Shown in pieces: positions 1-64,000 of a stretch of DNA of 64,000 nucleotides. The DNA lies in the NCBI GenBank assembly GCA_910575585.1, contig CAJTGF010000003.1:79027-143026 (forward strand). The letters are read 5' to 3'. The DNA comes from Clostridiaceae bacterium. GTDB lineage: Bacteria; Bacillota; Clostridia; Lachnospirales; Lachnospiraceae. The translations under genes and the position numbers were made by a program. The notes beneath the pieces were generated by a model. The model saw only the letters and a list, made by a program, of their open reading frames with translations. It was not told the origin of the DNA and did no database searches. Numbering within the stretch: position 1 is the first letter of the stretch; every line of letters starts with the position of its first letter.

Positions 1-1
1 C

Positions 2-1132
2 CAGCCTAATCTGGAGAAGCTGTCTGTCGGGATTCAGGCAGAAGTGAAGGAAATCATACCAGATGTTATGAGGAAATTTAAAGAGTTTCAGCGGATGGAG
101 GTGAAGGACAGGACTCTGAAAGGGGGATATGAGACAGAAGCGGCGGCAGATTTTATTGAAGAAGTTAAGTGCGGTGTTAACAGTCTCCTGGTGGTGATGA
201 ATACGAAGAGAATCACCAGAGAGATATACGATATTTTAAGAAAAAGGGCAGACGGAGAGACGGAGGTTCTGTATATAACTACAGAGCTTTGCCCGGCACA
301 CCGCAGCGATGTGATCAAGCACTTAAAGGAGCTGCTGGAACAGAAAAAGTCTGTCATCTGTGTCAGTACAAGCGTTTTGGAAGCGGGGGTGGATGTGAGC
401 TTTGAGGGCGTGATAAGGAATCTGGCTGGGCTGGACTCCATTGCCCAGTCCAGCGGGCGGGGGAATCGTCACGGGGAAAACGAAGAAAACGGTATTACTT
501 ATATTATCAATGTGAAGGATGAGAAGCTGGGAAGTATGACTGAGATTGCTGTGGGGCAGGAGAAGACCAGGGCGGTTTTAGATACATTCAGGCGAAGGCC
601 GGAAGCTTATGGGAACAGCCTGCTGTCTCCTCTGGCTTTGTCGGATTATTATGAGAAATACTTTAAAGCGGATGACATTGAATCTCAGATGAAATATCCG
701 CTGAAGGATGATTCTGAATTGAGTGATTTATATTCCTATTTTACAAGTGTCGGAGAGAAGGTTCTTCTGGGACGTTATCGCGGCAGAGTGGGAGAATATA
801 AATGGAAGCTGACATTTCCTTTTGAGACAGCCGGCAGAAAGTTTCGGGTTATTGACCAGGATACGGTATCCATTTTGGTGCCATACAAAAAAGGGAGGGA
901 TTTGATAAGCCAGCTTACGGCAAAGAGAGAAAAGGTGCAACTTGGTGAATTGAGGAAGTTAGTAAAAGCTGCACGCCCGTATTTTGTAAGTTTGTATATC
1001 AGTAACATACATGTTTTTCAGCAGGCGGTAGCAGGGTCGCCGGTGCCGGGACTTCTGATTTTGAAAGACGGGTATTATGACGAGATTGTAGGGCTTAAAG
1101 AGGAACAGAGATTGGAGTTTTTATCATTTTAG
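2..1132 (+). CDS. cas3: CRISPR-associated helicase/nuclease Cas3, C-terminal part (type I-C)
   Basis: The reading frame is open to the left edge, so only the last ~376 residues are present; the HD nuclease domain and the first helicase lobe lie outside the window. Visible are a second RecA-like lobe with motif V-like residues (VLEAGVDVSF) and motif VI (QSSGRGNRHGE), where the arginines complete the ATP site, followed by a C-terminal domain. Cas3 is recruited by the DNA-bound Cascade complex, unwinds target DNA using ATP and degrades it. It lies 13 bp upstream of cas5c in the usual I-C order. Identity is firm from the motifs and the neighbours. Whether the full gene is intact cannot be judged here. 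Confidence 0.93.
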   Translation, partial: QPNLEKLSVGIQAEVKEIIPDVMRKFKEFQRMEVKDRTLKGGYETEAAADFIEEVKCGVNSLLVVMNTKRITREIYDILRKRADGETEVLYITTELCPAHRSDVIKHLKELLEQKKSVICVSTSVLEAGVDVSFEGVIRNLAGLDSIAQSSGRGNRHGENEENGITYIINVKDEKLGSMTEIAVGQEKTRAVLDTFRRRPEAYGNSLLSPLALSDYYEKYFKADDIESQMKYPLKDDSELSDLYSYFTSVGEKVLLGRYRGRVGEYKWKLTFPFETAGRKFRVIDQDTVSILVPYKKGRDLISQLTAKREKVQLGELRKLVKAARPYFVSLYISNIHVFQQAVAGSPVPGLLILKDGYYDEIVGLKEEQRLEFLSF

Positions 1133-1145
1133 TAGGAGGTGAGTT

Positions 1146-1835
1146 ATGAAGAATGAGATAACTTATCGGGTATGGGGCAGAAATGCCCTGTTCACAGATC
1201 CGGTCACAAAAATCGGAGGTGAGAAAAGCAGTCTGCAGATTCCTACGCCTCAGAGTATTAAGGGCATAACGGAAAGTATTTACTGGAAGCCTTCTATTAT
1301 CTGGATTGTGGATGAAATCCGTATTATGAATCCGATTCAGATGGAGGGGAAAGGAGTTCGTCCGGTGGGGTATGTGGGGAATGATCTGGCCCGCTATACA
1401 TATTTAAGAGATGTGGAATACCAGGTAAGGGTGCATTTTGTGTTTAATAAAAATCGACCGGAACTTAAAGAGGACTGGAATGAGAATAAGCACTACTTTA
1501 TTGCGCTGCGCAGTCTGAAAGCAGGAGGGAGAAGAGATATTTTTCTGGGAACAAGAGAGTGCCAGGCCTATGTGGAACCTGTGGAATTTGGAAACGGGTC
1601 AGGGGCTTATGATGAGACGGACATGGATTTTGGGCTGCAGTATCACTCCATTGGGTATCCGGACGAGACGGGAGAAGACGGGATGGTGGTCCGCTTTTGG
1701 TATCCCCAGATGCGAAAAGGCAGAATTAAATGCTTAGGGCCTGATGAATGTCCTAAAGAGCAGTTTATCCGAAAGGCTGCAAGAAAGACATTTTCTCCCC
1801 AGGTTAATTTTTCATTTGCGCAGGAGGAGGGATAG
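1146..1835 (+). CDS. cas5c: Type I-C Cascade subunit and pre-crRNA endonuclease Cas5c
   Basis: This 229-residue protein has the usual length of Cas5c (Csd5/Cas5d). In type I-C systems, which lack Cas6, Cas5c cuts the pre-crRNA at the repeat hairpin and caps the 5' handle. The N-terminal RAMP-type fold, the early segment TPQSIKGITESIYWKPS and the glycine-rich LGTRECQAYVEP segment are typical of the family as I know it. The ATG at 1146 follows an AGGAGGTG ribosome binding site. The stop is 3 bp before the start of cas8c, so the genes are co-transcribed. No damage is visible. Confidence 0.95.
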   Translation: MKNEITYRVWGRNALFTDPVTKIGGEKSSLQIPTPQSIKGITESIYWKPSIIWIVDEIRIMNPIQMEGKGVRPVGYVGNDLARYTYLRDVEYQVRVHFVFNKNRPELKEDWNENKHYFIALRSLKAGGRRDIFLGTRECQAYVEPVEFGNGSGAYDETDMDFGLQYHSIGYPDETGEDGMVVRFWYPQMRKGRIKCLGPDECPKEQFIRKAARKTFSPQVNFSFAQEEG

Positions 1836-1838
1836 ATT

Positions 1839-3707
1839 ATGGGTATGATGGATCTGCTTTACCGCACATATGAGTATGCTTATGAGGCGGAAGATGCACA
1901 ACTGATGGAAAATTATCTGATGTCCCAGACCACTGCCACAGCTCCCATCCTTTTGTGGCTTAATGAGCGGGGGGAGTTTGCGGATGCCGGATATATCCCC
2001 GATAAGGAGAAACAGAAGATCAGCATCCCCTGTACGGAGAAATCAGCAGGGCGTTCCGGGAAGAATCCGGTTCCCCATCCGCTGTTCGATAAACTGCTTT
2101 ATCTGGCGGGGGATGGGAAGGAATATGGGATTGACAATGAGAAAGCCCACAGCACATATATGGAAAATATGGAAGCATGGTGCCGGTCAGAGTGGGGGAA
2201 CGGTTATGTAAAGATTATTTTTTCCTATCTGAATAAAAACACTCTGCTTCAGGACCTGGAAGGCAAGGGAGTTCTTGATTTTTCGCAGCCCAAGGACTTG
2301 GAAAAAAGGTTAAATGAATGTGTGCGGATAGGGATACGGGGGGAGATGCAGTCGGATGTGGAGCTGTGGAAAGAAAAGAGTATACGGGAGGATTTCGGCC
2401 ATTATCTCAACAGTCAGCAGGAGGAGACAGGACTGTGTTATATCAGCGGAGAAAAGGGGGCTCTTTCCAAAAACCATCCCAAGGCTATCTGGAATCTGAA
2501 TGCCAATGCGAAACTGATATCAGCCAATGAGAAGGACAACAGAGGATTTGTCTTTTCAGGAAGATTTGAGACATCTGACCAGGCCGTGCAGGTTAGCTAT
2601 GAAACTTCCCAAAAGGTTCACAATGCGTTAAAATGGCTGATTCAAAAGCAGGGAAAGATAATTGGGGATAAGATGCTGGTTGCATGGGGGACCGGAGGTT
2701 CTGATTTAAAAGGTGTGCTTAATGATACGGATGACTTTTTTAGTGAGGAGGATGAGGGGGACAAGAACCGGATCGCAGATACGCAGAGGGAATTTTCTCA
2801 ACGTCTGGAGGCGGCTGTTCTGCGTCAGGAACAGGATTTACGTCACAATGAAAAAATCGGGTTTTTAGTGCTGGAGGCGGCTACTCCGGGCCGGCTTTCC
2901 GTTTCCTATTATCAGGAATTTGCTCCTGTCCAGTATTCTCAGCTGATTGGGAATGTGAGAAGGTGGCATGAGACTCACGGGTGGGATTACGGCAGGTTTG
3001 ATGCAGATAAAAAGGTCTGGATAAGGAACATTAAATCACCGTCCATTTTCTCTGTTGCACGATTTGCGGAAGGGGTAGAGAGAGGCGGGAAGATAGATGC
3101 GGATAAAAAGGTTGAGGGCAATACAATCGTCCGTCTCATTCCCTGTGTGGTGGAGGGAAAGGCACTGCCAGGAGATATAGTCAGAAAGCTGTTGTTGAAG
3201 GCATATTATCCCCTGCATTACAGTGAAGCCAACTGGAGCAGACTTTTGAAGATAACATGTTCAATGATAAGGACAAATTTTAAGGAGGTGGGAACTATGG
3301 ATGTGAACAGAGACTCTATAGATATTCCTTATAATTATGGGCGCTGGCTGGCATGTGCTCATGAGATTGAGCGTCGGGCGCTGTGGAATGCCGGAGAGAA
3401 GCGGGAGACCAGTGCTATGAGACTGTTTACCAAATATGCAGAGCATCCAGCCAAGTATATGAGCATTATCCAGCACAAGATTCAGATATATGAGATGCGG
3501 CTGGGGGACAGGGCGTTTTGGCTCCAGAGAGAGAGAGATAAGATTTCGGCAAAGCTGAATGAGAATTCGCTGGAGGAGGTTGTGGGTGCAAGACATCTGG
3601 ACGGAAGGATGATTTTGGGATTCCAGTCACAGATGGAGGCTTTTAGAAATAAAGAGAATAATAAAAAGGATGCAGGAGGAGAAGAGAATGAGTACATTGA
3701 TGAATAA
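1839..3707 (+). CDS. cas8c: Type I-C Cascade large subunit Cas8c (Csd1)
   Basis: This 622-residue protein is within the normal range for Csd1/Cas8c. It is the large Cascade subunit that recognises the PAM and recruits Cas3. Family features are the N-terminal LYRTYEYAYE segment, a central CYISGEKGALSKNHPKAIWN stretch, and a C-terminal helical part of the kind that replaces a separate Cas11 small subunit. In some I-C systems a Cas11c is made from an internal start in cas8c; internal ATG codons exist here but I cannot pick a functional one. The start overlaps an AGGAGGAGGGA site. The 3' end overlaps the cas7c start by 20 bp. Confidence 0.95.
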   Translation: MGMMDLLYRTYEYAYEAEDAQLMENYLMSQTTATAPILLWLNERGEFADAGYIPDKEKQKISIPCTEKSAGRSGKNPVPHPLFDKLLYLAGDGKEYGIDNEKAHSTYMENMEAWCRSEWGNGYVKIIFSYLNKNTLLQDLEGKGVLDFSQPKDLEKRLNECVRIGIRGEMQSDVELWKEKSIREDFGHYLNSQQEETGLCYISGEKGALSKNHPKAIWNLNANAKLISANEKDNRGFVFSGRFETSDQAVQVSYETSQKVHNALKWLIQKQGKIIGDKMLVAWGTGGSDLKGVLNDTDDFFSEEDEGDKNRIADTQREFSQRLEAAVLRQEQDLRHNEKIGFLVLEAATPGRLSVSYYQEFAPVQYSQLIGNVRRWHETHGWDYGRFDADKKVWIRNIKSPSIFSVARFAEGVERGGKIDADKKVEGNTIVRLIPCVVEGKALPGDIVRKLLLKAYYPLHYSEANWSRLLKITCSMIRTNFKEVGTMDVNRDSIDIPYNYGRWLACAHEIERRALWNAGEKRETSAMRLFTKYAEHPAKYMSIIQHKIQIYEMRLGDRAFWLQRERDKISAKLNENSLEEVVGARHLDGRMILGFQSQMEAFRNKENNKKDAGGEENEYIDE

Positions 3708-4578
3708 GATTGATTTTCTGGCACTGGTTAGCGTTAAGAATGCGAATCCCAATGGAGACCCTTTAAGCGGCAATATGCCAAGAGTAACGTATGATGGATT
3801 GGGGGAGATTTCCGATGTGTGTCTGAAGCGGAAGATTCGAAATCGTTTTATGGATATGGGGGAGGATATTTTTATTCAGTCTGATGATAAAAAGATGGAT
3901 GAGTTTAAAAGCCTTCGTGACCGGTTAAGCGCACAAAAGGATTTGGTAAAGGTACAAAAAGAGGGCAATAAGGAGCAGTTTGCCAGAATGGCCTGTGAGA
4001 AGTGGCTGGATGTGCGCAGTTTTGGGCAGGTGTTTGCATTTACCTCTAAAAAGAAAGAGGGAGAGAAAGATACAGGAGGTATTTCTGTGGGTGTGAGGGG
4101 GCCGGTTTCTATTCAGCCTGCTTTCAGCGTGGATGCGGTCACACCTACCAGCATTCAGATTACAAAGAGCGTAAACAGTGAGACGGATGAAAAAAATCCG
4201 GATAAGAAGAGCTCAGATACGATGGGCATGAAGCACAGAGTAGATTTTGGACTCTATGTGGTGAAAGGAAGCATCAATGTACAGCTGGCTGAGAGGACAG
4301 GATTCAGTCAAGAGGATGCCGGGAAGTTAAAGGAGGCGCTTCGGACTTTATTTGTAAATGACAGTTCTTCAGCAAGGCCTGACGGAAGTATGCAGGTACA
4401 TACGTTATACTGGTGGAAACACAACTGCGCCATAGGTCAGTATTCTGCAGCTAAGGTTCATGGAAGCATTGAAATAAGGAAGAAGGACGGTATTGAGGAG
4501 CCTGTGGTTTTTGAGGATTATGAGATTGTGAGAAAGGAACTGCCGGGACTGGAAGTGGAGATTATTGATGGAATATAG
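3688..4578 (+). CDS. cas7c: Type I-C Cascade backbone Cas7c (Csd2)
   Basis: Cas7c polymerises along the spacer part of the crRNA to form the Cascade backbone. The protein starts MSTLMNKIDFLALVSVKNAN, and the NPNGDPLSGNMPR segment just after is a family hallmark. A further conserved segment, GISVGVRGPVSIQPAFS, lies in the middle. I chose the ATG at 3688, which follows GAGGAGAAGAG and gives the canonical N-terminus; an in-frame ATG at 3670 would add six residues with a worse ribosome site. The gene overlaps cas8c by 20 bp and cas4 by 14 bp, which indicates translational coupling. About 296 residues, normal length. Confidence 0.95.
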   Translation: MSTLMNKIDFLALVSVKNANPNGDPLSGNMPRVTYDGLGEISDVCLKRKIRNRFMDMGEDIFIQSDDKKMDEFKSLRDRLSAQKDLVKVQKEGNKEQFARMACEKWLDVRSFGQVFAFTSKKKEGEKDTGGISVGVRGPVSIQPAFSVDAVTPTSIQITKSVNSETDEKNPDKKSSDTMGMKHRVDFGLYVVKGSINVQLAERTGFSQEDAGKLKEALRTLFVNDSSSARPDGSMQVHTLYWWKHNCAIGQYSAAKVHGSIEIRKKDGIEEPVVFEDYEIVRKELPGLEVEIIDGI

Positions 4579-5239
4579 GGAAGAAGATTATTTGATGCTT
4601 TCCGGTATTCAGCACTTTTCGTTTTGCAGACGCCAGTGGGCATTGATTCATATTGAACAGCAGTGGGATGAAAATCTGAGAACTGTGGAGGGAAATCTTT
4701 TTCACCAAAAAGCGCATGATGGTTATTCTTCAGAGAAGCGAAAGGATGTTATTATTTCCAGGGGGATGCCTGTGTTTTCCAGAAAGATGGGAGTGAGCGG
4801 TGTCTGCGATATTGTAGAGTTTCACCGGGATGATGAGAAGGGAATCTCTATTTATGGCAGGGAAGGGAAATATTTGGTTTATCCGGTCGAATATAAAAAG
4901 GGACAGCCGAAGGAGGAGGAATCGGATCTTCTCCAGATGGCTGCCCAGGCCATGTGCCTGGAGGAGATGCTGGCATGCGATATCACGAAAGGCTATCTGT
5001 TTTATGGGGAAATCAGACGGAGGATTGAGGTGGTATTGGATGAGGGGCTTCGACAACGGGTGAGTGATTCTTTTGCTGAGATGCATCAATATTTTCAGCG
5101 CAGATTTACGCCAAAGGTAAAGCGGACGAAAGCTTGCAATGCCTGTTCCCTCAAGAATCTGTGTCTTCCTCAGTTGATGAAGGACAGGTCAGTAAAGGAA
5201 TATATTTCCAGGAGGATTGGGGAGGAGGAAGAAAATTGA
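4565..5239 (+). CDS. cas4: CRISPR adaptation nuclease Cas4
   Basis: Cas4 is a PD-(D/E)XK, iron-sulfur exonuclease that works with Cas1-Cas2 to trim prespacers and select those with a correct PAM. The 224-residue protein has the N-terminal HFSFCRRQWAL segment with the first cysteine, a nuclease core with VEYKKGQPK, and the C-terminal cluster CNACSLKNLC that supplies the other cysteines. It overlaps the cas7c end and its TGA overlaps the TTG start of cas1. A start at the next codon (4568) is equally possible. Confidence 0.95.
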   Translation: MMEYREEDYLMLSGIQHFSFCRRQWALIHIEQQWDENLRTVEGNLFHQKAHDGYSSEKRKDVIISRGMPVFSRKMGVSGVCDIVEFHRDDEKGISIYGREGKYLVYPVEYKKGQPKEEESDLLQMAAQAMCLEEMLACDITKGYLFYGEIRRRIEVVLDEGLRQRVSDSFAEMHQYFQRRFTPKVKRTKACNACSLKNLCLPQLMKDRSVKEYISRRIGEEEEN

Positions 5240-6267
5240 AAAGGCTGCTGAATACGTTGTATATAACTTCTTCTGACCGGTATTTATCGCTGGACGGAGA
5301 AAATGTAGTGGTCCTGTGTGGTAAAGAGGAGGTGGGAAGGATTCCGCTTCATAATTTGGAGGCAATTGTGACATGTGGGTTTACTGGAGCCAGTCCGGCT
5401 TTGATGGGTGCCTGTGCAAAGCGAAATATCGGGCTTAGTTTTTTGACCGGTTCCGGCCGTTTTTTGGCCAGGGTTTCTGGAGGAGAGCGGGGGAATGTTC
5501 TTCTGAGAAAAAAACAGTATTTTTTGTCTGAGCATGATAGGGAAAGTCTGGATATTGCAAAGGGGTTCATTACAGGGAAGATATTTAATGGAAGATGGGT
5601 GTTGGAACGGGCCACGCGGGATCATGGAATGAGAGTGGACGGAGAGAGGATAAAAAGGGTCTCCGGCCAGTTGAAAAATTCACTCAAGCGCGTGCAGGAG
5701 TGTGGTTCTATGGAGACTCTGCGGGGGATTGAGGGGGAAGCGGCAAGCTTGTATTTCTCTGTGTTTGATGAATTGATTCTACAGCAGAAGGATGGTTTTT
5801 CGTTTAACGGGAGAAATCGGCGGCCGCCTTTGGATGCGGTTAATGCGCTGCTCTCCTTTGTATATACGCTGTTGAATCAGATGAATGTGTCGGCTTTGGA
5901 AACCGTGGGCTTAGACCCTTATGTGGGGGTTATGCATGGGGATCGCCCTGGAAGGGCTTCTTTGAGTCTGGATCTAATGGAAGAATTAAGGCCGGTGCTG
6001 GCGGATAGATTTGTGGTTTCTCTAATTAATAAGCGAATTGTGTCGCCTTCTGGTTTTTTACAGAAGGAGGATGGTGCAGTTATTATGGATGATGATACAA
6101 GGAAATCGGTTTTGTCAGCATGGCAGATGCGGAAGCAGGAGATGATTAAACATCCATTTTTGGATGAGAAGGTGGAGTGGGGGATGGTGCCATACGCACA
6201 AGCTTTGCTTTTAGCGCGATATATCCGCGGTGATTTGGACGGGTATCCTCCTTTTATGTGGAAGTAG
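5236..6267 (+). CDS. cas1: CRISPR integrase Cas1 (type I-C), TTG start
   Basis: Cas1 is the metal-dependent integrase that inserts new spacers at the leader end of the array. I place the start at a TTG at 5236 that overlaps the cas4 stop (TTGA) directly behind the strong site GGAGGAGGAAG. This gives an N-terminus (MKRLLNTLYITSSDRYLSLD) that fits Cas1 proteins, whereas the first in-frame ATG at 5134 would add 34 unrelated residues inside cas4. The 343-residue product keeps conserved segments such as EGEAASLYFSVFDELIL and GLDPYVGVMHGDRPGRASL, with the metal-binding Glu, His and Asp. It ends one base before cas2. Confidence 0.94.
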   Translation: MKRLLNTLYITSSDRYLSLDGENVVVLCGKEEVGRIPLHNLEAIVTCGFTGASPALMGACAKRNIGLSFLTGSGRFLARVSGGERGNVLLRKKQYFLSEHDRESLDIAKGFITGKIFNGRWVLERATRDHGMRVDGERIKRVSGQLKNSLKRVQECGSMETLRGIEGEAASLYFSVFDELILQQKDGFSFNGRNRRPPLDAVNALLSFVYTLLNQMNVSALETVGLDPYVGVMHGDRPGRASLSLDLMEELRPVLADRFVVSLINKRIVSPSGFLQKEDGAVIMDDDTRKSVLSAWQMRKQEMIKHPFLDEKVEWGMVPYAQALLLARYIRGDLDGYPPFMWK

Positions 6268-6567
6268 GTGAGAGAAATACTTGTACTGATTACTTATGAT
6301 GTGAATACAGAGACAGAGGCTGGGAAAAGGCGTTTGCGGAAAGTGGCAAAGCAGTGTGTCAATTATGGAAGAAGGGTGCAGAACTCTGTTTTTGAGTGTG
6401 AGATGGATGCCGCAAAGTGCAGAGAAGTGAAGGCTATTTTGGAAAAGATTATTGATGTTAATAAAGATAGCCTGCGTTTTTACTATCTGGGGAACAACTA
6501 TAAAAATAAAGTGGAACATATAGGGGTGAAGGAGAGTGTAGATATGAAGGGGGTTTTGATCATGTAG
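6268..6567 (+). CDS. cas2: CRISPR adaptation protein Cas2, GTG start
   Basis: Cas2 forms the dimer at the centre of the Cas1-Cas2 integration complex. The protein has 99 residues, as expected, and opens with the beta strand ILVLITYDVN that carries the conserved Asp, followed by RLRKVAKQCVNYGRRVQNSVFEC. It starts at a GTG directly after the cas1 stop, with no spacer, so translation is probably coupled. It is the last cas gene; the CRISPR array begins 169 bp downstream on the same strand. Confidence 0.95.
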   Translation: MREILVLITYDVNTETEAGKRRLRKVAKQCVNYGRRVQNSVFECEMDAAKCREVKAILEKIIDVNKDSLRFYYLGNNYKNKVEHIGVKESVDMKGVLIM

Positions 6568-6736
6568 TGCGAATGTGTAGTGAACGCGGGGAAGCGGGGG
6601 ATTCGCACCAGGAATGAAGGGAGATTGTGGGAAGATGGAAAGGGGGACGTAGGAAAATAATGCGTATTATTGAGAAATATCGAAAAATAGCATAGAAAAG
6701 TTCGATTTTATAGAATAATTTTTGGCTATTTTTGCT
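6568..6736 (+). promoter_or_regulatory. CRISPR leader
   Basis: This is the non-coding stretch between cas2 and the first repeat. The last ~90 bp are AT-rich, as expected for a leader. Orientation is supported by the cas1-cas2 genes on this side and by a decayed repeat at the far end of the array. It should hold the array promoter and the Cas1-Cas2 integration signals; I see no clear consensus promoter. Confidence 0.7.
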
Positions 6737-8023
6737 GTCGTTCCCCTTGTGGGAACGTGGATTGAAATCATTCCAGACTCTCCTATGACAGCGGGGGTGT
6801 AATGTCGTTCCCCTTGTGGGAACGTGGATTGAAATGAGGCCATTGGCGCATCAATATATAGCTATTCTTGGTCGTTCCCCTTGTGGGAACGTGGATTGAA
6901 ATCTTTGAGTGGTGCTTTGATGGAGAGCCTGTGGGCGTCGTTCCCCTTGTGGGAACGTGGATTGAAATTGAGCTTTGCCGGTACACATGCGCAGAACTGG
7001 ACGTCGTTCCCCTTGTGGGAACGTGGATTGAAATTACATAGGGTATAAATACCCATCCTCCCTTATTTGTCGTTCCCCTTGTGGGAACGTGGATTGAAAT
7101 TTTCGTATCCAAAACATCCGTTCCATGAGATTTATGTCGTTCCCCTTGTGGGAACGTGGATTGAAATTTAAAATCATGGACAGAGTAGCGCACCGCCAGA
7201 AGTCGTTCCCCTTGTGGGAACGTGGATTGAAATATCTGCTGTCACGGCTAGATATTGCGTTGTTGAGTGTCGTTCCCCTTGTGGGAACGTGGATTGAAAT
7301 CACGACTGGATGAAATAATAATTGACGAAAAAAGTCGTTCCCCTTGTGGGAACGTGGATTGAAATATTAAAATTTGTTTTAAGAGTATCTAAAGACGAGT
7401 CGTTCCCCTTGTGGGAACGTGGATTGAAATACATGAAAACAGAAGATTTGAAGGAAAAGGGTCGTCGTTCCCCTTGTGGGAACGTGGATTGAAATTCTTT
7501 TGCCTGCGCCTTTTGCACGGTCGGCGGTGGTCGTTCCCCTTGTGGGAACGTGGATTGAAATTTCCTACGAGGATAATGCGGTGCTCATGCAGCCAGTCGT
7601 TCCCCTTGTGGGAACGTGGATTGAAATTTTAACGGAAACTGTTAAGTCATGAATCTGACGAGTCGTTCCCCTTGTGGGAACGTGGATTGAAATAAACTGT
7701 TTTAGGATGCTTTCTCCCTTTACCCAGTCGTTCCCCTTGTGGGAACGTGGATTGAAATCGGAAACGGTTGATCCACTCTTTTTTGAGATAAAGTCGTTCC
7801 CCTTGTGGGAACGTGGATTGAAATATCATACGGTACTCTCTTTGTCTGATCGTGCATGGTCGTTCCCCTTGTGGGAACGTGGATTGAAATTCATTGAGCG
7901 GCTGTCTTTTTTGGTTGTCAGATTGTCGTTCCCCTTGTGGGAATGTGGATTGAAATATGTTGTACCCCTCCGGCGGAAGCGGATCGCAATGGTCGTTCCC
8001 CTTGTGGGAACGTGGATTGAAAT
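6737..8023 (+). CRISPR. Type I-C CRISPR array, 20 repeats and 19 spacers
   Basis: I count 20 copies of a 32-bp repeat that starts GTCGTTCCCCTTGTGGGAAC and ends GTGGATTGAAAT, a typical I-C repeat. It holds the short stem GTTCCC...GGGAAC, which Cas5c is expected to cut below, leaving a 5' handle ending in ATTGAAAT. Repeats begin at 6737, 6804, 6871, 6937, 7003, 7069, 7136, 7202, 7269, 7334, 7399, 7464, 7530, 7596, 7662, 7727, 7793, 7859, 7925 and 7992. Spacers are 33-35 bp and all look different. All repeats read as identical except the 19th (7925), which has GAATG in place of GAACG. That places the old end at the right and the leader at the left. Confidence 0.99.
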
Positions 8024-8041
8024 AACCAGACGAATCAGCGA

Positions 8042-8167
8042 TCGTACTTTAATAGCTTAGTAATAGAGAAGGAGTATTTCATTGAGATTGATCCGAATGA
8101 AATTGATCCTGATAATTTCCAGTCGATATCGAGCATGTTTGCAATGATTGAGAAGGTGATTAAGTGA
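8042..8167 (+). pseudogene. C-terminal remnant of an unrecognised gene after the array
   Basis: An open frame runs out of the array trailer and ends with TGA at 8165-8167, after an acidic stretch (FIEIDPNEIDPDNFQSISSM). It has no start codon with a ribosome site and no upstream partner. It looks like the tail of a protein whose body was lost. I do not recognise the family. Confidence 0.3.
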
Positions 8168-8241
8168 AAGAGAAAAATATGGAGATTTTTATTCAAAATT
8201 GGCTGATCCTTAGAATATATTTAAGGTGAAATAGAGAGAAC

Positions 8242-8730
8242 ATGAAGAGTGAAATTAAAATGAGAAATTCGACTATAGATATAGTCAAAGGACTTTTAGC
8301 AATAATTATTGTGATGACCCATTATAATATTCCAGAGAAACTTCGCTTTCTGCCCATATTTCCATTCATGATAGATCTGGTGGTCCCCGTATTTATGATT
8401 ATATCAGGTTATATTTTTTCATTAATGCATAAGCGGAAGAATGTAACTGATTTCAATGCTGCTTATTCATTAAAAATATGGAGGTCTAGTGCTGTAAGAT
8501 ATAAGATACCATATCTTGTAATTGCCATAATCGAGATTGTTTCACCGAGAGTCAGCATATCAGGAGATATAATCTTGGATGGAGTGAAATGGTTGGTTAA
8601 TGGGACAGTAGGATATGGAAGCTACTACTATCCAATAATGATATAGTTTTTAATTACCTTTCCATTGATCTATTTTCTTGTGCGAAATAGGAGATCGGGG
8701 GGATTACTTTGGCTTAGATTGGTTCTCTAA
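8242..8730 (+). pseudogene. Broken acyltransferase-3 family gene
   Basis: The first 134 codons encode the N-terminus of an integral membrane acyltransferase (Acyl_transf_3 / OafA type): RNSTIDIVKGLLAIIIVMTHY, with the conserved His after the first membrane segment, then further hydrophobic segments. An amber codon at 8644 interrupts the frame. Reading on gives FLITFPLIYFLVRN, which continues the membrane protein, so TAG probably replaces a CAG. Homology appears to end near 8700, where unrelated sequence begins. Full-length members are about 330-380 residues, so most of the gene is gone. The local sequence is AT-rich compared with the rest of the window. Confidence 0.6.
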
Positions 8731-9478
8731 CCAGAAAGGGGCATACAGTCAGGAAACGGAAGAGTATATGGTTGTTGATTCCAATACAAAGGTACTTAGC
8801 ACGGGATACTTTGCCGGACTAGGCAATGTTCATTTTTCATATGAAGAACATATAAGGCGTTGTTAATAAATGCGGTATTTTCAATCGCAGAACTCTGCGA
8901 GAAAACTGAAATATGGAGAGAACCATGCTATAAAAAAACGCATGGTGTAATTTTGTGGCACAGAAGTAGTGGAATGATAGAACTTTGATTTCTTGAATAA
9001 GAAATATTTGTTGCATCAGATTTAGATAAAGGATTCAGAAGGAGTATATATGAACGAAACCTATTTTGATCTTATTTCTCTGTTAAAAAATCCCATTGTA
9101 AGATATAACAGGATATTTCCGGTTCAGTTCTACTGCGGGCTGAAATTATAATAACAAAGAAGAATCCCAATAATCAGGGCGGTGTGATAGGTCTTCTCGA
9201 TCATCCGAACCACATGGGAGGAATCAGAGATACCTACGCCCTTCCCATATTGCGGCCTTGAAAGCGGACAGTAAAAGGGATACATGTCCAGATGTGGATG
9301 TTATATGCCAGAGTGCTACGCCCATCAAACATATGCCCATGTATATATTCGGTATTTGCGGAAATTTGGGATTTCTGAAAGAGTTTTTCACACTGGCAAT
9401 TCGCTATCTTTCTTTTGATATAGAACCTTTCTTTTTGTCGGATTTCGTTATATAATGGAAAAAGAAGGGGGTATAATT
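8731..9478. other. Gene debris without an intact gene
   Basis: No complete gene is supported here. A 60-codon open stretch (up to 8866) contains LDWFSNQKGAYSQETEEYMV and has no start signal. At 9050 a good ribosome site (GAAGGAG) precedes a 32-codon open frame that begins MNETYFDLISLLKNPIVRYN and hits TAA at 9150. Further short open pieces in shifting frames run to about 9400 (for example GVIGLLDHPNHMGGIRDTYA near 9180). I read these as remnants of two or more decayed genes. I could not name the families. Confidence 0.4.
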
Positions 9479-11368
9479 ATGAAACATATTTATAGTTTTT
9501 TAAATGATTCTTTGGTAAGGGAATGGATCGCTCCAATTTTTACAGCAGTAGTCGGAGCGATGATTACTAAATTTCTTTTTGAACGCAAGAAGGAGCCAGC
9601 TGCCATAGCAGAGGAGGACGATGTAGAAAAGCCAGAAAAACTAAAATCATTTACATACCAGTTCAAAAAAATGGCTTGGAATAAATATTTCCGGATTGTT
9701 ATGGTAGCTTTGGTTGTATTTTTGGCGGCGCGTTTCTTCTTTAGAGAACCAGGGTCAAAATTTTCGGATAATGCTAGTGTCGTGCCAGAACCCACTACTC
9801 CTACAGAAAGCGAATCCGAATCCGAAACAGAACCTGAGATAAAAACATGGAAAGATGACAATGGAACCACGTTCATAGGAGAACAGCAAAATGGAAAGAT
9901 CGTAGGATACGGAGAAGCCCAATATGCTAATAAAGAATCTTATGAGGGTGAATTCAAGTCAGGGCTATGCGATGGATATGGAATTAAACATTTTGCAAAT
10001 GGAGACTGGTTTGAAGGGGATTTTATAGCGGGACAAATAGATGGTGACGGTATTTATCACTGGAAAAACGGTGATCAATATGATGGGAAATGGGCTGATG
10101 GAGTCAGAACAGGAAGAGGGATTTTTACACGCAAAGATGGAACCAAGGAAGCGCAAATTTGGATGGAAGATGTATTTGTCACAAATACTATAGGAGACAC
10201 CAGGCCCTGGGTTGATACAGACGGCACTATTTATGCAGGGGAGCAGATGGATGGAAAAATTAATGGGTATGGATATGTTGCCTATACCAATGGCGGGGTT
10301 TACCTGGGAGAATTAAAAGACGGGAAAAAACATGGAAAAGGGATTTTTTATTTCAAAAGTGGAGACTGGTATCGCGGGGAGTGGGTGGAGGATAATCGGG
10401 AAGGAAACGGAATTTACTATTTTAGCAGTAACGGAGGCTGGTATCAGGGAGAGTTTTTAGGCGCGGACAGACATGGAAAAGGCACCTATTACGCTTCTAA
10501 TGGTTTTCGCTATGAAGGAGAATGGAAAGACAACATGTATTTTGGCGAAGGGATATGCTGGTATTCTCCAGAGGATGAGCAGGGACGCTGGTTCTTTGAG
10601 GGCGAATGGGATGAGGACTCTCAAAATGGAGTGATGTACTACCGGGACGGGACATGTAAAATGGGGCGTTTTCAAGATGGAGAGTTGCTTCAGGCTACCG
10701 GACAAATGAATGGTATTGCGGATCAGCCGGATGTTATTACCTGGGAGGATGAAAATGGAAACAGATATACAGGTCAACAGGAAAACGGAGTGTTAGTTGG
10801 AGAAGGGATCTGTGTCCGTCATGGAAATGAACTTTATATTGGCGAAGTTAAGGATGGTAAACCAGACGGAATGGGAACAGAATACTATAACGATGGGGAT
10901 TACTATGTCGGAGAGTTTGTAAAAGGAAAAAGAAATGGAAATGGAGTTTATTACTATAGCGATGGTGGAACGGTAAAAAATTGGTTCCAAGGTGAATGGG
11001 CTGACGGAAATCGCAATGGCAATTGTTCAGGACACTTTCATGAAAATGGCAGTTTTAATATAGGCGAATTTAAAGAAGGCTTTATGAGTGGAAAGGGAAC
11101 CTGTTATTATAAAAATGGCTTTTATTACGGGGACTGGAAGAAGGGAAACAGAACGGGAATAGGCTTTTTCCAGAAAAATAATGGCAGCTGCTATGTAGGC
11201 GGGTATCTGGAAGGCAAGATGACCGGAGATGGCGTCATGTATTATTTAAATGGTTCCCGTTATGAGGGGGAATGGAAGGATGATAAATATCATGGTGTCG
11301 GTATTCTCTATGACGAGGAAGGGAATGAGCAATATGGCCGATGGATCGATGGCGCGTATCAGAAATAG
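9479..11368 (+). CDS. Membrane-anchored MORN-repeat protein
   Basis: The protein has 629 residues. Two hydrophobic segments lie near the N-terminus (about residues 14-34 and 70-90), the second followed by a Ser/Thr/Glu/Pro linker (TPTESESESETEPE). The rest is MORN repeats of the form Y-x-G-E-W/F-x-x-G-x-x-x-G-x-G. The repeats group into three larger modules starting near residues 121, 243 and 419, each opening with W-x-D-x-x-G-x-x-(F/Y)-x-G-x-Q. MORN repeats act as scaffolds and sometimes bind lipid or protein; no enzyme domain is visible. I chose the ATG at 9479 because AGAAGGGGG precedes it; an in-frame ATG at 9455 has no ribosome site. Neighbours are broken accessory genes, so context gives no role. 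Confidence 0.8.
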   Translation: MKHIYSFLNDSLVREWIAPIFTAVVGAMITKFLFERKKEPAAIAEEDDVEKPEKLKSFTYQFKKMAWNKYFRIVMVALVVFLAARFFFREPGSKFSDNASVVPEPTTPTESESESETEPEIKTWKDDNGTTFIGEQQNGKIVGYGEAQYANKESYEGEFKSGLCDGYGIKHFANGDWFEGDFIAGQIDGDGIYHWKNGDQYDGKWADGVRTGRGIFTRKDGTKEAQIWMEDVFVTNTIGDTRPWVDTDGTIYAGEQMDGKINGYGYVAYTNGGVYLGELKDGKKHGKGIFYFKSGDWYRGEWVEDNREGNGIYYFSSNGGWYQGEFLGADRHGKGTYYASNGFRYEGEWKDNMYFGEGICWYSPEDEQGRWFFEGEWDEDSQNGVMYYRDGTCKMGRFQDGELLQATGQMNGIADQPDVITWEDENGNRYTGQQENGVLVGEGICVRHGNELYIGEVKDGKPDGMGTEYYNDGDYYVGEFVKGKRNGNGVYYYSDGGTVKNWFQGEWADGNRNGNCSGHFHENGSFNIGEFKEGFMSGKGTCYYKNGFYYGDWKKGNRTGIGFFQKNNGSCYVGGYLEGKMTGDGVMYYLNGSRYEGEWKDDKYHGVGILYDEEGNEQYGRWIDGAYQK

Positions 11369-11448
11369 CCTATCTTTTTATCCATAATATGCTATGCTTT
11401 ATAACAGAGAGCGTTTCGTAACGGAAAAGCACATCCGGAGGTACTGCC

Positions 11449-12995
11449 ATGGCAAGGACAGTGGGAATGGGAATTCAAAATTTTGCGAAATTAATAGAAA
11501 ACCGCTATTTTTATGTCGATAAAACGGATTTTATCAGAGAGTGGTGGGAAAGCGGGGATGATGTGACATTGCTCACCCGTCCCCGCCGTTTTGGAAAAAC
11601 TCTGAATATGAATATGCTGGAGCGTTTTTTTTCCATCGAATACGCAGGGCGGGGAGAAGTATTTGAGGAGCTGTCCATATGGGAAAAGGAGGCATATCGT
11701 AGACTTCAGGGTACTTATCCGGTGATCATGCTAAGCTTTGCCAGCGTAAAGGAGACAACCTTTGAAAATGCCAGAAAAAAGCTGTGTCACATTATCACAG
11801 AGTTGTACAATCGGTATGATCATCTGCTGGATAGGAAACTTCTGAATGAGAAGGAAATGAAATTTTACCAGAATGTTTCCGCTGATATGGAAGACTATAC
11901 AGCTACGGAATCTCTGAAGGTCATGTCGGGATTTTTGGAGAGGTATTATGGAAAAAGGGTGATCATCCTTCTGGATGAATATGATACACCTATGCAGGAA
12001 GCGTATGTTTATGGGTACTGGGAGCAGCTGGCGGCGTTTACCAGAAGTCTATTTAACGCCACATTTAAAACGAATCCATACCTGGAGCGGGCGGTTATGA
12101 CAGGTATCACCAGGGTGAGCCGGGAGTCCATGTTCTCGGACCTGAACAATCTGGATGTGGTAACGGTTACTTCCGAAAAATACGCGGAATGTTTTGGCTT
12201 TGGGGAGGCCGAGGTGTGGGAGGCGCTGAAAGAGTATGGGCTGTATCATACAAGACAGAAGGTAAAAGACTGGTATGACGGCTTTACTTTTGGGACTTTT
12301 AGGGATATTTACAATCCGTGGTCTATTCTGAATTATATAAGAACAGGAAAGCTTTCTGCCTACTGGGCAAATACCAGCAGCAACAGTCTGGCAAATAAGT
12401 TGATCCGTGAAGGCAGTTCGGAGATAAAGATATCCATGGAACAGCTTTTAAAGGGAGGAACTATATACAGAGAGATTGATGAACAGGTTGTGTTCGATCA
12501 GCTGGAGACCGATGAAAATGCTGTCTGGAGCCTGTTTTTGGCCAGCGGATATTTGAAAACGAAAAGCTATGTGATGAATGAGGAGACAGGGGAAGACCTG
12601 TACGAGTTGGCACTTACCAACAAGGAAGTACAGATCATGTTCAGGAAGATGATCAAAAAATGGTTTTCTGGTACAGGGGCAGTTTATAACGGCTTTATTA
12701 AGGCGTTGCTTCGGAATGATGTAAAGTCCATGAACGCCTACATGAACCGAGTGGCTTTGGAAGATATGATGTGATGATGGAGCCAAAGAATGGGACAGAT
12801 AACGCTGTGATTATGGAGTTTAAGGTGAGGGATCCAGGGGAAGAAAATTCTTTGGAGGATACAGCGGATGCGGCTTTAAAGCAGATAGAGGAGAAGCGAT
12901 ACGAAGCAGCTCTGGAAAGCAGAGGGATTGGGTCTGGGCGGATCCAGAAATATGGTTTTGCTTTTGAGGGCAAAAAAGTTATGATAAAAAGATAG
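11449..12995 (+). pseudogene. AAA-ATPase / PD-(D/E)XK nuclease-like gene with an internal deletion and frameshift
   Basis: The first frame (to 12774) encodes an AAA-ATPase_like domain: the P-loop is shifted to LTRPRRFGKTLNMNM and a Walker B-like LLDEYDTP follows. The second frame (to 12995) encodes the C-terminal PD-(D/E)XK part, with [12 protein letters not shown]. In the complete family, as I know it, about 50-55 residues lie between NRVALE and [12 protein letters not shown]. Here the sequence jumps from the first directly to the second near 12760, changes frame, and hits TGA. The family is abundant and multi-copy in gut Firmicutes and Bacteroidetes, with unknown role. The product is probably a truncated protein lacking the nuclease domain. 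Confidence 0.8.
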
Positions 12996-13017
12996 TTGAT
13001 TTCTAAAAAATTTGTGG

Positions 13018-13614
13018 TAAACTAAATAAAGACAGAAATTTTTCCAGACAAAGCTCCTGGACAGACTGTCTAATAAGGGGAAAGATGAACCAGGGAGACC
13101 AGCCAGCGCAAATACGTTTGCAGAAGCGGGAAAGATCCCACGTTATCGCAACCCGGAATATCAGGAAACGAGAAAAGAAGGTAGTAAGATCGAAAAGAAA
13201 AAGCATACAGGAAGGAGTGAAACAGGATGGAAGGCCGAAGTTGTAAGAGAGAAGCAGGATCAGCTTATCATGAACGCGCACCAGTGAGGGCGAGGCGGCC
13301 AAAAGCCTGCCGTCTTGTTGGCGCTGCCTTTTTTGCGGGAACCATAGACGGTTTTACCAAGATTAGACTGACGGATCATCTCTAAGAAGACTTGGGGGAT
13401 TTTGATCCGCCGGGGGCTTATGGAGTTGCCGTTTTGCGTCTGCGTTTGTGATAGCCATTTTCCGACCAGGATCGGAGATGGCTTTTTTGCGTTATGTGAT
13501 CCTGTCTTTTACTGGCCGCAAAGGGATAAGACAGGCGCCCTTTAGCCGGATATGATCTGGCCAAAAGACGCCGTGATGCTTAGCAGCGTACTGGTAACAT
13601 GGAAGGAGGACTAC
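13018..13614 (+). promoter_or_regulatory. Long mgtE leader with terminator-like hairpins and a small basic ORF
   Basis: About 600 bp separate the previous gene from mgtE. A 53-codon open frame at 13085-13246 follows AAGGGGAAAG and encodes a very basic peptide (RNIRKREKKVVRSKRKSIQE). Downstream are an imperfect GC stem ending in T6 at about 13328, then a clear terminator-like hairpin (AGCCATTTTCCGA / TCGGAGATGGCT followed by T6) at about 13450-13488. A further inverted repeat, CCTGTCTT / AAGACAGG, lies at about 13502-13537. A terminator in front of a magnesium transporter gene suggests attenuation by a metal-sensing leader. I could not match the M-box consensus. Confidence 0.45.
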
Positions 13615-14964
13615 ATGAGAGAGAAGCAGATGAGGGAGATGATGGGGTTAGCAGATGCCAAAGACTTTCGCAGGTTAAAGGAGGCTTTGGGGCAGATGCA
13701 GGAGGCGGATATTGCGGCTTTTATGGAGGAACTTGACGGGGAGCATATTATTGTGGTGTTTCGGATGCTCCCTAAGGAGACGGCGACGGAGGTGTTTGCC
13801 TTTCTGCCGGTGGAGACTCAGCAGCATATTATCGGGAGCATCACGGACGCGGAGCTTGAGCGGGTTATTGAGGAGCTGTTTGTGGATGACGCCGTGGACA
13901 TGCTGGAGGAACTGCCGGCCAATGTGGTGAAAAGAGTCCTTGAAAATGCCCATCCGGATACCAGGAAACTAATCAATCAATTTTTGCAGTACCCGGACAA
14001 CAGCGCCGGGAGCATTATGACGGCAGAGTACGTGGGGCTTAGAAAATCCATGACCGTGGAGGAGGCATTTGCCTATATCCGGACTTACGGGGTGGATAAG
14101 GAGACCATTTATACTTGCTACGTTATGGACCATAAGCGGACCCTGGAGGGTGTGGTGACGGTGAAAGATCTGCTGATGAACCCTTACGGGGCCAGGGTGG
14201 AAGAGATCATGGACCCTCATGTGATAAAGGCTGTGACTACGGAGGATCAGGAGACGGTGGCGGAGACCTTTCACAGGTACGACCTTTTAAGCCTTCCGGT
14301 GGTGGATCAGGAGGAGCGGCTGGTGGGGATTGTGACGGTTGACGATATCGTGGATGTTATGGAGCAGGAGGCTACGGAGGATTTTGAGAAAATGGCGGCC
14401 ATGACTCCCAGCGAAAAGCCCTATCTGAAGACCAGTGTGTTTTCCCTTGCCAGAAACCGGATCCTGTGGCTTATGATCCTTATGGTCAGCAGCATGATCA
14501 CAGGGGGAATCCTTGGAAAATATGAAAACGCGTTTGCAATGATCCCTCTTTTGGTGACATTTATCCCCATGCTGACAGACACGGGCGGCAATGCGGGGAG
14601 CCAGAGCAGCACGCTTGTTATCCGGGGCATGGCGGTGGGAGAGATCCAGCCCGGGGATATTTTCCGGGTGTTTTGGAAGGAGCTTCGGGTGGGGATGCTG
14701 GTGGGCGTGATCCTGGGGGCTGTGAATTATGTCCAGCTGATGATCCGGTTTCCGGGCAATGAGACGGTGTGCCTTACGGTGGTAGTCAGCCTGGTCCTTA
14801 CGGTGATCCTGGCTAAGACTGTGGGAAGCATCCTGCCTATGGCCGCAAGGTTTTTGAAGCTTGACCCGGCGATCATGGCGGCGCCGCTGATTACCACGAT
14901 CGTGGACGGGTTCAGCCTGGTGATCTATTTTCAGATAGCATGCAGGATGCTGAAATTAGGATGA
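13615..14964 (+). CDS. mgtE: Magnesium transporter MgtE
   Basis: MgtE is a magnesium-gated Mg2+ channel of the cytoplasmic membrane. The 449-residue protein has the expected order: an N-terminal helical superhelix domain (to about 135), a CBS pair (about 140-265, with GVVTVKDLLMNP and GIVTVDDIVDVMEQEATEDF), a plug helix, and five membrane segments. The pore-region segment TDTGGNAGSQSSTLVIRG is the family signature. I chose ATG 13615 because GGAAGGAGGACTAC precedes it; earlier in-frame starts add non-conserved residues. Regulation by the long upstream leader is likely. Confidence 0.95.
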   Translation: MREKQMREMMGLADAKDFRRLKEALGQMQEADIAAFMEELDGEHIIVVFRMLPKETATEVFAFLPVETQQHIIGSITDAELERVIEELFVDDAVDMLEELPANVVKRVLENAHPDTRKLINQFLQYPDNSAGSIMTAEYVGLRKSMTVEEAFAYIRTYGVDKETIYTCYVMDHKRTLEGVVTVKDLLMNPYGARVEEIMDPHVIKAVTTEDQETVAETFHRYDLLSLPVVDQEERLVGIVTVDDIVDVMEQEATEDFEKMAAMTPSEKPYLKTSVFSLARNRILWLMILMVSSMITGGILGKYENAFAMIPLLVTFIPMLTDTGGNAGSQSSTLVIRGMAVGEIQPGDIFRVFWKELRVGMLVGVILGAVNYVQLMIRFPGNETVCLTVVVSLVLTVILAKTVGSILPMAARFLKLDPAIMAAPLITTIVDGFSLVIYFQIACRMLKLG

Positions 14965-15009
14965 CCCCAAAAGGGAGAAATATCATAAAAATGTATGAGG
15001 AGGAAGCAT

Positions 15010-15621
15010 ATGGAATTTAATGTTGAGTTGCTGCGGTGGACAAGGAGACCGAAAACGTATCAGATCGAAAACAATAAGATCGAGATCGTGACGATGCCCC
15101 ACACCGATCTTTGGCAGAGGACCTACTATCATTTTAGGAATGACAACGCCCCTGTGCTGCAGATGGAGACGGAGGAAAAGTTCTTTTCCTTTGTTGTAAA
15201 GTCGGATTTTACCGAAAGCCGGCGGCGTTTTGACCAGTGCGGGATCGTCATGTACCTTGACAGTGAAAACTGGCTGAAAGCGTCGGTGGAGTATGAAAAT
15301 GAATCGTTCCAGCACCTTGGCAGCGTGGTCACCAATCATGGGTATTCCGATTGGGCCACAACAGCCATTGACACAAAGGAGAAGATCATGTGGTATCGGT
15401 TCAGCCGCCGGGAGGACGATTACTGTATCGAATGTTCCAGGGACGGAGCCGAATTTCGGCAGATGCGGATCTGCCATATGCTGGAAGGAGCCGGGAAAAT
15501 AAGCTTTGGGATCTATGCCTGCAGCCCGGAAGACTCGTCGTTTAAAGCCGTGTTTTCTCATTTGGAACTGACAGAATGCAGATGGCAGGCCCATGACGGG
15601 CAGGCGCCTGATGAGGTGTGA
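15010..15621 (+). CDS. DUF1349 family protein
   Basis: The 203-residue protein fits the DUF1349 / regulation-of-enolase-1 family, a concanavalin-like beta-sandwich. Supporting features are an early W-x-R-x-P, the segment DQCGIVMYLDSENWLKASVE, the VVTNHGYSDW motif, and a C-terminal FGIYACSPEDSSFKAVFSHL strand pair. Members are single-domain cytoplasmic proteins, possibly sugar-related, without an assigned reaction. I use ATG 15010, which has GAGGAGGAAG upstream; an in-frame ATG at 14995 lies within that region. It is 45 bp after mgtE and may be co-transcribed. Confidence 0.8.
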   Translation: MEFNVELLRWTRRPKTYQIENNKIEIVTMPHTDLWQRTYYHFRNDNAPVLQMETEEKFFSFVVKSDFTESRRRFDQCGIVMYLDSENWLKASVEYENESFQHLGSVVTNHGYSDWATTAIDTKEKIMWYRFSRREDDYCIECSRDGAEFRQMRICHMLEGAGKISFGIYACSPEDSSFKAVFSHLELTECRWQAHDGQAPDEV

Positions 15622-15788
15622 CGGCGGCGTTTAATGTTTATCGTAAATGGGGATAGTGGCGGTATGGAGATGCAGGGAGTTCGTCCAATGGAATGGATGG
15701 ACTCCTTATTTGCGAATTGAAGAAAAAAGGGTATTGTGGTATGATAATAGCTAAGAAAAACAAAGGCTAAGCAACTGCGGAGGTCGAT

Positions 15789-17303
15789 ATGGCAGCGGGA
15801 ACGACTACGATTGGATTTGAAGAGAAGTTATGGCAGGCGGCAGATAAACTCCGCTCTAACATGGATGCGGCAGAATATAAGCATGTAGTGTTAGGACTCA
15901 TATTTTTGAAATATGTATCCGATTCTTTTGAGGAAAAGTATCAAAGTTTGCTGGAGGAAGGATATGGTGATGAAGAGGACAGAGATGAATATTTGGCGGA
16001 TAATATTTTCTGGGTTCCCAGAGAATCAAGATGGTCAGAGATTCAAAAATATGCTGCCAATGCGGACATAGGCAGTGTGATCGATCACGCGATGGAAACA
16101 ATAGAAAATGAAAACACTTCATTGAAAGGCGTTTTAACAAAGAATTATTCAAGAGCAGAGCTTGATAAAACACGCTTGGGTGAATTGATAACGTTGTTTA
16201 CCAATATAGAAGTAGGTTCAACGGCAGCACAGGAGAGAGATGTCTTAGGGCGTGTATATGAATATTTTTTGAGTAAGTTTGCAAGTGCGGAAGGTAAGCT
16301 GGGGGGAGAGTTTTATACCCCGTCTTGTATTGTAAGAACGTTGGTGGAGATGATCGAGCCTTTTGAAGGACAGATTTACGATCCGGCGTGTGGGAGCGGC
16401 GGTATGTTTTGCCAGTCAGCCCGATTTGTAAGGGAGCACCAGGGCAATGTCAGGGATATCTCCATTTTTGGTCAGGAAAGCAACCCAACAACATGGAAAT
16501 TGGCAAAGATGAATTTGGCAATCCGTCAGTTAGAGGCCAATCTAGGAACACATAATGCGGATTCGTTTCACGACGACCAGCACAAGACTCTAAAAGCAAA
16601 TTATATTTTGGCAAATCCGCCATTTAATGTATCAGATTGGGGAGGCGAACGGCTGCAAAATGATATTCGATGGAAATATGGGATCCCGCCAGTGGGCAAT
16701 GCTAATTTTGCATGGCTGCAGCATATGATCCACCATTTAAGTCCGGCAGAAGGAGTATGCGGCACGGTACTAGCTAATGGTTCCTTAAGTTCCAATACAT
16801 CCAATGAGGGAAACATCAGAAAAAATATGATAATAGGCGATGTTGTTGAATGCATTGTGGCAATGCCAAGCCAGCTGTTTTATTCTACCGGGATTCCGGT
16901 ATCACTTTGGGTCATGAGGAAAGGAAAGACCGAGCAAACCAGAAATAAAGTGCTTTTCATAGATGCAAGGAAATTGGGGCATATGATAGATCGAAAGGTT
17001 CGGGAACTATCGGAGGGGGATATTAGAAAGATTGCGGATACATACCAAAATTGGAGACAGGGAAAAGAGTATGAAGATGTCCGGGGATTTTGTAAAGAAG
17101 CAACGTTAGAGGAAATAGGCGGACAAGATTACATTTTAACTCCTGGCAGGTATGTAGGAATAGAAGAACAGGTAGATGAGGGAGAACCCTTCGAGGAAAA
17201 AATGCAAAAGTTAACGTCGGAGTTGTCAAAAATGTTTGTTAAATCTCGGGAACTGGAAGAAGAGATACGAAGAAAATTGGGGGCGATTGGGTATGAAATT
17301 TAG
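15789..17303 (+). CDS. hsdM: Type I restriction-modification methyltransferase subunit HsdM
   Basis: HsdM transfers methyl groups from S-adenosylmethionine to adenine in the site chosen by HsdS. The 504 residues include the N-terminal HsdM helical domain ([20 protein letters not shown]), the SAM-binding motif DPACGSGGM, and the catalytic NPPF motif in [14 protein letters not shown]. Length and motifs are complete, so this subunit should be functional if paired with a working HsdS. It begins an hsd locus whose later members are damaged. The start has GGAGG 7 bp upstream. Confidence 0.96.
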
Positions 17304-17465
17304 ATATATCTGATGTTCTTGGGCAACTACTGTAGTCAATGCCAATAGAGCAAGTACAGCAGCTCTTGGTGCATCAAAGAATCGGCACCACCATGCACGA
17401 TGCCATGGTGAAACAGCAGAATATGGTTTTGGTATATTAAAAAATATCGATAGGATGATGATAAA

Positions 17466-17573
17466 ATGGCATTGCTGAAAGAATTAACGATAGATGGAAA
17501 GGGTTCCTATGGTATTGGAGCGTCTGCTGTTGAAAAAAGAGATGACCTATATACCTATGATCAAATTGAATAA
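17466..17573 (+). pseudogene. Possible N-terminal stub of an additional hsdS
   Basis: A 35-codon frame encodes MALLKELTIDGKGSYGIGAS followed by AVEKRDDLYTYDQIE and a stop. The pattern GSYGIGASAV...LYTY resembles an N-terminal stretch of some HsdS specificity subunits, where it is followed by LRITDI. Here it breaks off at that point. Its place right after hsdM, where hsdS is expected, supports the reading. The match is from memory of the family and could be wrong. Confidence 0.4.
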
Positions 17574-17636
17574 TCATATAAGCGATAATTTGGCATCCCT
17601 TTTCATGCGATTCGTATAGACAATCTTATACATAGA

Positions 17637-17834
17637 TTACTCCCCCAGCATGGAGGCAGCGGCATCTTGCGCATTATCAAATGGACCATTGAGATTTCTT
17701 CGGAAGCGGGTATCATAAACAGCCTCCTGGAGTTGATAGGGGATTGCTGTTGATGTATCTAGCCCCAAACTGGAAAATAAAGTATCGGCCTGTTTTTTAA
17801 TTGTATCATCAATACGTATTTGTAATGTAGTCAT
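17637..17834 (-). CDS. Orphan RelB/DinJ-type antitoxin, possibly shortened
   Basis: The 65-residue protein starts MTTLQIRIDDTIKKQADTLF and continues SSLGLDTSTAI, the ribbon-helix-helix part of RelB/DinJ antitoxins. After TAI, full-length relatives usually have about 15-20 more residues (RxFLxQAI...) before the IPxxL segment; here IPYQLQEAV follows at once, which suggests a small internal deletion. No toxin gene lies next to it on either side. It sits on the opposite strand within a wrecked restriction locus. A ribosome site (AGAGGTGCAT) precedes the ATG. Confidence 0.6.
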   Translation of the reverse strand: MTTLQIRIDDTIKKQADTLFSSLGLDTSTAIPYQLQEAVYDTRFRRNLNGPFDNAQDAAASMLGE

Positions 17835-18044
17835 AATGCACCTCTAGTATATTTGTATTGTAATTGTATCATAGTAGTAGTATAAAGACAATGATAATTT
17901 TACGTTTTAAAATTCGACAAGATGACAGACAAATGATTTCCTTTCAGGCAGGATAAAATCGCATTCGGTATCCTACATATCAGATTAGTTTTCATATATT
18001 ATCGGCACTTAATTGCTTAACTTTTAACAGGAGTGAAATTGTAT

Positions 18045-18488
18045 ATGACAGAAAAGCAAAAAAATGATTTTTTTTATGTTTGTTCTTTAATTGAATATAT
18101 TGCACGTCAAACACAGAATAAGCGCGGTACTATTGTTAAATTAATCGGTAGGGAAGGGATTGATAAGCAACTATATGATGCAGAAGTAAATCATTGCTTA
18201 TCATTTGAACAAGTAAGTGATGAATTGATTGAGCAGTATAAAATTTCAAAAGGCGATTTTGATACAATTACCGAATGCAAATATACGATTCCCAGCTTTT
18301 TGGATATCGGAAAGTTGTATTGTATTATGATTGAAGATTGTGCAGAAGAGGGAAAAGAGGTTGACGAATTGATTAATATTTTTTCTTCCTTTATCAGTGA
18401 TAAAATATCTGATTTTCAGACGGATATTTATTATCAGAATCCAAGTTATCTGGAATGTTCTTATCGGGCAGGTTGTTTATTGGACTAA
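18045..18488 (+). CDS. Small protein of unknown function (DUF3791-like N-terminus)
   Basis: The 147-residue, acidic, soluble protein starts MTEKQKNDFFYVCSLIEYIA and contains VNHCLSFEQVSDELIEQY. The N-terminal part resembles the small DUF3791 proteins seen next to DUF3990 genes in Clostridia; this link is weak. There is no signal peptide or membrane segment. I prefer ATG 18045, with CAGGAG 11 bp upstream; a GTG at 18033 overlaps that site. The AT content matches the surrounding accessory genes rather than the wider window. Confidence 0.5.
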   Translation: MTEKQKNDFFYVCSLIEYIARQTQNKRGTIVKLIGREGIDKQLYDAEVNHCLSFEQVSDELIEQYKISKGDFDTITECKYTIPSFLDIGKLYCIMIEDCAEEGKEVDELINIFSSFISDKISDFQTDIYYQNPSYLECSYRAGCLLD

Positions 18489-18593
18489 GAAATTATATAT
18501 ATATGGTGCCTAGAAGCATTTTCTCCTATCAACGGCAGGAGGATATTTAAGAGCAGCCGTTTCATAGTTGTTCTTCAGAGAAGGAGAACGACT

Positions 18594-19229
18594 ATGGAAC
18601 AAAAGCTAATTAGCAATATTATGCAAGGAATGCTTAGATTTTTGAATAATTCGCAGCTTATTCAACTCCAGATAGTATTAGAGAACGAAATGACTTGGGT
18701 GGATTTTTCGGGGGAGCAGAAACCAGTAGAAATGGTTGAAGATAATAATGAAAAATTGACTGAAGCTTTTCTTTTCTATAAACGGGTAGAGGGATGTTCA
18801 GAAAAATCATTGAAGTATTATAGAGCGACGATTGAGGCAATGTTAAGAACTATACAGAAAAGAGTACAGGAAATTAATACAGATGATCTTCGTGACTATT
18901 TGACGAAATACCAGAACGAGAAAAATGCAAGCCGTGTTACTATAGACAATATTCGAAGAATTTTATCCAGTTATTTTTCATGGCTTGAGGATGAGGATTA
19001 TATTTTGAAAATCCCTGTTCGCAGGATACATAAAGTCAAGTCAGCAAATACTGTTAAAGAAACATACACTGATGAAGCACTGGAAAAAATGCGTGATAAT
19101 TGTGAAAATCTCCGTGATTTAGCCTTGATTAACATATTGGCATCAACAGGGATGTGAGTTGGGGAGTTAGTGCTTCTTAATCGGGAAGATATCAATTTTA
19201 ATGAGAGGGAATGCATTATTTTTGGTAAA
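18594..19229 (+). pseudogene. Tyrosine recombinase truncated by a stop codon and a deletion
   Basis: The frame encodes the SAM-like N-terminal core-binding domain (YKRVEGCSEKSLKYYRATIE) and the start of the catalytic domain, ending LINILASTGM-stop. In tyrosine recombinases this continues STGMRVGELV with the first catalytic arginine; here TGA at 19155 stands where CGA/AGA is expected and the same frame goes on VGELVLLNREDINFNERECI before breaking at about 19229. The remaining catalytic residues (HxxR, H/W, Tyr) are absent, replaced by the hsdS start region. Recombinases of this type next to hsdS often invert hsdS segments. A functional enzyme cannot be made from this gene. Confidence 0.85.
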
Positions 19230-19576
19230 TATTGGTTAGGGATGGTGAATGAAAAAGATGTGGGTTAATAGAAAACTGGCGGATATTGTGGAGTTTAATC
19301 CACGGGAGGCTATGGTTAAAGGAAAAATAGCAAAGAAAATTTCAATGGATAAGTTACGGCCATTTTGCAGAGATATTGCTGAGTTTGATTTAGAAGTTTA
19401 TTCTGGAGGAACTAAATTTAGGAATGGCGACACTATTATGGCAAGAATCACACCATGCTTAGAAAATGGAAAAACTGCTAAGGTGGATATTTTAGAAAAA
19501 GATGAAGTGGGATTCGGTTCTACAGAGTATATTGTTTTTAGAAAAAAGGAAGGAATTGACGAGGATTTTTTATATT

Positions 19577-19581
19577 ATTTA
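19577..19581. repeat. Target site duplication ATTTA, left copy
   Basis: ATTTA lies directly before the left inverted repeat of the IS element and again at 21291-21295 directly after the right one. Removing one copy plus the element restores the hsdS frame. Confidence 0.85.
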
Positions 19582-21290
19582 CCTGAATCCGTGAAATTGG
19601 TTGTTTTATGAAGCCAATCCTAAATCTGATTGGCTTACTCTTGATAAATTGTCCTTCAAAGACAGTATTTTAATGAATGATGATTGATTTTGGCTCTAAA
19701 TGACAGTTAGGAATACTGGAAAACCTTAAAAAATGGCATACTTTCCCCTTGGTTTTTCATATGGTTACCTGGTAGGACGATTTTACAATTGGAAATCTGC
19801 GAAAGCTGTATATACCTCCGCAAAAGCATGCCGCCATATATTACTTCGGCCAAGACCTATCAACAACTGACGGGCATGCTCTGTAACGTGGCTTGCCATC
19901 ATGATCATGTTTCCGATTACCGTGCGCAGCCTCCTGCGTCTGACTTTATGTTTTGTCTTGGTTCCCCTCCTGCCGATGCTTTCCTGTCCGATCATTCGCA
20001 GGATGTTATAGGCCAGGATTGTCAGTTCCAGTACCAGTTCGTTGGTCTCAAATTTGCCGGATGGCAGCCGCTCCATATCCATATCCGTCTTGATCTCGCT
20101 GTGGAACTGTTCACATTCGCCGTGGGCATGATACAGGCCTATGACTTCGCGGTCCGTCATCCCAAGGTTTGTCCACCAGGTATTGACCTCTGTGTCGCCT
20201 TCCAAAAGGAATTGCCCATATTTATCAATGGTACGGTTTATGATCTCATAACCGGTACGCAGGGTGATGTTTTTTTCCTCACCATCCTCTGATTTATACG
20301 AAACTGGTTTCCAGTCGCTTCCAATATAAACGGTCTTTCCATCCCGGGGAGTTTCCACATCCTTACTGTGTTCCCGAGCCATCTTCAGCCAGTCCTCTTT
20401 GCTTTCCTTGCGGAGGTTGCGCTTTATGATGAAATGACAGCCCGCTTCCACCAGGATGCCGATATTCTCTGCGGCATCGTTTCCTGAATCCAGGCGGACC
20501 AGAAGCGGCTCATCCGTAATCTCCCTGCACATACGGATGGTTTCCCGTAAAAATTCAGGGGTATGCTTCTGGCAGTGCTGTTTTCCTTCCCGGAGCTCAC
20601 AGTTGACCAGATAACCTTCCGTTCCAATATATGCCATGATCGGCGCGTAGCCGTCATATCCTTTATAAGTTCTGGAGACACCCTGCTTTTTCGTCTTGGA
20701 ATTATCAAAGGGCGTAACATCAATATCCACTGGCACATAACCATTTGGAAGTTTTCCCGGTACAATGCCATTTTCCCTTAGCATCCGGATGTTTTCTGCA
20801 AGGATATAAGAACGCATGGAGGAGCCAATGTCATCCATCCGCTGGCGCAGGGTTTCCTCAGAAGGGATGCTTCTGACAATTCCAAGTGCGTATTTGTAAA
20901 AATCCGGGTCGTCATCAAACTCATGGACGGACTCATAAGCAGGTTTTCCCATCGTGATGAGCCCGATATAAGTGAGCAGGATATCGCCGTTCTTGATTTG
21001 GTGCTGTGAACGGTTAGGGGTTACATCCATACGGTTGCAGCGCTTTACAAAGTCACATTTGCCGAGAATAGCACCGACAACTGCAAGGCCACTGGCTGGG
21101 ATGATCCGCTCATTGGTAAACTCAATTTTTATCTTTTTCATGATGACTGCCTCCATAGTTTTCTTATGGAGTATTGTATCAGAAAACATCACCAAATGGG
21201 TGATATTATTTCATCTTAAAAAAATATCGGAAGGCCGCATAAACAGAGCGATTATAGCATGGAATAATAATTAAGCTTCACGGATTAAGG
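19582..21290 (-). mobile_element. IS1380-family insertion sequence, 1709 bp
   Basis: The ends are the imperfect inverted repeats CCTGAATCCGTGAA (19582-19595) and, read on the minus strand, CCTTAATCCGTGAA (21290-21277), 13 of 14 matching. The element is flanked by ATTTA on both sides and carries one transposase gene on the minus strand. Length, CC ends and duplication size fit IS1380. Apparently complete, so it may still be mobile. Confidence 0.9.
19783..21141 (-). CDS. IS1380-family DDE transposase
   Basis: The 452-residue protein is full length for the family. It shows the first catalytic Asp region (PVDIDVTPFDNSKTKKQG), the second (LLVRLDSGNDAAENI), and the C-terminal segment YHAHGECEQFHSEIKTDMDM with the catalytic Glu, followed by ERLPSGKFETNE. 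I start at ATG 21141 (MKKIKIEFTNERI), which has GGAGG upstream on the minus strand; an in-frame start 18 codons earlier lacks one. No frameshift or stop is visible. It is transcribed against hsdS. Confidence 0.95.
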   Translation of the reverse strand: MKKIKIEFTNERIIPASGLAVVGAILGKCDFVKRCNRMDVTPNRSQHQIKNGDILLTYIGLITMGKPAYESVHEFDDDPDFYKYALGIVRSIPSEETLRQRMDDIGSSMRSYILAENIRMLRENGIVPGKLPNGYVPVDIDVTPFDNSKTKKQGVSRTYKGYDGYAPIMAYIGTEGYLVNCELREGKQHCQKHTPEFLRETIRMCREITDEPLLVRLDSGNDAAENIGILVEAGCHFIIKRNLRKESKEDWLKMAREHSKDVETPRDGKTVYIGSDWKPVSYKSEDGEEKNITLRTGYEIINRTIDKYGQFLLEGDTEVNTWWTNLGMTDREVIGLYHAHGECEQFHSEIKTDMDMERLPSGKFETNELVLELTILAYNILRMIGQESIGRRGTKTKHKVRRRRLRTVIGNMIMMASHVTEHARQLLIGLGRSNIWRHAFAEVYTAFADFQL

Positions 21291-21295
21291 ATTTA
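21291..21295. repeat. Target site duplication ATTTA, right copy
   Basis: Second copy of the 5-bp duplication that brackets the IS element in hsdS. It matches 19577-19581. Confidence 0.85.
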
Positions 21296-22327
21296 GTTTG
21301 TAGTCCCATTGTCAGAGAAGCGGCTATTAAATCAATGGTTGGTTCATCAGGGCGCCAAAGAGTACAGATGGATGTTGTGCAGAATTTGGTAGTTAAGGTT
21401 CCGGTTTTAGAAGAACAACAGAAAATTGCGGGGATTTTGAAGGTTTGCGATGATAAGATTGCTCTAAATAATAAGGAAAATGATAATTTACAACAGCAAG
21501 CACAATTGCTGTATGAAAATTTTATAACAACTATTGATGAAACGCCTATTGCTATCTCTAAAGTAATAGATGTTCGTGACGGAACGCATGATTCGCCTAA
21601 ACCGTTTGAAGCAGGATATCCATTAGTAACATCAAAGCACTTGCTTCCTTTTGGTGTAGATGTCATTTCTCCAAACAAAATTAGCGAGTTTGACTATAAT
21701 AAAATTAATAAACGCAGTAAAGTTGATACAAACGATATCCTTCTTAGTATGATAGGAACTGTTGGTTTGGTTTCGCTAATTATTGAAGATGAAATAAATT
21801 TTGCAATAAAAAATGTGGGTTTATTTAAAACATCAAAATGTCCGCAATATGCATATTACTTGCTTTGCTATTTAAAAAGTAAAGAAACGGCTCAACATAT
21901 TGAAAAATGCTTAGCGGGCAGTACACAAAAATATATTAGTTTAACCGAACTCAGAAAGATGCCAATAATTATTCCAGATGTTGTAGATATCAATAAATTC
22001 AATAATTTGGTCACACCTTTGTTTAGACTAATAATTGAAAACGTTAAAGCAAACAAAGTCTTAACTGCTATTAGGGACAGGTTGCTACCCAAATTCATGT
22101 CCGGCAAACTGGATGTGTCCGGCCTCGACCTCTAAGGCGCTAAATTATCATTTAGACTCTCCCCCCCAGAGTTGTATTTGACAAAATTTAAAAGATATCA
22201 GATTGTAAATGCAAGTAGAATACTACAATATATCACTACAAAGATTTAAAACGACAGAATGAAAGGATACAGCAACTATGCTGTAACGATACTGTTTGGC
22301 CAAAAGGAGCAGAAAGGATACGATAAT

Positions 22328-25282
22328 ATGACCATATGTGAGAATACTCTGGAACAAGTGATTATTTCGGAGCTTCAGAAAAAGGGATATAAAAGACTAT
22401 ACGGCCCGGATATTAACAGAGATTATCATGAAGTCATTTTAAAAGATTGCTTTGAGGAAGCTATTTACGGTATTAATCCGGGTGTCAATGAAAAGATCAT
22501 TTTAGAGACTTACAGAGTCATAAGAGACTTTGGGCTACTAAAATTAGAAGACATGAATGTGGCTTTTCATAAGTATCTGGTTGAAGGTGTGCCAGTCAAT
22601 TATCGTATCAATGGAGAACTACATACGTATACAGTAAAATTGATTGATTTCGCAAATCCGGAAAGAAATCAATTTTATGTTGTTGATCAATATACAGTGA
22701 TCGAATATAAAAATAAGAGACCTGACATTCTGGTATTTGTGAATGGGATCCCGTTAGTACTGTTTGAACTGAAAAATATCACTAATGAAGATACCACCAT
22801 CGAACATGCATATAAACAGGTTAAAAATTATCAACTGGATATTCCGTCTTTGTTTTACTACAATGCTTTTAATGTGATCAGCGACGGCCTTGATACCCGT
22901 ATGGGAACTATCACATCTGATTTTACCCGGTATATGGTGTGGAAATCCGAAAATGGAGAAAAGCCGGAAGAGGGAGCGCTTAATTATTTTTCGGTTCTTT
23001 TAAATGGGGTATTTCCCAAAGCAAGGCTTTTAGATCTGATACGAAATTTTATTGTTTTTCAGACCAGCAAAGGAAAGACGATAAAAATTATTGCCGGATA
23101 CCACCAGTATTTTGCGGTTCGAAAAGCGGTGGAGCGTACAAGATATGCTTTGGAAGGACACAGCAGAAAAGTTGGGGTAGTATGGCATACTCAGGGCAGC
23201 GGGAAGAGTCTGTCCATGGTGTTCTATACGGGTTGTATTGTCAGCGATCCGGAATTTAACAATCCTACCATGGTAGTGTTGACAGACAGAAATGATCTGG
23301 ATAACCAGCTTTTTGGTTCGTTTGCATCCTGCTCCAGGTTGTTGCTGCGGCAGACGCCAAGGCAGGCCAAAAGCCGGGAACATTTGAAAGAACTGCTAAA
23401 GGTAAAGGCCGGCGGTATTATTTTTACTACCATTCAGAAATTTGAGGAAAGCAGTGAAAGATTGAGTGAGCGGAGTAATATTATAGTTATGGCAGATGAA
23501 GCGCACCGGTCTCAATATGGTCTGGAAGGAAAACTGGACAGAAATACCGGTCAGTGGAAATATGGTATGGCAAAGTACATGAGGGATTCGCTGCCCAACG
23601 CTGCGTTTATCGGATTTACCGGAACACCCATTGATCTTGATGACCGATCAACGGTAGAGGTTTTTGGAGAATATATTGATATTTATGATATGACCCAGGC
23701 GGTGGCGGATAAGGCAACTGTACCGATCTACTATGAAAACCGGACTGCGAAAATAAAATTGAATGAAAAACTACTGAAAGAGATTGATGGGGAATATGAT
23801 AAATTGGCAGGAAAAGCATCAGAGATTGCGATTGAAAGATCAAAGTCAGATTTGTCTACCATTGAAGCAATTATCGGTTCCAGGGAAAGGCTGACGCTTT
23901 TGGCAGATGATATGATCGCCCATTATGAGGATCGGCAGTATGTACTTACTGGAAAGGCAATGATCGTATGTATGAGTCGGCGCATCGCGGTTAACCTTTA
24001 TCAAATTATTTTGGAAAAGCGGCCGGATTGGAAACAGAAAGTGAAAGTGGTTTTGACATCCAACAATCAGGATGATGAAAGTTGGCATAATCTGATGCAG
24101 GCGATCACCCGTGTCAACCGCGTGTATAAAGATAAAGAAGCGGGACTGATCGTTGACTACATCGGTATGGCGGCAGAGTTAAAGAGCGCGTTAAGTCAGT
24201 ATACTAAGCGAGACCAAGATAAAATCCCGGATTTGGGACAGGCATTATGTATCGTATTAGAGAAGCTAGAAATTATGCGGGATATGTTCTATGGATTTGA
24301 TTATTCTGACTTTTTTGGACAGAGTGATTTTGAGCGTCTTGCTGTGATAGGAAATGGTGTTGATTTTGCTCTCGGCATGGAAGAGGATGAACAAAAAAGC
24401 TTTATCCGGGAAGCCACGGCTCTTAGCCAGGCGGAAACATTGTGCCGAAGTATGCTTGATACCAGAATAAAGCAGGAGATTGCTTTTTTTAAGGCTGTAA
24501 AAGCCGGGATCTGTAAGACTGCCGGGCGGATGGGGATTACAACAAATGAAATAAATGCAAAAATTCTGAAAATGCTGGAACAGGCGATCCAGCAGGATGG
24601 CGTTTACAATATCTTTGCGGAGGCAGGGAAAAAGAATCCAGAGATTTCAATCTTATCGGAGGATTACATGGAAAAGATCCGCAGGATGAAGCACAAAAAT
24701 ATTGCTGCCCAGATGCTGCGGAAACTTTTGGAGGATAATATTCGAGTATTTGCAAGGACTGGGGTTGTGAAGTCACAGCTTTTTTCGGAGAAGATGCAGA
24801 GCGTATTAAAGATGTACAATAACCGATTGATCACCAGCGCGGAGGTGATTGAGGAATTATTGGATCTGTCAAAAGAAATGACGGAGGCTTATAAGGCCGG
24901 GGATGAAAAAGGGCTGTCTACAGAAGAATTGGCTTTTTATGATGCGCTGGCGGCAGATCCCCAAGTCCTTAGAAAGATGAAGGATAAAGTTTTGGTAGAA
25001 ATGGCACAGGAACTGACGGAATTGATCCGCAGAAACAGGACGGTTGACTGGGATAAAAAGGAGTCTGCCCGCGCGTATATGAGAACACAGGTTAAGTATT
25101 TATTAAGAAAGTATAAGTACCCGCCGGAGAAAGCCAGAGGCGCAGTTGATATTGTGATCAAACAGGCAGAACTTATGAGCGGCAACATAGAGCCAAGAGC
25201 CACAGTTTATGAGCTTATGCCGAAAACGGGACTTTTTAAGGTGGCGGAGAGATCCGTACCATATGGCGGGAAAACTAAATGA
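22328..25282 (+). CDS. hsdR: Type I restriction subunit HsdR with an internal deletion in the motor domain
   Basis: HsdR is the DNA-translocating and cleaving subunit. The 984 residues include the nuclease core (YKNKRPDILVFVNGIPLVLFELKN), Walker A (VVWHTQGSGKSLSM), the DEAH-type box (VMADEAHRSQYG), GFTGTP, and motif VI-like NLMQAITRVNRVYKDKEAG. Between TSNNQDDESWH and NLMQAITRVNR, near 24088, HsdR proteins normally carry about 55-60 residues, including motif V (WLTGFD). These are missing without a frame change. The enzyme is probably unable to translocate or cut. I chose ATG 22328 for its fit to the family start; an upstream in-frame ATG at 22259 adds non-conserved residues. Confidence 0.88.
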   Translation: MTICENTLEQVIISELQKKGYKRLYGPDINRDYHEVILKDCFEEAIYGINPGVNEKIILETYRVIRDFGLLKLEDMNVAFHKYLVEGVPVNYRINGELHTYTVKLIDFANPERNQFYVVDQYTVIEYKNKRPDILVFVNGIPLVLFELKNITNEDTTIEHAYKQVKNYQLDIPSLFYYNAFNVISDGLDTRMGTITSDFTRYMVWKSENGEKPEEGALNYFSVLLNGVFPKARLLDLIRNFIVFQTSKGKTIKIIAGYHQYFAVRKAVERTRYALEGHSRKVGVVWHTQGSGKSLSMVFYTGCIVSDPEFNNPTMVVLTDRNDLDNQLFGSFASCSRLLLRQTPRQAKSREHLKELLKVKAGGIIFTTIQKFEESSERLSERSNIIVMADEAHRSQYGLEGKLDRNTGQWKYGMAKYMRDSLPNAAFIGFTGTPIDLDDRSTVEVFGEYIDIYDMTQAVADKATVPIYYENRTAKIKLNEKLLKEIDGEYDKLAGKASEIAIERSKSDLSTIEAIIGSRERLTLLADDMIAHYEDRQYVLTGKAMIVCMSRRIAVNLYQIILEKRPDWKQKVKVVLTSNNQDDESWHNLMQAITRVNRVYKDKEAGLIVDYIGMAAELKSALSQYTKRDQDKIPDLGQALCIVLEKLEIMRDMFYGFDYSDFFGQSDFERLAVIGNGVDFALGMEEDEQKSFIREATALSQAETLCRSMLDTRIKQEIAFFKAVKAGICKTAGRMGITTNEINAKILKMLEQAIQQDGVYNIFAEAGKKNPEISILSEDYMEKIRRMKHKNIAAQMLRKLLEDNIRVFARTGVVKSQLFSEKMQSVLKMYNNRLITSAEVIEELLDLSKEMTEAYKAGDEKGLSTEELAFYDALAADPQVLRKMKDKVLVEMAQELTELIRRNRTVDWDKKESARAYMRTQVKYLLRKYKYPPEKARGAVDIVIKQAELMSGNIEPRATVYELMPKTGLFKVAERSVPYGGKTK

Positions 25283-25379
25283 TGAAAATAGTGGTATGGC
25301 AAAACAGCCGGAAACTGTGCAGCGGGAATAGAGGTACAATCGTGTCAGCAGTTCCATTTTAGAAAAGGAGATTATTTTT

Positions 25380-25850
25380 ATGAGTCTGACCTATCAAACA
25401 GCATCCATAGAGGATCTGGAACTTTTGACTGCCACCAGGATACAGGTGCTGAGGGCAGCCAACGGATTGGGGGAGAAGGAGGATCTGTCTTTTGTAGAGC
25501 ATAAGTCCAAGGAATACTACGAGCACGCATTGGCTGACAAAAGCCACAAAGCATATTTGGTGTTTGACGGCGCAGTGTTTGCAGGGGCAGGAGGGATCAG
25601 CTACTACAGGGTCATGCCGACAGTCCACAACCCGACAGGTTGGAAGGCTTACATCATGAATATGTACACGGCTCCGGAATATCGGAGGCAGGGGATCGCC
25701 ACAAGGATCCTGGATCTGTTGGTTGAGGACGCAAAAGCCAGAGGAATCCATCATATTTCCCTGGAGGCCACGGAGATGGGAAGATTTCTCTATGAACATT
25801 ATGGGTTTGTGCGCATGGAGTCGGAGATGGAACTTCCGGTCAATGTGTGA
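25380..25850 (+). CDS. GNAT family N-acetyltransferase
   Basis: The 156-residue protein has the GNAT fold: an N-terminal beta strand and helix, then the acetyl-CoA binding motif A (MNMYTAPEYRRQGIATRILD, with the Q/RxxGxG/A pattern), and a C-terminal ALxxYEHYGF-like segment (FLYEHYGFVRMESEMEL). GNATs move an acetyl group from acetyl-CoA to an amine; the substrate is not evident. AGAAAAGGAG precedes the ATG. The gene is followed closely by a Cdd1-like gene, possibly in one transcript. Confidence 0.88.
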   Translation: MSLTYQTASIEDLELLTATRIQVLRAANGLGEKEDLSFVEHKSKEYYEHALADKSHKAYLVFDGAVFAGAGGISYYRVMPTVHNPTGWKAYIMNMYTAPEYRRQGIATRILDLLVEDAKARGIHHISLEATEMGRFLYEHYGFVRMESEMELPVNV

Positions 25851-25919
25851 TGGAGTGCTTAAAATTATTTTGGGAATCTGTTTCCAAAGAGGGAATAAAG
25901 AAGTCAAAGGAGACAAAAG

Positions 25920-26327
25920 ATGAGAATGATCGAGAATACAGACACATCCTTGTTTGCCCCCCGCGGCATCAATGGTCCGGCATGCTGCCAATCCGGCAGC
26001 TCCAAAAAGAAGTGTCCAGGCGAAACCAGTAACAAAATGGGTACGGATCTGAAACAGATCCCGGGCGTAGGGGCCAATATGGCACAGCATCTGAACAATA
26101 TCGGTATCCTGTGGGTGGAGGATCTGGTGGGAAAGGACCCGGAAGAGCTGTATCAGAAAAATTGTCTGAAAAAGGGGTATCAGGATGACAAATGCGTCCT
26201 GTACGTGTTCCGCTGTGCCGTGTATTTCGCGGAGCATAAAGAGCGTGAGGCGGAAAAATTAAAGTGGTGGTATTGGAAAGATAAGGAATATCCGGAGAAG
26301 AAGGAGGGGGAAGACACAGAATGGTAA
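25920..26327 (+). CDS. Cdd1-like helix-hairpin-helix protein
   Basis: The 135-residue protein has a helix-hairpin-helix near its middle (DLKQIPGVGANMAQHLNNIG) followed by EDLVGKDPEELYQKNC and a C-terminal CVLYVFRCAVYFAE segment, the layout of the 'pathogenicity locus' family (Cdd1). Its function is unknown; the hairpin suggests non-specific DNA contact. The N-terminal 35 residues with two vicinal cysteines (ACCQSG) are not part of the core and could belong to a longer-than-needed start, though GGAGACAAAAG sits before this ATG. The stop overlaps the next gene by 7 bp. Confidence 0.8.
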   Translation: MRMIENTDTSLFAPRGINGPACCQSGSSKKKCPGETSNKMGTDLKQIPGVGANMAQHLNNIGILWVEDLVGKDPEELYQKNCLKKGYQDDKCVLYVFRCAVYFAEHKEREAEKLKWWYWKDKEYPEKKEGEDTEW

Positions 26328-26605
26328 AAGTAGCTGTTTTAACGCTTAAACTGTATGCGCCTTGGGTCCATTCTCTGAAAGAGAAGCGGATGGAGGTAAA
26401 AAGTCTTGTGGCAAAGATACAAAATAAGTTTCATGTGTCTGTTGCGGAGGCAGGGGACCAGGATGTGCATCAATCCATTGTCATTGGTGTGGCTACCATA
26501 GTGGCTCACAGCGCCCAGGGGGACAGCGTTATGGATGAGATCACCAGGTTTGTGGAACTTAGTACAGAGGCGGAGATCGTGGATGAGGAGCGGGAGATCC
26601 GTTAA
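26321..26605 (+). CDS. DUF503 family protein
   Basis: This 94-residue protein matches DUF503 (YlxP-type), a small ferredoxin-like fold: LYAPWVHSLKEKRMEVKSLV, then NKFHVSVAEAGDQDVHQSIV, and a C-terminal VDEERE. Family members are often found next to translation or ribosome-assembly genes and may be RbfA-like. Here it overlaps the Cdd1-like gene and is followed by an unrelated GNAT gene. Complete; ribosome site GGAGGGGGA upstream inside the previous gene. Confidence 0.88.
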   Translation: MVKVAVLTLKLYAPWVHSLKEKRMEVKSLVAKIQNKFHVSVAEAGDQDVHQSIVIGVATIVAHSAQGDSVMDEITRFVELSTEAEIVDEEREIR

Positions 26606-26666
26606 AAGCGGCGGATGGGACGGGGGAACTATGGGAACTCGTTAAGGAGAGAGGAGGGGATGTTTT

Positions 26667-27122
26667 ATGGATTACACGATTGTCCGGCTGACAGACAGGC
26701 CGGATATGGCAGAGACGGCGGCAAGGTGGTTTCATGAGAAGTGGGGGATCCCCCTGAAAGCGTACAGAGACAGCATGGAGGAGTGCCTGACAGGAAAGGG
26801 GCCTGTGCCTCAATGGTATATGGCTTTGGATGGCCAGCGTGTGATCGGCGGCATGGGAGTGATCGAGAACGATTTTCATGACAGGAAGGATCTTGCCCCA
26901 AATGTCTGTGCCGTTTACACGGAGAAGGAGTGGCGGCGCAGGGGAGTGGCTGGAGCTCTTTTGGATCATGTGTGCAAGGATATGGCGGCTCAGGGGATTG
27001 GGACGCTGTATCTGGTAACGGACCATACGTCATTTTATGAGCGGTATGGGTGGGAATTTCTCTGTATGGTCCAGGGGGACGGGGAAGAGGAGATGGCCAG
27101 GATGTATGTTCATCGCCAGTAG
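26667..27122 (+). CDS. GNAT family N-acetyltransferase
   Basis: The 151 residues show a GNAT core: MDYTIVRLTDRPDMAETAAR at the start, the motif A segment VYTEKEWRRRGVAGALLDHV with the R-R-x-G-x-A pyrophosphate loop, and a C-terminal TDHTSFYERYGWEFLCM strand-helix. The substrate is unknown. GAGGGGATGTTTT precedes the ATG. It stands on its own between DUF503 and a PNPOx-fold gene. Confidence 0.88.
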   Translation: MDYTIVRLTDRPDMAETAARWFHEKWGIPLKAYRDSMEECLTGKGPVPQWYMALDGQRVIGGMGVIENDFHDRKDLAPNVCAVYTEKEWRRRGVAGALLDHVCKDMAAQGIGTLYLVTDHTSFYERYGWEFLCMVQGDGEEEMARMYVHRQ

Positions 27123-27282
27123 GATGGAAGCGCAAAGGATGGCAATGAAGAATTTCTTGAATTTATATTCCGCCAGATATATAATAAATTACGCAACCTG
27201 TTGACTGCTCCATGGGAAAACACCAAAGAACAGGGCAGCCAACACCACAAATGACAGCAGGCATTAGGCAAAGGAGGAAGCT

Positions 27283-27753
27283 GTGAGAAGAAAAGACAGA
27301 GAGATCACGGATTTTAATGAGATGATCGAGATCATCAAAAAATGTGACGTGTGCAGGATCGCGCTGAACGATGAAGCGTTTCCCTACATAGTCCCCCTTA
27401 ATTTCGGGCTGGACGTACAGGGGGAGCAGGTTTTTCTTTATTTCCACGCAGCCATGGAGGGAAAGAAACTGGACCTGATCGCAAAAGATAACCGGGCCGC
27501 ATTTGAGATGGACTGTGACCACAAGCTTATTTTCCGTCAGGAGCGGATGGACTGCACCATGGGATATGCCAGCGTGATGGGACGAGGGACCATAGAGACG
27601 GTGAGGGATGAAGATAAGTATGAAGCCTTAAAGATTCTGATGAGACAATATCACGGCGAAGAATTTAATTTTAATACGGACATGATAAAGGTTACCAAGG
27701 TTCTGAAGATGACGGTTACCGATATGACGGGGAAGCGGAGAGACAATACGTGA
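27283..27753 (+). CDS. Pyridoxamine 5'-phosphate oxidase-like flavin-binding protein (NimA-like)
   Basis: The 156-residue protein has the split-barrel FMN-binding fold: MIEIIKKCDVCRIALNDEAF, then YIVPLNFGLDVQGEQVFLYF, AAMEGKKLDLIAKDNRAAFE and a C-terminal VTKVLKMTVTDMTGK. This arrangement is shared by NimA/nitroimidazole-resistance-like proteins, several of which reduce nitro groups or bind heme or F420. The sequence alone does not decide the substrate. It starts at GTG 27283 behind AAAGGAGGAAGC, an excellent site. Confidence 0.85.
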   Translation: MRRKDREITDFNEMIEIIKKCDVCRIALNDEAFPYIVPLNFGLDVQGEQVFLYFHAAMEGKKLDLIAKDNRAAFEMDCDHKLIFRQERMDCTMGYASVMGRGTIETVRDEDKYEALKILMRQYHGEEFNFNTDMIKVTKVLKMTVTDMTGKRRDNT

Positions 27754-27790
27754 TAGAGCGTGTTTGAAACATTTGTCGGGAGGCATTACA

Positions 27791-28393
27791 ATGCTGTTTC
27801 AGATAACCGGGATCGCCGCTTTGCTTATTTTCTATGGATGTTACTTTATGAAAATGTTTCTCCAGCGCCGAAAGGGAATAGTGACGGATCAGATGGGCAA
27901 GGGAAAAGACGGACGTGCCAAATATATTGAGATAACGATGAAGATAATTGCCTGTCTGGTCCCTGTTGCGGAAATTGTGTCCATTTTCCTAAACAGCGAT
28001 CCATTTCCGGTACGGGTCAGGATCGGAGGCGCCCTAACGACCCTAGCCGGCGTTGTGGTGTTTGCGGTCTCCGTGGCCGAGATGGGGGATAACTGGAGAG
28101 CGGGAGTGGCAGGCAGGGATAAAACAGAGCTTGTGATAACAGGTATCTACGCCGTCAGCCGCAACCCTGCGTTTTTAGGCTTTGATCTGGTGTATATGGG
28201 GATTGTGCTGATGTTTTTTAACTGGCCGCTGTTTATGCTCTCCTGTTTTGCAATGCTCATGTTCCATCTGCAGATCATCTATGTGGAGGAGAGATTTCTT
28301 ATGGAAACGTTTGGCGACGAATATAGGCATTACCGCAAAAGGGTCTGCCGGTATTTGGGAAGGACACAGAGAAGGAGGATGAGATGGAGATAA
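27791..28393 (+). CDS. Isoprenylcysteine carboxyl methyltransferase-family membrane protein
   Basis: About 200 residues with four to five membrane segments and the C-terminal ICMT-like motif: GIYAVSRNPAFLGFDLVYMG, then HLQIIYVEERFLMETFGDEY-RHY-RKRVCRYL. The RNP and EE...F/Y residues form the SAM and lipid site in the family. The bacterial members are methyltransferases of unknown substrate. I use ATG 27791 with GGGAGGC upstream. The 3' end overlaps the ACT-domain gene by 10 bp. Confidence 0.82.
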   Translation: MLFQITGIAALLIFYGCYFMKMFLQRRKGIVTDQMGKGKDGRAKYIEITMKIIACLVPVAEIVSIFLNSDPFPVRVRIGGALTTLAGVVVFAVSVAEMGDNWRAGVAGRDKTELVITGIYAVSRNPAFLGFDLVYMGIVLMFFNWPLFMLSCFAMLMFHLQIIYVEERFLMETFGDEYRHYRKRVCRYLGRTQRRRMRWR

Positions 28394-28749
28394 AAAGGAT
28401 CAGCGGTGATTTTGCCGTCTGTCAGGTATCCGACTATTCCCAGGTGGATCTTGAGGCGGAATATTGCTTTATCGGAAAAACGGACGAGGAAAAATCCTTA
28501 GTCTGTCTCACAAAGGACGTGCCGGGCAATGCGGTCAAATGCGACAGTCCCTGGAAGGCGTTCAGGATCCAGGGCGTGCTGGATTTTTCCCTTGTAGGAG
28601 TATTGTCCAAGATCTCGGCATTGTTGGCGGACAATGGGATCGGGATCTTCGCGGTCTCCACTTACAATACAGACTATATTTTGACAAAAAAGGAAAACTA
28701 TGAGAGGGCGCTGGAGACGCTGGCGCAGGCAGGATATGGAGTCGGGTGA
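28384..28749 (+). CDS. ACT-domain protein
   Basis: The 121 residues contain a second-half ACT domain of the CASTOR/DUF2000-like type: AFRIQGVLDFSLVGVLSKIS followed by ALLADNGIGIFAVSTYNTDY and ILTKKENYERALETL. Such stand-alone ACT proteins bind small ligands such as amino acids and regulate partners. No enzyme domain is attached. Overlaps the methyltransferase gene before it and the next hypothetical gene after it. Confidence 0.85.
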   Translation: MEIKRISGDFAVCQVSDYSQVDLEAEYCFIGKTDEEKSLVCLTKDVPGNAVKCDSPWKAFRIQGVLDFSLVGVLSKISALLADNGIGIFAVSTYNTDYILTKKENYERALETLAQAGYGVG

Positions 28750-29197
28750 TATAAAGATTAGGCCACCAGAAGATTGGCAGAAACTGTTGGAGAAGCCGTG
28801 CTGGATCATGGATATCCTTCCCGAAAAAGTAGGGCGAGACGCAGAGGGACAATTTTTTGATGTGGAGTGTTTTTTTCTGAACAACGGCAGGCGATTTGGA
28901 CGGAAAGAACGTTTGGAAGGCGTGATTCTGAAATTAATGTGCTATTATCAGACATCCATTCTGTGGGACGGCTGGATTTGCAGGCCGTCGCCGGAAGTCA
29001 TTGATGAGGCTATAGGTAAGATTGTGGACGATGGATCCGGTGTTTTGCATGTGCTGTTTCCCAAAGAGCAGACGCTTCTTGTTTTAGACGGAGACAGTTT
29101 AAATCTGGCGGTTTACAATCCTTCCAAGGAATTTAAAGCCCTTGGGGAGAAGATCGCGTGGTCTGAGGGGCTGTTTTGGAGAAGAGCGGGAATGTGA
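28736..29197 (+). CDS. Hypothetical protein
   Basis: A 153-residue soluble protein starting MESGDIKIRPPEDWQKLLEK. It has GQFFDVECFFLNNGRRFGRK and a C-terminal LLVLDGDSLNLAVYNPSKEF segment. I do not recognise the family. It overlaps the ACT gene by 14 bp and lies 47 bp before a GNAT gene, so it is probably part of the same transcript. Codon usage matches its neighbours, which supports it as a real gene. The start is uncertain; an upstream in-frame ATG at 28700 lies within the ACT gene. Confidence 0.65.
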   Translation: MESGDIKIRPPEDWQKLLEKPCWIMDILPEKVGRDAEGQFFDVECFFLNNGRRFGRKERLEGVILKLMCYYQTSILWDGWICRPSPEVIDEAIGKIVDDGSGVLHVLFPKEQTLLVLDGDSLNLAVYNPSKEFKALGEKIAWSEGLFWRRAGM

Positions 29198-29244
29198 ATC
29201 TTTAAGACCAATGCAGCGTGATAAAATGGAAAGGAAGTGGGAAG

Positions 29245-29796
29245 ATGAGGCTGGAGCCTGTAAAGGTCAGGGATAAACAGGGACGGGAAATGATCCTTAA
29301 AAGCGCGGAGGCGGCCGATGGGGAAGCCCTGATTCGATTCATGAAGATTACGGCCGGGGAGACTCCTTTTCTCATAAGAGAACCAGGTGAGTTTCATCTG
29401 ACGTTAGAGGAAGAGCAGGACTTTGTCAGATCCTGCGAGGATAACCCAAGGGCTTTGCTGCTCCTTGGGATCATAGACGGGCAGCATGTTGGCAGCTGTT
29501 CTGTCATGGGCCTTGGGCCTTTCAGGAGATATGGTCATCGCTGTCAGGTGGCCATCGCCCTGTATCGAAAGTATTGGGGAGCCGGGATCGGGGAGCTGAT
29601 GATGGAAAAAGTTCTCTCAGCGGCCAGGGACATGGGATATGAGCAGGCGGAGCTGGAAGTGATCAGCAGCAATACAGGAGCTTTGGCCCTATACCGTAAA
29701 TTGGGGTTCAAAGAATACGGAACGTTTCCCCGCAACATGAAATACGGGGACGGGCAGTATGGGGATGCCTGCTGGATGATGAAACAGCTTTCATGA
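29245..29796 (+). CDS. GNAT family N-acetyltransferase
   Basis: The 183 residues have a complete GNAT domain: SAEAADGEALIRFMKITAGE at the N-terminus, motif A in VAIALYRKYWGAGIGELMME (acetyl-CoA loop Y-W-G-x-G-I-G), and ELEVISSNTGALALYRKLGF-KEYGTFPR at the C-terminus. The last motif is typical of RimJ/RimL- and ribosomal-type members. Start ATG 29245 has GGAAGTGGGAAG upstream. A TfoX-N gene follows after 27 bp. Confidence 0.9.
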   Translation: MRLEPVKVRDKQGREMILKSAEAADGEALIRFMKITAGETPFLIREPGEFHLTLEEEQDFVRSCEDNPRALLLLGIIDGQHVGSCSVMGLGPFRRYGHRCQVAIALYRKYWGAGIGELMMEKVLSAARDMGYEQAELEVISSNTGALALYRKLGFKEYGTFPRNMKYGDGQYGDACWMMKQLS

Positions 29797-29823
29797 TCGA
29801 GTGAAAGCAGAAAGGGGCTTACA

Positions 29824-30153
29824 ATGGCGGACAAAAAACTTGCGGCCTATGTCATGGAGCAGCTGTCAGGTCTGGGAGAAGTCCGGTCCATATCCATGAT
29901 GGGGGGATATCTCTTCTATTATAAAGAGCGTATCTTCGGCGGGATATATGAAAACGGATTTCTGGTAAAGGATACAAAAGCAGCGAGAAACTATATGCCG
30001 GACAGCACACCGGAGCCGCCCTATGAGGGGGCTAAAAAGATGCTTCCGGTGACCATTTTGGAGGATGGGGAGAAACTTCGCGGCATGGTGTCGGAGATGT
30101 ACGGGGAACTGCCGGAACGAAAAGGGAAAACCGGCGGCAAAGGAGCCACCTAA
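29824..30153 (+). CDS. TfoX N-terminal domain protein
   Basis: The 109-residue protein matches the TfoX/Sxy N-terminal domain: VMEQLSGLGEVRSISMMGGY followed by LFYYKERIFGGIYENGFLVK and DSTPEPPYEGAKKML. In Proteobacteria TfoX is a competence regulator, but stand-alone TfoX-N proteins in Firmicutes have no assigned role. The C-terminal tail is basic and low-complexity (GKTGGKGAT). It lies 57 bp before the RNA-repair gene. Confidence 0.88.
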   Translation: MADKKLAAYVMEQLSGLGEVRSISMMGGYLFYYKERIFGGIYENGFLVKDTKAARNYMPDSTPEPPYEGAKKMLPVTILEDGEKLRGMVSEMYGELPERKGKTGGKGAT

Positions 30154-30210
30154 GGGAAAACACACGGCATCCGGTTGTGAAGGCATAGTATAGGAAAGAG
30201 AGAGAAGATT

Positions 30211-32400
30211 ATGAGAGTGCTGCTTTTGATGAGAGGGTGCGCCGGCTGCGGGAAGACCACTTGGATCGCCCAACATGGCTTAAAGCCGTATACGCTGTGC
30301 GCGGACGATATCCGGCTCTTGTGCCAGAGCCCCGTTCTCAAGGCGGACGGGACGGAGTGTATCAGCCAGGCCAACGATCAGGTAGTGTGGAAAATGCTGT
30401 TTAAGCTGCTTGAAGTGCGGATGGAAAAAGGCGAGTTTACGGTTATCGATGCCACCAATTCCAGAAGCTCGGAGATCAACAAGTATAAAAATCTGTGCAA
30501 AACGTACCGTTACCGCATTTTCTGTGTGGATTTTACGGACATTCCCGTTGAGGAAGTAAAGAAGAGAAATGCCGGGAGGGAGCCTTTAAGGCGGGTCCCT
30601 GACAGTGCCATTGACAAGATGTATTCCAGATTCAGGACCCAGAAGATCCCCTCCGGCGTCACGGTCATCAGGCCCGATGAACTGGACCAGGTCTGGCTTA
30701 AGCTTAGGGATCTGTCGGAGTACAAAAAGATCCACCACATCGGGGATATCCACGGGTGCCATACGGTTTTGCAGGAGTATTTAAAGGAACATGGAGGCAT
30801 AAAGGACGACGAATTTTACATCTTTTTGGGGGATTACATAGACAGAGGGATCGAAAACGCGGAGGTGGTAACTTTTCTCATTTCCATAAAAGACAAAAAG
30901 AACGTGCTGCTGCTGGAGGGAAATCACGACCGCTGGCTGTGGTTTTACGGCAATGACCAGGCCGGCCGTTCCAGGGAATTTGAGCTGGTCACAAAACCCG
31001 CCCTGGACCAGGGGAAGGTGAGCAAAAAGGATATCAGGCAGCTGTATCGGAAGATGGGACAGTGCGCCTATTACCGGTATGGGGATCAGATCTTTCTTGT
31101 GACCCACGGGGGCTTAAGCCGGATACCGGATAATCTGACTTTGACAGCCACGGATCAGATGATCCACGGCAGCGGGGATTACAACGAGTTTGAGAAGGCG
31201 GCCCGCACATTTTCCAGTGTTATGCCGGATCATGTTTACCAGATCCACGGCCACAGGAACACAAAGCAGGTCCCGGCAGATGCTGGTGGCCGGGTGTTCA
31301 ACCTGGAGGGACAGGTGGAGTACGGAGGCACTTTGCGGTGCGTCCAGGTGGACAGGGATGGCATCCATGTGGAAGAGATCCAAAACCAGGTGTTTAAAAG
31401 GCTGCAGGCCCCAAAAGGGCAGGGAGTGGGACTTTGCGTGGAGGAGGCCGTCAAGGCTCTGCGGCAGAACCGGTATGTGCAGGAGAAGCGGTTTAACAAT
31501 ATCTCCTCGTTTAATTTTACAAAGGACGCGTTTTATGAGAAGGTATGGGACGGGCAGACCATGAGGGCCAGAGGTTTGTACCTGGATACGGTGAAGAATA
31601 CGGTGACGGCCAGAGCTTATGAGAAGTTTTTTAATATCAATGAGCGGCCGGAGACCAGATTTGAGATGCTCAAATATCAGCTTCAATTCCCGGTGACGGC
31701 ATTTGTGAAGGAGAACGGATTTCTGGGGATCGTAAGTTATGACGAGTATGAGGACGATCTGTTTATCGCCACCAAGTCCACCACAGGAGGGCCTTTTGCC
31801 CAGTGGCTGGAAGAGATGATGAAGGATACCATCTCCCGTGAAAATCTGGGGAAGATGAAGGAATTTGTCAGGGACCAGAAAGTTACTTTTGTGTTCGAGT
31901 GCGTTGACATGGAACACGACCCCCATATCATCGAGTATCCAAAGAGCCGTCTTATTCTGCTGGATATTGTGTACAATCAGCTGGAATTTGCCAAGTATGA
32001 GTATGAGGACATGGTCCGTGTGGCCCACAGCCTGGGGCTTGAACACAAGGAAAGGGCCTGTGAGATCGGATGCTGGCAGGATTTCTTTGACTGGTATCAG
32101 GAGGTGACCCAGGAAGATTATGAGTATGAGGGCCGCAGGATCGAGGGGTTCGTCATTGAGGATAAGGACGGGTATATGACCAAGTTAAAGCTGGCGTATT
32201 ATAATTTCTGGAAGTTTATGCGCGGCGTGGCCGGGGAAGTGATTCAAAAGGGGTATATAAGGAAGACAGGGGCCCTTACTACGCCGGAGGCCAATGAATT
32301 TTATGGGTGGCTGAAAACGCTTCGCGATCGGGAGGATGGCGGGACGTTTCCTAAGGATATCTGTTCTTTGAGGCGGATGTTTTATGAGAGTGGGCGGTGA
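30211..32400 (+). CDS. Putative three-domain RNA-repair enzyme: kinase, phosphatase, RNA ligase
   Basis: The 729-residue protein has three catalytic modules. Residues 1-165: a P-loop polynucleotide kinase, with MRGCAGCGKTTW and FTVIDATNSRSS. Residues 170-395: a calcineurin-type phosphoesterase, with IGDIHGC, LGDYIDRG, EGNHDRW and THGG. Residues 410-729: a nucleotidyltransferase of T4 Rnl1-like type, with motif I as FVKENGFLGIVS (candidate lysine nucleophile), motif III-like TFVFECVDMEHDPHIIEY, motif IV EGFVIED and motif V KLKLAYYNFW. The set would heal and seal cleaved RNA ends. It resembles the bacterial Pnkp concept, but the ligase looks complete and Rnl1-like, unlike the Hen1-dependent ligase of classic Pnkp. 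Single gene, no Hen1 nearby. Confidence 0.82.
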   Translation: MRVLLLMRGCAGCGKTTWIAQHGLKPYTLCADDIRLLCQSPVLKADGTECISQANDQVVWKMLFKLLEVRMEKGEFTVIDATNSRSSEINKYKNLCKTYRYRIFCVDFTDIPVEEVKKRNAGREPLRRVPDSAIDKMYSRFRTQKIPSGVTVIRPDELDQVWLKLRDLSEYKKIHHIGDIHGCHTVLQEYLKEHGGIKDDEFYIFLGDYIDRGIENAEVVTFLISIKDKKNVLLLEGNHDRWLWFYGNDQAGRSREFELVTKPALDQGKVSKKDIRQLYRKMGQCAYYRYGDQIFLVTHGGLSRIPDNLTLTATDQMIHGSGDYNEFEKAARTFSSVMPDHVYQIHGHRNTKQVPADAGGRVFNLEGQVEYGGTLRCVQVDRDGIHVEEIQNQVFKRLQAPKGQGVGLCVEEAVKALRQNRYVQEKRFNNISSFNFTKDAFYEKVWDGQTMRARGLYLDTVKNTVTARAYEKFFNINERPETRFEMLKYQLQFPVTAFVKENGFLGIVSYDEYEDDLFIATKSTTGGPFAQWLEEMMKDTISRENLGKMKEFVRDQKVTFVFECVDMEHDPHIIEYPKSRLILLDIVYNQLEFAKYEYEDMVRVAHSLGLEHKERACEIGCWQDFFDWYQEVTQEDYEYEGRRIEGFVIEDKDGYMTKLKLAYYNFWKFMRGVAGEVIQKGYIRKTGALTTPEANEFYGWLKTLRDREDGGTFPKDICSLRRMFYESGR

Positions 32401-32592
32401 TTGAGGAGAGGACGGCAGCGTATTTTCCGATATGCTGGAACTGAATAAGGAGTAAGTGAATAATAGTTTGGGGCTACCTAACTGCGCAGCCTGCTGTCAA
32501 CGGAACGTTTTAAGACAAAACGCGGCAGAAGAAGAAGGAAGCCATACCGGCTTGGCAAGATATGAAAATATTACTACCAGGAGGAAGCAGCA

Positions 32593-33381
32593 ATGATCAT
32601 GATGAATGATATCTGCAAATCGTACCATGTTGCAAAGAGAAACGCAGGTTTTAAGGAAGCCTGCCGCGCCCTGTTTTGCAGGGAATATGAGACCATCAAG
32701 GCTCTGGACCGGGTAAGTTTTACCATAGCGGACGGAGAGATGGTGGGATATATCGGTCCCAACGGAGCGGGCAAAAGCTCTACGATCAAAATTCTAAGCG
32801 GGATTCTTACTCCTGATGGCGGAGCGTGCCTTGTAAACGGCAGGACTCCCTGGAAGGAAAGAGTGGACCATGTAAGGGATATCGGGGTTGTGTTCGGGCA
32901 GAGGACACAGCTGTGGTGGGATGTCCCGGTCATTGATTCTTATGATCTGTTAAAAGACATCTATTCGATTTCAAAAGAAACTTACAAGCACAATTTAGAG
33001 GAGCTGACAGAGCTTTTGGATCTGAAGGAACTGTTAAAGACTCCTGCCAGACAGCTTTCCCTGGGGCAGCGGATGCGGTGCGAGATCGGGGCATCCCTGC
33101 TGCACGGGCCGAAGCTTCTGTTTTTGGACGAGCCTACCATCGGCTTGGACGCGGTGTCAAAGCTGGCAGTCCGGGAATTTATCTTAAGGCAGAATGAAGA
33201 ACACGGCACCACGGTGATCTTGACGACCCATGACATGCAGGATATTGAGGCGCTGACCAGACGGATCATTTTGATCGGAAAGGGCAGGGTGCTGATGGAC
33301 GGGAGCCTGGAGGATATCCGCCGCGGCGGGGGGAACATTGACCAGACGGTAGCGCGGTTGTACCGGGATTACGACATATAG
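32593..33381 (+). CDS. ABC-2 type transporter, ATP-binding protein
   Basis: The 262-residue ATPase has Walker A GPNGAGKSST, the signature LSLGQRMRCE, Walker B KLLFLDEPTIGLD and the H-loop TTHDMQD. The signature with LGQ rather than SGGQ and the N-terminal CRALFCREYETIKALDRVSF match the clan that pairs with DUF990-type permeases. Two permease genes follow (12 and 13 bp apart), making an exporter of two different membrane subunits plus a homodimeric ATPase. The cargo is unknown. AGGAGGAAGCAGCA precedes the ATG. Confidence 0.93.
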   Translation: MIMMNDICKSYHVAKRNAGFKEACRALFCREYETIKALDRVSFTIADGEMVGYIGPNGAGKSSTIKILSGILTPDGGACLVNGRTPWKERVDHVRDIGVVFGQRTQLWWDVPVIDSYDLLKDIYSISKETYKHNLEELTELLDLKELLKTPARQLSLGQRMRCEIGASLLHGPKLLFLDEPTIGLDAVSKLAVREFILRQNEEHGTTVILTTHDMQDIEALTRRIILIGKGRVLMDGSLEDIRRGGGNIDQTVARLYRDYDI

Positions 33382-33392
33382 GAGGCGGAAAG

Positions 33393-34196
33393 ATGAAAAA
33401 ATATACTTCTTTTTTCCGGCTTCGGTTTGCCATGGGGCTTTCTTACCGGGCGGCTGCCTGGGCGGCGGTAAGCACGCAGTTTGCGTGGGGAGTCATGGAG
33501 ATCGCCATGTTTCAAGCTTTTTATCAGGCGGAGCCGGAACGGTTTCCCATGACTTTGGAGGCGGCTGTCAGCTATGTGTGGCTGCAGCAGGCGTTTTTGG
33601 CTCTTTTTGCGGCGTGGATGCTGGAGGCAGAGGTTTTTGAATCCATTAAGGACGGAAATATCGCTTATGAGATGTGCCGTCCCATGAAGATCTATCCCAT
33701 GCTCTTTGTCAGGGCTTTGGCCATGCGCGTGTCCAGGGCAGCTTTGCGGTTCGGGCCGGTGCTTTTGGTGGCATCCCTGCTGCCGGGGGCTTACGGGCTT
33801 AGGGCTCCCCAGGGGATAGACAGGTTCTGCTTATTTCTCGGGGCCATGATCCTTGGGGTGTTAGTGACGGTGGCTTTTGGCACGTTGGTTTACGGGATCA
33901 CTTTTTTTACCATTTCCCCTGAGGGGCTGCGGCTGCTGGTGACCTCGGCCATGGATTTTTTTAACGGGGCCATCATACCGCTGCCGTTTTTTCCCGATGA
34001 GATGAGAAAGGTTATGGAGGTCCTGCCTTTTGCGGCCATGCAGAATGTGCCTCTTCGCGTCTACAGCGGGGACCTGGCAGGCGCCGCGGCTGCGCGGGCT
34101 GTGATCTTGCAGCTTGTGTGGCTGGCAGTATTGGTGGCTGCTGGGAGGATCGTCATGGCCAGGGCGGAGAGAAAGCTTACGGTGCAGGGCGGATGA
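33393..34196 (+). CDS. ABC-2 transporter permease, subunit 1
   Basis: The 267-residue protein has about six hydrophobic segments and the DUF990/ABC-2 family pattern: a short cytoplasmic start (MKKYTSFFRLRFAMGLSYRA), then EVFESIKDGNIAYEMCRPMK in the first loop, and a C-terminal FLLPFAAMQNVP-like stretch. It follows the ATPase gene after 12 bp with GGAGG before its ATG and leads into a second permease. The two permeases are homologous but not identical, as in heterodimeric ABC-2 exporters. Confidence 0.88.
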   Translation: MKKYTSFFRLRFAMGLSYRAAAWAAVSTQFAWGVMEIAMFQAFYQAEPERFPMTLEAAVSYVWLQQAFLALFAAWMLEAEVFESIKDGNIAYEMCRPMKIYPMLFVRALAMRVSRAALRFGPVLLVASLLPGAYGLRAPQGIDRFCLFLGAMILGVLVTVAFGTLVYGITFFTISPEGLRLLVTSAMDFFNGAIIPLPFFPDEMRKVMEVLPFAAMQNVPLRVYSGDLAGAAAARAVILQLVWLAVLVAAGRIVMARAERKLTVQGG

Positions 34197-34209
34197 GGGA
34201 GGAGGCAGG

Positions 34210-34998
34210 ATGAGAGACGGGATTTTTCTGTACGGCCATTACGTGTCTGTGCAGATAAAGAGCATGATGCAGTACAAGAAGTCGTTTATGCTGGCAGTTA
34301 TGGGACAGTTTCTTACATCTTTTAATACATTTCTGGGAATGTTTTTTATGTTTCAGCGGTTTTCGGCAGTGGGAGGATTTACCTACAGCCAGGTGGTGCT
34401 GTGTTTTGGCATCTTTCTCATGGCATTTACTTTGGCGGAGTGCGTTGCCAGAGGGTTTGACACGTTTTCGTCCATAGTAAGAAAAGGAGAATTTGACCGG
34501 GTTATGGTAAGGCCCCGGGGGCTTGTGCTCCAGGTGCTGGGCAGCAGGTTTGAGCTAAGCCGCATCGGCAGGATGCTGCAGGCCGTGGTGATGTTTATCT
34601 ATGGAATGAGGACCAGCGGGATCTGCTGGGATATGCCCAGGGTGATGACGGTGGTGTTTATGGTGGCAGGCGGCGCGGTTCTGTTTTTCGGGATTTTTCT
34701 GGCAGGGGCGGCTCTGTGCTTTTTTACCCTGGAAAGCCTGGAGATCGTGAATATCTTCACCTACGGGGCCAGGGAGTTCGGCACGTACCCGGTGGGGGTG
34801 TACGGGAAACATATCTTGCGGTTTTGCACCTTTGTTGTGCCTTACGGGCTGGTGCAGTATTATCCCCTTTTGTTTTTGCTTGGAAAGCGGGAGGAGGTCT
34901 GGCGGATGTTCGCCCCGCTGTTGGCGGCGGTGTTTGTGGTCCCCTGCTATGGACTGTGGCGGGTCGGGGTCAGAAGGTATCAGTCGGCCGGGTCGTGA
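34210..34998 (+). CDS. ABC-2 transporter permease, subunit 2
   Basis: The 262-residue protein starts MRDGIFLYGHYVSVQIKSMM and has six hydrophobic segments. The loop segment SSIVRKGEFDRVMVRPRGLV matches the same loop in subunit 1 (DGNIAYEMCRPM), the R-P box of this family. It starts at ATG 34210 behind GGAGGCAGG, 13 bp after subunit 1. A hairpin terminator follows at 35013, so it closes the operon. Confidence 0.9.
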   Translation: MRDGIFLYGHYVSVQIKSMMQYKKSFMLAVMGQFLTSFNTFLGMFFMFQRFSAVGGFTYSQVVLCFGIFLMAFTLAECVARGFDTFSSIVRKGEFDRVMVRPRGLVLQVLGSRFELSRIGRMLQAVVMFIYGMRTSGICWDMPRVMTVVFMVAGGAVLFFGIFLAGAALCFFTLESLEIVNIFTYGAREFGTYPVGVYGKHILRFCTFVVPYGLVQYYPLLFLLGKREEVWRMFAPLLAAVFVVPCYGLWRVGVRRYQSAGS

Positions 34999-35012
34999 AT
35001 GATCCCTTTCCC

Positions 35013-35048
35013 GTAACCGTTCAGATAACCCTTGAACGGTTACTCTTT
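35013..35048 (+). terminator. Rho-independent terminator after the ABC operon
   Basis: A perfect 10-bp stem, GTAACCGTTC (35013-35022) with GAACGGTTAC (35034-35043), is followed by TCTTT. It closes the ABC transporter genes. Confidence 0.75.
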
Positions 35049-35172
35049 AACAGAAGTACCGCCGGGGATGTGATAAAAAGTGCATGACAAACCCTGCTGA
35101 TGTGATTATAATAGAAGCATTGCAACGGATGATGGAAACGCATTTTTTAAACTGGAAAGAAGGATCACGGAT

Positions 35173-36174
35173 ATGGATCATCAAAACTGGAATCAAAGTC
35201 AAGATCAGGGCAGACCAGGGCCCGGCAGTTGGGGGCCTGCATATGAAAAGCAGGTGATGAAGGAGACAAGGCGGTGTTTTTCCCGGACAGGGTTTGTGTT
35301 TTTGGCGTTTTTGGCCGTATCCTATGTGTCGCAGACGGCGGTTATGACGGTCATGGCCGCAACAGGGCTGTCAGACCGGCTGGGCTATGATCTATCCATG
35401 CTCATGACCATATTCAGCATGTATCCTGTGGCCGTGCCCTTGACGGCTCTGCTCATGCGATGGGTGCCCGGCAGAGGGGAAGTGGGCCGGGAACGATGGG
35501 GATTTGGAAAGCTGTGCGGATTTTTTGTGGTGTGTATGGGGGTTTTGTATGTGGGAAACCTGATCGGCACCATTCTCATGGTAGTAGTAGGCGGGATAAA
35601 GGGAGAGTTTATTGTCAATGACATGCAGGAGCTTATTATGTCCATGAAGCCCTGGACCACCATGGTGTCGGCGGTAATTGTGGCGCCCATTATGGAGGAG
35701 CTTGTTTTCCGCAAATTCCTTCTGGACAGGATCGCGGGCTTTGGCCACTGGACGGCCATGGCGGTGTCCGGGCTGGTGTTTGGCATTGTCCACGGGAACT
35801 TTTATCAGTTTTTCTACGCCTTCGGGCTGGGGATGATCTTTGCCTACATTTACCTTCACACAGGAAAGATCACCTACACCATCGGCTTTCACATGCTGAT
35901 CAATTTCTGGGGCAGCATGCTGCCGCTGGGACTTTTAAAGATCATGGAGACCCATCTTGTCCTGGGCAGTGTGCTGACCATAGGCAATATGATGGTCATG
36001 ATCGGCTTTGTGATCTGCGGGGTGGTCTTGCTGATCGTCTGCTGGAAGGATCTGTATTTTCTCCCGGCAAGGGATGAATTGTCCGCAGGAAAACGGGCGG
36101 CGGCAGTCTGGTGCAATGTGGGGATGATCCTGTTTATGATCTGCGGGATGATTCTGTTTGCCGGTTCGCTTTGA
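35173..36174 (+). CDS. CPBP family intramembrane metalloprotease
   Basis: The 333-residue protein has about eight membrane segments. The CPBP (CAAX protease / bacteriocin-processing) motifs are present: motif 1 MEELVFRKFLLDRI (E-E-x-x-x-R), motif 2 FGIVHGNFYQFFYAFGLG (F-x-x-x-H), and motif 3 GFHMLINFWGS (H-x-x-x-N). The family includes Rce1-like proteases and self-immunity factors. The N-terminal 40 residues are polar (HQNWNQSQDQGRPGPGS). The downstream XpaC start is 28 bp away, so they may share a transcript. Confidence 0.92.
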   Translation: MDHQNWNQSQDQGRPGPGSWGPAYEKQVMKETRRCFSRTGFVFLAFLAVSYVSQTAVMTVMAATGLSDRLGYDLSMLMTIFSMYPVAVPLTALLMRWVPGRGEVGRERWGFGKLCGFFVVCMGVLYVGNLIGTILMVVVGGIKGEFIVNDMQELIMSMKPWTTMVSAVIVAPIMEELVFRKFLLDRIAGFGHWTAMAVSGLVFGIVHGNFYQFFYAFGLGMIFAYIYLHTGKITYTIGFHMLINFWGSMLPLGLLKIMETHLVLGSVLTIGNMMVMIGFVICGVVLLIVCWKDLYFLPARDELSAGKRAAAVWCNVGMILFMICGMILFAGSL

Positions 36175-36202
36175 ACCGTTTCTTTGGGAGGTCTGCAAAA
36201 GG

Positions 36203-37396
36203 ATGGAAAATGAACATAAACAGGACATGGAGGACATTGCGGGCCGTTTTCATAGCGTGTTCTCCGAGATGATGGAGTCTCTGGAGCTGGACAGGCTCAA
36301 TGAGACCGTGAAAAATACCATAGGCTCGGCTCTGGACGAGGCCAGGGAGCAGATGGAGCGGCAGCGGGAACGGATAGAGAACGCAAAATGGAGGAGGCAG
36401 ACCGGTTTTCGCGCAGAGAACGGGGAGGCGGCAGTGAGAAAGCCGCTGGAGATCCGGGTCAACTGGAAGGGAAAGGTGTCAGGCATCCTTTTTACCGTGT
36501 TCGGCAGTATCGGAGTAGGGATCTTTGGGCTTACGGCCCTGGTGCCTCTGGCTGTGGTGGCTACTTCCCCGGAGAATCTTATGGGCTGGTGGACCCTGGG
36601 ATTCTGCGGCGTTATTACCGCCGGTTTTGGAGGGATGCTGGCCAAAGGCATCAGCCAGAACAGACGGATAAGCCGTTTGAAGCAGTACGTTAAGGAACTA
36701 AAGAGAAGGGACCGGCCTTACTGTGAGATTGAGGAACTGGGCAGACTTTGCGCCAAGCGGCCGGGATTCATAAAAAAGGATCTGCGCCGGATACTGCGTC
36801 TGGGGATGATGCCGGATGCCAGGATGGACGACAAGGGGCAGTGGCTGATGCTGGATCAGGAGACATACCGCCAGTACCAGCTGTCCCAAAAGGCTCTGGA
36901 GCAGCAAAAAGGCGAGACGGTCCGGGAAAGCAAACAGAAAACCGATGGCAGCCGGAAAGCGGCAACTCCTGTGGAAGAAGCCATCCGCCAGGGGAAGGAG
37001 TACATGGCCGCTTTGGACCGGATGCGGGACTCCTTAGGGGAGGAGGACGTAAGAGAGAAGCTGGCGCGGCTGGACGCCGTGCTGGAAAGTCTGTTTGAGA
37101 CCTTACAAAAGCATCCGGAACAGCTTTCGGAGCTGGAGCGGTTTATGGATTACTATCTGCCCACCACCATGAAGCTGGTGACCACTTATCACGAGTTTAC
37201 TCTGGTGGAATTTCCGGGGGAGAACATCAGGGAAGCCAAGAAGGAGATCCGGCAGACTCTGGATACCATCAACGGGGCATTTGAAAAGCTTTTGGATGAT
37301 ATGTACCAGGATACGGCGTTTGACGTGATGACCGACGCGTCTGTGCTCCAGAGCATGCTGGCCCGCGAGGGGATGACGGACGGCGATTTTCAATGA
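36203..37396 (+). CDS. XpaC-like protein (5-bromo-4-chloroindolyl phosphate hydrolysis family)
   Basis: The 397-residue protein has a coiled-coil-like N-terminus rich in Glu/Arg, a two-helix membrane hairpin at about residues 95-140 (FTVFGSIGVGIFGLTALVPL), and a C-terminal helical domain of the XpaC family (MDYYLPTTMKLVTTYHEFTL). XpaC genes are nearly always next to telA, as here. The pair is linked to the cell envelope and to tellurite or lantibiotic tolerance; the mechanism is not known. I use ATG 36203, with GGGAGG upstream. Confidence 0.85.
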   Translation: MENEHKQDMEDIAGRFHSVFSEMMESLELDRLNETVKNTIGSALDEAREQMERQRERIENAKWRRQTGFRAENGEAAVRKPLEIRVNWKGKVSGILFTVFGSIGVGIFGLTALVPLAVVATSPENLMGWWTLGFCGVITAGFGGMLAKGISQNRRISRLKQYVKELKRRDRPYCEIEELGRLCAKRPGFIKKDLRRILRLGMMPDARMDDKGQWLMLDQETYRQYQLSQKALEQQKGETVRESKQKTDGSRKAATPVEEAIRQGKEYMAALDRMRDSLGEEDVREKLARLDAVLESLFETLQKHPEQLSELERFMDYYLPTTMKLVTTYHEFTLVEFPGENIREAKKEIRQTLDTINGAFEKLLDDMYQDTAFDVMTDASVLQSMLAREGMTDGDFQ

Positions 37397-37449
37397 GGAA
37401 AGGGCAAAGGCGTATTTGATATCTGAACAATTCAGGGAAAGGAACGATT

Positions 37450-38619
37450 ATGGCAATGGATTTTGACGCGGTCTTGGAGGAGGGGCCTAAGCTGACGCTG
37501 GACCCGTTTGCTGACGGCGGCGAGACGGCAAAAGAGGAGACAAAAGAGGAGACAAAGCCTGCAAAAGGGGAGGAGCCGGAACCGGTGCAGGTGGTTCTGA
37601 CTCCCCAGGAGGAGAAGATGGTGGAGGAGTTTGCCGCCAGGATTGATCTTAGCAATGCGGGCATGGTTCTGCAGTACGGTGCGGGGGCTCAGAAAAAGAT
37701 AGCGGATTTCTCGGATTCGGCCCTGGAACATATGAAGACCAAGGATTTAGGCGAGATCGGCCAGATGCTGGCGGATGTGGTGGGGGAGTTAAAGGAGCTG
37801 GACAAGGAGGAGGAAAAGGGGATCTTTTCCATTTTCAAAAAAGGCGGAAACCGTCTGTCCAATATGAAGGCCCGGTACGAGAAGGCCCAGGCCAATGTGG
37901 ACCGGATCTGCAAGGTGCTGGAGGGGCATCAGGTCCGGCTTTTGAAGGATATCGCCACCATGGACCGGATGTATGACATCAATCTTTCCTATTTAAAGGA
38001 ACTGTCCATGTATATCCTGGCAGGGAAAAGAAAGTTACAGGCCGTCATGGATAAGGATCTGCCGGCAGCGGTGGAGAAAGCCAGAAAGACCAATCTTCCG
38101 GAGGATACCCAGGAGGCCAATGACCTGGCAGGCCGCTGCAGCCGATTTGAGAAAAAACTCCATGACCTGGAGCTGACCCGCATGGTGTCTCTGCAGATGG
38201 CGCCCCAGATCCGGCTGGTCCAGAACAATGATTCCATGATGTCGGAAAAGATACAGTCCACCCTGGTCAATACCATCCCGCTGTGGAAGACCCAGATGGT
38301 ACTGACCGTAGGGTTAAATCACTCGGCGGAGGCAGCCAGAGCCCAGAGGCAGGTGACAGACGCTACCAATGAGCTGCTTAAGAAAAATGCCCAGATGCTG
38401 AAGATGGCTACCGTGGAGACGGCCAAAGAATCGGAGCGGGGGATCGTGGATATGGAGACGCTTAAGGCCACAAACCAGAGCCTGATCACTACCCTGGACG
38501 AGGTAATGAAGATCCAGGAGGAAGGCAGGACAAAGCGGTTGGAGGCTCAGGCGGAGCTGGGGCGGATGGAAGAGGAGCTAAGGCTTAAGCTGCTGGAGAT
38601 CAGCGGAAAGAGGGCGTGA
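37450..38619 (+). CDS. TelA-family toxic anion resistance protein
   Basis: The 389-residue protein has a charged N-terminus (EETKEETKPAKGEEPEPVQV) and then the TelA helical core: LSNAGMVLQYGAGAQKKIAD, then ANVDRICKVLEGHQVRLLKD, MYDINLSYLKELSMYILAGK, and QMAPQIRLVQNNDSMMSEKI. TelA proteins are cytoplasmic, long-helical and give tellurite or envelope-stress resistance in several Firmicutes. It forms a pair with the XpaC gene (53 bp upstream) and is followed almost directly by a PseG-like gene. Confidence 0.93.
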   Translation: MAMDFDAVLEEGPKLTLDPFADGGETAKEETKEETKPAKGEEPEPVQVVLTPQEEKMVEEFAARIDLSNAGMVLQYGAGAQKKIADFSDSALEHMKTKDLGEIGQMLADVVGELKELDKEEEKGIFSIFKKGGNRLSNMKARYEKAQANVDRICKVLEGHQVRLLKDIATMDRMYDINLSYLKELSMYILAGKRKLQAVMDKDLPAAVEKARKTNLPEDTQEANDLAGRCSRFEKKLHDLELTRMVSLQMAPQIRLVQNNDSMMSEKIQSTLVNTIPLWKTQMVLTVGLNHSAEAARAQRQVTDATNELLKKNAQMLKMATVETAKESERGIVDMETLKATNQSLITTLDEVMKIQEEGRTKRLEAQAELGRMEEELRLKLLEISGKRA

Positions 38620-38622
38620 CCT

Positions 38623-39708
38623 ATGCTGATGTTTCGCGCTGACGGCAACAGTCAGGTTGGGGCTGGTCATATTATGCGGTGTCTGTCTATTGCGGATGCA
38701 GGCCGGCGATACGCAGGGGAAGACAGTCTTTTTGTTCTGGCATCCGACGATTTTAAGGGGATCATCGAAGGCCGAGGATACCGGTGTGCCGTCCTGGGTA
38801 CGGATTATCGGCACATGGAATCGGAGACAGGCAGGATGGAGGAGCTGATCTATTGCCACAAGCCCCGGGCGCTGGTGGCGGATTCCTACTACGTGACTGT
38901 AGAGTATCTGGACAGCCTTAAAGATATGGCGGGCCGTGTTGGCGGCAGGCTGGTTTATCTGGATGATGTCATGGCATTTGCGTACCCATGCCACATTCTG
39001 ATCAATTACAATATCTACGGCCCGGACCAGCGGGAGTTTTATGAGGACTTGTACAAACAGGCAGGTTATGGATTGCCGAAATTTTTGCTTGGAACCGACT
39101 ATGTGCCTCTTAGGGAGGAATTTCAAAATCTGGCAGCGCGGGAGACAAGAAAGGAAGCCAAGGATATCCTGATTTCCACAGGAGGGGCGGACATGGAACA
39201 TATCGCCCTTGGCCTTGCGCAGTATCTGGTCCGGACAAGGGATTGGCAGGAGGGGCGAAAGTTTGACGGTTTCCGGTTCCATTTTATTGTGGGAGCTATG
39301 AACGGAGATCTGGAAAAGATACAGGCAGCCACCGGGGACGATGAGAGGATCGTGTTGCATGTCCAGGTGACGGACATGCAGCGGCTGATGAGCCAATGCG
39401 ACACGGCCCTGTCCGCGGCAGGTTCCACACTGTATGAGCTGTGCGCGGCCCAGACGCCGGCGGTGACCTATATCCTTGCGGATAATCAGGAGCCGGGGGC
39501 GAAGGGCTTTGAGCGGTACGGCGTCCTTGCATGCGCGGGAGACGCGCGGACCATGGAAAGGACGCAGATCCCCGGCCGGCTCCTTGGGGCAGCCGTGGAT
39601 CTGGCGCGCAGTTATGAGAGACGTAAGGATGTCATCGGCCGGCAGAGAGCGCTGGTAGACGGAGACGGGGCAAAAAGGATTGTGGATTCTATGTTAGCGT
39701 GTGTTTGA
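38623..39708 (+). CDS. PseG-like nucleotide-sugar hydrolase / GT-B protein
   Basis: The 361-residue protein starts with the PseG/MurG-like motif RADGNSQVGAGHIMRCLSIA, with the GxGHxxR nucleotide-sugar loop, has a middle DDVMAFAYPCHILINYN segment, and ends with the sugar-nucleotide site CDTALSAAGSTLYELCAAQT-PAVTYILADNQ. PseG releases UDP from a pseudaminic acid intermediate. No other pseudaminic-acid gene is in the window, so the true substrate may differ. It begins 3 bp after telA and is the last gene before a terminator. Confidence 0.8.
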   Translation: MLMFRADGNSQVGAGHIMRCLSIADAGRRYAGEDSLFVLASDDFKGIIEGRGYRCAVLGTDYRHMESETGRMEELIYCHKPRALVADSYYVTVEYLDSLKDMAGRVGGRLVYLDDVMAFAYPCHILINYNIYGPDQREFYEDLYKQAGYGLPKFLLGTDYVPLREEFQNLAARETRKEAKDILISTGGADMEHIALGLAQYLVRTRDWQEGRKFDGFRFHFIVGAMNGDLEKIQAATGDDERIVLHVQVTDMQRLMSQCDTALSAAGSTLYELCAAQTPAVTYILADNQEPGAKGFERYGVLACAGDARTMERTQIPGRLLGAAVDLARSYERRKDVIGRQRALVDGDGAKRIVDSMLACV

Positions 39709-39744
39709 AAAAATTAAAATAGGGAATTGACAGGACTTGAAAAA

Positions 39745-39775
39745 TAAGGCCCATGAGCATCAGCTCAGGGCCTTT
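39745..39775. terminator. Bidirectional terminator between PseG-like and PAP2 genes
   Basis: The stem AAGGCCC (39746-39752) pairs with GGGCCTT (39768-39774), with a further TGAGC/GCTCA inside. On the minus strand it is followed by ATTTTTC. It overlaps the PAP2 stop codon and serves the two convergent genes. Confidence 0.7.
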
Positions 39776-40416
39776 CCTGTTACTTTTCGGAGGCTGGAGG
39801 CATAACCTTCGCCGTAAACCAGCGGATACAGGGCGTAAGCCATGACCATGGCCCCAAAACCATCCACGACCGAGTGCTGTTTTAACACAACCGTGGAGAC
39901 ACAGATGGACGCCGCGATCACAAAGGACAGCCCCGCAACCCATGGCCGGTCCTTAAAGCAGCTGCTTTTAACCACTGCGATGTGGACAACAATGGAGTTG
40001 AATACATGGACGCTGGGAAAGATATTGGTGGAGGTGTCAGCCTTATGGAGAAGCGCCACCATCCAGGTAAACACGTTCTTTTGAGGGTCAACCACAGGCC
40101 GAAGGTCCGTGCCGTTGTGGTAGAACGTGCAGATCAGCAGGCTTAAGGTCATGCCTGTAAACAAAAAAGTACACATCCGGTAATACTCCTGGGGATTCTT
40201 AAAGAAGAAGTACAAAATAGCGCCTCCCACATAGAAGAACCACAGATAATACGGGATGATAAAATACTCGTTAAAAGGAATCAGATCATCAAGCCAGGTG
40301 TGTATAATGTGGTAATTCCTCGTAACCGTCTTTTCCAGATACAAAAACCATGGTAAATAGATAAAACCGTAAGACAAGATCCACGCATGCTTATAGCGTG
40401 ATAAAAAACTTTTCAT
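39760..40416 (-). CDS. PAP2-family membrane phosphatase
   Basis: The ~218-residue protein has six membrane segments and the PAP2 motifs: the short R-P variant in GTDLRPVVDP, PSVHVFNS for motif 2 (PSxH), and STVVLKQHSVVDG for motif 3 (with His and Asp). PAP2 enzymes dephosphorylate lipid phosphates at the outer membrane face. I start at ATG 40416 with GAGAAAGGTGG upstream; an in-frame start 23 codons earlier adds unlikely polar residues. Similar membrane PAP2 proteins (inositol phosphorylceramide synthase-like) have the same six-segment layout. Confidence 0.85.
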   Translation of the reverse strand: MKSFLSRYKHAWILSYGFIYLPWFLYLEKTVTRNYHIIHTWLDDLIPFNEYFIIPYYLWFFYVGGAILYFFFKNPQEYYRMCTFLFTGMTLSLLICTFYHNGTDLRPVVDPQKNVFTWMVALLHKADTSTNIFPSVHVFNSIVVHIAVVKSSCFKDRPWVAGLSFVIAASICVSTVVLKQHSVVDGFGAMVMAYALYPLVYGEGYASSLRKVTGKALS

Positions 40417-40609
40417 ACATCCACCTTTCTCCTCTAATAAATAGAACCTATTCCCTCTTTTGAAGGCAGCTGGCTTTCCGGTCACATATAATATAAAATA
40501 TTACCAACTTCCGTGGATTATAACACAAGTGAAAAAGAAGAGCAATAGTGTTCAGAAAATGTTAAGAAAGCCTCTCCCGCCTCCCTCCGGTTTATTTAAA
40601 GAAAGAACA

Positions 40610-40637
40610 TTGACCTGCGTTTTTTTTATGGTATAAT
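40610..40637 (+). promoter_or_regulatory. Promoter of the apbE leader
   Basis: TTGACC (40610-40615) and TATAAT (40632-40637) are separated by 16 bp. The start of transcription would be about 270 bp before apbE, giving a long leader that contains the hairpin and repeats below. Confidence 0.6.
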
Positions 40638-40661
40638 GTCCAGGTAGGCAATGAGCAGTGC

Positions 40662-40726
40662 GGAAAAAGACAAACAAAAAGCTGCGTTGTGCTGGCACAT
40701 AAGCAGCTTTTTGTTTGGCTTTTTCC
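40662..40726 (+). repeat. Strong 24-bp-stem hairpin in the apbE leader
   Basis: The arms 40662-40685 and 40703-40726 match in 23 of 24 positions, around a 17-nt loop. The inner part is CAAAAAGCTGC / GCAGCTTTTTG. It is not followed by a T-tract, so a plain terminator is not obvious. Confidence 0.8.
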
Positions 40727-40735
40727 ATAGGGCGA

Positions 40736-40894
40736 AGCCCGTGAGCGAGCTGGAGCGCAGCGGAAGTGAGCGGGCGCTGCGGCTGTAAAGAAGAGAAAGC
40801 CACAAGGAAATCAAGCTTTTAGCCCGTAAGCGACAGCAGCGCAGCGGAAGCAAGCGGGCGCTGCGGCTGTAAAGAAGAGAAAGCCACAAGGAAA
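40736..40894 (+). repeat. Tandem GC-rich repeat, two copies of about 75 bp
   Basis: Copy 1 is 40736-40810 and copy 2 is 40821-40894. The last ~55 bp of each are almost the same, ending AAGAGAAAGCCACAAGGAAA. Each holds a small stem CGCAGCG / CGCTGCG around a 12-nt loop. The second copy ends 17 bp before apbE. Confidence 0.85.
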
Positions 40895-40911
40895 CTTAAG
40901 GAGAACATTCC

Positions 40912-41988
40912 ATGAAAAAGAGATATTCCATAGCATCGGCCTGTCTGGCCATGACCATAGCGGCTGCTTTAGCGGCATCCCTGATCGGATGCGGGCCAAA
41001 AGAGAAAGCCCCCCAGCTAAAGCGGTATGATGCCCAATTTTTGGATCTGTTTGATACCGTGACCAGTATTGTAGGATACGCAAAAGATGAAGACACATTC
41101 AGGGCCTATGCCCAAGAGCTTTACGACCAGCTGACCATCTATCACCAGCTATACGATATCTACCATGAATACGAAGGAATGGCCAACCTAAAGACGATCA
41201 ATGACCAGGCCGGCATCGCTCCGGTCCAGGTGGACGAAAAGATCATCTCCATGCTCAAGGAGGCTGTAGCCATGAACGAAAAAACCGGCGGCTACATGAA
41301 TGTGGCCATGGGCAGTGTGCTGTCCATATGGCACCAGTACCGCACAGAGGGGATCCAGGACCCGGAACATGCCGCGCTGCCTCCCATGGAGGAGCTTGAA
41401 GCGGCGGCGGCGTACACGGATATCAGCCGAATGATCATTGACGAAGAGGCGTCCACGGTTTTTCTGCCGGATAAGGAAATGAGCCTTGACGTGGGATCCA
41501 TTGCCAAAGGCTACGCCACGGAAATGGCCTGCCGCAGCCTTGAGGAGAACGGCCTTGCCTACGGCTTAGTAAGCGTAGGAGGCAATGTGCGGGCCATCGG
41601 CACAAGGGACGACGGCAGCCTGTGGAAGGTGGGGATCCAGAATCCGGACCTGTCAAGCGAGACCAAATATCTGCATACCGTAGAGCTTAAAGACATGTCT
41701 CTGGTGACCAGCGGCTCCTATCAGCGGTATTACACGGTAGACGGCAAGACCTACCACCATATTATCCACCCGCAGCTTTTGATGCCGTGGGATGAATATG
41801 TATCAGTGTCCATCCTGTGTCAGGACTCGGGGCTGGCGGACTGCCTTTCCACAGCCGTGTTCAACATGGGATTTGAAGAGGGGAAGAAACTGATCGAGAG
41901 CATGGACAAGGTGGAAGCCATGTGGATGTTTGAAGACGGAAGAGAAGAGTACAGTTCCGGATTTCGGGATTACATGGGAGATCAATAA
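40912..41988 (+). CDS. apbE: FAD:protein FMN transferase ApbE, lipoprotein
   Basis: ApbE attaches FMN to Thr/Ser of target proteins such as Rnf and Nqr subunits. The 358-residue protein begins with a lipoprotein signal: MKKRYSIASACLAMTIAAAL then AASLIGC, so it is anchored on the outer face. Family motifs: DVGSIAKGYATEMA, GLVSVGGNVRAIG, and TSGSYQRYYTVDGKTYHHII. Length is usual. It has AAGGAGAAC upstream of the ATG. An unusual repeat-rich leader lies in front. Its flavoprotein target is not in the window. Confidence 0.95.
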   Translation: MKKRYSIASACLAMTIAAALAASLIGCGPKEKAPQLKRYDAQFLDLFDTVTSIVGYAKDEDTFRAYAQELYDQLTIYHQLYDIYHEYEGMANLKTINDQAGIAPVQVDEKIISMLKEAVAMNEKTGGYMNVAMGSVLSIWHQYRTEGIQDPEHAALPPMEELEAAAAYTDISRMIIDEEASTVFLPDKEMSLDVGSIAKGYATEMACRSLEENGLAYGLVSVGGNVRAIGTRDDGSLWKVGIQNPDLSSETKYLHTVELKDMSLVTSGSYQRYYTVDGKTYHHIIHPQLLMPWDEYVSVSILCQDSGLADCLSTAVFNMGFEEGKKLIESMDKVEAMWMFEDGREEYSSGFRDYMGDQ

Positions 41989-42016
41989 CATCCGGACAGA
42001 CAGGAGAATACAAACG

Positions 42017-42964
42017 ATGGACAGGACGAAGATGGGCAGCAATCTGCTGCTGGCAGTGGCGGCATTTATCTGGGGCGTAGCCTTTGTGGCCCAGAGCGTA
42101 GGCATGGAATACGTGGAGCCCTTTACGTTTAACGGATGCCGGTTCCTTATGGGAGGAGCGGTGCTGCTGCCTCTTATCTGGGCCATGGGCCAAAAAGGGA
42201 GAAAGGGGCAGGAAGAAGGCGTCAAAGACCAGGCAGGAGGCCGGACACGGGCGGATCAGGCGGCAAAAGGAAAGAAAGAACGGCAGCGGATGGGGCTCCT
42301 GGGAGGGATCTTATGCGGATTTGTGTTGTTTGTGGCCAGTTCCTTCCAGCAGTTTGGCGTTGCCAGGACAACGGTGGGAAAGGCAGGCTTCATAACGGCG
42401 CTGTATATCGTCATTGTCCCCTTGTTAGGCATTTTTTTAAAGAAAAAGATCCCCTGGAGCGTGTGGATCAGCGTCGCGCTGGCCACAGCAGGGATGTATC
42501 TGCTGTGCATGACAGAAGGGTTAAAGATCAGCCGGGGAGATGGGTATGTGTTTCTCTGCGCCATCTGCTTTTCCTTTCATATCCTGGTCATAGATTACGT
42601 TTCCCCGAAAGCCGACGGGGTGGTGATCTCCTGCGCGCAGTTTTTTACTGCAGGCATCCTTTCCGTCATGGCGGCCATGGTGTTTGAGACGCCTAAGATG
42701 TCTTCCATCCTGGCAGCCTGGGCGCCGATTGTCTATGCCGGAGTCATGTCCTGCGGTGTTGGCTATACCCTGCAGGTGGTGGCCCAGAAAAATACGGACC
42801 CGGTGCTGGCTTCCCTGATCCTAAGTCTGGAGTCGGCGTTTTCCCTTCTGGCGGGGTGGGTGATCCTGGGACAGAAATTATCGCCAAAAGAGCTTAGCGG
42901 ATGCGTTCTGGTGTTTGCGGCCATCATCCTGGCTCAGATCCCCGTGGGAAAAAAGGACGCATGA
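42017..42964 (+). CDS. EamA/DMT-superfamily transporter
   Basis: The 315-residue protein has ten hydrophobic segments in two EamA halves, with the family start NLLLAVAAFIWGVAFVAQ and the second-half start VFLCAICFSFHILVIDYVSP. A polar, Arg/Lys-rich loop (about residues 57-90) between segments 2 and 3 is longer than usual. EamA proteins are metabolite exporters of unknown substrate. Start ATG 42017 has CAGGAG upstream. It converges with the DUF368 gene. Confidence 0.88.
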   Translation: MDRTKMGSNLLLAVAAFIWGVAFVAQSVGMEYVEPFTFNGCRFLMGGAVLLPLIWAMGQKGRKGQEEGVKDQAGGRTRADQAAKGKKERQRMGLLGGILCGFVLFVASSFQQFGVARTTVGKAGFITALYIVIVPLLGIFLKKKIPWSVWISVALATAGMYLLCMTEGLKISRGDGYVFLCAICFSFHILVIDYVSPKADGVVISCAQFFTAGILSVMAAMVFETPKMSSILAAWAPIVYAGVMSCGVGYTLQVVAQKNTDPVLASLILSLESAFSLLAGWVILGQKLSPKELSGCVLVFAAIILAQIPVGKKDA

Positions 42965-42979
42965 GCCAGAACCCAATTT

Positions 42980-43855
42980 TCAAACATGCTCCAGCAGCGC
43001 CACAAAGAGCATAGCCGTCACAAAGCACGCCAGCCCCACAGCCATGGCCGCCGGGGTGAAGCAGCCGTAAGGAAGGTCTGCCAGGATCCCGATGGGGGAG
43101 GAGAACACCAGCCCCAAAACGGCGCAGTAGGTGATGCGGGCAAATCTGGCAAACAAGGTTTCCATTAACCTGGCAAAGAGATAGAATCCAGCCCCCAGCC
43201 CCAGGGCAAAGGGAAAAAGGATGATCCCCTGGGAGAACATAACAGGGAAATCGGCCATGATCAAAGACAAAAGCGTCCGGTTGATGGCAGTTAAAAGAGG
43301 CTGGTAATATCCGATCATCATAAGGACCATGGTGCCGCTGATGCCGGGGATGATCATGGTCCCCGCGGACATGACCCCGATGAGAAAAAGCAGCGTTGAC
43401 GGAAAGATACCAAGAGTCAGGGTCACCTGGGGCCCATGCTTGGCATGGATCAGCGACAGCGCGGTGGTTATAACAAGAGTGAGGAAGAAAGCGGCCGCCA
43501 GGGAGGTAAGATCCTTGGGGGACGCGTCTTTTGGCCGGGGCTGGCGGATCTGGGCAAAGATAGCAGGCAGCCCGCCGAAGATCAGCCCCATAAAAGCCAT
43601 ATTGGTCTGTAAGGGCCAGGTGTCAAACAGATATTCCATGGTAAAAGAAAGCCCCACGATCCCTCCCAGGATCCCCAGGATATAGGGAAAAAGGGTGGAC
43701 AGGCTTTTTTTTGTTTCTTTGTGAAGATGGGTCAGGGCATGGAGGATCTGCTCATAAACTCCCATGGAGATGGCCAGGGTCCCGCCGCTGATGCCGGGCA
43801 GGATGTTGGCTGTGCCGATAAGGGCGCCTTTGATGATCTGGGACAGGTGATCCAT
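42980..43855 (-). CDS. DUF368 family undecaprenyl-phosphate transporter
   Basis: The 291-residue protein has about eight to nine membrane segments and the DUF368 signature GTANILPGISGGTLAISMGV at the N-terminus, repeated in the second half as SAGTMIIPGISGTMVLMMIG. DUF368 proteins recycle undecaprenyl phosphate across the membrane for wall and capsule synthesis, from work on related Gram-positive proteins. The ATG (43855) has AGGAG upstream on the minus strand. Complete. Confidence 0.9.
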   Translation of the reverse strand: MDHLSQIIKGALIGTANILPGISGGTLAISMGVYEQILHALTHLHKETKKSLSTLFPYILGILGGIVGLSFTMEYLFDTWPLQTNMAFMGLIFGGLPAIFAQIRQPRPKDASPKDLTSLAAAFFLTLVITTALSLIHAKHGPQVTLTLGIFPSTLLFLIGVMSAGTMIIPGISGTMVLMMIGYYQPLLTAINRTLLSLIMADFPVMFSQGIILFPFALGLGAGFYLFARLMETLFARFARITYCAVLGLVFSSPIGILADLPYGCFTPAAMAVGLACFVTAMLFVALLEHV

Positions 43856-43933
43856 AAAAACTCCTGGTAAGGACTCGTTTATTCAATATATGGCAGGGAA
43901 CCGTGGATTCATACATGAAGTGGAGGAAAAAAT

Positions 43934-44902
43934 ATGATCCGAAAAATATGTCCGGTTTGCGAACAGACCATGGGTCGGTTCAACTATTGTAAAAACTGCA
44001 GGCAGTTTGTGAAAACGCCCTATGTAAGGGATGTCACCTATTATCTGAACGAAAGCCACTCCAAGGAGGAAACAAGCTGCGATTATCACGGCATCCCCAG
44101 AGCGCGGACAAGGGCAGAGACAGGCAATGGAGCAGCGCCGTTGCCCAGGGATCAGACGGTCTCCCCCATGGGCGCGGCAGGCGGCCATAGCCGGGAAAAG
44201 AGAGGCAGAAAGATTTTGTATGTGGTTTTTGGAATCTTTCTTTTGGCGCAGATCGTGGTACCTGCCTGGATATGGATCATGATGTTTTTCATCCCGAAGG
44301 AATCCCACGAAGCAGATGAATATAAGCTGCTGTCAGACGAGGAGGTCCAAAGGGAAGGGACTGCCTGCAGTTCCAACGGCCATTACGGTGTCAGCGGCGC
44401 AAAGATGGAGGAGGAGATGGGGCGGATCTTGGCGGAAACGGGTTACCATATCGGCTCTGTGGAGTCCTCCTCCTGGAATTACATAGACAACGAAGATCAT
44501 GATCCGTGGACGGATTATGAGACCAGTGCGGATTATTTCATATACCTGAAAGACAGCGAGGGGGAGGCATTGGAATCAGCAATGGATTCGGTGACGGTGA
44601 GGTATGATACAGCCACAGGGCAGCTCCACGGAGTCAGTTTTTACCTGACCCAGATAGAAAACGGCGCTTTTATGGCAGGCAGGGTTGTGGAGTTTTTGCA
44701 AAAGCAGGGTGAGATTCCTGAAGATGAGGCGTACGGGGAGTTGGTGAAAGACTATATCCTGCAATGCTCGGACCGGGGGGAGGATGAAGAGGGGACGGGA
44801 TACTGGCAGGAGATCCCTAAGGAGGGAGAAGACCGGACCGAGGTGTATTTTCATGAGTCCCAGGGGATGGTCTATATAAGGATATGGAAAGTGGCAGAAT
44901 GA
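43934..44902 (+). CDS. Zinc-ribbon membrane protein of unknown function
   Basis: The 322-residue protein opens with a zinc ribbon: KICPVCEQTMGRFNYCKNCR (C-x2-C ... C-x2-C). A polar linker with several Arg is followed by one membrane segment at about residues 93-116 (FGIFLLAQIVVPAWIWIMMF). The C-terminal part is acidic and predicted extracellular, containing EESSSWNY-like and YLTQIENGAFMAGRVVEFLQ. This layout (cytoplasmic zinc ribbon, one membrane span, outside domain) is common in Firmicutes. I do not know the function. GTGGAGGAAAAAAT precedes the ATG. Confidence 0.7.
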   Translation: MIRKICPVCEQTMGRFNYCKNCRQFVKTPYVRDVTYYLNESHSKEETSCDYHGIPRARTRAETGNGAAPLPRDQTVSPMGAAGGHSREKRGRKILYVVFGIFLLAQIVVPAWIWIMMFFIPKESHEADEYKLLSDEEVQREGTACSSNGHYGVSGAKMEEEMGRILAETGYHIGSVESSSWNYIDNEDHDPWTDYETSADYFIYLKDSEGEALESAMDSVTVRYDTATGQLHGVSFYLTQIENGAFMAGRVVEFLQKQGEIPEDEAYGELVKDYILQCSDRGEDEEGTGYWQEIPKEGEDRTEVYFHESQGMVYIRIWKVAE

Positions 44903-44936
44903 TATTGGTAAAAATACTTATAGATAGTCCAGTGCG

Positions 44937-44977
44937 AAAAAAGTGTCGCTTAACAACAAGTTAAGCGACACTTTTGC
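44937..44977. terminator. Strong bidirectional hairpin after the zinc-ribbon gene
   Basis: A perfect 14-bp stem AAGTGTCGCTTAAC / GTTAAGCGACACTT (44941-44954 and 44960-44973) is preceded by AAAA and followed by TTTTG. It should terminate the gene before it. Confidence 0.8.
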
Positions 44978-45085
44978 AGATACAAATGTTAGTACCAAAG
45001 TTGTAAAAATCATTCAGTCATATGTGGGAGTAGTGAACAAATTTGTGTGGAGAGTATGAATAGCAGTGACAGATAAAAAGAGAGG

Positions 45086-45136
45086 AGTCCCAGAGTGCTT
45101 TAACTTGGAGCCACATACTCTGGGACTAAGGTTTTT
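45086..45136 (+). terminator. Second hairpin with T-tract
   Basis: Perfect 11-bp stem AGTCCCAGAGT (45086-45096) and ACTCTGGGACT (45117-45127), followed by AAGGTTTTT. It lies between the two converging units. No gene is supported between it and uxaC. Confidence 0.65.
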
Positions 45137-45228
45137 AATCATATTTATTATATCACAATATCCGCGCTTTTTCAATATAGAAAGAGATTTTTTTTATTTA
45201 TTTTTTTCAAAAACCATATGGCAGGTTC

Positions 45229-46635
45229 TTACAGTTCAAACCCAAAATACTTAACCGCGTTTTTATAAGAGATCCCCTCAATAATCCCCTTCAACGCCTT
45301 CTTATCCGCCGGATACTCCCCGTTCTCAACCCATCCGCCGATCAATTCGCACAGGATTCTGCGGAAATACTCATGGCGCGTGTAGGACAAAAAGCTTCTG
45401 GAGTCCGTCAGCATTCCGATAAAGTTCCCAAGGCATCCAAGATTTGCCAGAGAAGTCATCTGCTCGGTCATCCCCACCTTATGGTCATTGAACCACCAGG
45501 CAGAACCCTGCTGGATCCGTCCCGCCGTGCCTGCGCTCTGGAAACATCCCAGGATGGTGCCGATGGAGGCGTTGTCGTTGGGATTCAGAGAGTAGATAAT
45601 GGTCTTGGGGATCTCGTTGGTGGCGCTTAAGGCGTTTAAGAAATCTGCCATCTGGGCCGACGGAGCGTGGTTGTTGATGCAGTCAAAGCCGGTATCGGCG
45701 CCCAGCTGCTGATACATGTAGGCGTTATTGTCCCTCTTGCAGCCGTAGTGGAGCTGCATCACCCAGTTCCTGCGGTTGTACTCTTTTGCCGCAAACAGCA
45801 TGAAAGCGGTCTTGTACTTTAACTCCTCTTCCCTGGAGATCGCCTTGCCGGCCAGGCTCTTTGCCAGAATGGCGTCGATCTCCTTGTCGTCGGCGGGAAC
45901 ATACATCACATACTCCAGGGCATGGTCGGACACCGAACACTTGTGATCCGAAAAATAATCCATCCGCGCCTTTAAAGCTTCCTTTAACGAAGCCAGATCC
46001 GTGATCTTAATGCCGCTGGCGTCGGAAAGTTTAGCCATATAGGCCGCAAAATCCGGTTTTTCCACGTTCATGGCCTTGTCCGGTCTCCACGCAGGCAGGA
46101 CCTGAACCTGAAAACTGTCGTCGGCAGCGATCTTCTCATGCCACTCCAAGGTATCCACCGGGTCATCGGTGGTGCAAATCAGGGTCACATTGGACTGGCG
46201 GATGATGTTGCGCACGGACATGGAGTCCTGGCGCAGTTTTTCGTTGCACAGATTCCACACCTCCTCGGCGGTGTCGCCGCTTAAATGGCCGGTGTAGCCG
46301 AAATATCTTTGGAGTTCCAGATGGCTCCAGTGATATAAGGGGTTGCCGATAAGCTTTTCTAAGGTCTCGGCCCATTTCTGGAATTTCTCGCGGTCCGTGG
46401 CGTCGCCGGTGATGTAGGCTTCCTCCACGCCGTTGGAGCGCATCTGGCGCCACTTGTAGTGGTCGCCGCCCAGCCATACCTGGGTGATGTTGTCAAATCT
46501 GCGGTCTTCGGCGATCTCCTGGGGATTGATGTGGCAGTGGTAGTCCAGGACAGGCACCTTGGCCGCGTAGTCGTGGTACAGCTCTTTTGCCATGTCTGTG
46601 GAGAGCAGGAAATCGTTGTCCATAAATGGTTTCAT
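45229..46635 (-). CDS. uxaC: Glucuronate/galacturonate isomerase UxaC
   Basis: UxaC converts D-glucuronate to D-fructuronate and D-galacturonate to D-tagaturonate, the first step of the uronate path. The 468-residue protein is full length with the metal-binding start VLDYHCHINPQEIAEDRRFD, the central segment LICTTDDPVDTLEWH and the C-terminal LGNFIGMLTDSRSFLSYTRH. I choose ATG 46635 (MKPFMDNDF), placed 8 bp after AAGGAGG; an ATG three codons upstream is too close to that site. The gene lies 14 bp downstream of lacI, on the same strand, and would be co-transcribed with it. Confidence 0.95.
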   Translation of the reverse strand: MKPFMDNDFLLSTDMAKELYHDYAAKVPVLDYHCHINPQEIAEDRRFDNITQVWLGGDHYKWRQMRSNGVEEAYITGDATDREKFQKWAETLEKLIGNPLYHWSHLELQRYFGYTGHLSGDTAEEVWNLCNEKLRQDSMSVRNIIRQSNVTLICTTDDPVDTLEWHEKIAADDSFQVQVLPAWRPDKAMNVEKPDFAAYMAKLSDASGIKITDLASLKEALKARMDYFSDHKCSVSDHALEYVMYVPADDKEIDAILAKSLAGKAISREEELKYKTAFMLFAAKEYNRRNWVMQLHYGCKRDNNAYMYQQLGADTGFDCINNHAPSAQMADFLNALSATNEIPKTIIYSLNPNDNASIGTILGCFQSAGTAGRIQQGSAWWFNDHKVGMTEQMTSLANLGCLGNFIGMLTDSRSFLSYTRHEYFRRILCELIGGWVENGEYPADKKALKGIIEGISYKNAVKYFGFEL

Positions 46636-46649
46636 TGGAAGCATCCTCC

Positions 46650-47657
46650 TTAAATTGAAAAGTTTGTGGTTTGTTTTTGTATAAATTCGGCGGAAATGAC
46701 GGTCTTAGCCGTGACACTGCCGCCGTCGAACACGCGCATAAGGGTGTCTACGGTGGTGGTGCAGAGCTGCTCCACCTTGGTGTCAATGGAAGAGATCTCC
46801 GGGTTGGTGCAGTAGGACAGGATGGAATTATTATACCCGATGACGGCCAGCTGCTGGGGCAGGCGGATATTTTTTTTGTGGGCGTATTTGACGGCTCCTA
46901 CTGCCAGGGAATCGTCCGATGTCATCACCGCGTCAAATTTCAGCCCTAAGCCGTCCAGCTTTTCCAAAAGCTTTCTCGATTCCGTAAGGTCTTTGGGACA
47001 CTGGTGGATGTATTCCCTGCGGACCGGCAGGTTGTGATCGGTCAGCGCGTTTTTGTAGCCCTCCACCTTATTGAGGCCGCTGTAGGAATGGCTGGTGTAA
47101 AGGTACAGGATGTTCCTTCTGCCGGATCCGATAAGCAGGGAGGCAGCGCCGTACATGGCCTGGTAGTCATTGCATACGGTGCTGTAGATGCCGGGAGCGT
47201 CCAGAAAGCCGTTGACCAGCATGATGGGGATCTCCTTTGCGGCTTCTATGAGATAATCGTTGTTTTTGTCGATCAGTTCCACAAATTTGGAGCCGGCCAG
47301 GATGACGGCGTCCACCCGTTTAGACAGCAGCAGTTCAAAATAGATCCGCTTGTTCTCCAGGGAAGGGCCGGTGCAGCACAAAAGGGAATCGTACCCGTGG
47401 CTGCGCAGCTGCCGCTCCAGATGGTAGATGGCGTTGGCCAGGTAGGGGTCGGAGGAGTCGGAACACATGATGCCGATGGTCTTCATCGTACCCAGTCCCA
47501 GTCCCCGGGCAAACACGTTGGGCGTATAGCCAAGTTCATCCATGACAGTAAGAACTTTAGTTCGGGTCTTTTCGCTGACATTGGGATTGCCGTTTAGGAC
47601 GCGGGATACGGTGGCGATGGAGACGCCCGCCCGCCTGGAAACATCGTAAATATTCAA
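46650..47657 (-). CDS. LacI-family transcriptional regulator of uronate genes
   Basis: The 335-residue protein has a LacI helix-turn-helix at the start: MNIYDVSRRAGVSIATVSRV followed by the hinge LNGNPNVSEKTRTKVLTV. The rest is a periplasmic-binding-like ligand domain. It is transcribed as one unit with uxaC. A perfect palindrome TGTAAGCGCTTACA at 47679-47692 overlaps its own promoter, and the same palindrome lies in front of uxaA. This supports self-control and control of the uronate genes, with a uronate or its metabolite as ligand. The ligand cannot be read from sequence. Confidence 0.93.
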   Translation of the reverse strand: MNIYDVSRRAGVSIATVSRVLNGNPNVSEKTRTKVLTVMDELGYTPNVFARGLGLGTMKTIGIMCSDSSDPYLANAIYHLERQLRSHGYDSLLCCTGPSLENKRIYFELLLSKRVDAVILAGSKFVELIDKNNDYLIEAAKEIPIMLVNGFLDAPGIYSTVCNDYQAMYGAASLLIGSGRRNILYLYTSHSYSGLNKVEGYKNALTDHNLPVRREYIHQCPKDLTESRKLLEKLDGLGLKFDAVMTSDDSLAVGAVKYAHKKNIRLPQQLAVIGYNNSILSYCTNPEISSIDTKVEQLCTTTVDTLMRVFDGGSVTAKTVISAEFIQKQTTNFSI

Positions 47658-47678
47658 GGGATCATTCCTCCATGGTTC

Positions 47679-47731
47679 TGTAAGCGCTTACATTCTCATA
47701 CTATTATAGCGATATTGTGAGAAAAATGCAA
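47679..47731 (-). promoter_or_regulatory. lacI-uxaC promoter with palindromic operator
   Basis: On the minus strand, TTGCAT (47731-47726) and TATAAT (47708-47703) are 17 bp apart. The palindrome TGTAAGCGCTTACA (47692-47679) begins 10 bp after the -10 box, so a bound repressor would block transcription. It also fits the Bacillus cre consensus, so CcpA could bind. Confidence 0.8.
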
Positions 47732-47853
47732 GAGCTAATCCTGAAAAATGTAAGAAAATTGCAAGAACTCGTCTATTGCTTTTTCAAAACATCTATCTTA
47801 AACTTAAAGAAGTCGTAAATTGTCAATATATATATTTTTTAAGGAGGTTGAGT

Positions 47854-49440
47854 ATGATTGATTATTTGATACCATGGATCGTGCCAAGTATCGGCGTGGC
47901 CGCAGTGCTTTTGATCATTGTCTGTGGCTATGTGAAAGCTCCGCCGGACCAGGCGTACATTATTTCGGGACTGAAAAAGGAGAGCAAGGTCTTAATAGGC
48001 CGGGCCGGGATCCGCATCCCGTTTTTGGAGCGGATGGATAAGCTGTATCTGGGGCAGATGACCGTGGACATTAAGACGGAGCAGTCGGTGCCCACCAACG
48101 ATTTTATCAATGTAAACGTGGACGCAGTGGCCAAGGTGCGGATCTCTTTGACCAGCGAGGGGATCAAGCTGGCTTCCAAGAACTTCTTAAACAAACAGCC
48201 GGCAGACATCACCAGGGATCTGCAGGATTCCCTTCAGGGCAATATGCGTGAGATCATCGGCACCCTGTCTCTGAAAGAGATCAATACGGACCGGGATTCC
48301 TTCTCGGACCAGGTGATGTCCAAAGCTTCCAAGGACATGGATAAGCTGGGGATCGAGATCCTTTCCTGCAATATTCAGAACGTGACGGACGAGAACGGGC
48401 TCATTAAGGATCTGGGCGCGGACAATACCTCTAAGATCAAGAAGGACGCGGCCATTGCCAAGGCCCAGGCCGACAGGGATATCGCCATCGCCCAGGCAGA
48501 GGCTGACAAGGCGTCCAACGACGCCCGGGTCCTGGCCCAGACAGAGATCGCCCAGAAGAATAACGAGCTGGCCATCCGCAAGGCGGAGCTGCAGAAAGAG
48601 TCGGATACCAAGAAGGCGGAGGCGGACGCCGCCTACGAGATCCAGCGCCAGGAGCAGGAGAAGACCATCCAGACCGCCACGGTAAACGCCCAGATCGCCA
48701 AGGCAGAGAGGGAGGCGGAGCTGCGCAAGCAGGAAGTTGCCATACAGCAGCAGGCCCTGGAGGCGGAGATCAACAAGAAAGCCGACGCGGACCGTTACGC
48801 CGTGGAGCAGAAGGCGGCGGCTGAGCTGGCCAAGAGGCAGAGAGAAGCGGAAGCCAGGAAGTACGAGATGGAGATGGAGGCAGAAGCCTTAAAAGCCCAG
48901 GCGGAGAAGGAAGCGGAGGCCCTGAAGGCCAAGGCAGCGGCTTCCCGGTACGCGGCGGAGCAGGAGGCGGCAGGAGTCCGGGCCAGAAGCGAGGCGGAGG
49001 CAGCGGGCATCCAGGCGAAAGGAAGGGCAGAGGCCGCCACGATCCAGGCGAAGCTTTTGGCGGAAGCGGAAGGTATGGAGAAAAAGGCAGAAGCCTACGC
49101 CAAGTACAACAATGCGGCAGTTATTGAGATGATGGTGGACATCATGCCCCAGATGGCGGCGGAGATCGCCAAGCCTCTGTCCTCCATTGATAAGGTGAAC
49201 ATCTACGGCGGCGGGGAAGGCTCCGGAGGCATCAGCCAGGTGTCCGGCAGCGGCGCCACCGTGATGCAGCAGGTGTTTGACACCATGTCCGAGGCCACAG
49301 GCGTGGACTTTCGGGAGATCCTAAAAGCCCAGACCTTTGACGCCAAGGTCACCAGGAACATTAATGTCACAGGAATCGGCCAGAACGGTCAGAACAGCCA
49401 GGATGGGACCGGTGAGGACGGCAGCGGCTCTGGTCTGTGA
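47854..49440 (+). CDS. Flotillin-like SPFH-domain protein
   Basis: The 528-residue protein has an N-terminal membrane segment (PWIVPSIGVAAVLLIIVCGY), the SPFH/band-7 domain to about 210, then a very long Ala/Glu/Lys-rich coiled coil (about 215-440), and a C-terminal region with Ser-Gly tail. Flotillins (YuaG/FloT-like) organise functional membrane domains. Start ATG 47854 has AAGGAGG upstream. An NfeD-like partner, common beside floT, is not here. The coiled coil is rich in Glu-Ala repeats, and its GC content is high for the window. Confidence 0.92.
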   Translation: MIDYLIPWIVPSIGVAAVLLIIVCGYVKAPPDQAYIISGLKKESKVLIGRAGIRIPFLERMDKLYLGQMTVDIKTEQSVPTNDFINVNVDAVAKVRISLTSEGIKLASKNFLNKQPADITRDLQDSLQGNMREIIGTLSLKEINTDRDSFSDQVMSKASKDMDKLGIEILSCNIQNVTDENGLIKDLGADNTSKIKKDAAIAKAQADRDIAIAQAEADKASNDARVLAQTEIAQKNNELAIRKAELQKESDTKKAEADAAYEIQRQEQEKTIQTATVNAQIAKAEREAELRKQEVAIQQQALEAEINKKADADRYAVEQKAAAELAKRQREAEARKYEMEMEAEALKAQAEKEAEALKAKAAASRYAAEQEAAGVRARSEAEAAGIQAKGRAEAATIQAKLLAEAEGMEKKAEAYAKYNNAAVIEMMVDIMPQMAAEIAKPLSSIDKVNIYGGGEGSGGISQVSGSGATVMQQVFDTMSEATGVDFREILKAQTFDAKVTRNINVTGIGQNGQNSQDGTGEDGSGSGL

Positions 49441-49489
49441 TCCTAACCCGGATAAACCGGAACTTTAAATTCGTTATGTTGCTGTTTAG

Positions 49490-49721
49490 TTGAGTGAGCA
49501 AAGGCAGGGATTGTCGTGAGGCCAGTCAGAGGAGAGCTGTCCCGTCCGGGTTCAGATATGCCGAACATTCCGATGAGCCCAAAGCGGAAATCAGTCGGGT
49601 ATCAGCCCTCCTGATTTCCTGGTCTCATCTCCATGGCATATATTCACCCGGACGGGACAGCTCTCCTCTGCCTGGCAAAACCAGAATTCGCTGGCTAAGG
49701 TTTGCTCACTTAAGGTGGTTT
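49490..49721 (+). repeat. Large hairpin element, left copy
   Basis: A ~232-bp imperfect hairpin. Its outer ends are GAGTGAGCAAA (49492-49502) and TTTGCTCACTT (49701-49711). A perfect 25-bp stem joins 49527-49551 with 49646-49670. Further inward are ATATGCC / GGCATAT, GATGAG / CTCATC, and GGAAATCAG / CTGATTTCC. No protein gene is supported. It is the mirror image of the copy at 49885-50127. Confidence 0.85.
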
Positions 49722-49884
49722 CGGTAGGGGACGCTGCCTCAACTTTGCAGCGAAAAACAGCTTCTTTTTATGGCCTCAAGTATATTGTTGAGTAAGGTTA
49801 AAGTGATGTTGTTGGGAACCTGAAAGGATCTGCCGCCAAAGCAGTTATCTTTTCACTACAGAGTCGAAACAGCGTTCCCTATCA

Positions 49885-50127
49885 AAACCACCTTAAGTGA
49901 GCAAATCCCGGCCAGCGAATTCTGCTTTTGCCCGGGAGGGAAGGCAGGCTGTGTGCCGGGCGGGTGAATCTATGCCATGGAGATGAGACCAGGGAAACAG
50001 GAGGGCCTAACCCCTCCTGGTTCCCGTTTTGGGCTCATCGGAATGTCTGGCATATCTGAACCCGAACGGCACACAGCCTGCCTTCCCTCCCGGGCTCCGC
50101 CACAATCCCCGCCCATTGCTCACTCAA
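49885..50127 (-). repeat. Large hairpin element, right copy (inverted)
   Basis: Inverted relative to the left copy, from AAACCACCTTAAGTGAGCAAA (49885-49905) to TTGCTCACTCAA (50116-50127). Its main stem is a perfect 28 bp joining 49931-49958 with 50067-50094, and its sequence is unlike the left copy's 25-bp stem. The distal half (ATATGCC, ATTCCGATGAGCCCAAA, GGTCTCATCTCCATGGCATA) is almost the same in both copies. The inner 163 bp between the copies also shows a diverged inverted match (ACGCTG...GAAAA). Confidence 0.85.
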
Positions 50128-50189
50128 CAATACAGCAATTCTATTATTTTGCCATTTTGCGCAAGAAATCGTTCTTAAGGGTCTAATGA

Positions 50190-50306
50190 ATAAAGCTGCC
50201 CGCCGCTTTCTAGGCGGAAGGCAGTGGATGTTGCGGGCAGATTTATCATGTTGCCATACGTTTTTATACGGTTTGAGCCCGGGTGTTGCAGCCCGGGCTT
50301 TTTTTG
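50190..50306 (+). ncRNA. Possible small RNA ending in a strong terminator
   Basis: A perfect stem CTGCCCGC / GCGGGCAG (50196-50203 and 50233-50240) encloses a small CCGC / GCGG hairpin. The stretch ends in a terminator (AGCCCGGG / CCCGGGCT, 50276-50299, then T7). No protein gene lies here. It could be a small transcript, or only the 3' end of something upstream. Confidence 0.35.
50276..50306 (+). terminator. Rho-independent terminator
   Basis: 8-bp GC-rich stem AGCCCGGG (50276-50283) and CCCGGGCT (50292-50299), followed by seven T. It stands far from any upstream gene (flotillin ends at 49440), which suggests an unannotated transcript ends here. Confidence 0.85.
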
Positions 50307-50379
50307 TGAGGCAGTCTTTAAAAATACCATCTGCTATGCAGGTGTGATAACAGCCGCTTTAGCTTACAGCAAAAAACTC

Positions 50380-50640
50380 CAATAATTCAAAAGTGTTGGT
50401 TCGCCAACCACACCTAGAACAAAGGAGTTTGGCTCATGTGAGCAAATAAATCATAGTATAAGAAGACAAAAAGCGAAAGCAAAAAAATAAAGATACCAGA
50501 GACATATCGTACCTGTAGGGTAGCGAAGCATGTACTGCAAAAGAGGAATCTTTTTCAGCAAGCCTTTAGGCTTTGCCAGTAACAAGCCCTTATAGGGCGT
50601 GAGCAAGCCACCGGCTAAGCCGGTGGTTTTGACTGCGGGT
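50380..50640 (+). mobile_element. Short IS200/IS605-like remnant (no transposase or tnpB)
   Basis: Near the right end is a hairpin CCACCGGC-TAA-GCCGGTGG (50608-50626), just after GCCCTTATAGGGC and GTGAGCAAG. From memory this looks like the right ends, and the guide-RNA region, of some IS605-type elements in Clostridia. A TTGG-TTCG-CCAA hairpin at about 50397-50412 could be the left end. No gene is inside, so it would be an internally deleted or mini-element. Tentative. Confidence 0.35.
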
Positions 50641-50786
50641 TGGGTTTGCGCCGCCATAGTCTGGAGATAAACGGTAAAGGCAATGGAAAATTTATGAAAA
50701 TTTACCAAATTGATGCTTCCATATTTGTGGATTATAGGATATAATAGCATCATGGAAACAGAAAATACAATATATGAGGTGAGCGT

Positions 50787-51884
50787 ATGCACAAATTAGG
50801 AATTTCCGTATACCCGGAGCACTCCACACCGGAGAAAGACCATGAGTACATGAAGCTGGCGGCAAAGTACGGTTTCAGCCGCATCTTTACCTGCCTGCTG
50901 TCCGTGAACAAACCCAAAGAGGAGATTATCAGCGAATTTTCCGATTTTGTGGGGAAGGCCCACGACCTGGGATTTGTGGTGGCTGCGGACACCAACCCTA
51001 ACGTGTTCAAGCACCTGGGAGCAACTCCCTACGATATGTCCGTATTTGCGGATATCGGGCTGGACATCATCCGCCTGGACGGCAATTTTGGGGATCTGGA
51101 GGACAGGCTCATCACCCGCAATCCACAGGGGATCAAGATCGAGTTCAACGCTAGCAATGATATCAGCGTGGATCATCTGATCCGTCACGGAGCTGACCCG
51201 CGCAATATCCTTATGTGCCATAATTTCTACCCGGAGAAGTATACGGGACTGAGCAGGCAGGTGTTTGCCGGGTTTAACCGCAAGTGGAAGGGCCTGGGGC
51301 TCCACACCGCCGCGTTCGTATCCAGCAATAACAAGGACACCTATGGTCCATGGCCGGTGTACAGCGGACTCTGCACTATGGAGATCGACAGAGGGCTGCC
51401 CATTGAGCTGCAGGTGCGTCATATCCTGGCTACAGAGGAGATCGACGACATCCTGATCGGCAACGCCTATGCGTCGGAGGAAGAGTTAAAGGCCATGTCA
51501 CAGGTAGATATGACCAAGACGAACATTTCCGTCAAGACTGTGGAGGGGCTGTGCGAGACGGAGCTGAAAGTGCTCAAGGAGTACCACCACGCAGGCCGGA
51601 CGGATGCGTCGGAGTTTTTGATCCGCTCCAGTATGCCAAGACTTGACTGCAAGAACGCGTCCATTCCTTACAGAGACTGCGGGCAGGATACGTTCCACAG
51701 AGGCGACGTGGTAGTTGTCAATGACAACCTGGGTCATTACAGAGGCGAGGTGGAAGTGATCTTAAAAGACATCCCCAATGACGGGGAAAGAAATCTGGTG
51801 GGCAAGATCCCGGCAGAGGAGATGATGATCCTGGATCTGATGGAAGCCAACCCGGATCATTTCTGGGACTTTTTGATCCGGTAG
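50787..51884 (+). CDS. MupG-like 6-phospho-N-acetylmuramidase (DUF871)
   Basis: The 365-residue protein has a TIM-barrel start (HKLGISVYPEHSTPEKDHEY), central DIIRLDGNFGDLEDR and IEFNASNDISVDHLIRHGAD, and a C-terminal cyclophilin-like lobe (RGDVVVVNDNLGHYRGEVEV). MupG cleaves MurNAc-6P-GlcNAc during wall recycling; other DUF871 proteins may act on related phosphodisaccharides. The gene is alone: no PTS or MurQ gene lies next to it. A GAGGTGAGC ribosome site precedes the ATG. Confidence 0.88.
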   Translation: MHKLGISVYPEHSTPEKDHEYMKLAAKYGFSRIFTCLLSVNKPKEEIISEFSDFVGKAHDLGFVVAADTNPNVFKHLGATPYDMSVFADIGLDIIRLDGNFGDLEDRLITRNPQGIKIEFNASNDISVDHLIRHGADPRNILMCHNFYPEKYTGLSRQVFAGFNRKWKGLGLHTAAFVSSNNKDTYGPWPVYSGLCTMEIDRGLPIELQVRHILATEEIDDILIGNAYASEEELKAMSQVDMTKTNISVKTVEGLCETELKVLKEYHHAGRTDASEFLIRSSMPRLDCKNASIPYRDCGQDTFHRGDVVVVNDNLGHYRGEVEVILKDIPNDGERNLVGKIPAEEMMILDLMEANPDHFWDFLIR

Positions 51885-51913
51885 AGCAAGGAAAGGTACA
51901 TAAGTAATGATGG

Positions 51914-51950
51914 GAGGGGTAAGGGATTCCTTACACCCTCTTATTTTGGA
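51914..51950 (+). terminator. Terminator after the MupG-like gene
   Basis: Stem GAGGGGTAAGG / CCTTACACCCTC, with a small bulge, followed by TTATTTTGG. It ends the upstream transcript just before the uxaA promoter. Confidence 0.65.
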
Positions 51951-51969
51951 TTTTTTCCTTATTTTCAGG

Positions 51970-52015
51970 TTGACTTTGGGCATATGTTTTTGTAAAATAA
52001 ATGTAAGCGCTTACA
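51970..52015 (+). promoter_or_regulatory. uxaA promoter with the same palindromic operator
   Basis: TTGACT (51970-51975) and TAAAAT (51993-51998) are 17 bp apart. The perfect palindrome TGTAAGCGCTTACA (52002-52015) begins 3 bp after the -10 box and covers the likely start of transcription. The same 14 bases lie in front of lacI-uxaC at 47679-47692. Confidence 0.8.
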
Positions 52016-52181
52016 ATCCATCAGGAAGCAGTAAAATCGCCGTATTCTGCCATACTAATGCTGACCATGCTCATCCCGGCTAACTTGGGATGGCGGTCCG
52101 GATACGCTTCGCCAGAGAGCATATCCATATCGGAGGCGGCAGGCAGGATACAGCCCAAATTCAGTCAAGGAGAACGAGACC

Positions 52182-53663
52182 ATGCAGGATGTCATCAAGA
52201 TCAATCAAGAGGACAACGTCGCCGTTGCCCTGCGTCCCATCGCCCAGGGGGAAGAGCTTGCCATAGGAGACGTTTCGGTAGTAGCCGTCCAGGAGATCCC
52301 CCAGGGCCACAAGATAGCCTTAAAACCCATAAAAGCAGGAGAAAAGGTAGTAAAATACGGATTCAGCATCGGATTTGCCAAGGAGGATATAGGGACCGGC
52401 CAGTGGGTACATGTACACAACTTAAAGACAGGTCTGGGAGATCTGCTGACCTACCAGTACGAGCCTTCCCATGCAGCTGTCAAGGAGGAGGAACGCTCCG
52501 TATTCCAGGGATTCCGCCGTACTGACGGCAAGGCGGGGGTGCGCAACGAGATATGGATCATCCCCACAGTAGGGTGTGTCAACTCCATCGCCAAGGCTCT
52601 TGAGAAAGATGCCCGGCAGTTTGTAGGCGGCAGCCTGGAGGAAGTGGTGGCATTTCCCCATCCCTACGGCTGTTCCCAGATGGGGGACGACCAGGAACAC
52701 ACCAGGATGGTGCTGGCGGACATGATCCGCCATCCCAACGCCGGCGGCGTCTTGGTGCTGGGGCTGGGCTGTGAGAACAGCAACATACCTGTGCTGAAAG
52801 AATATATCGGGGAGTACGACCAGCAGCGGGTGCGGTTCCTCCAGTGCCAGGACGTGGAGGACGAACATGAGGCGGCCATGAAGATCTTGGAGGAGCTGGC
52901 AGCCTACGCCAAGGGATTTATCAGGGAGCCTATCGACGCCGGAGAGCTGATCATCGGCATGAAGTGCGGCGGCTCCGACGGTCTGTCCGGCATCACGGCC
53001 AATCCCACCGTGGGGGCATTTTCCGACCTTCTCATCGCCAAGGGCGGCACTACCATCCTGACGGAGGTGCCGGAGATGTTCGGCGCGGAGACGATCTTGA
53101 TGAACCGCTGCCAGAACCGGGAATTGTTTGACAAGACCGTGGATCTGATCAATGATTTTAAGAACTATTTTACCAGCCACAACCAGACCATCTATGAGAA
53201 TCCCTCCCCGGGCAATAAAAAGGGCGGCATTTCCACCCTGGAGGACAAATCCCTGGGATGTACCCAGAAGTCGGGCAGCGCCCCGGTGAGAGGTGTTTTG
53301 GCTTACGGGGAGCCGGTGAAGGAGAAAGGGCTGAACCTTCTTAGCGCCCCGGGTAATGACCTGGTGGCATCTACGGCCCTGGCGGTGTCAGGAGCCCAGA
53401 TCGTACTGTTTACCACAGGGCGAGGGACTCCCTTTGCCTCCCCGGTGCCTACGGTGAAGATCTCCAGCAACTCCGATCTGGCCCGCAAGAAGACAAACTG
53501 GATCGACTTTAACGCAGGGACCATGGTGGAGGGCAGATCCAGGGAGGAGCTGGGCCGAGAGCTGTTTGACTATGTGCTGGAGGTGGCTTCCGGAAGAAAG
53601 GTAAAGGCCGAGGAAGCCGGATTCCATGACATGGCTGTATTTAAACAGGGAGTAACGCTGTAG
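52182..53663 (+). CDS. uxaA: Altronate dehydratase UxaA
   Basis: UxaA removes water from D-altronate to give 2-keto-3-deoxygluconate (KDG). The 493-residue protein is full length: an N-terminal SAF domain (about 1-90, with DNVAVALRPIAQGEELAIGD) and the C-terminal dehydratase (RTDGKAGVRNEIWIIPTVGC, PHPYGCSQMGDD, GMKCGGSDGLSGITANP) with the conserved Cys residues. The ATG has AAGGAGAACGAG upstream. It lies about 170 bp after its promoter. It could be followed by the IclR gene on one transcript, although 180 bp separate them. Confidence 0.95.
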   Translation: MQDVIKINQEDNVAVALRPIAQGEELAIGDVSVVAVQEIPQGHKIALKPIKAGEKVVKYGFSIGFAKEDIGTGQWVHVHNLKTGLGDLLTYQYEPSHAAVKEEERSVFQGFRRTDGKAGVRNEIWIIPTVGCVNSIAKALEKDARQFVGGSLEEVVAFPHPYGCSQMGDDQEHTRMVLADMIRHPNAGGVLVLGLGCENSNIPVLKEYIGEYDQQRVRFLQCQDVEDEHEAAMKILEELAAYAKGFIREPIDAGELIIGMKCGGSDGLSGITANPTVGAFSDLLIAKGGTTILTEVPEMFGAETILMNRCQNRELFDKTVDLINDFKNYFTSHNQTIYENPSPGNKKGGISTLEDKSLGCTQKSGSAPVRGVLAYGEPVKEKGLNLLSAPGNDLVASTALAVSGAQIVLFTTGRGTPFASPVPTVKISSNSDLARKKTNWIDFNAGTMVEGRSREELGRELFDYVLEVASGRKVKAEEAGFHDMAVFKQGVTL

Positions 53664-53842
53664 ACCGTGTAAAATCCGCTTGTGAAAGCCTCCCTAAAAG
53701 AGTTATACTGAACGTATTCCCGGTCATCAGCTATGGCAGGAGATCTTTGGCCGAAGGAGGGGCGCGGTTTTGCGGGACAGCCTAAAAGCGGCGGGGAGCA
53801 AGGCTGCCATGGGAATGCGGGAGAATATCGGGAGGCGTTAAT

Positions 53843-54604
53843 ATGAAACTAAATCGAACAACACAGAGGACCGTGGAGATCTTGAAGCTGATCTCCCATA
53901 ACCCGGAGGGCATTACCCTGGACGAGATCTGCGCCAGGCTGGACCTTCCAAAGACCAGCGCCTACGACATCACCACCACCCTTGTGGAGATGGGCATGGC
54001 CAATGTAAAAAAAGGACCGAAGCAGACCTACACCATCGGTCTGGCGGCATACCGGATCGGGATCAATTACACCAACAACCTTGACTTTTTAAGCATCATT
54101 GAACCGGAGCTTAAGGCATTTTCCAAGTCCGTGGGAAAGACGGTGTTTTTTGGGGTGCGGTCAGACCATGACGTGGTGTACATCTGCAAGTTTGAGCCGG
54201 AGAATCCCATTATCACCACCGCCACCGTAGGCACCAAGAATCCTATGTACTGCACCTCCCTTGGCAAGGCCATCTTGGCCTGTACCGACGAGGACACCAG
54301 GCAGCAGATCCTGGGACGGATCAAATTCCGCCAGAAGACAACCAATACCATTATGAGCCGCGAAGCGCTGGAGGCGGAGCTGGAGAAGGTAAAGAGCCAG
54401 GGGTATGCCCTGGACGCCAGGGAGATGGAGGAGCATATGGAGTGTGCCGGGGCGGCGGTATTCGGCCCCGACGGCAGCGTCATGGGAGCCATCAGCGTGT
54501 CCAGTTTGTACAAGCAGGAGGAGGACTACGACGCTTTGGGGAAAGTGGTGGCTAAAAAGGCGGAGGAAGTGTCCAGATTGCTGGGTTTTTTAGGAAAAAA
54601 GTAG
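53843..54604 (+). CDS. IclR-family regulator, likely KdgR-type
   Basis: The 253-residue protein has an N-terminal winged helix-turn-helix (TQRTVEILKLISHNPEGITL then DEICARLDLPKTSAYDITTT) and a C-terminal IclR effector domain (IITTATVGTKNPMYCTSLGK). It stands between uxaA and the KDPG aldolase gene. In many bacteria an IclR-type protein senses KDG and represses KDG genes, so the same role is likely here. GGGAGGCGTT lies before the ATG. Confidence 0.92.
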   Translation: MKLNRTTQRTVEILKLISHNPEGITLDEICARLDLPKTSAYDITTTLVEMGMANVKKGPKQTYTIGLAAYRIGINYTNNLDFLSIIEPELKAFSKSVGKTVFFGVRSDHDVVYICKFEPENPIITTATVGTKNPMYCTSLGKAILACTDEDTRQQILGRIKFRQKTTNTIMSREALEAELEKVKSQGYALDAREMEEHMECAGAAVFGPDGSVMGAISVSSLYKQEEDYDALGKVVAKKAEEVSRLLGFLGKK

Positions 54605-54613
54605 GGAAAGTTA

Positions 54614-54642
54614 TTGACAAAAAGGCCGGAAACAGTTAATAT
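54614..54642 (+). promoter_or_regulatory. Promoter for the KDPG aldolase-KDG kinase genes
   Basis: TTGACA (54614-54619), 17 bp, TAATAT (54637-54642): near-consensus. It lies 10 bp after the IclR stop and 68 bp before the aldolase ATG. Confidence 0.8.
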
Positions 54643-54709
54643 TCTAGTATAAGAATCGTGTTTGCGAAAGATGATCGCATATACGAATTTGCAAAAGGAG
54701 AACAAAGCC

Positions 54710-55360
54710 ATGAAAAAAGAAAACGTGTTAGCAAGGATGAAAGAAGACTGCCTGGTGGCCGTGGTCCGGGCCAAGAATCTGGAGCAGGGCGAGAAAGTGG
54801 TTGACGCTATCATTGAGGGCGGTATCAACTTCATCGAGATCACCATGACCATGGACGAGGGCAACCCCATCGAATTTATCGCGGCCATGGTGAAAAAGTA
54901 CAAGGACAATGACAAGGTAGTCATCGGAGCGGGAACGGTACTGGATCCGGAGACCGCAAGGCAGGTGATCCTGGCAGGAGCAAACTATGTGGTGAGTCCG
55001 GGACTGAACGTGGACACCATCAGACTGTGCAACCGCTATCGGGTTCCCATGCTGCCGGGCGTTATGACTCCTACGGAGGCCATTACCGCCATGGAGGCAG
55101 GATGCGATATCATCAAGATCTTTCCGGGCAACATCGTGGGACCGGCAGCCATCAGCTCCTTCAAAGGACCCCTTCCCCAGGGCGAGTTCATGCCGTCCGG
55201 CGGCGTTGACGTGGACAACGTGGACAAATGGATCAAGGCAGGCGCTTACGCGGTAGGTACCGGTTCCAGTCTGACCAAGGGCGCCAAGACGGGAGATTTC
55301 GCGGCAGTGACGGCTAAGGCGAGAGAGTTTGTTGAGGCAGTGGCAGCGGCGAGAAAGTAA
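54710..55360 (+). CDS. KDPG aldolase (2-keto-3-deoxy-6-phosphogluconate aldolase)
   Basis: The enzyme splits KDPG to pyruvate and glyceraldehyde-3-phosphate. The 216-residue protein has the Schiff-base lysine in CDIIKIFPGNIVGP, the catalytic Glu in NFIEITMTMDEG, and the phosphate loop PSGGVDVDNVDKWI. Length is usual. I use ATG 54710 with AAAGGAGAAC upstream; an in-frame ATG at 54662 lies in the leader. It is 50 bp before the first KDG kinase gene, in the same transcript. Confidence 0.95.
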   Translation: MKKENVLARMKEDCLVAVVRAKNLEQGEKVVDAIIEGGINFIEITMTMDEGNPIEFIAAMVKKYKDNDKVVIGAGTVLDPETARQVILAGANYVVSPGLNVDTIRLCNRYRVPMLPGVMTPTEAITAMEAGCDIIKIFPGNIVGPAAISSFKGPLPQGEFMPSGGVDVDNVDKWIKAGAYAVGTGSSLTKGAKTGDFAAVTAKAREFVEAVAAARK

Positions 55361-55410
55361 TCATGAAAACAGGCAGCACCAAAAGAGATATATAAAAGGA
55401 GAACGAACAA

Positions 55411-56442
55411 ATGGCAAAGATTGTAACCATGGGCGAGATCATGTTGAGACTGTCCACACCTAACAACGAGAAATTTATCCAGGCAGACGAGTTTGATGTT
55501 AACTACGGCGGCGGCGAGGCCAATGTAGCCGTATCCCTGGCCAACTACGGCCATGACGCCCAGTTTGTGTCAGCGGTTCCGGCCAACCCCATCGGAGAGT
55601 GCGCGGTGGCGGCTCTTAGAAAGTACAACGTAGGGACAAAGCATATTGCCAGAAGCGGCGAGCGTCTGGGCATCTACTATCTGGAGACAGGCTCCGCCAT
55701 GAGAGCTTCCAACGTGGTCTACGACAGAGCTCACAGCTCCATTTCCACGGCAAAGCCGGAAGAGTTTGATTTTGACGCCATCTTTGAGGGCGCGGACTGG
55801 TTCCATTTTACCGGCATTACCCCCGCTGTCAGCGACGAGGCCATTGCCCTGACCGAAGCTGCCTTAAAAGCTGCCAAGGCCCACGGCGTAACGGTTTCCG
55901 TTGACCTTAACTTCCGCAAGAAACTGTGGTCATCCGAGAAAGCTCAGAAGGTTATGACCAACCTGATGCAGTACGTTGACGTGTGCATCGGCAACGAGGA
56001 GGATGCGGAGAAGGTTCTTGGCTTTAAGCCCGGCAGCACGGATGTGACCTCCGGCGAGCTGGAACTGGCCGGCTATGTGGACATCTTCAATCAGATGGCT
56101 GACAAGTTCGGATTTAAATACATCATCAGCTCCCTGAGGGAGAGCCACAGCGCCTCCGACAACGGCTGGTCCGCCTGCATCATGGACGGAAAGACCAGGG
56201 AGTTCTATCATTCCAGAAAGTACCACATCACGCCTATCGTGGACCGGGTAGGCGGCGGCGATTCCTTTGCGGCCGGACTGATCTGCGGCCTGGCCGACGG
56301 CAAGGACATGAAGGCGGCTCTGGAGTTTGCGGTGGCAGCCTCCGCACTGAAGCACACCATCCCCGGCGACTTTAACCTGGTGACCAGAGGAGATGTGGAG
56401 AATCTGGCAGGCGGCGACGGTTCCGGACGGGTACAGAGATAA
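55411..56442 (+). CDS. 2-keto-3-deoxygluconate kinase (PfkB family), copy 1
   Basis: KDG kinase phosphorylates KDG to KDPG. The 343-residue PfkB-type protein has the start MAKIVTMGEIMLRLSTPNNE, the substrate glycine loop VNYGGGEANVAVSLANYGHD, and the ATP and catalytic-base motif DRVGGGDSFAAGLICG. It follows the KDPG aldolase gene. A terminator at 56464 separates it from the second kinase. Confidence 0.92.
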   Translation: MAKIVTMGEIMLRLSTPNNEKFIQADEFDVNYGGGEANVAVSLANYGHDAQFVSAVPANPIGECAVAALRKYNVGTKHIARSGERLGIYYLETGSAMRASNVVYDRAHSSISTAKPEEFDFDAIFEGADWFHFTGITPAVSDEAIALTEAALKAAKAHGVTVSVDLNFRKKLWSSEKAQKVMTNLMQYVDVCIGNEEDAEKVLGFKPGSTDVTSGELELAGYVDIFNQMADKFGFKYIISSLRESHSASDNGWSACIMDGKTREFYHSRKYHITPIVDRVGGGDSFAAGLICGLADGKDMKAALEFAVAASALKHTIPGDFNLVTRGDVENLAGGDGSGRVQR

Positions 56443-56463
56443 CCTGCAAAGCCTGGAATAGTA

Positions 56464-56512
56464 AAAAAGGACAGCTCCATGCTTGTAAAAAAGCAACAGG
56501 GCTGTCCTTTTT
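56464..56512 (+). terminator. Terminator between the two kinase genes
   Basis: A 12-bp stem AAAAAGGACAGC (56464-56475) and GCTGTCCTTTTT (56501-56512) ends in a T-tract. It ends, or partly ends, the aldolase-kinase transcript. Confidence 0.8.
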
Positions 56513-56546
56513 CAAAAGGCAGAAAAGGAAAGGAGTTACGTAAGCT

Positions 56547-57575
56547 ATGAAAGAGAAAAGAAACTTTGATCTGCTGACTTTGGGGCAGCTGCTGCTGCGC
56601 CTTTCCCCGCCAAACAATGAGCGTCTGGTGCGGGGCGATATCTTTGAGAAACAGGTGGGAGGAGCCGAGTTAAACGTGGCGGTGGGAGTGTCGCTGTTAG
56701 GACTCCACGCAGGCGTCATCTCCAAACTGCCTGCCCACGATATGGGAAACTTTATGAAAAGCAAGATCCGTTCTTACGGCATCAGCGACGACTATTTCCT
56801 GTACGACAATTCCCCTTCTGCCAGGGTGGGGATCTATTACTACGAAAACGGCGCCTATCCCAGAAAGCCAAAGGTGATCTATGACCGCAGCAACAGTTCC
56901 TTCTATTCCCTGACCATTGACGAAATACCAAAGGAAACCTACAGGGCCAGCCGGTGTTTCCACACCACAGGCATTACCCTGGCTTTAAATGAGACGATCC
57001 GGGATACGGCTGTGGAGATGATCAAGCGGTTTAAGGAAGCAGGGACTTTGGTGTCCTTTGACGTAAACTTCCGGGGCAATCTGTGGACAGGAGAGCAGGC
57101 CAAGGAATGCATAGAGAGGATCCTTCCCTATGTGGATATCTTTTTCTGCTCTGAGGATACGGCCCGCCTTACGTTTAAGAAGACGGGAACGGCCAAGGAG
57201 ATGATGAAGAGCTTTACCCAGGAGTATCCCATCTCCATAGTAGCTTCCACCCAAAGGGTGGTACACAGCCCAAAGAGGCACAGCTTTGGTTCCGTGATAT
57301 ACGACGCCGGGAAAAACCGGTACTATGAGGAAGAGCCGTATCAGGATATTGAGGTGGTGGACCGGATCGGCAGCGGGGACGCCTATATTTCCGGGGCCCT
57401 CTACGGGCTTCTCACCAGCGACTTTGACTGCGCTAAGGCCGTGCGGTACGGCAATGCCGCCAGCGCGGTTAAAAACACCATTCCCGGAGATCTCCCCTCC
57501 TCAGATCTGGAGGAGCTGGAGACTATCATCCGCGCCCACAGCCAGAAAGGGCCTCAGAGCGAGATGGCCAGATAA
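56547..57575 (+). CDS. PfkB-family sugar kinase, KDG kinase-like copy 2
   Basis: The 342-residue protein is a diverged paralogue of the first kinase: FDLLTLGQLLLRLSPPNNER, VGGAELNVAVGVSLLGLHAG, and the catalytic-base loop DRIGSGDAYISGALYGLLTS are preserved. Substrate-contact residues differ from copy 1 (for example GRxx to GAE near the glycine loop), so it may take a related sugar acid. AAAGGAG precedes the ATG. It is separated from copy 1 by a terminator. It converges with the PTS-IIC-like gene. Confidence 0.88.
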   Translation: MKEKRNFDLLTLGQLLLRLSPPNNERLVRGDIFEKQVGGAELNVAVGVSLLGLHAGVISKLPAHDMGNFMKSKIRSYGISDDYFLYDNSPSARVGIYYYENGAYPRKPKVIYDRSNSSFYSLTIDEIPKETYRASRCFHTTGITLALNETIRDTAVEMIKRFKEAGTLVSFDVNFRGNLWTGEQAKECIERILPYVDIFFCSEDTARLTFKKTGTAKEMMKSFTQEYPISIVASTQRVVHSPKRHSFGSVIYDAGKNRYYEEEPYQDIEVVDRIGSGDAYISGALYGLLTSDFDCAKAVRYGNAASAVKNTIPGDLPSSDLEELETIIRAHSQKGPQSEMAR

Positions 57576-57583
57576 CGGCCGGA

Positions 57584-58606
57584 TCACAGCTGCAGTTTTA
57601 GATCCCCGTCGGCGATCCACCCTGCCTGTTTCAGGATTTTTCCAAATATCCAGGTAAGGACGGCAGGCAGGATGAAGCACACAAGAAGGATGCCGGCCCA
57701 CACCCCGCCCCCTCCGTTCATGGCGGTGTACACGCCGATGGGGCCTACCAATCCGCAGGTTCCCATGCCGGAGCCGGCGGGGATATTCTCCAGGTGAAAA
57801 ATTACGGTGGCTATGGGGCCGGTGACCATGGAAGCCAGGGTGGGAGGGATCCAGATCCTGGGGTTTTTTACAATATTGCCCATCTGGAGCATGGAGGTGC
57901 CAAGGCCCTGGGCCAGAAGGCCGCCAATGCCGTTTTCCCCAAAGCTTAAGACCGCAAAGCCCACCATCTGGGCGCAGCACCCGGCAGTGGCCGCTCCGCC
58001 GGCAAGGCCGTCAAGGCTTAACATGATGCAGATGGCGGCGCTGCTGATGGGAAGGGTCAGGGCAATGCCCATGAGAGCGGATACCAGGATGCCCATAAGG
58101 AAGGGCTGCATGTTTGTAGCGGTTTTTACCAGGCTGCCAAAGGCTGTCATAAAAGAGGAGACGCCGGGGCCGGCAAACCGGGCCGCGGCAACGCCGCAGA
58201 TAATGGTGACGGCAGGGGTAATAAGGATATCCACCCGGGTTTCCTTGGACACAGCCTTGCCGGACTCCACGGCGGCGATAGCGGCCACAAAAGCTCCCAC
58301 AGGCCCGCCCAGGGCATTGCCGGCGATGCCTGCGGTGGCGGCGGACAAAAGGACCAGCTGGGGCGCCTGCAGGGCATAGGCAATGGAGACCCCCAGGGCG
58401 GCTCCGGTGGCTTCTTTGGCGTATTGGGAGATGATGTGAAAGGTTTCGAGGTTGGTCTTTTCGCCTAAGGTGGCGAAGATGGTACCGATGAGCAGGGAGG
58501 CAAAGAGGCCGAAGGCCATGGCTCCCATAGCGTCGATGAAATAGGTTTTAAGAGACGGATGAATATTCTTGCGTTCTAAAAACGCGTTTATACCGGTTGG
58601 TTTCAT
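57584..58606 (-). CDS. PTS_EIIC_2 / PfoR-like membrane protein
   Basis: The 340-residue protein has about nine to ten hydrophobic segments and the PTS_EIIC_2 features: NIHPSLKTYFIDAMGAMAFG at the start, GNALGGPVGAFVAAIAAVES in the middle and GPIGVYTAMNGGGGVWAGIL near the end. The family was first noted as PfoR-like 'toxin regulator', but is structurally a PTS IIC-type sugar carrier. No EIIA or EIIB gene lies next to it, so the energy source and substrate are open. The nearby uronate genes make a sugar-acid plausible. Confidence 0.85.
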   Translation of the reverse strand: MKPTGINAFLERKNIHPSLKTYFIDAMGAMAFGLFASLLIGTIFATLGEKTNLETFHIISQYAKEATGAALGVSIAYALQAPQLVLLSAATAGIAGNALGGPVGAFVAAIAAVESGKAVSKETRVDILITPAVTIICGVAAARFAGPGVSSFMTAFGSLVKTATNMQPFLMGILVSALMGIALTLPISSAAICIMLSLDGLAGGAATAGCCAQMVGFAVLSFGENGIGGLLAQGLGTSMLQMGNIVKNPRIWIPPTLASMVTGPIATVIFHLENIPAGSGMGTCGLVGPIGVYTAMNGGGGVWAGILLVCFILPAVLTWIFGKILKQAGWIADGDLKLQL

Positions 58607-59016
58607 GTGTGTTCCTCCTCGTTGATATGTACGCTCGGAATCTCTCTTGCACCTGCCTTTGTGGATGATTTTCCGTCATATGCACATAAATTTAATCAAC
58701 GTACGTTCCACGTACGCCTCGTAAGTTTATGCACATCTGACAAAAAATCATCTCACAAAATCAGGAACAAAGAGACTCCGAGAGTACATTGATAAAAAAC
58801 TCCTGTAACGGCAGTTCCAGGTCTTTGGCAGGATGGGAGATATGCACACATTTGACTTCCCAGGGTCAAAGCAGTTTCTGTAATGTCCTTGATTTTACCA
58901 TAGATCTGTGAAAATGCAATAGCATGTTAAAAAAATATCAAAAGCCGCGATTGATTTACCGTAAGATTGGCAGTATAATGAAGAAAACGATCAAACGGAA
59001 TATGCAGGAGGTATTT
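58607..59016. promoter_or_regulatory. 410-bp divergent intergenic region with a long inverted repeat
   Basis: The gap holds an imperfect inverted repeat of about 43 bp per arm (58652-58694 and 58721-58764; core GATGATTTT ... AAAATCATC), around a centre with two ACGTACG boxes. There is no T-tract. The rest is AT-rich and should contain the promoters for both divergent genes. I found no clear consensus. No gene is supported. Confidence 0.55.
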
Positions 59017-59874
59017 ATGGGAAAAGCAAAGCGGTATCAGTATGATTATGAGCAGTATGAGGACGGCAAAGGGCCAAAGACCATGGTGGAAGATATCCTG
59101 TCGGACCCGGAGTTTGGCCAGGTGACGGATCTGACCATCGGAAGCTGGGGCGACGCGTGCGGGGACAGCTGCCAGGATATCCTTGACGGGATCACAGACA
59201 ACAAGGATCGGTTTGCCCATGTGGAGAAGTTGTTTGTGGGGGATATGGATTACGAGGAGTGCGAGGTCTCCTGGATCATGCAGGGGAATTACGGCAGGCT
59301 GTGGAAAGCGCTGCCGGGCCTTAAGGAGCTGACCATCAAGGGCAGTACGGATCTTATTTTGGGGGATGTGGAACACGAGAATCTGGAGTCTTTGACCATT
59401 ATCTGCGGAGGTCTTGGCACGTCGGTGTTTGAGGAACTAAAACGGGCCAAACTGCCAAGCCTTAAAAAGCTGGTTTTGTACATAGGCATTGAAAATTACG
59501 GGTTTGACGGCACCAAAGACACGGTGAAGGCGTTTTTGGAGGAGTCGGATTTCCCAAACCTTGTCCATCTTGGCATTGAGGACAGCGAGATCCAGGACGA
59601 TCTGGCGCAGGTGGCGCTGGAGAGCAAGTATATGAGCCGGATCCACACCCTTGACCTTGCCAACGGGACGCTGACGGACAAAGGCGGGGCGCTGCTCCTT
59701 GAAAAGCTGCCCCAATTCCCCAACATCCAGGTTTTGGATGTCCACTACCACTACATGTCCGACGGCATGGTGAAAAAACTTAACCAGCTTCCCATCCAGG
59801 TAGACGCCTCGGAACCCAATGAGGCGGAGGAGTACCACGGCGAGATCTGGATGAACGCCATGCTGACGGAATGA
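59017..59874 (+). CDS. STM4015-family leucine-rich-repeat-like protein
   Basis: The 285-residue protein has a conserved N-terminal segment (KTMVEDILSDPEFGQVTDLT) and irregular leucine-rich-like repeats (LKELTIKGS, LESLTIICG, LKKLVLYIG, LVHLGIEDS, IHTLDLANG). It matches, by order and sequence feel, STM4015 of Salmonella, and STM4014-4011-like genes follow in the same order. The function is unknown. I start at ATG 59017, with GCAGGAGG upstream. Its stop overlaps the next start (ATGA). Confidence 0.82.
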   Translation: MGKAKRYQYDYEQYEDGKGPKTMVEDILSDPEFGQVTDLTIGSWGDACGDSCQDILDGITDNKDRFAHVEKLFVGDMDYEECEVSWIMQGNYGRLWKALPGLKELTIKGSTDLILGDVEHENLESLTIICGGLGTSVFEELKRAKLPSLKKLVLYIGIENYGFDGTKDTVKAFLEESDFPNLVHLGIEDSEIQDDLAQVALESKYMSRIHTLDLANGTLTDKGGALLLEKLPQFPNIQVLDVHYHYMSDGMVKKLNQLPIQVDASEPNEAEEYHGEIWMNAMLTE

Positions 59875-60974
59875 GCCGTCTGATGCTTCTGGGGAACCCC
59901 GGGACAAAGCGGACCCGATATCTGGAAAAAGGGGCTGCCCTTTGGGGCGTTCAGCTATGCCTGTTAGACTGGAAAGAGTTTCCCAAAAACCTTCTGTCCC
60001 AGGACAGCGGGGCGGGACCGTTTTTTTTAAAGATTGATCCGCCGCTGTGGGACAGCTGCTGTCTGGAACAGCTTTCCGGGCTGACATGGGAGTACAAAGA
60101 AAACCTGATGGAGCTGGCGCGGCAGGGCAGCAGGGGGAAGATCTGTTTTTTCAATGATCCGAAGACCATAAAGGCGCTTTTGGATAAAAGGGGCTGTAAA
60201 CGGCGGCTTCGGGAAATGGGGATCCCTGTGACAGAGGAGTTGGAGTTTTTTGACTGGGAAGGCGGCAAAAAGGAAGGACCAGGGCAGTATCCCCGGTTTT
60301 CAGACCTTCTTGACGCCATGAAAGATCAGGGGATATTCCAGGTTTTTTTAAAACCCAATTACGGATCCGGGGCGGCCGGGGTCATGGCTCTGCGGTGTGA
60401 TCCTGCAAAAGGGCAGATGGTTCTTTACACCTGCGCCGCCAAAGACTCGGAGACAGGCCGGCTAGTGAACACCAAAAGGCTTCGGCGGTTTGGGGACCGG
60501 CAGCAGGTAAGCGACATGGCGCAGCTGCTTTTAAGACAGGACTGCATTGCGGAACGATGGTATCCCAAGGCGGAGCATAATGGCCATTCTTATGATCTGC
60601 GGGTGGTGGTCCAGGACGGGGAAGTGGATTTTGCGCTGGCCCGTCTGTCAAAAGGTCCCATTACCAACCTGCAGCTAAATAACCGTCCTCTGAAAGCGGA
60701 GGAGCTGGGGCTTTCTGATTCGGTGTGGGACAGGGTGAGACAGATCTGTCTGAAAGCTGCCGGGTGCTATCCGGGGCTTCGCAGCGCAGGGATCGACATC
60801 CTTCTGGAAAAAGGCAGCCTTCGGCCCAGAGTCATCGAGATGAACGGACAGGGGGATCTGATTTACCAGGACATCTACGGGGAGAACCGGATCTACCAAA
60901 AGCAGGGAAAGATGATGAGGGAATGGCAAATGAGGAGACAGTGGGAGGACAGGATATGGAAGAATACATGTTAG
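59871..60974 (+). CDS. STM4014-family ATP-grasp protein
   Basis: The 367-residue protein has an ATP-grasp core: KTIKALLDKRGCKRRLREMG, then FQVFLKPNYGSGAAGVMALR (ATP-binding Lys and Gly-rich loop), YDLRVVVQDGEVDFALARLS, and the metal-binding RPRVIEMNGQGDLIYQDIYG. ATP-grasp enzymes join a carboxylate to an amine or thiol through an acyl-phosphate. STM4014 of Salmonella has the same place and type. The first four bases overlap the STM4015-like gene and its end overlaps the next by 19 bp. Confidence 0.85.
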   Translation: MSRLMLLGNPGTKRTRYLEKGAALWGVQLCLLDWKEFPKNLLSQDSGAGPFFLKIDPPLWDSCCLEQLSGLTWEYKENLMELARQGSRGKICFFNDPKTIKALLDKRGCKRRLREMGIPVTEELEFFDWEGGKKEGPGQYPRFSDLLDAMKDQGIFQVFLKPNYGSGAAGVMALRCDPAKGQMVLYTCAAKDSETGRLVNTKRLRRFGDRQQVSDMAQLLLRQDCIAERWYPKAEHNGHSYDLRVVVQDGEVDFALARLSKGPITNLQLNNRPLKAEELGLSDSVWDRVRQICLKAAGCYPGLRSAGIDILLEKGSLRPRVIEMNGQGDLIYQDIYGENRIYQKQGKMMREWQMRRQWEDRIWKNTC

Positions 60975-61873
60975 CGCAGGAAATGGACGGCGCGGCTAAG
61001 ACCATGGGAAGCAAGAAAGACGGCGAGGTGCCTTTCCGCCTGTTGGCCTCTTCGGCCGCAAGGAAAGAGCCGTCTGTGGATATGAGCCGGGTCGTAGGGT
61101 GTATGGATATTCTGTTTATCTGCCTGGACACCCTGCGGTACGACGTGGCGGTGAGGGAGGAGGAGAAAGGGACCACCAAGGTCCTTAACCGGTACGGAAG
61201 ATGGCAGAAATGCCAGGCTCCGGGGAATTTTACATGGCCGTCCCACCACGCCATGTTCTCCGGGTTTCTTCCGGCGCCCTGGGATTCCAAAAATGTGGCG
61301 GACCGGGAGCTGTTGTTTTTCCCCAAGCAGATCGGCCTGGGCAATAAGGTTCCCAAAGGGGCATACGGCTTTTCGGGCAGCACCATTATGGAGGGGCTGG
61401 AAAAGGACGGGTACGATACGTGGTGCGTAGGCGGCGTGTCCTTTTTTGACAAGCGGTCCGACCTGGGCAAGGTGTTCCCCGGATATTTTCAGAAAAGCTA
61501 CTGGCACCCTTCCTTTGGGTGCCAGGTGAAGGACAGCTTTAAAAATCAGGTGGATCTTCTTTTGCGGAAGGCAAAAGAGGCGGAGGAGGAGAGGAAGATC
61601 TTTCTGTACCTGAACGTAGACGCCATCCACTATCCCAATTATTTTTATCTGGAGGCAGCGGACCACGACACCGTGGAAAGCCATGGGGCGGCGCTGCGGT
61701 ACGTTGACGGACAGCTGGGAAGACTGCTTGACGGGTGGAAGGAGAAGCGGGGGGACGCCTTTGTCATCTGCTGCTCGGACCATGGGACGTGTTACGGGGA
61801 GGATGGGTGTCAGTTTCATGGGATCAATCATCCTGTGGTAAATACGGTTCCCTACAAGCATTTTTTTCTGTGA
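60956..61873 (+). CDS. STM4013-family alkaline-phosphatase-fold hydrolase
   Basis: The protein (~305 residues) has a sulfatase/phosphatase-like core: DILFICLDTLRYDVAV with the first metal Asp, NFTWPSHHAMFSGFLP with the Ser/Thr nucleophile region (TWPSH), then LNVDAIHYPNY and FVICCSDHGTCYGEDGC (metal-binding D-H). This arrangement matches STM4013. I use ATG 60956, with GGAGGAC upstream, though the conserved part starts near MSRVVGCMDILF (about 61080), so a later start is possible. The substrate is not known. Confidence 0.82.
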   Translation: MEEYMLAQEMDGAAKTMGSKKDGEVPFRLLASSAARKEPSVDMSRVVGCMDILFICLDTLRYDVAVREEEKGTTKVLNRYGRWQKCQAPGNFTWPSHHAMFSGFLPAPWDSKNVADRELLFFPKQIGLGNKVPKGAYGFSGSTIMEGLEKDGYDTWCVGGVSFFDKRSDLGKVFPGYFQKSYWHPSFGCQVKDSFKNQVDLLLRKAKEAEEERKIFLYLNVDAIHYPNYFYLEAADHDTVESHGAALRYVDGQLGRLLDGWKEKRGDAFVICCSDHGTCYGEDGCQFHGINHPVVNTVPYKHFFL

Positions 61874-61895
61874 AGACGGAGAAGAGGGCGTTTTT

Positions 61896-63239
61896 ATGAT
61901 TAATCCATACATTCAATATATGTACAGTTACCCCCACAAGACAGCCTACAGGCCCATGAGCGGGGTGTCTCTTTGGGATTATAAGGACAAGCTTAAAGGG
62001 CCGGGCCACGGGCTGTACCTCCATATCCCTTTTTGCCAGGGAAAATGCGGTTACTGCAATCTGTTTTCCGTCACCGGCGCCAATAGGGAGGCCATGGAGC
62101 GCTACCTGGAGGTTGTATGGCGGCAGGCAGAGCAGTACGCCGGCATACTGAAAAGCCAAGGGAGCAGCTTTTCAAGCGTTACCATTGGGGGCGGAACTCC
62201 TTTGTGCTTGCAGGAGGCCCAGCTGGATCAGGTGTTTTCCCGGATCGAGAGCTGGTTTACCCTGGAATCGGGGCGGGACGTGGTCATTGAGACGGCGCCC
62301 AACCAGACGGACAGGGGGAAGTTAAAGATCTTAAAGGACGCGGGGGTCACCAGGGTCAGCATGGGGATCCAGAGCTTTTGCCAGGAGGAGCTGGCTGCCT
62401 TGCGGCGGGGCCACAGCCCGGATCAGGCGAGAAAGGCTCTGGATCTTTTACTGTCCTTTGGTTTTGCCTGCGTAAACCTGGACTTTATCTATGGGATCCC
62501 GGGACAGGATACGGCGTCTCTGATCCGATCCCTTAAGGAGGCGGTGGCGTATAGTCCTCAGGAGATCTTTTTATATCCCCTGTACATCAAGCATGGCGCA
62601 GGGCTGGAGAGAGAGGGGATGGAGCCGGAGCCTCAAAAGGCGTACGAACAGTATCAGGAGGCCAGCAAATTTCTTAAGTCAAAGGGGTTTTGTCAGGATT
62701 CCATGCGGCGGTTTGTATACCGGGACGGGGCCCGGCGGGAATTTTCCGACTGCGGTTTTTCCACCTCCCTGGCCCTTGGCTGCGGAGGCAGAAGCTATGT
62801 GGGCAATCTTCATTTCTGCACGCCTTACGCCATAACCGCCCATCAGTGCAAAAAGGAGCTTTTGGCATACCAGGAGACAAAAGATTTTACACAGATCCGC
62901 CACGGCATCCGCCTTTCCCAAGACGAGGAAAAGAGGCGGTATGTGATCCGCCATGTGCTGATCCGGCCTGGGGTCAAAGAGGAATGGTATCAGGAGCGGT
63001 TTAAAAGCCGGATTTTGGAGGATTTTCCTCAGATCGCCCGGTGGATGGAGGAAGGGTTTGCGGCAAGGGAAGAAGGAAATTATCTGGTCCTCACGGATAA
63101 GGGCATGGGACTTTCGGATTATCTGGGTCCACAGCTGATCTCAAAGGCTGTCCTTGAGGCTATGAGAGAGTGGGAGGAAAACCATGGATTTAAGACCACG
63201 GCGTATGATCCTTTACAGAGGAAGCCTGAAAAGCTGTAA
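61896..63239 (+). CDS. STM4012-family radical SAM protein (HemN-like)
   Basis: The 447-residue protein has the radical SAM cluster motif HIPFCQGKCGYCNLFS (C-x3-C-x2-C), then VTIGGGTPLCL, VSMGIQSFCQEELAALRRGH and NLDFIYGIPGQD, as in HemN/HemW-like enzymes, plus a C-terminal domain. It opens a 4Fe-4S-generated adenosyl radical reaction; the substrate is unknown. GGGCG sits before the ATG rather than a strong AGGAGG. Its last 56 bp overlap the next gene in another frame. Confidence 0.88.
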   Translation: MINPYIQYMYSYPHKTAYRPMSGVSLWDYKDKLKGPGHGLYLHIPFCQGKCGYCNLFSVTGANREAMERYLEVVWRQAEQYAGILKSQGSSFSSVTIGGGTPLCLQEAQLDQVFSRIESWFTLESGRDVVIETAPNQTDRGKLKILKDAGVTRVSMGIQSFCQEELAALRRGHSPDQARKALDLLLSFGFACVNLDFIYGIPGQDTASLIRSLKEAVAYSPQEIFLYPLYIKHGAGLEREGMEPEPQKAYEQYQEASKFLKSKGFCQDSMRRFVYRDGARREFSDCGFSTSLALGCGGRSYVGNLHFCTPYAITAHQCKKELLAYQETKDFTQIRHGIRLSQDEEKRRYVIRHVLIRPGVKEEWYQERFKSRILEDFPQIARWMEEGFAAREEGNYLVLTDKGMGLSDYLGPQLISKAVLEAMREWEENHGFKTTAYDPLQRKPEKL

Positions 63240-64000
63240 TTACCGGTGCAGTTACTGCCCGTTTTCCAAACATCCCATGTCCCGGCGAGAGCTTTTACGG
63301 GACAAGGAACAGTGGGACCGGTTCTGCCTAAGCCTTGCAGACAGGGCAGAGGCCATGGAAATCCACAGCCTGATGGTGACGCCCTACGGGGAGGCGCTGA
63401 TCCATCCCTGGTACTGGGAGGGGCTGGGCCGTCTTAGCGCCATGGATAGGATGGAGGCAGTGGGAGCCCAGACCAATCTAAGCTTTTCGGTGGAGCAGTC
63501 CCTGAAGATCTACCGGCAGGCAGGAGGGAAACTTGACAAATTAAGGCTGTGGGCCACCTTTCACCCGGAGATGACCGATGCAGAAGCGTTTGGGAAAACC
63601 TGCAGAAAACTTTGGGACAGCGGAGCGGGGATATGCGCGGGAGCCGTTGGGGACATCCGATATTTAGATGCCATAAAAGCACTGCGCCGTGTACTTCCCG
63701 ATTCCATCTATCTGTGGATCAACAAGATGGACGGCCTTGGGCGGGACTATACCCAAAAGGAGCGGACAGCTTTTGAGGAGATCGATCCCTACTTTGGCCG
63801 GGAACTGGAGCGGACATTTGCCGAGGCCAGGTTATGCGAAGAGCGGTTGTTTGTGGAGGGGGACGGAACCATGAAACGGTGCAATATAAGCCGTGCGCTT
63901 CCGGGCAACTGGTATGATGGGGAGGGAAGTTTTCCAAAGAACGCCTTTTCCGGGAAAGAGGGCGGGACCATGTCCTGCGGGAGGAAAGCCTGTACCTGCT
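63184..64000 (+). CDS. STM4011-family radical SAM protein, cut by the window edge
   Basis: The frame starts at ATG 63184 inside the STM4012-like gene and is open to the end of the window (272 codons). It encodes MDLRPRRMILYRGSLKSCNY then RCSYCPFSKH, with the radical SAM cysteines in C-N-Y-R-C-S-Y-C, followed by EIHSLMVTPYGEALIHPWYW and AICAGAVGDIRYLDAIK-like strands. A second cysteine group near the end (MSCGRKACTC) may bind another cluster. The place and features fit STM4011. The C-terminus is missing. Confidence 0.85.
   Translation, partial: MDLRPRRMILYRGSLKSCNYRCSYCPFSKHPMSRRELLRDKEQWDRFCLSLADRAEAMEIHSLMVTPYGEALIHPWYWEGLGRLSAMDRMEAVGAQTNLSFSVEQSLKIYRQAGGKLDKLRLWATFHPEMTDAEAFGKTCRKLWDSGAGICAGAVGDIRYLDAIKALRRVLPDSIYLWINKMDGLGRDYTQKERTAFEEIDPYFGRELERTFAEARLCEERLFVEGDGTMKRCNISRALPGNWYDGEGSFPKNAFSGKEGGTMSCGRKACTC

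Follow-up and report, generated by a model that had tools for sequence, protein, structure and literature searches.

Two large hairpins face each other in the 64-kb stretch of DNA analysed here (the window), and their main stems, though different in sequence, both pair perfectly. Does selection on base pairing itself keep them so, as argued in the original prediction (which invoked a structured RNA or a DNA hairpin bound by a protein), or does another process? The answer considered reasonably probable here is a non-autonomous MITE-like element with a selected tip of ~105 nt (the head), on a stem that would be kept paired by one arm templating the other, without selection of its own.

Layout and insertion of the twin-hairpin element

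The mobile unit to which both hairpins belong spans 738 bp of non-coding DNA (49446-50183), is flanked on each side by a TA dinucleotide and, as an ordinary twin form, has a flotillin-family gene to one side of it and a MupG-family gene to the other; the outline originally drawn (49490-50127) was slightly short. Its core (49479-50138) is one large inverted repeat, each half of which forms a hairpin between TTGAGTGAGCAA / TTGCTCACTTAA-type repeats, and the two hairpins are, as had been proposed, inverted copies (73% identity between halves over the whole core). The perfect 25-bp pairing claimed for the left main stem (49527-49551 / 49646-49670) was recovered; the right one is perfect as well, but extends over 29 bp (49930-49958 / 50067-50095), not 28 bp. 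The apical halves are alike, and the inner stem varies with pairing kept, in agreement with the earlier description. Exactly two heads, on opposite strands, were found in the window with the broader (R2) of two covariance models, the other of which (R1) had been built from 16 heads. The subterminal inverted repeat is long, but the outermost 33-45 bp of the element are weakly inverted. The parts are:

49444..49445, no strand: left TA, end of the CCTA target tetranucleotide, and copy 1 if TA is duplicated
49446..49478, plus: left end (LE), ACCCGGATAAACCGG...GTTATG, common to source-genome copies
49479..49502, plus: outer inverted repeat TTGCTGTTTAGTTGAGTGAGC..., from the inverted-repeat analysis of the window
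49503..49700, plus: left hairpin, from repeat analysis and folding
49527..49551, plus: 5' arm of the left main stem, pairs with 49646-49670
49548..49649, plus: left head (conserved structured core), R2 match of 97.5 bits, E 4.6e-26
49646..49670, plus: 3' arm of the left main stem, pairs with 49527-49551
49701..49713, plus: inner boundary repeat TTTGCTCACTTAA, from repeat analysis
49714..49892, no strand: centre, ~316 bp longer in the long form; an IS200-like copy lies in this region at other loci
49893..49905, minus: inner boundary repeat TTAAGTGAGCAAA, from repeat analysis
49906..50115, minus: right hairpin, inverted relative to the left one, from repeat analysis and folding
49930..49958, minus: arm of the right main stem, pairs with 50067-50095
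49962..50063, minus: right head (conserved structured core), R2 match of 95.5 bits, E 1.8e-25
50067..50095, minus: arm of the right main stem, pairs with 49930-49958
50116..50138, minus: outer inverted repeat ...GCTCACTCAACAATACAGCAA, from repeat analysis
50139..50183, plus: right end (RE), TTCTATTATTTTGCC...CTTAAGGGTC, common to source-genome copies
50184..50185, no strand: right TA, from the end comparison among copies

At ~50500-50640, the window also holds a remnant-like stretch of nested short palindromes (AAGCCACCGGCTAAGCCGGTGGTTTT) resembling the IS200-like right end in L295 and L306 (CCACCGGCTTCAGCCGGTGGTGG).

The source genome (6.1 Mb in 253 contigs) contains at least 144 head matches (150 candidates scored) and at least 40 places that match the core at the DNA level (40 candidates scored), so the window hairpins are not a product of chance. 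Beyond the core, many of these copies have ~33 bp of left end and ~45 bp of right end in common; in others, the ends have diverged. Three forms occur: with one hairpin (L072, L073, L074), the twin seen in the window, and a long twin with ~316 bp extra in its centre. Inspection of the frames in the window and in the long form L063 revealed no transposase. Several contigs of the source genome end near or inside these hairpins (for example, G000:C22:48-149, C62:88-189, C64:48-149, and C126:64-165); thus, assembly is probably interrupted by the element, and the copy numbers are to be read as minima.

Both ends were compared in the 21 copies listed with them, of 23 chosen (the right end assigned to L002 is probably part of a neighbouring partial copy). 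In 20 of the 21, the left TA has CC before it (L015 has TC), and 20 likewise carry TA after the right end (L076 has TG); the right-end sequence is TCTA in 17, CCTA in three and TCTG in one, with no duplication beyond TA. Relative to the ends, the core of 20 copies is oriented forward in six and reverse in five, the remaining nine being without a scored centre. One copy, L005, interrupts a reading frame; rejoining its flanks via one TA yields an open frame of 371 aa (...VYNPNSVVKAM... at the join), and no Pfam or NCBIfam model matched the 120 aa around the join. Another, L060, is nested in the head of a further copy, at CCCC-TA-AAGC, and also fits restoration of the empty site with one TA. The CCTA context on the left, the L005 frame and the L060 nesting point to precise insertion into CCTA, copying TA or nothing; TA duplication restores the empty site as well as duplication-free insertion at CCTA does. 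That the locus is a non-autonomous mobile element, as had been suspected, is borne out by copy number, defined ends, the interrupted frame, the nested copy and the single, twin, and long forms.

IS630 elements duplicate TA. If the element were a TA-duplicating MITE of a DDE (IS630/Tc1-like) transposase in the source genome, with the hairpins as mere cargo, this would agree with the one TA restoring the L005 frame, with L060, which fits likewise, and with the three PF13358 genes in the source genome. However, the three PF13358 loci contain no convincing match to the first 22 bases of either element end, the preference for CC left of TA is strong and the ends are only weakly inverted; such an origin is considered somewhat unlikely. 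An autonomous relative with these ends was not found among the best 40 of 154 candidates of a source-genome search with LE and RE. When flank frames of at least 70 aa were compared all against all, the 25 largest clusters comprised common genes or element-internal frames and no transposase, and the one 3-kb TIR interval of G238 inspected (L278) contained housekeeping genes.

IS200/IS605 elements encode a Y1 transposase that acts on single-stranded DNA hairpins, and they insert 3' of a fixed tetranucleotide without duplication. The twin might be a decayed or passenger form of this type, REPIN-like on a giant scale, with Y1 recognising the hairpins as single-stranded DNA and inserting 3' of CCTA, which would fit the CCTA left of 20 of the 21 listed insertions and the lack of duplication beyond TA. 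In a search for Y1 (PF01797), heads were present in four of 20 fetched Y1 loci, 16 being headless; in L294 (G005), two inverted heads enclose an intact Y1 gene. In the source genome, heads accompany three of 11 Y1 matches, each of them decayed: in L291 and L292 the gene is enclosed by a pair of heads, and in L293, at a contig start, a single head adjoins it. Y1 identity is supported by Pfam and by PDB relatives such as 2vhg and 2a6m. Against this origin, the Y1 units look like stand-alone IS200-like elements with their own ends and also occur headless (L295, L306). Among the nine head-bearing genomes of the source genus, five have a PF01797 match and four (G022, G024, G003, G016; G024 and G016 are 78% and 65% complete) have none, whereas five of the 17 head-free genomes do have one. 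We take the Y1 units, with their own ends and their inconsistent co-occurrence with the head, to be nested, a functional link being possible; descent of the twin from an IS200/IS605-type element appears quite unlikely.

The head: structure and distribution

The head is a ~105-nt structured hairpin tip with the consensus CATT.C - NNTGAG - C - CC ... GG - T - CTCANN - TCCA, set in a short helix (GTTATGCC / GGCATAA type). Its alignment (A3; 63 sequences from ~20 genomes) comprises one representative per group of similar heads (66 of 243), minus five doubtful ones (L128, L149:2963, L170:1275, L173:953, L233:2758), plus the two window heads. Throughout these 63 sequences the unpaired bases are near-invariant; the inner P3 hairpin is absent in some heads (those of G011; L273, L274, L275). 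Standard pairs occupy 92.3% of the 1686 pair cells, compared with 71.3% when shuffled (0 of 500 shuffles as high) and 34-41% when slid. Both sides have changed somewhere in 25 of the 27 pairs, and such two-sided changes occupy 387 cells; further pair types numbered 62, which is not beyond the shuffles (57.6; 43 of 500 as high). Strong covariation and near-invariant unpaired bases, together with head loops that the proposed arm copying has neither closed nor lost, make it very probable that the fold of the head is under selection. For the apical head, the claim that pairing is maintained by selection thus stands; for the main stem, arm copying explains the data better (see below).

G-U pairs are almost absent from the head (53 of 1686 cells, 44 of them in two pairs), and it is for this reason somewhat more likely that the head is read as DNA than as RNA. 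Relative to the commonest pair, 246 changed Watson-Crick cells are of the transition type and 140 of the transversion type. The alternative that head and stem are both selected as a structured non-coding RNA or transcribed regulatory element, the stems varying by ordinary compensatory mutation, is compatible with head covariation around fixed unpaired bases and with the more stable folding of the outer-to-inner strand of both hairpins (-135.1 vs -126.3; -158.6 vs -145.7). Yet the paucity of G-U, the many double changes of the transversion type and the fact that the two hairpins of the twin are antisense to each other speak against it, as does Rfam 15, which gave no match in the window at gathering score (only far-below-gathering matches at E up to 10). 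Selection of the whole hairpin as RNA is considered unlikely. We infer, with less certainty than for the stem (see below), that the head is kept because a trans-acting factor recognises it as a folded single-stranded nucleic acid.

With R1, the head was found in nine of 26 genomes of the source genus and in 12 of 299 genomes of a family sample (12 of 298 genera); with R2, an order sample of 392 genomes (174 genera) yielded it in 14 genomes from 8 genera, under stricter filters than in the R1 runs and with 10 candidates scored per genome. The two samples searched by covariance model, when merged and with one doubtful genome (G619) removed, place the head in at least 15 genera, with patchy distribution. 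Among the genomes searched, those bearing the head all belong to one family. By inspection, the G619 match (L251, E 4.4e-5) looks like a false one in a coding stretch, and that of G076 (L039) looks like a chance 26-bp match; neither was counted. Head matches per genome numbered 67 in G170, 34 in G238, 26 in G294 (one contig), 14 each in G145 and G260, eight in G159, five in G253, three in G226 and one each in G330, G037, and G050. In the genus of G170, five of 13 genomes have the head, G366 with 44 matches in one contig. In several related genomes, the DNA search still matches the apical part but no longer the stem. Phage and plasmid sequences gave zero DNA matches to the 676-base core, and 21 viral contigs sharing a 15-mer gave no R2 match. 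The genes around 103 copies outside the source genome are convergent in 29, co-directional in 46 and divergent in 18 cases, 10 copies lying at contig edges; no clear rule of orientation emerged from these (12 of 23 convergent in the closed genome G294).

The head rides on at least two different sets of ends, one of which also occurs head-free (L281, L282, L285). G238 elements with TAGGYAATTGCGAAA ends and 11-bp border repeats carry the head in L147 and L156; in head-free G238 elements with TAGGYAATTGCGAAA ends, the 11-bp repeats are exact in L282 and in a 55-bp copy in L278, and match at 10 of 11 positions in L285. Over 20 end pairs of the set found in G238, G022, and G007, the repeats are exact in six and match at 8 or more of 11 positions in 10, the maximum match between mismatched end partners, used as the control, being 8. 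As G238 elements with TAGGYAATTGCGAAA ends occur with and without it, the head is dispensable for transposition of at least one carrier. A 334-bp form in G238 (L279, L280, L283) contains a head with an extra inserted hairpin (..TAGTAATGTCAGTTTTTTGACATAGAGGG..). In another genus, the hairpin stem of L257 (G503) begins like those of G007 and G022 (GAGAATATTCTGA...), a likeness that suggests transfer between genera.

Pairing of the outer stems

Stems could be scored in 177 copies; a further 90 pattern matches were set aside, 76 because their stem could not be scored (false matches among them) and 14 because they lay at contig ends. Together, the 177 stems contain 6867 Watson-Crick pairs, 113 sense and 73 antisense G-U pairs, 256 other (transversion) mismatches and 163 gap columns. 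The excess of sense over antisense G-U leans slightly towards a folded strand, as selection for RNA would have it. The 21 scored stems of G170 have a mean length of 102 bp and are 98% Watson-Crick, although one mismatch in ~100 bp should be nearly invisible to such selection. Within a G170 copy, the median arm-to-arm identity is 0.991, whereas stems of different copies are 0.61 identical (0.56 with shuffled arms) and heads are 0.87 alike. By eye, these stems retain a weak common skeleton; they look homologous but randomised. The trend is the same, but weaker, in G294 (arms 0.917; stems between copies 0.61 vs 0.59 shuffled; heads 0.85), and arms that stay alike while their sequence changes are clearest in G170, G000, G016, and G145. 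G238, G007, and G022 show the opposite pattern or none: copies have common stems, and arms are 0.80-0.86 alike. Median arm identity in this lower range (G022, G238, G253, G260, G007) counts against arm copying.

Stems that are simply identical copies, a finding that the original prediction had set against its own reading, do occur within the source genome, where six classes of near-identical copies account for 63 stems, but not across genomes. The 57 nearest-neighbour pairs among source-genome stems differ by 50 one-sided and 11 two-sided changes, repeated events included; distinct changes within the six classes number 20 and five, respectively. In the 25-copy class of right stems, one position is C-G in 15 copies, G-C in six and mismatched in four, in both possible ways. 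Since one-sided changes outnumber two-sided ones among close copies, arm conversion, if right, lags behind mutation; one-sided changes coming first would also suit compensatory mutation in an RNA.

Both flanks are common between species in at least five pairs of loci. At L256/L245 (flanks 92.6% and 79.4%), 28 compared stem pairs include seven two-sided changes, four of them transversions, zero one-sided and 21 unchanged, plus a one-base indel in both arms; the outer 13 columns, where the stem is present in L245 only and partly mismatched there, lay outside this comparison. L274/L260 differ by four two-sided and seven one-sided changes, gap cells counted, the one-sided ones falling in the outer ragged part; their inner 18 bp contain two two-sided and zero one-sided changes. 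L247/L249 have nine two-sided and seven one-sided changes, and in L275/L273 the inner hairpin is nearly identical. These comparisons suggest that the stem at orthologous sites evolves largely in concert. In one intergenic place, L184/L227 (flanks 79% and 76%), long stems without clear similarity surround a head that is inverted between the two; this could reflect two independent insertions at one site. Spacer inversion is thus seen in the L184/L227 head and in the core orientation of 6:5 (11 scored), and recombination between repeats, or independent insertion at L184/L227, would look alike.

Several G170 stems, for instance at L178, L180, and L183, stop within about 25 bp of both flanking frames, as if grown to fill the intergenic space. 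The idea that insertion duplicates the target site in inverted form and thereby creates each stem could draw on this and on the near-complete difference of stems between copies, seen in G170, in G294 and, as judged by eye, in G159. The common skeleton of the G170 stems, the homologous stems at orthologous sites in genus g241, which change largely in concert, and the stems that source-genome copies have in common speak against it; inverted duplication of the target is largely refuted for the source genome, and the idea is highly improbable overall.

Arm copying would proceed during replication, with one arm of the stem templating the other (intra-hairpin template switching or conversion): a mutation would arise in one arm and, after a delay, be copied into the other, and template switching could also flip a segment between the arms. 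The two arms would thereby change jointly, and the head and its fixed internal-loop bases would stay constant. Arm copying is favoured by G170 arms that are ~99% identical within a copy, their stems being nearly randomised between copies; by intermediates mismatched in either of the two ways, an indel found in both arms and an inverted head at one orthologous site; and by the many double changes that are transversions, which cannot pass through G-U. Stems of ~100 bp at dozens of loci are poorly explained by ordinary selection because a single mismatch would hardly matter. Passages of PMC8604942 describe template switching that homogenises inverted-repeat arms and inverts spacers, and mention bacterial data in which transversions exceed transitions; PMC8794818 reports template switching that keeps hairpin stems paired. 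As arm homogenisation with spacer inversion is a published signature of template switching, covariation of the main stem needs no selection for pairing, and we infer that the long outer stem requires no selection in its own right.

Relation to known elements and implications

Judged by its features, the element appears to represent a new family of MITE-like element; no paper describing it was found in searches of the open-access PMC literature. Like MITEs, it has dispersed copies with common ends and, by inspection, no transposase of its own; a related autonomous element supplying the transposase was not found in the searches made. REP, BIME, and REPIN sequences, mobilised by RAYT transposases, are palindromic repeats with hairpins of 20-40 nt that are often arranged as inverted pairs, mobile and high in copy number. 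The element is likewise palindromic, often with two inverted hairpins, mobile and abundant, but its hairpins are ~200 nt long, its head has internal loops and its co-occurrence with Y1 is inconsistent. Correia and RUP repeats resemble the element in being short, non-coding, mostly intergenic and present in many copies, and in their defined ends, small or no target duplication and hairpin folding. The same likeness extends to bcr1, as described in passages of PMC2267715. Unlike these three, the element has a head conserved across at least 15 genera and carried on at least two end sets, one of them also head-free. The inverted repeats homogenised by template switching in PMC8604942 and PMC8794818, with which the long mitochondrial palindromes of PMC6649704 are grouped, share its near-perfect arms, changing sequence, double changes and spacer inversion; compared with these, the element differs in being mobile, in occupying many natural bacterial loci and in having a central segment that is exempt and conserved.

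More tentatively, and as a possibility held with less than even confidence, the head may be a selfish or host-serving signal of an undescribed kind, read in folded form (single-stranded DNA or RNA) by a putative factor and moving between unrelated transposon chassis, its stem kept by template switching locus by locus, so that some genomes would hold dozens to more than 100 natural records of arm copying. On the arm-copying reading, the element separates two causes of stem covariation that are commonly lumped together, selection for pairing in the head and arm copying in the stem, within one molecule and at many loci. Template switching in bacteria, its rate as well as its footprint, would thereby become directly measurable. 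The element also serves as a warning that covariation of a hairpin stem alone does not prove an RNA function. The head, structured and present in at least 15 genera, has no Rfam match, and its sharply conserved internal-loop bases may be used as bait for a binding partner.
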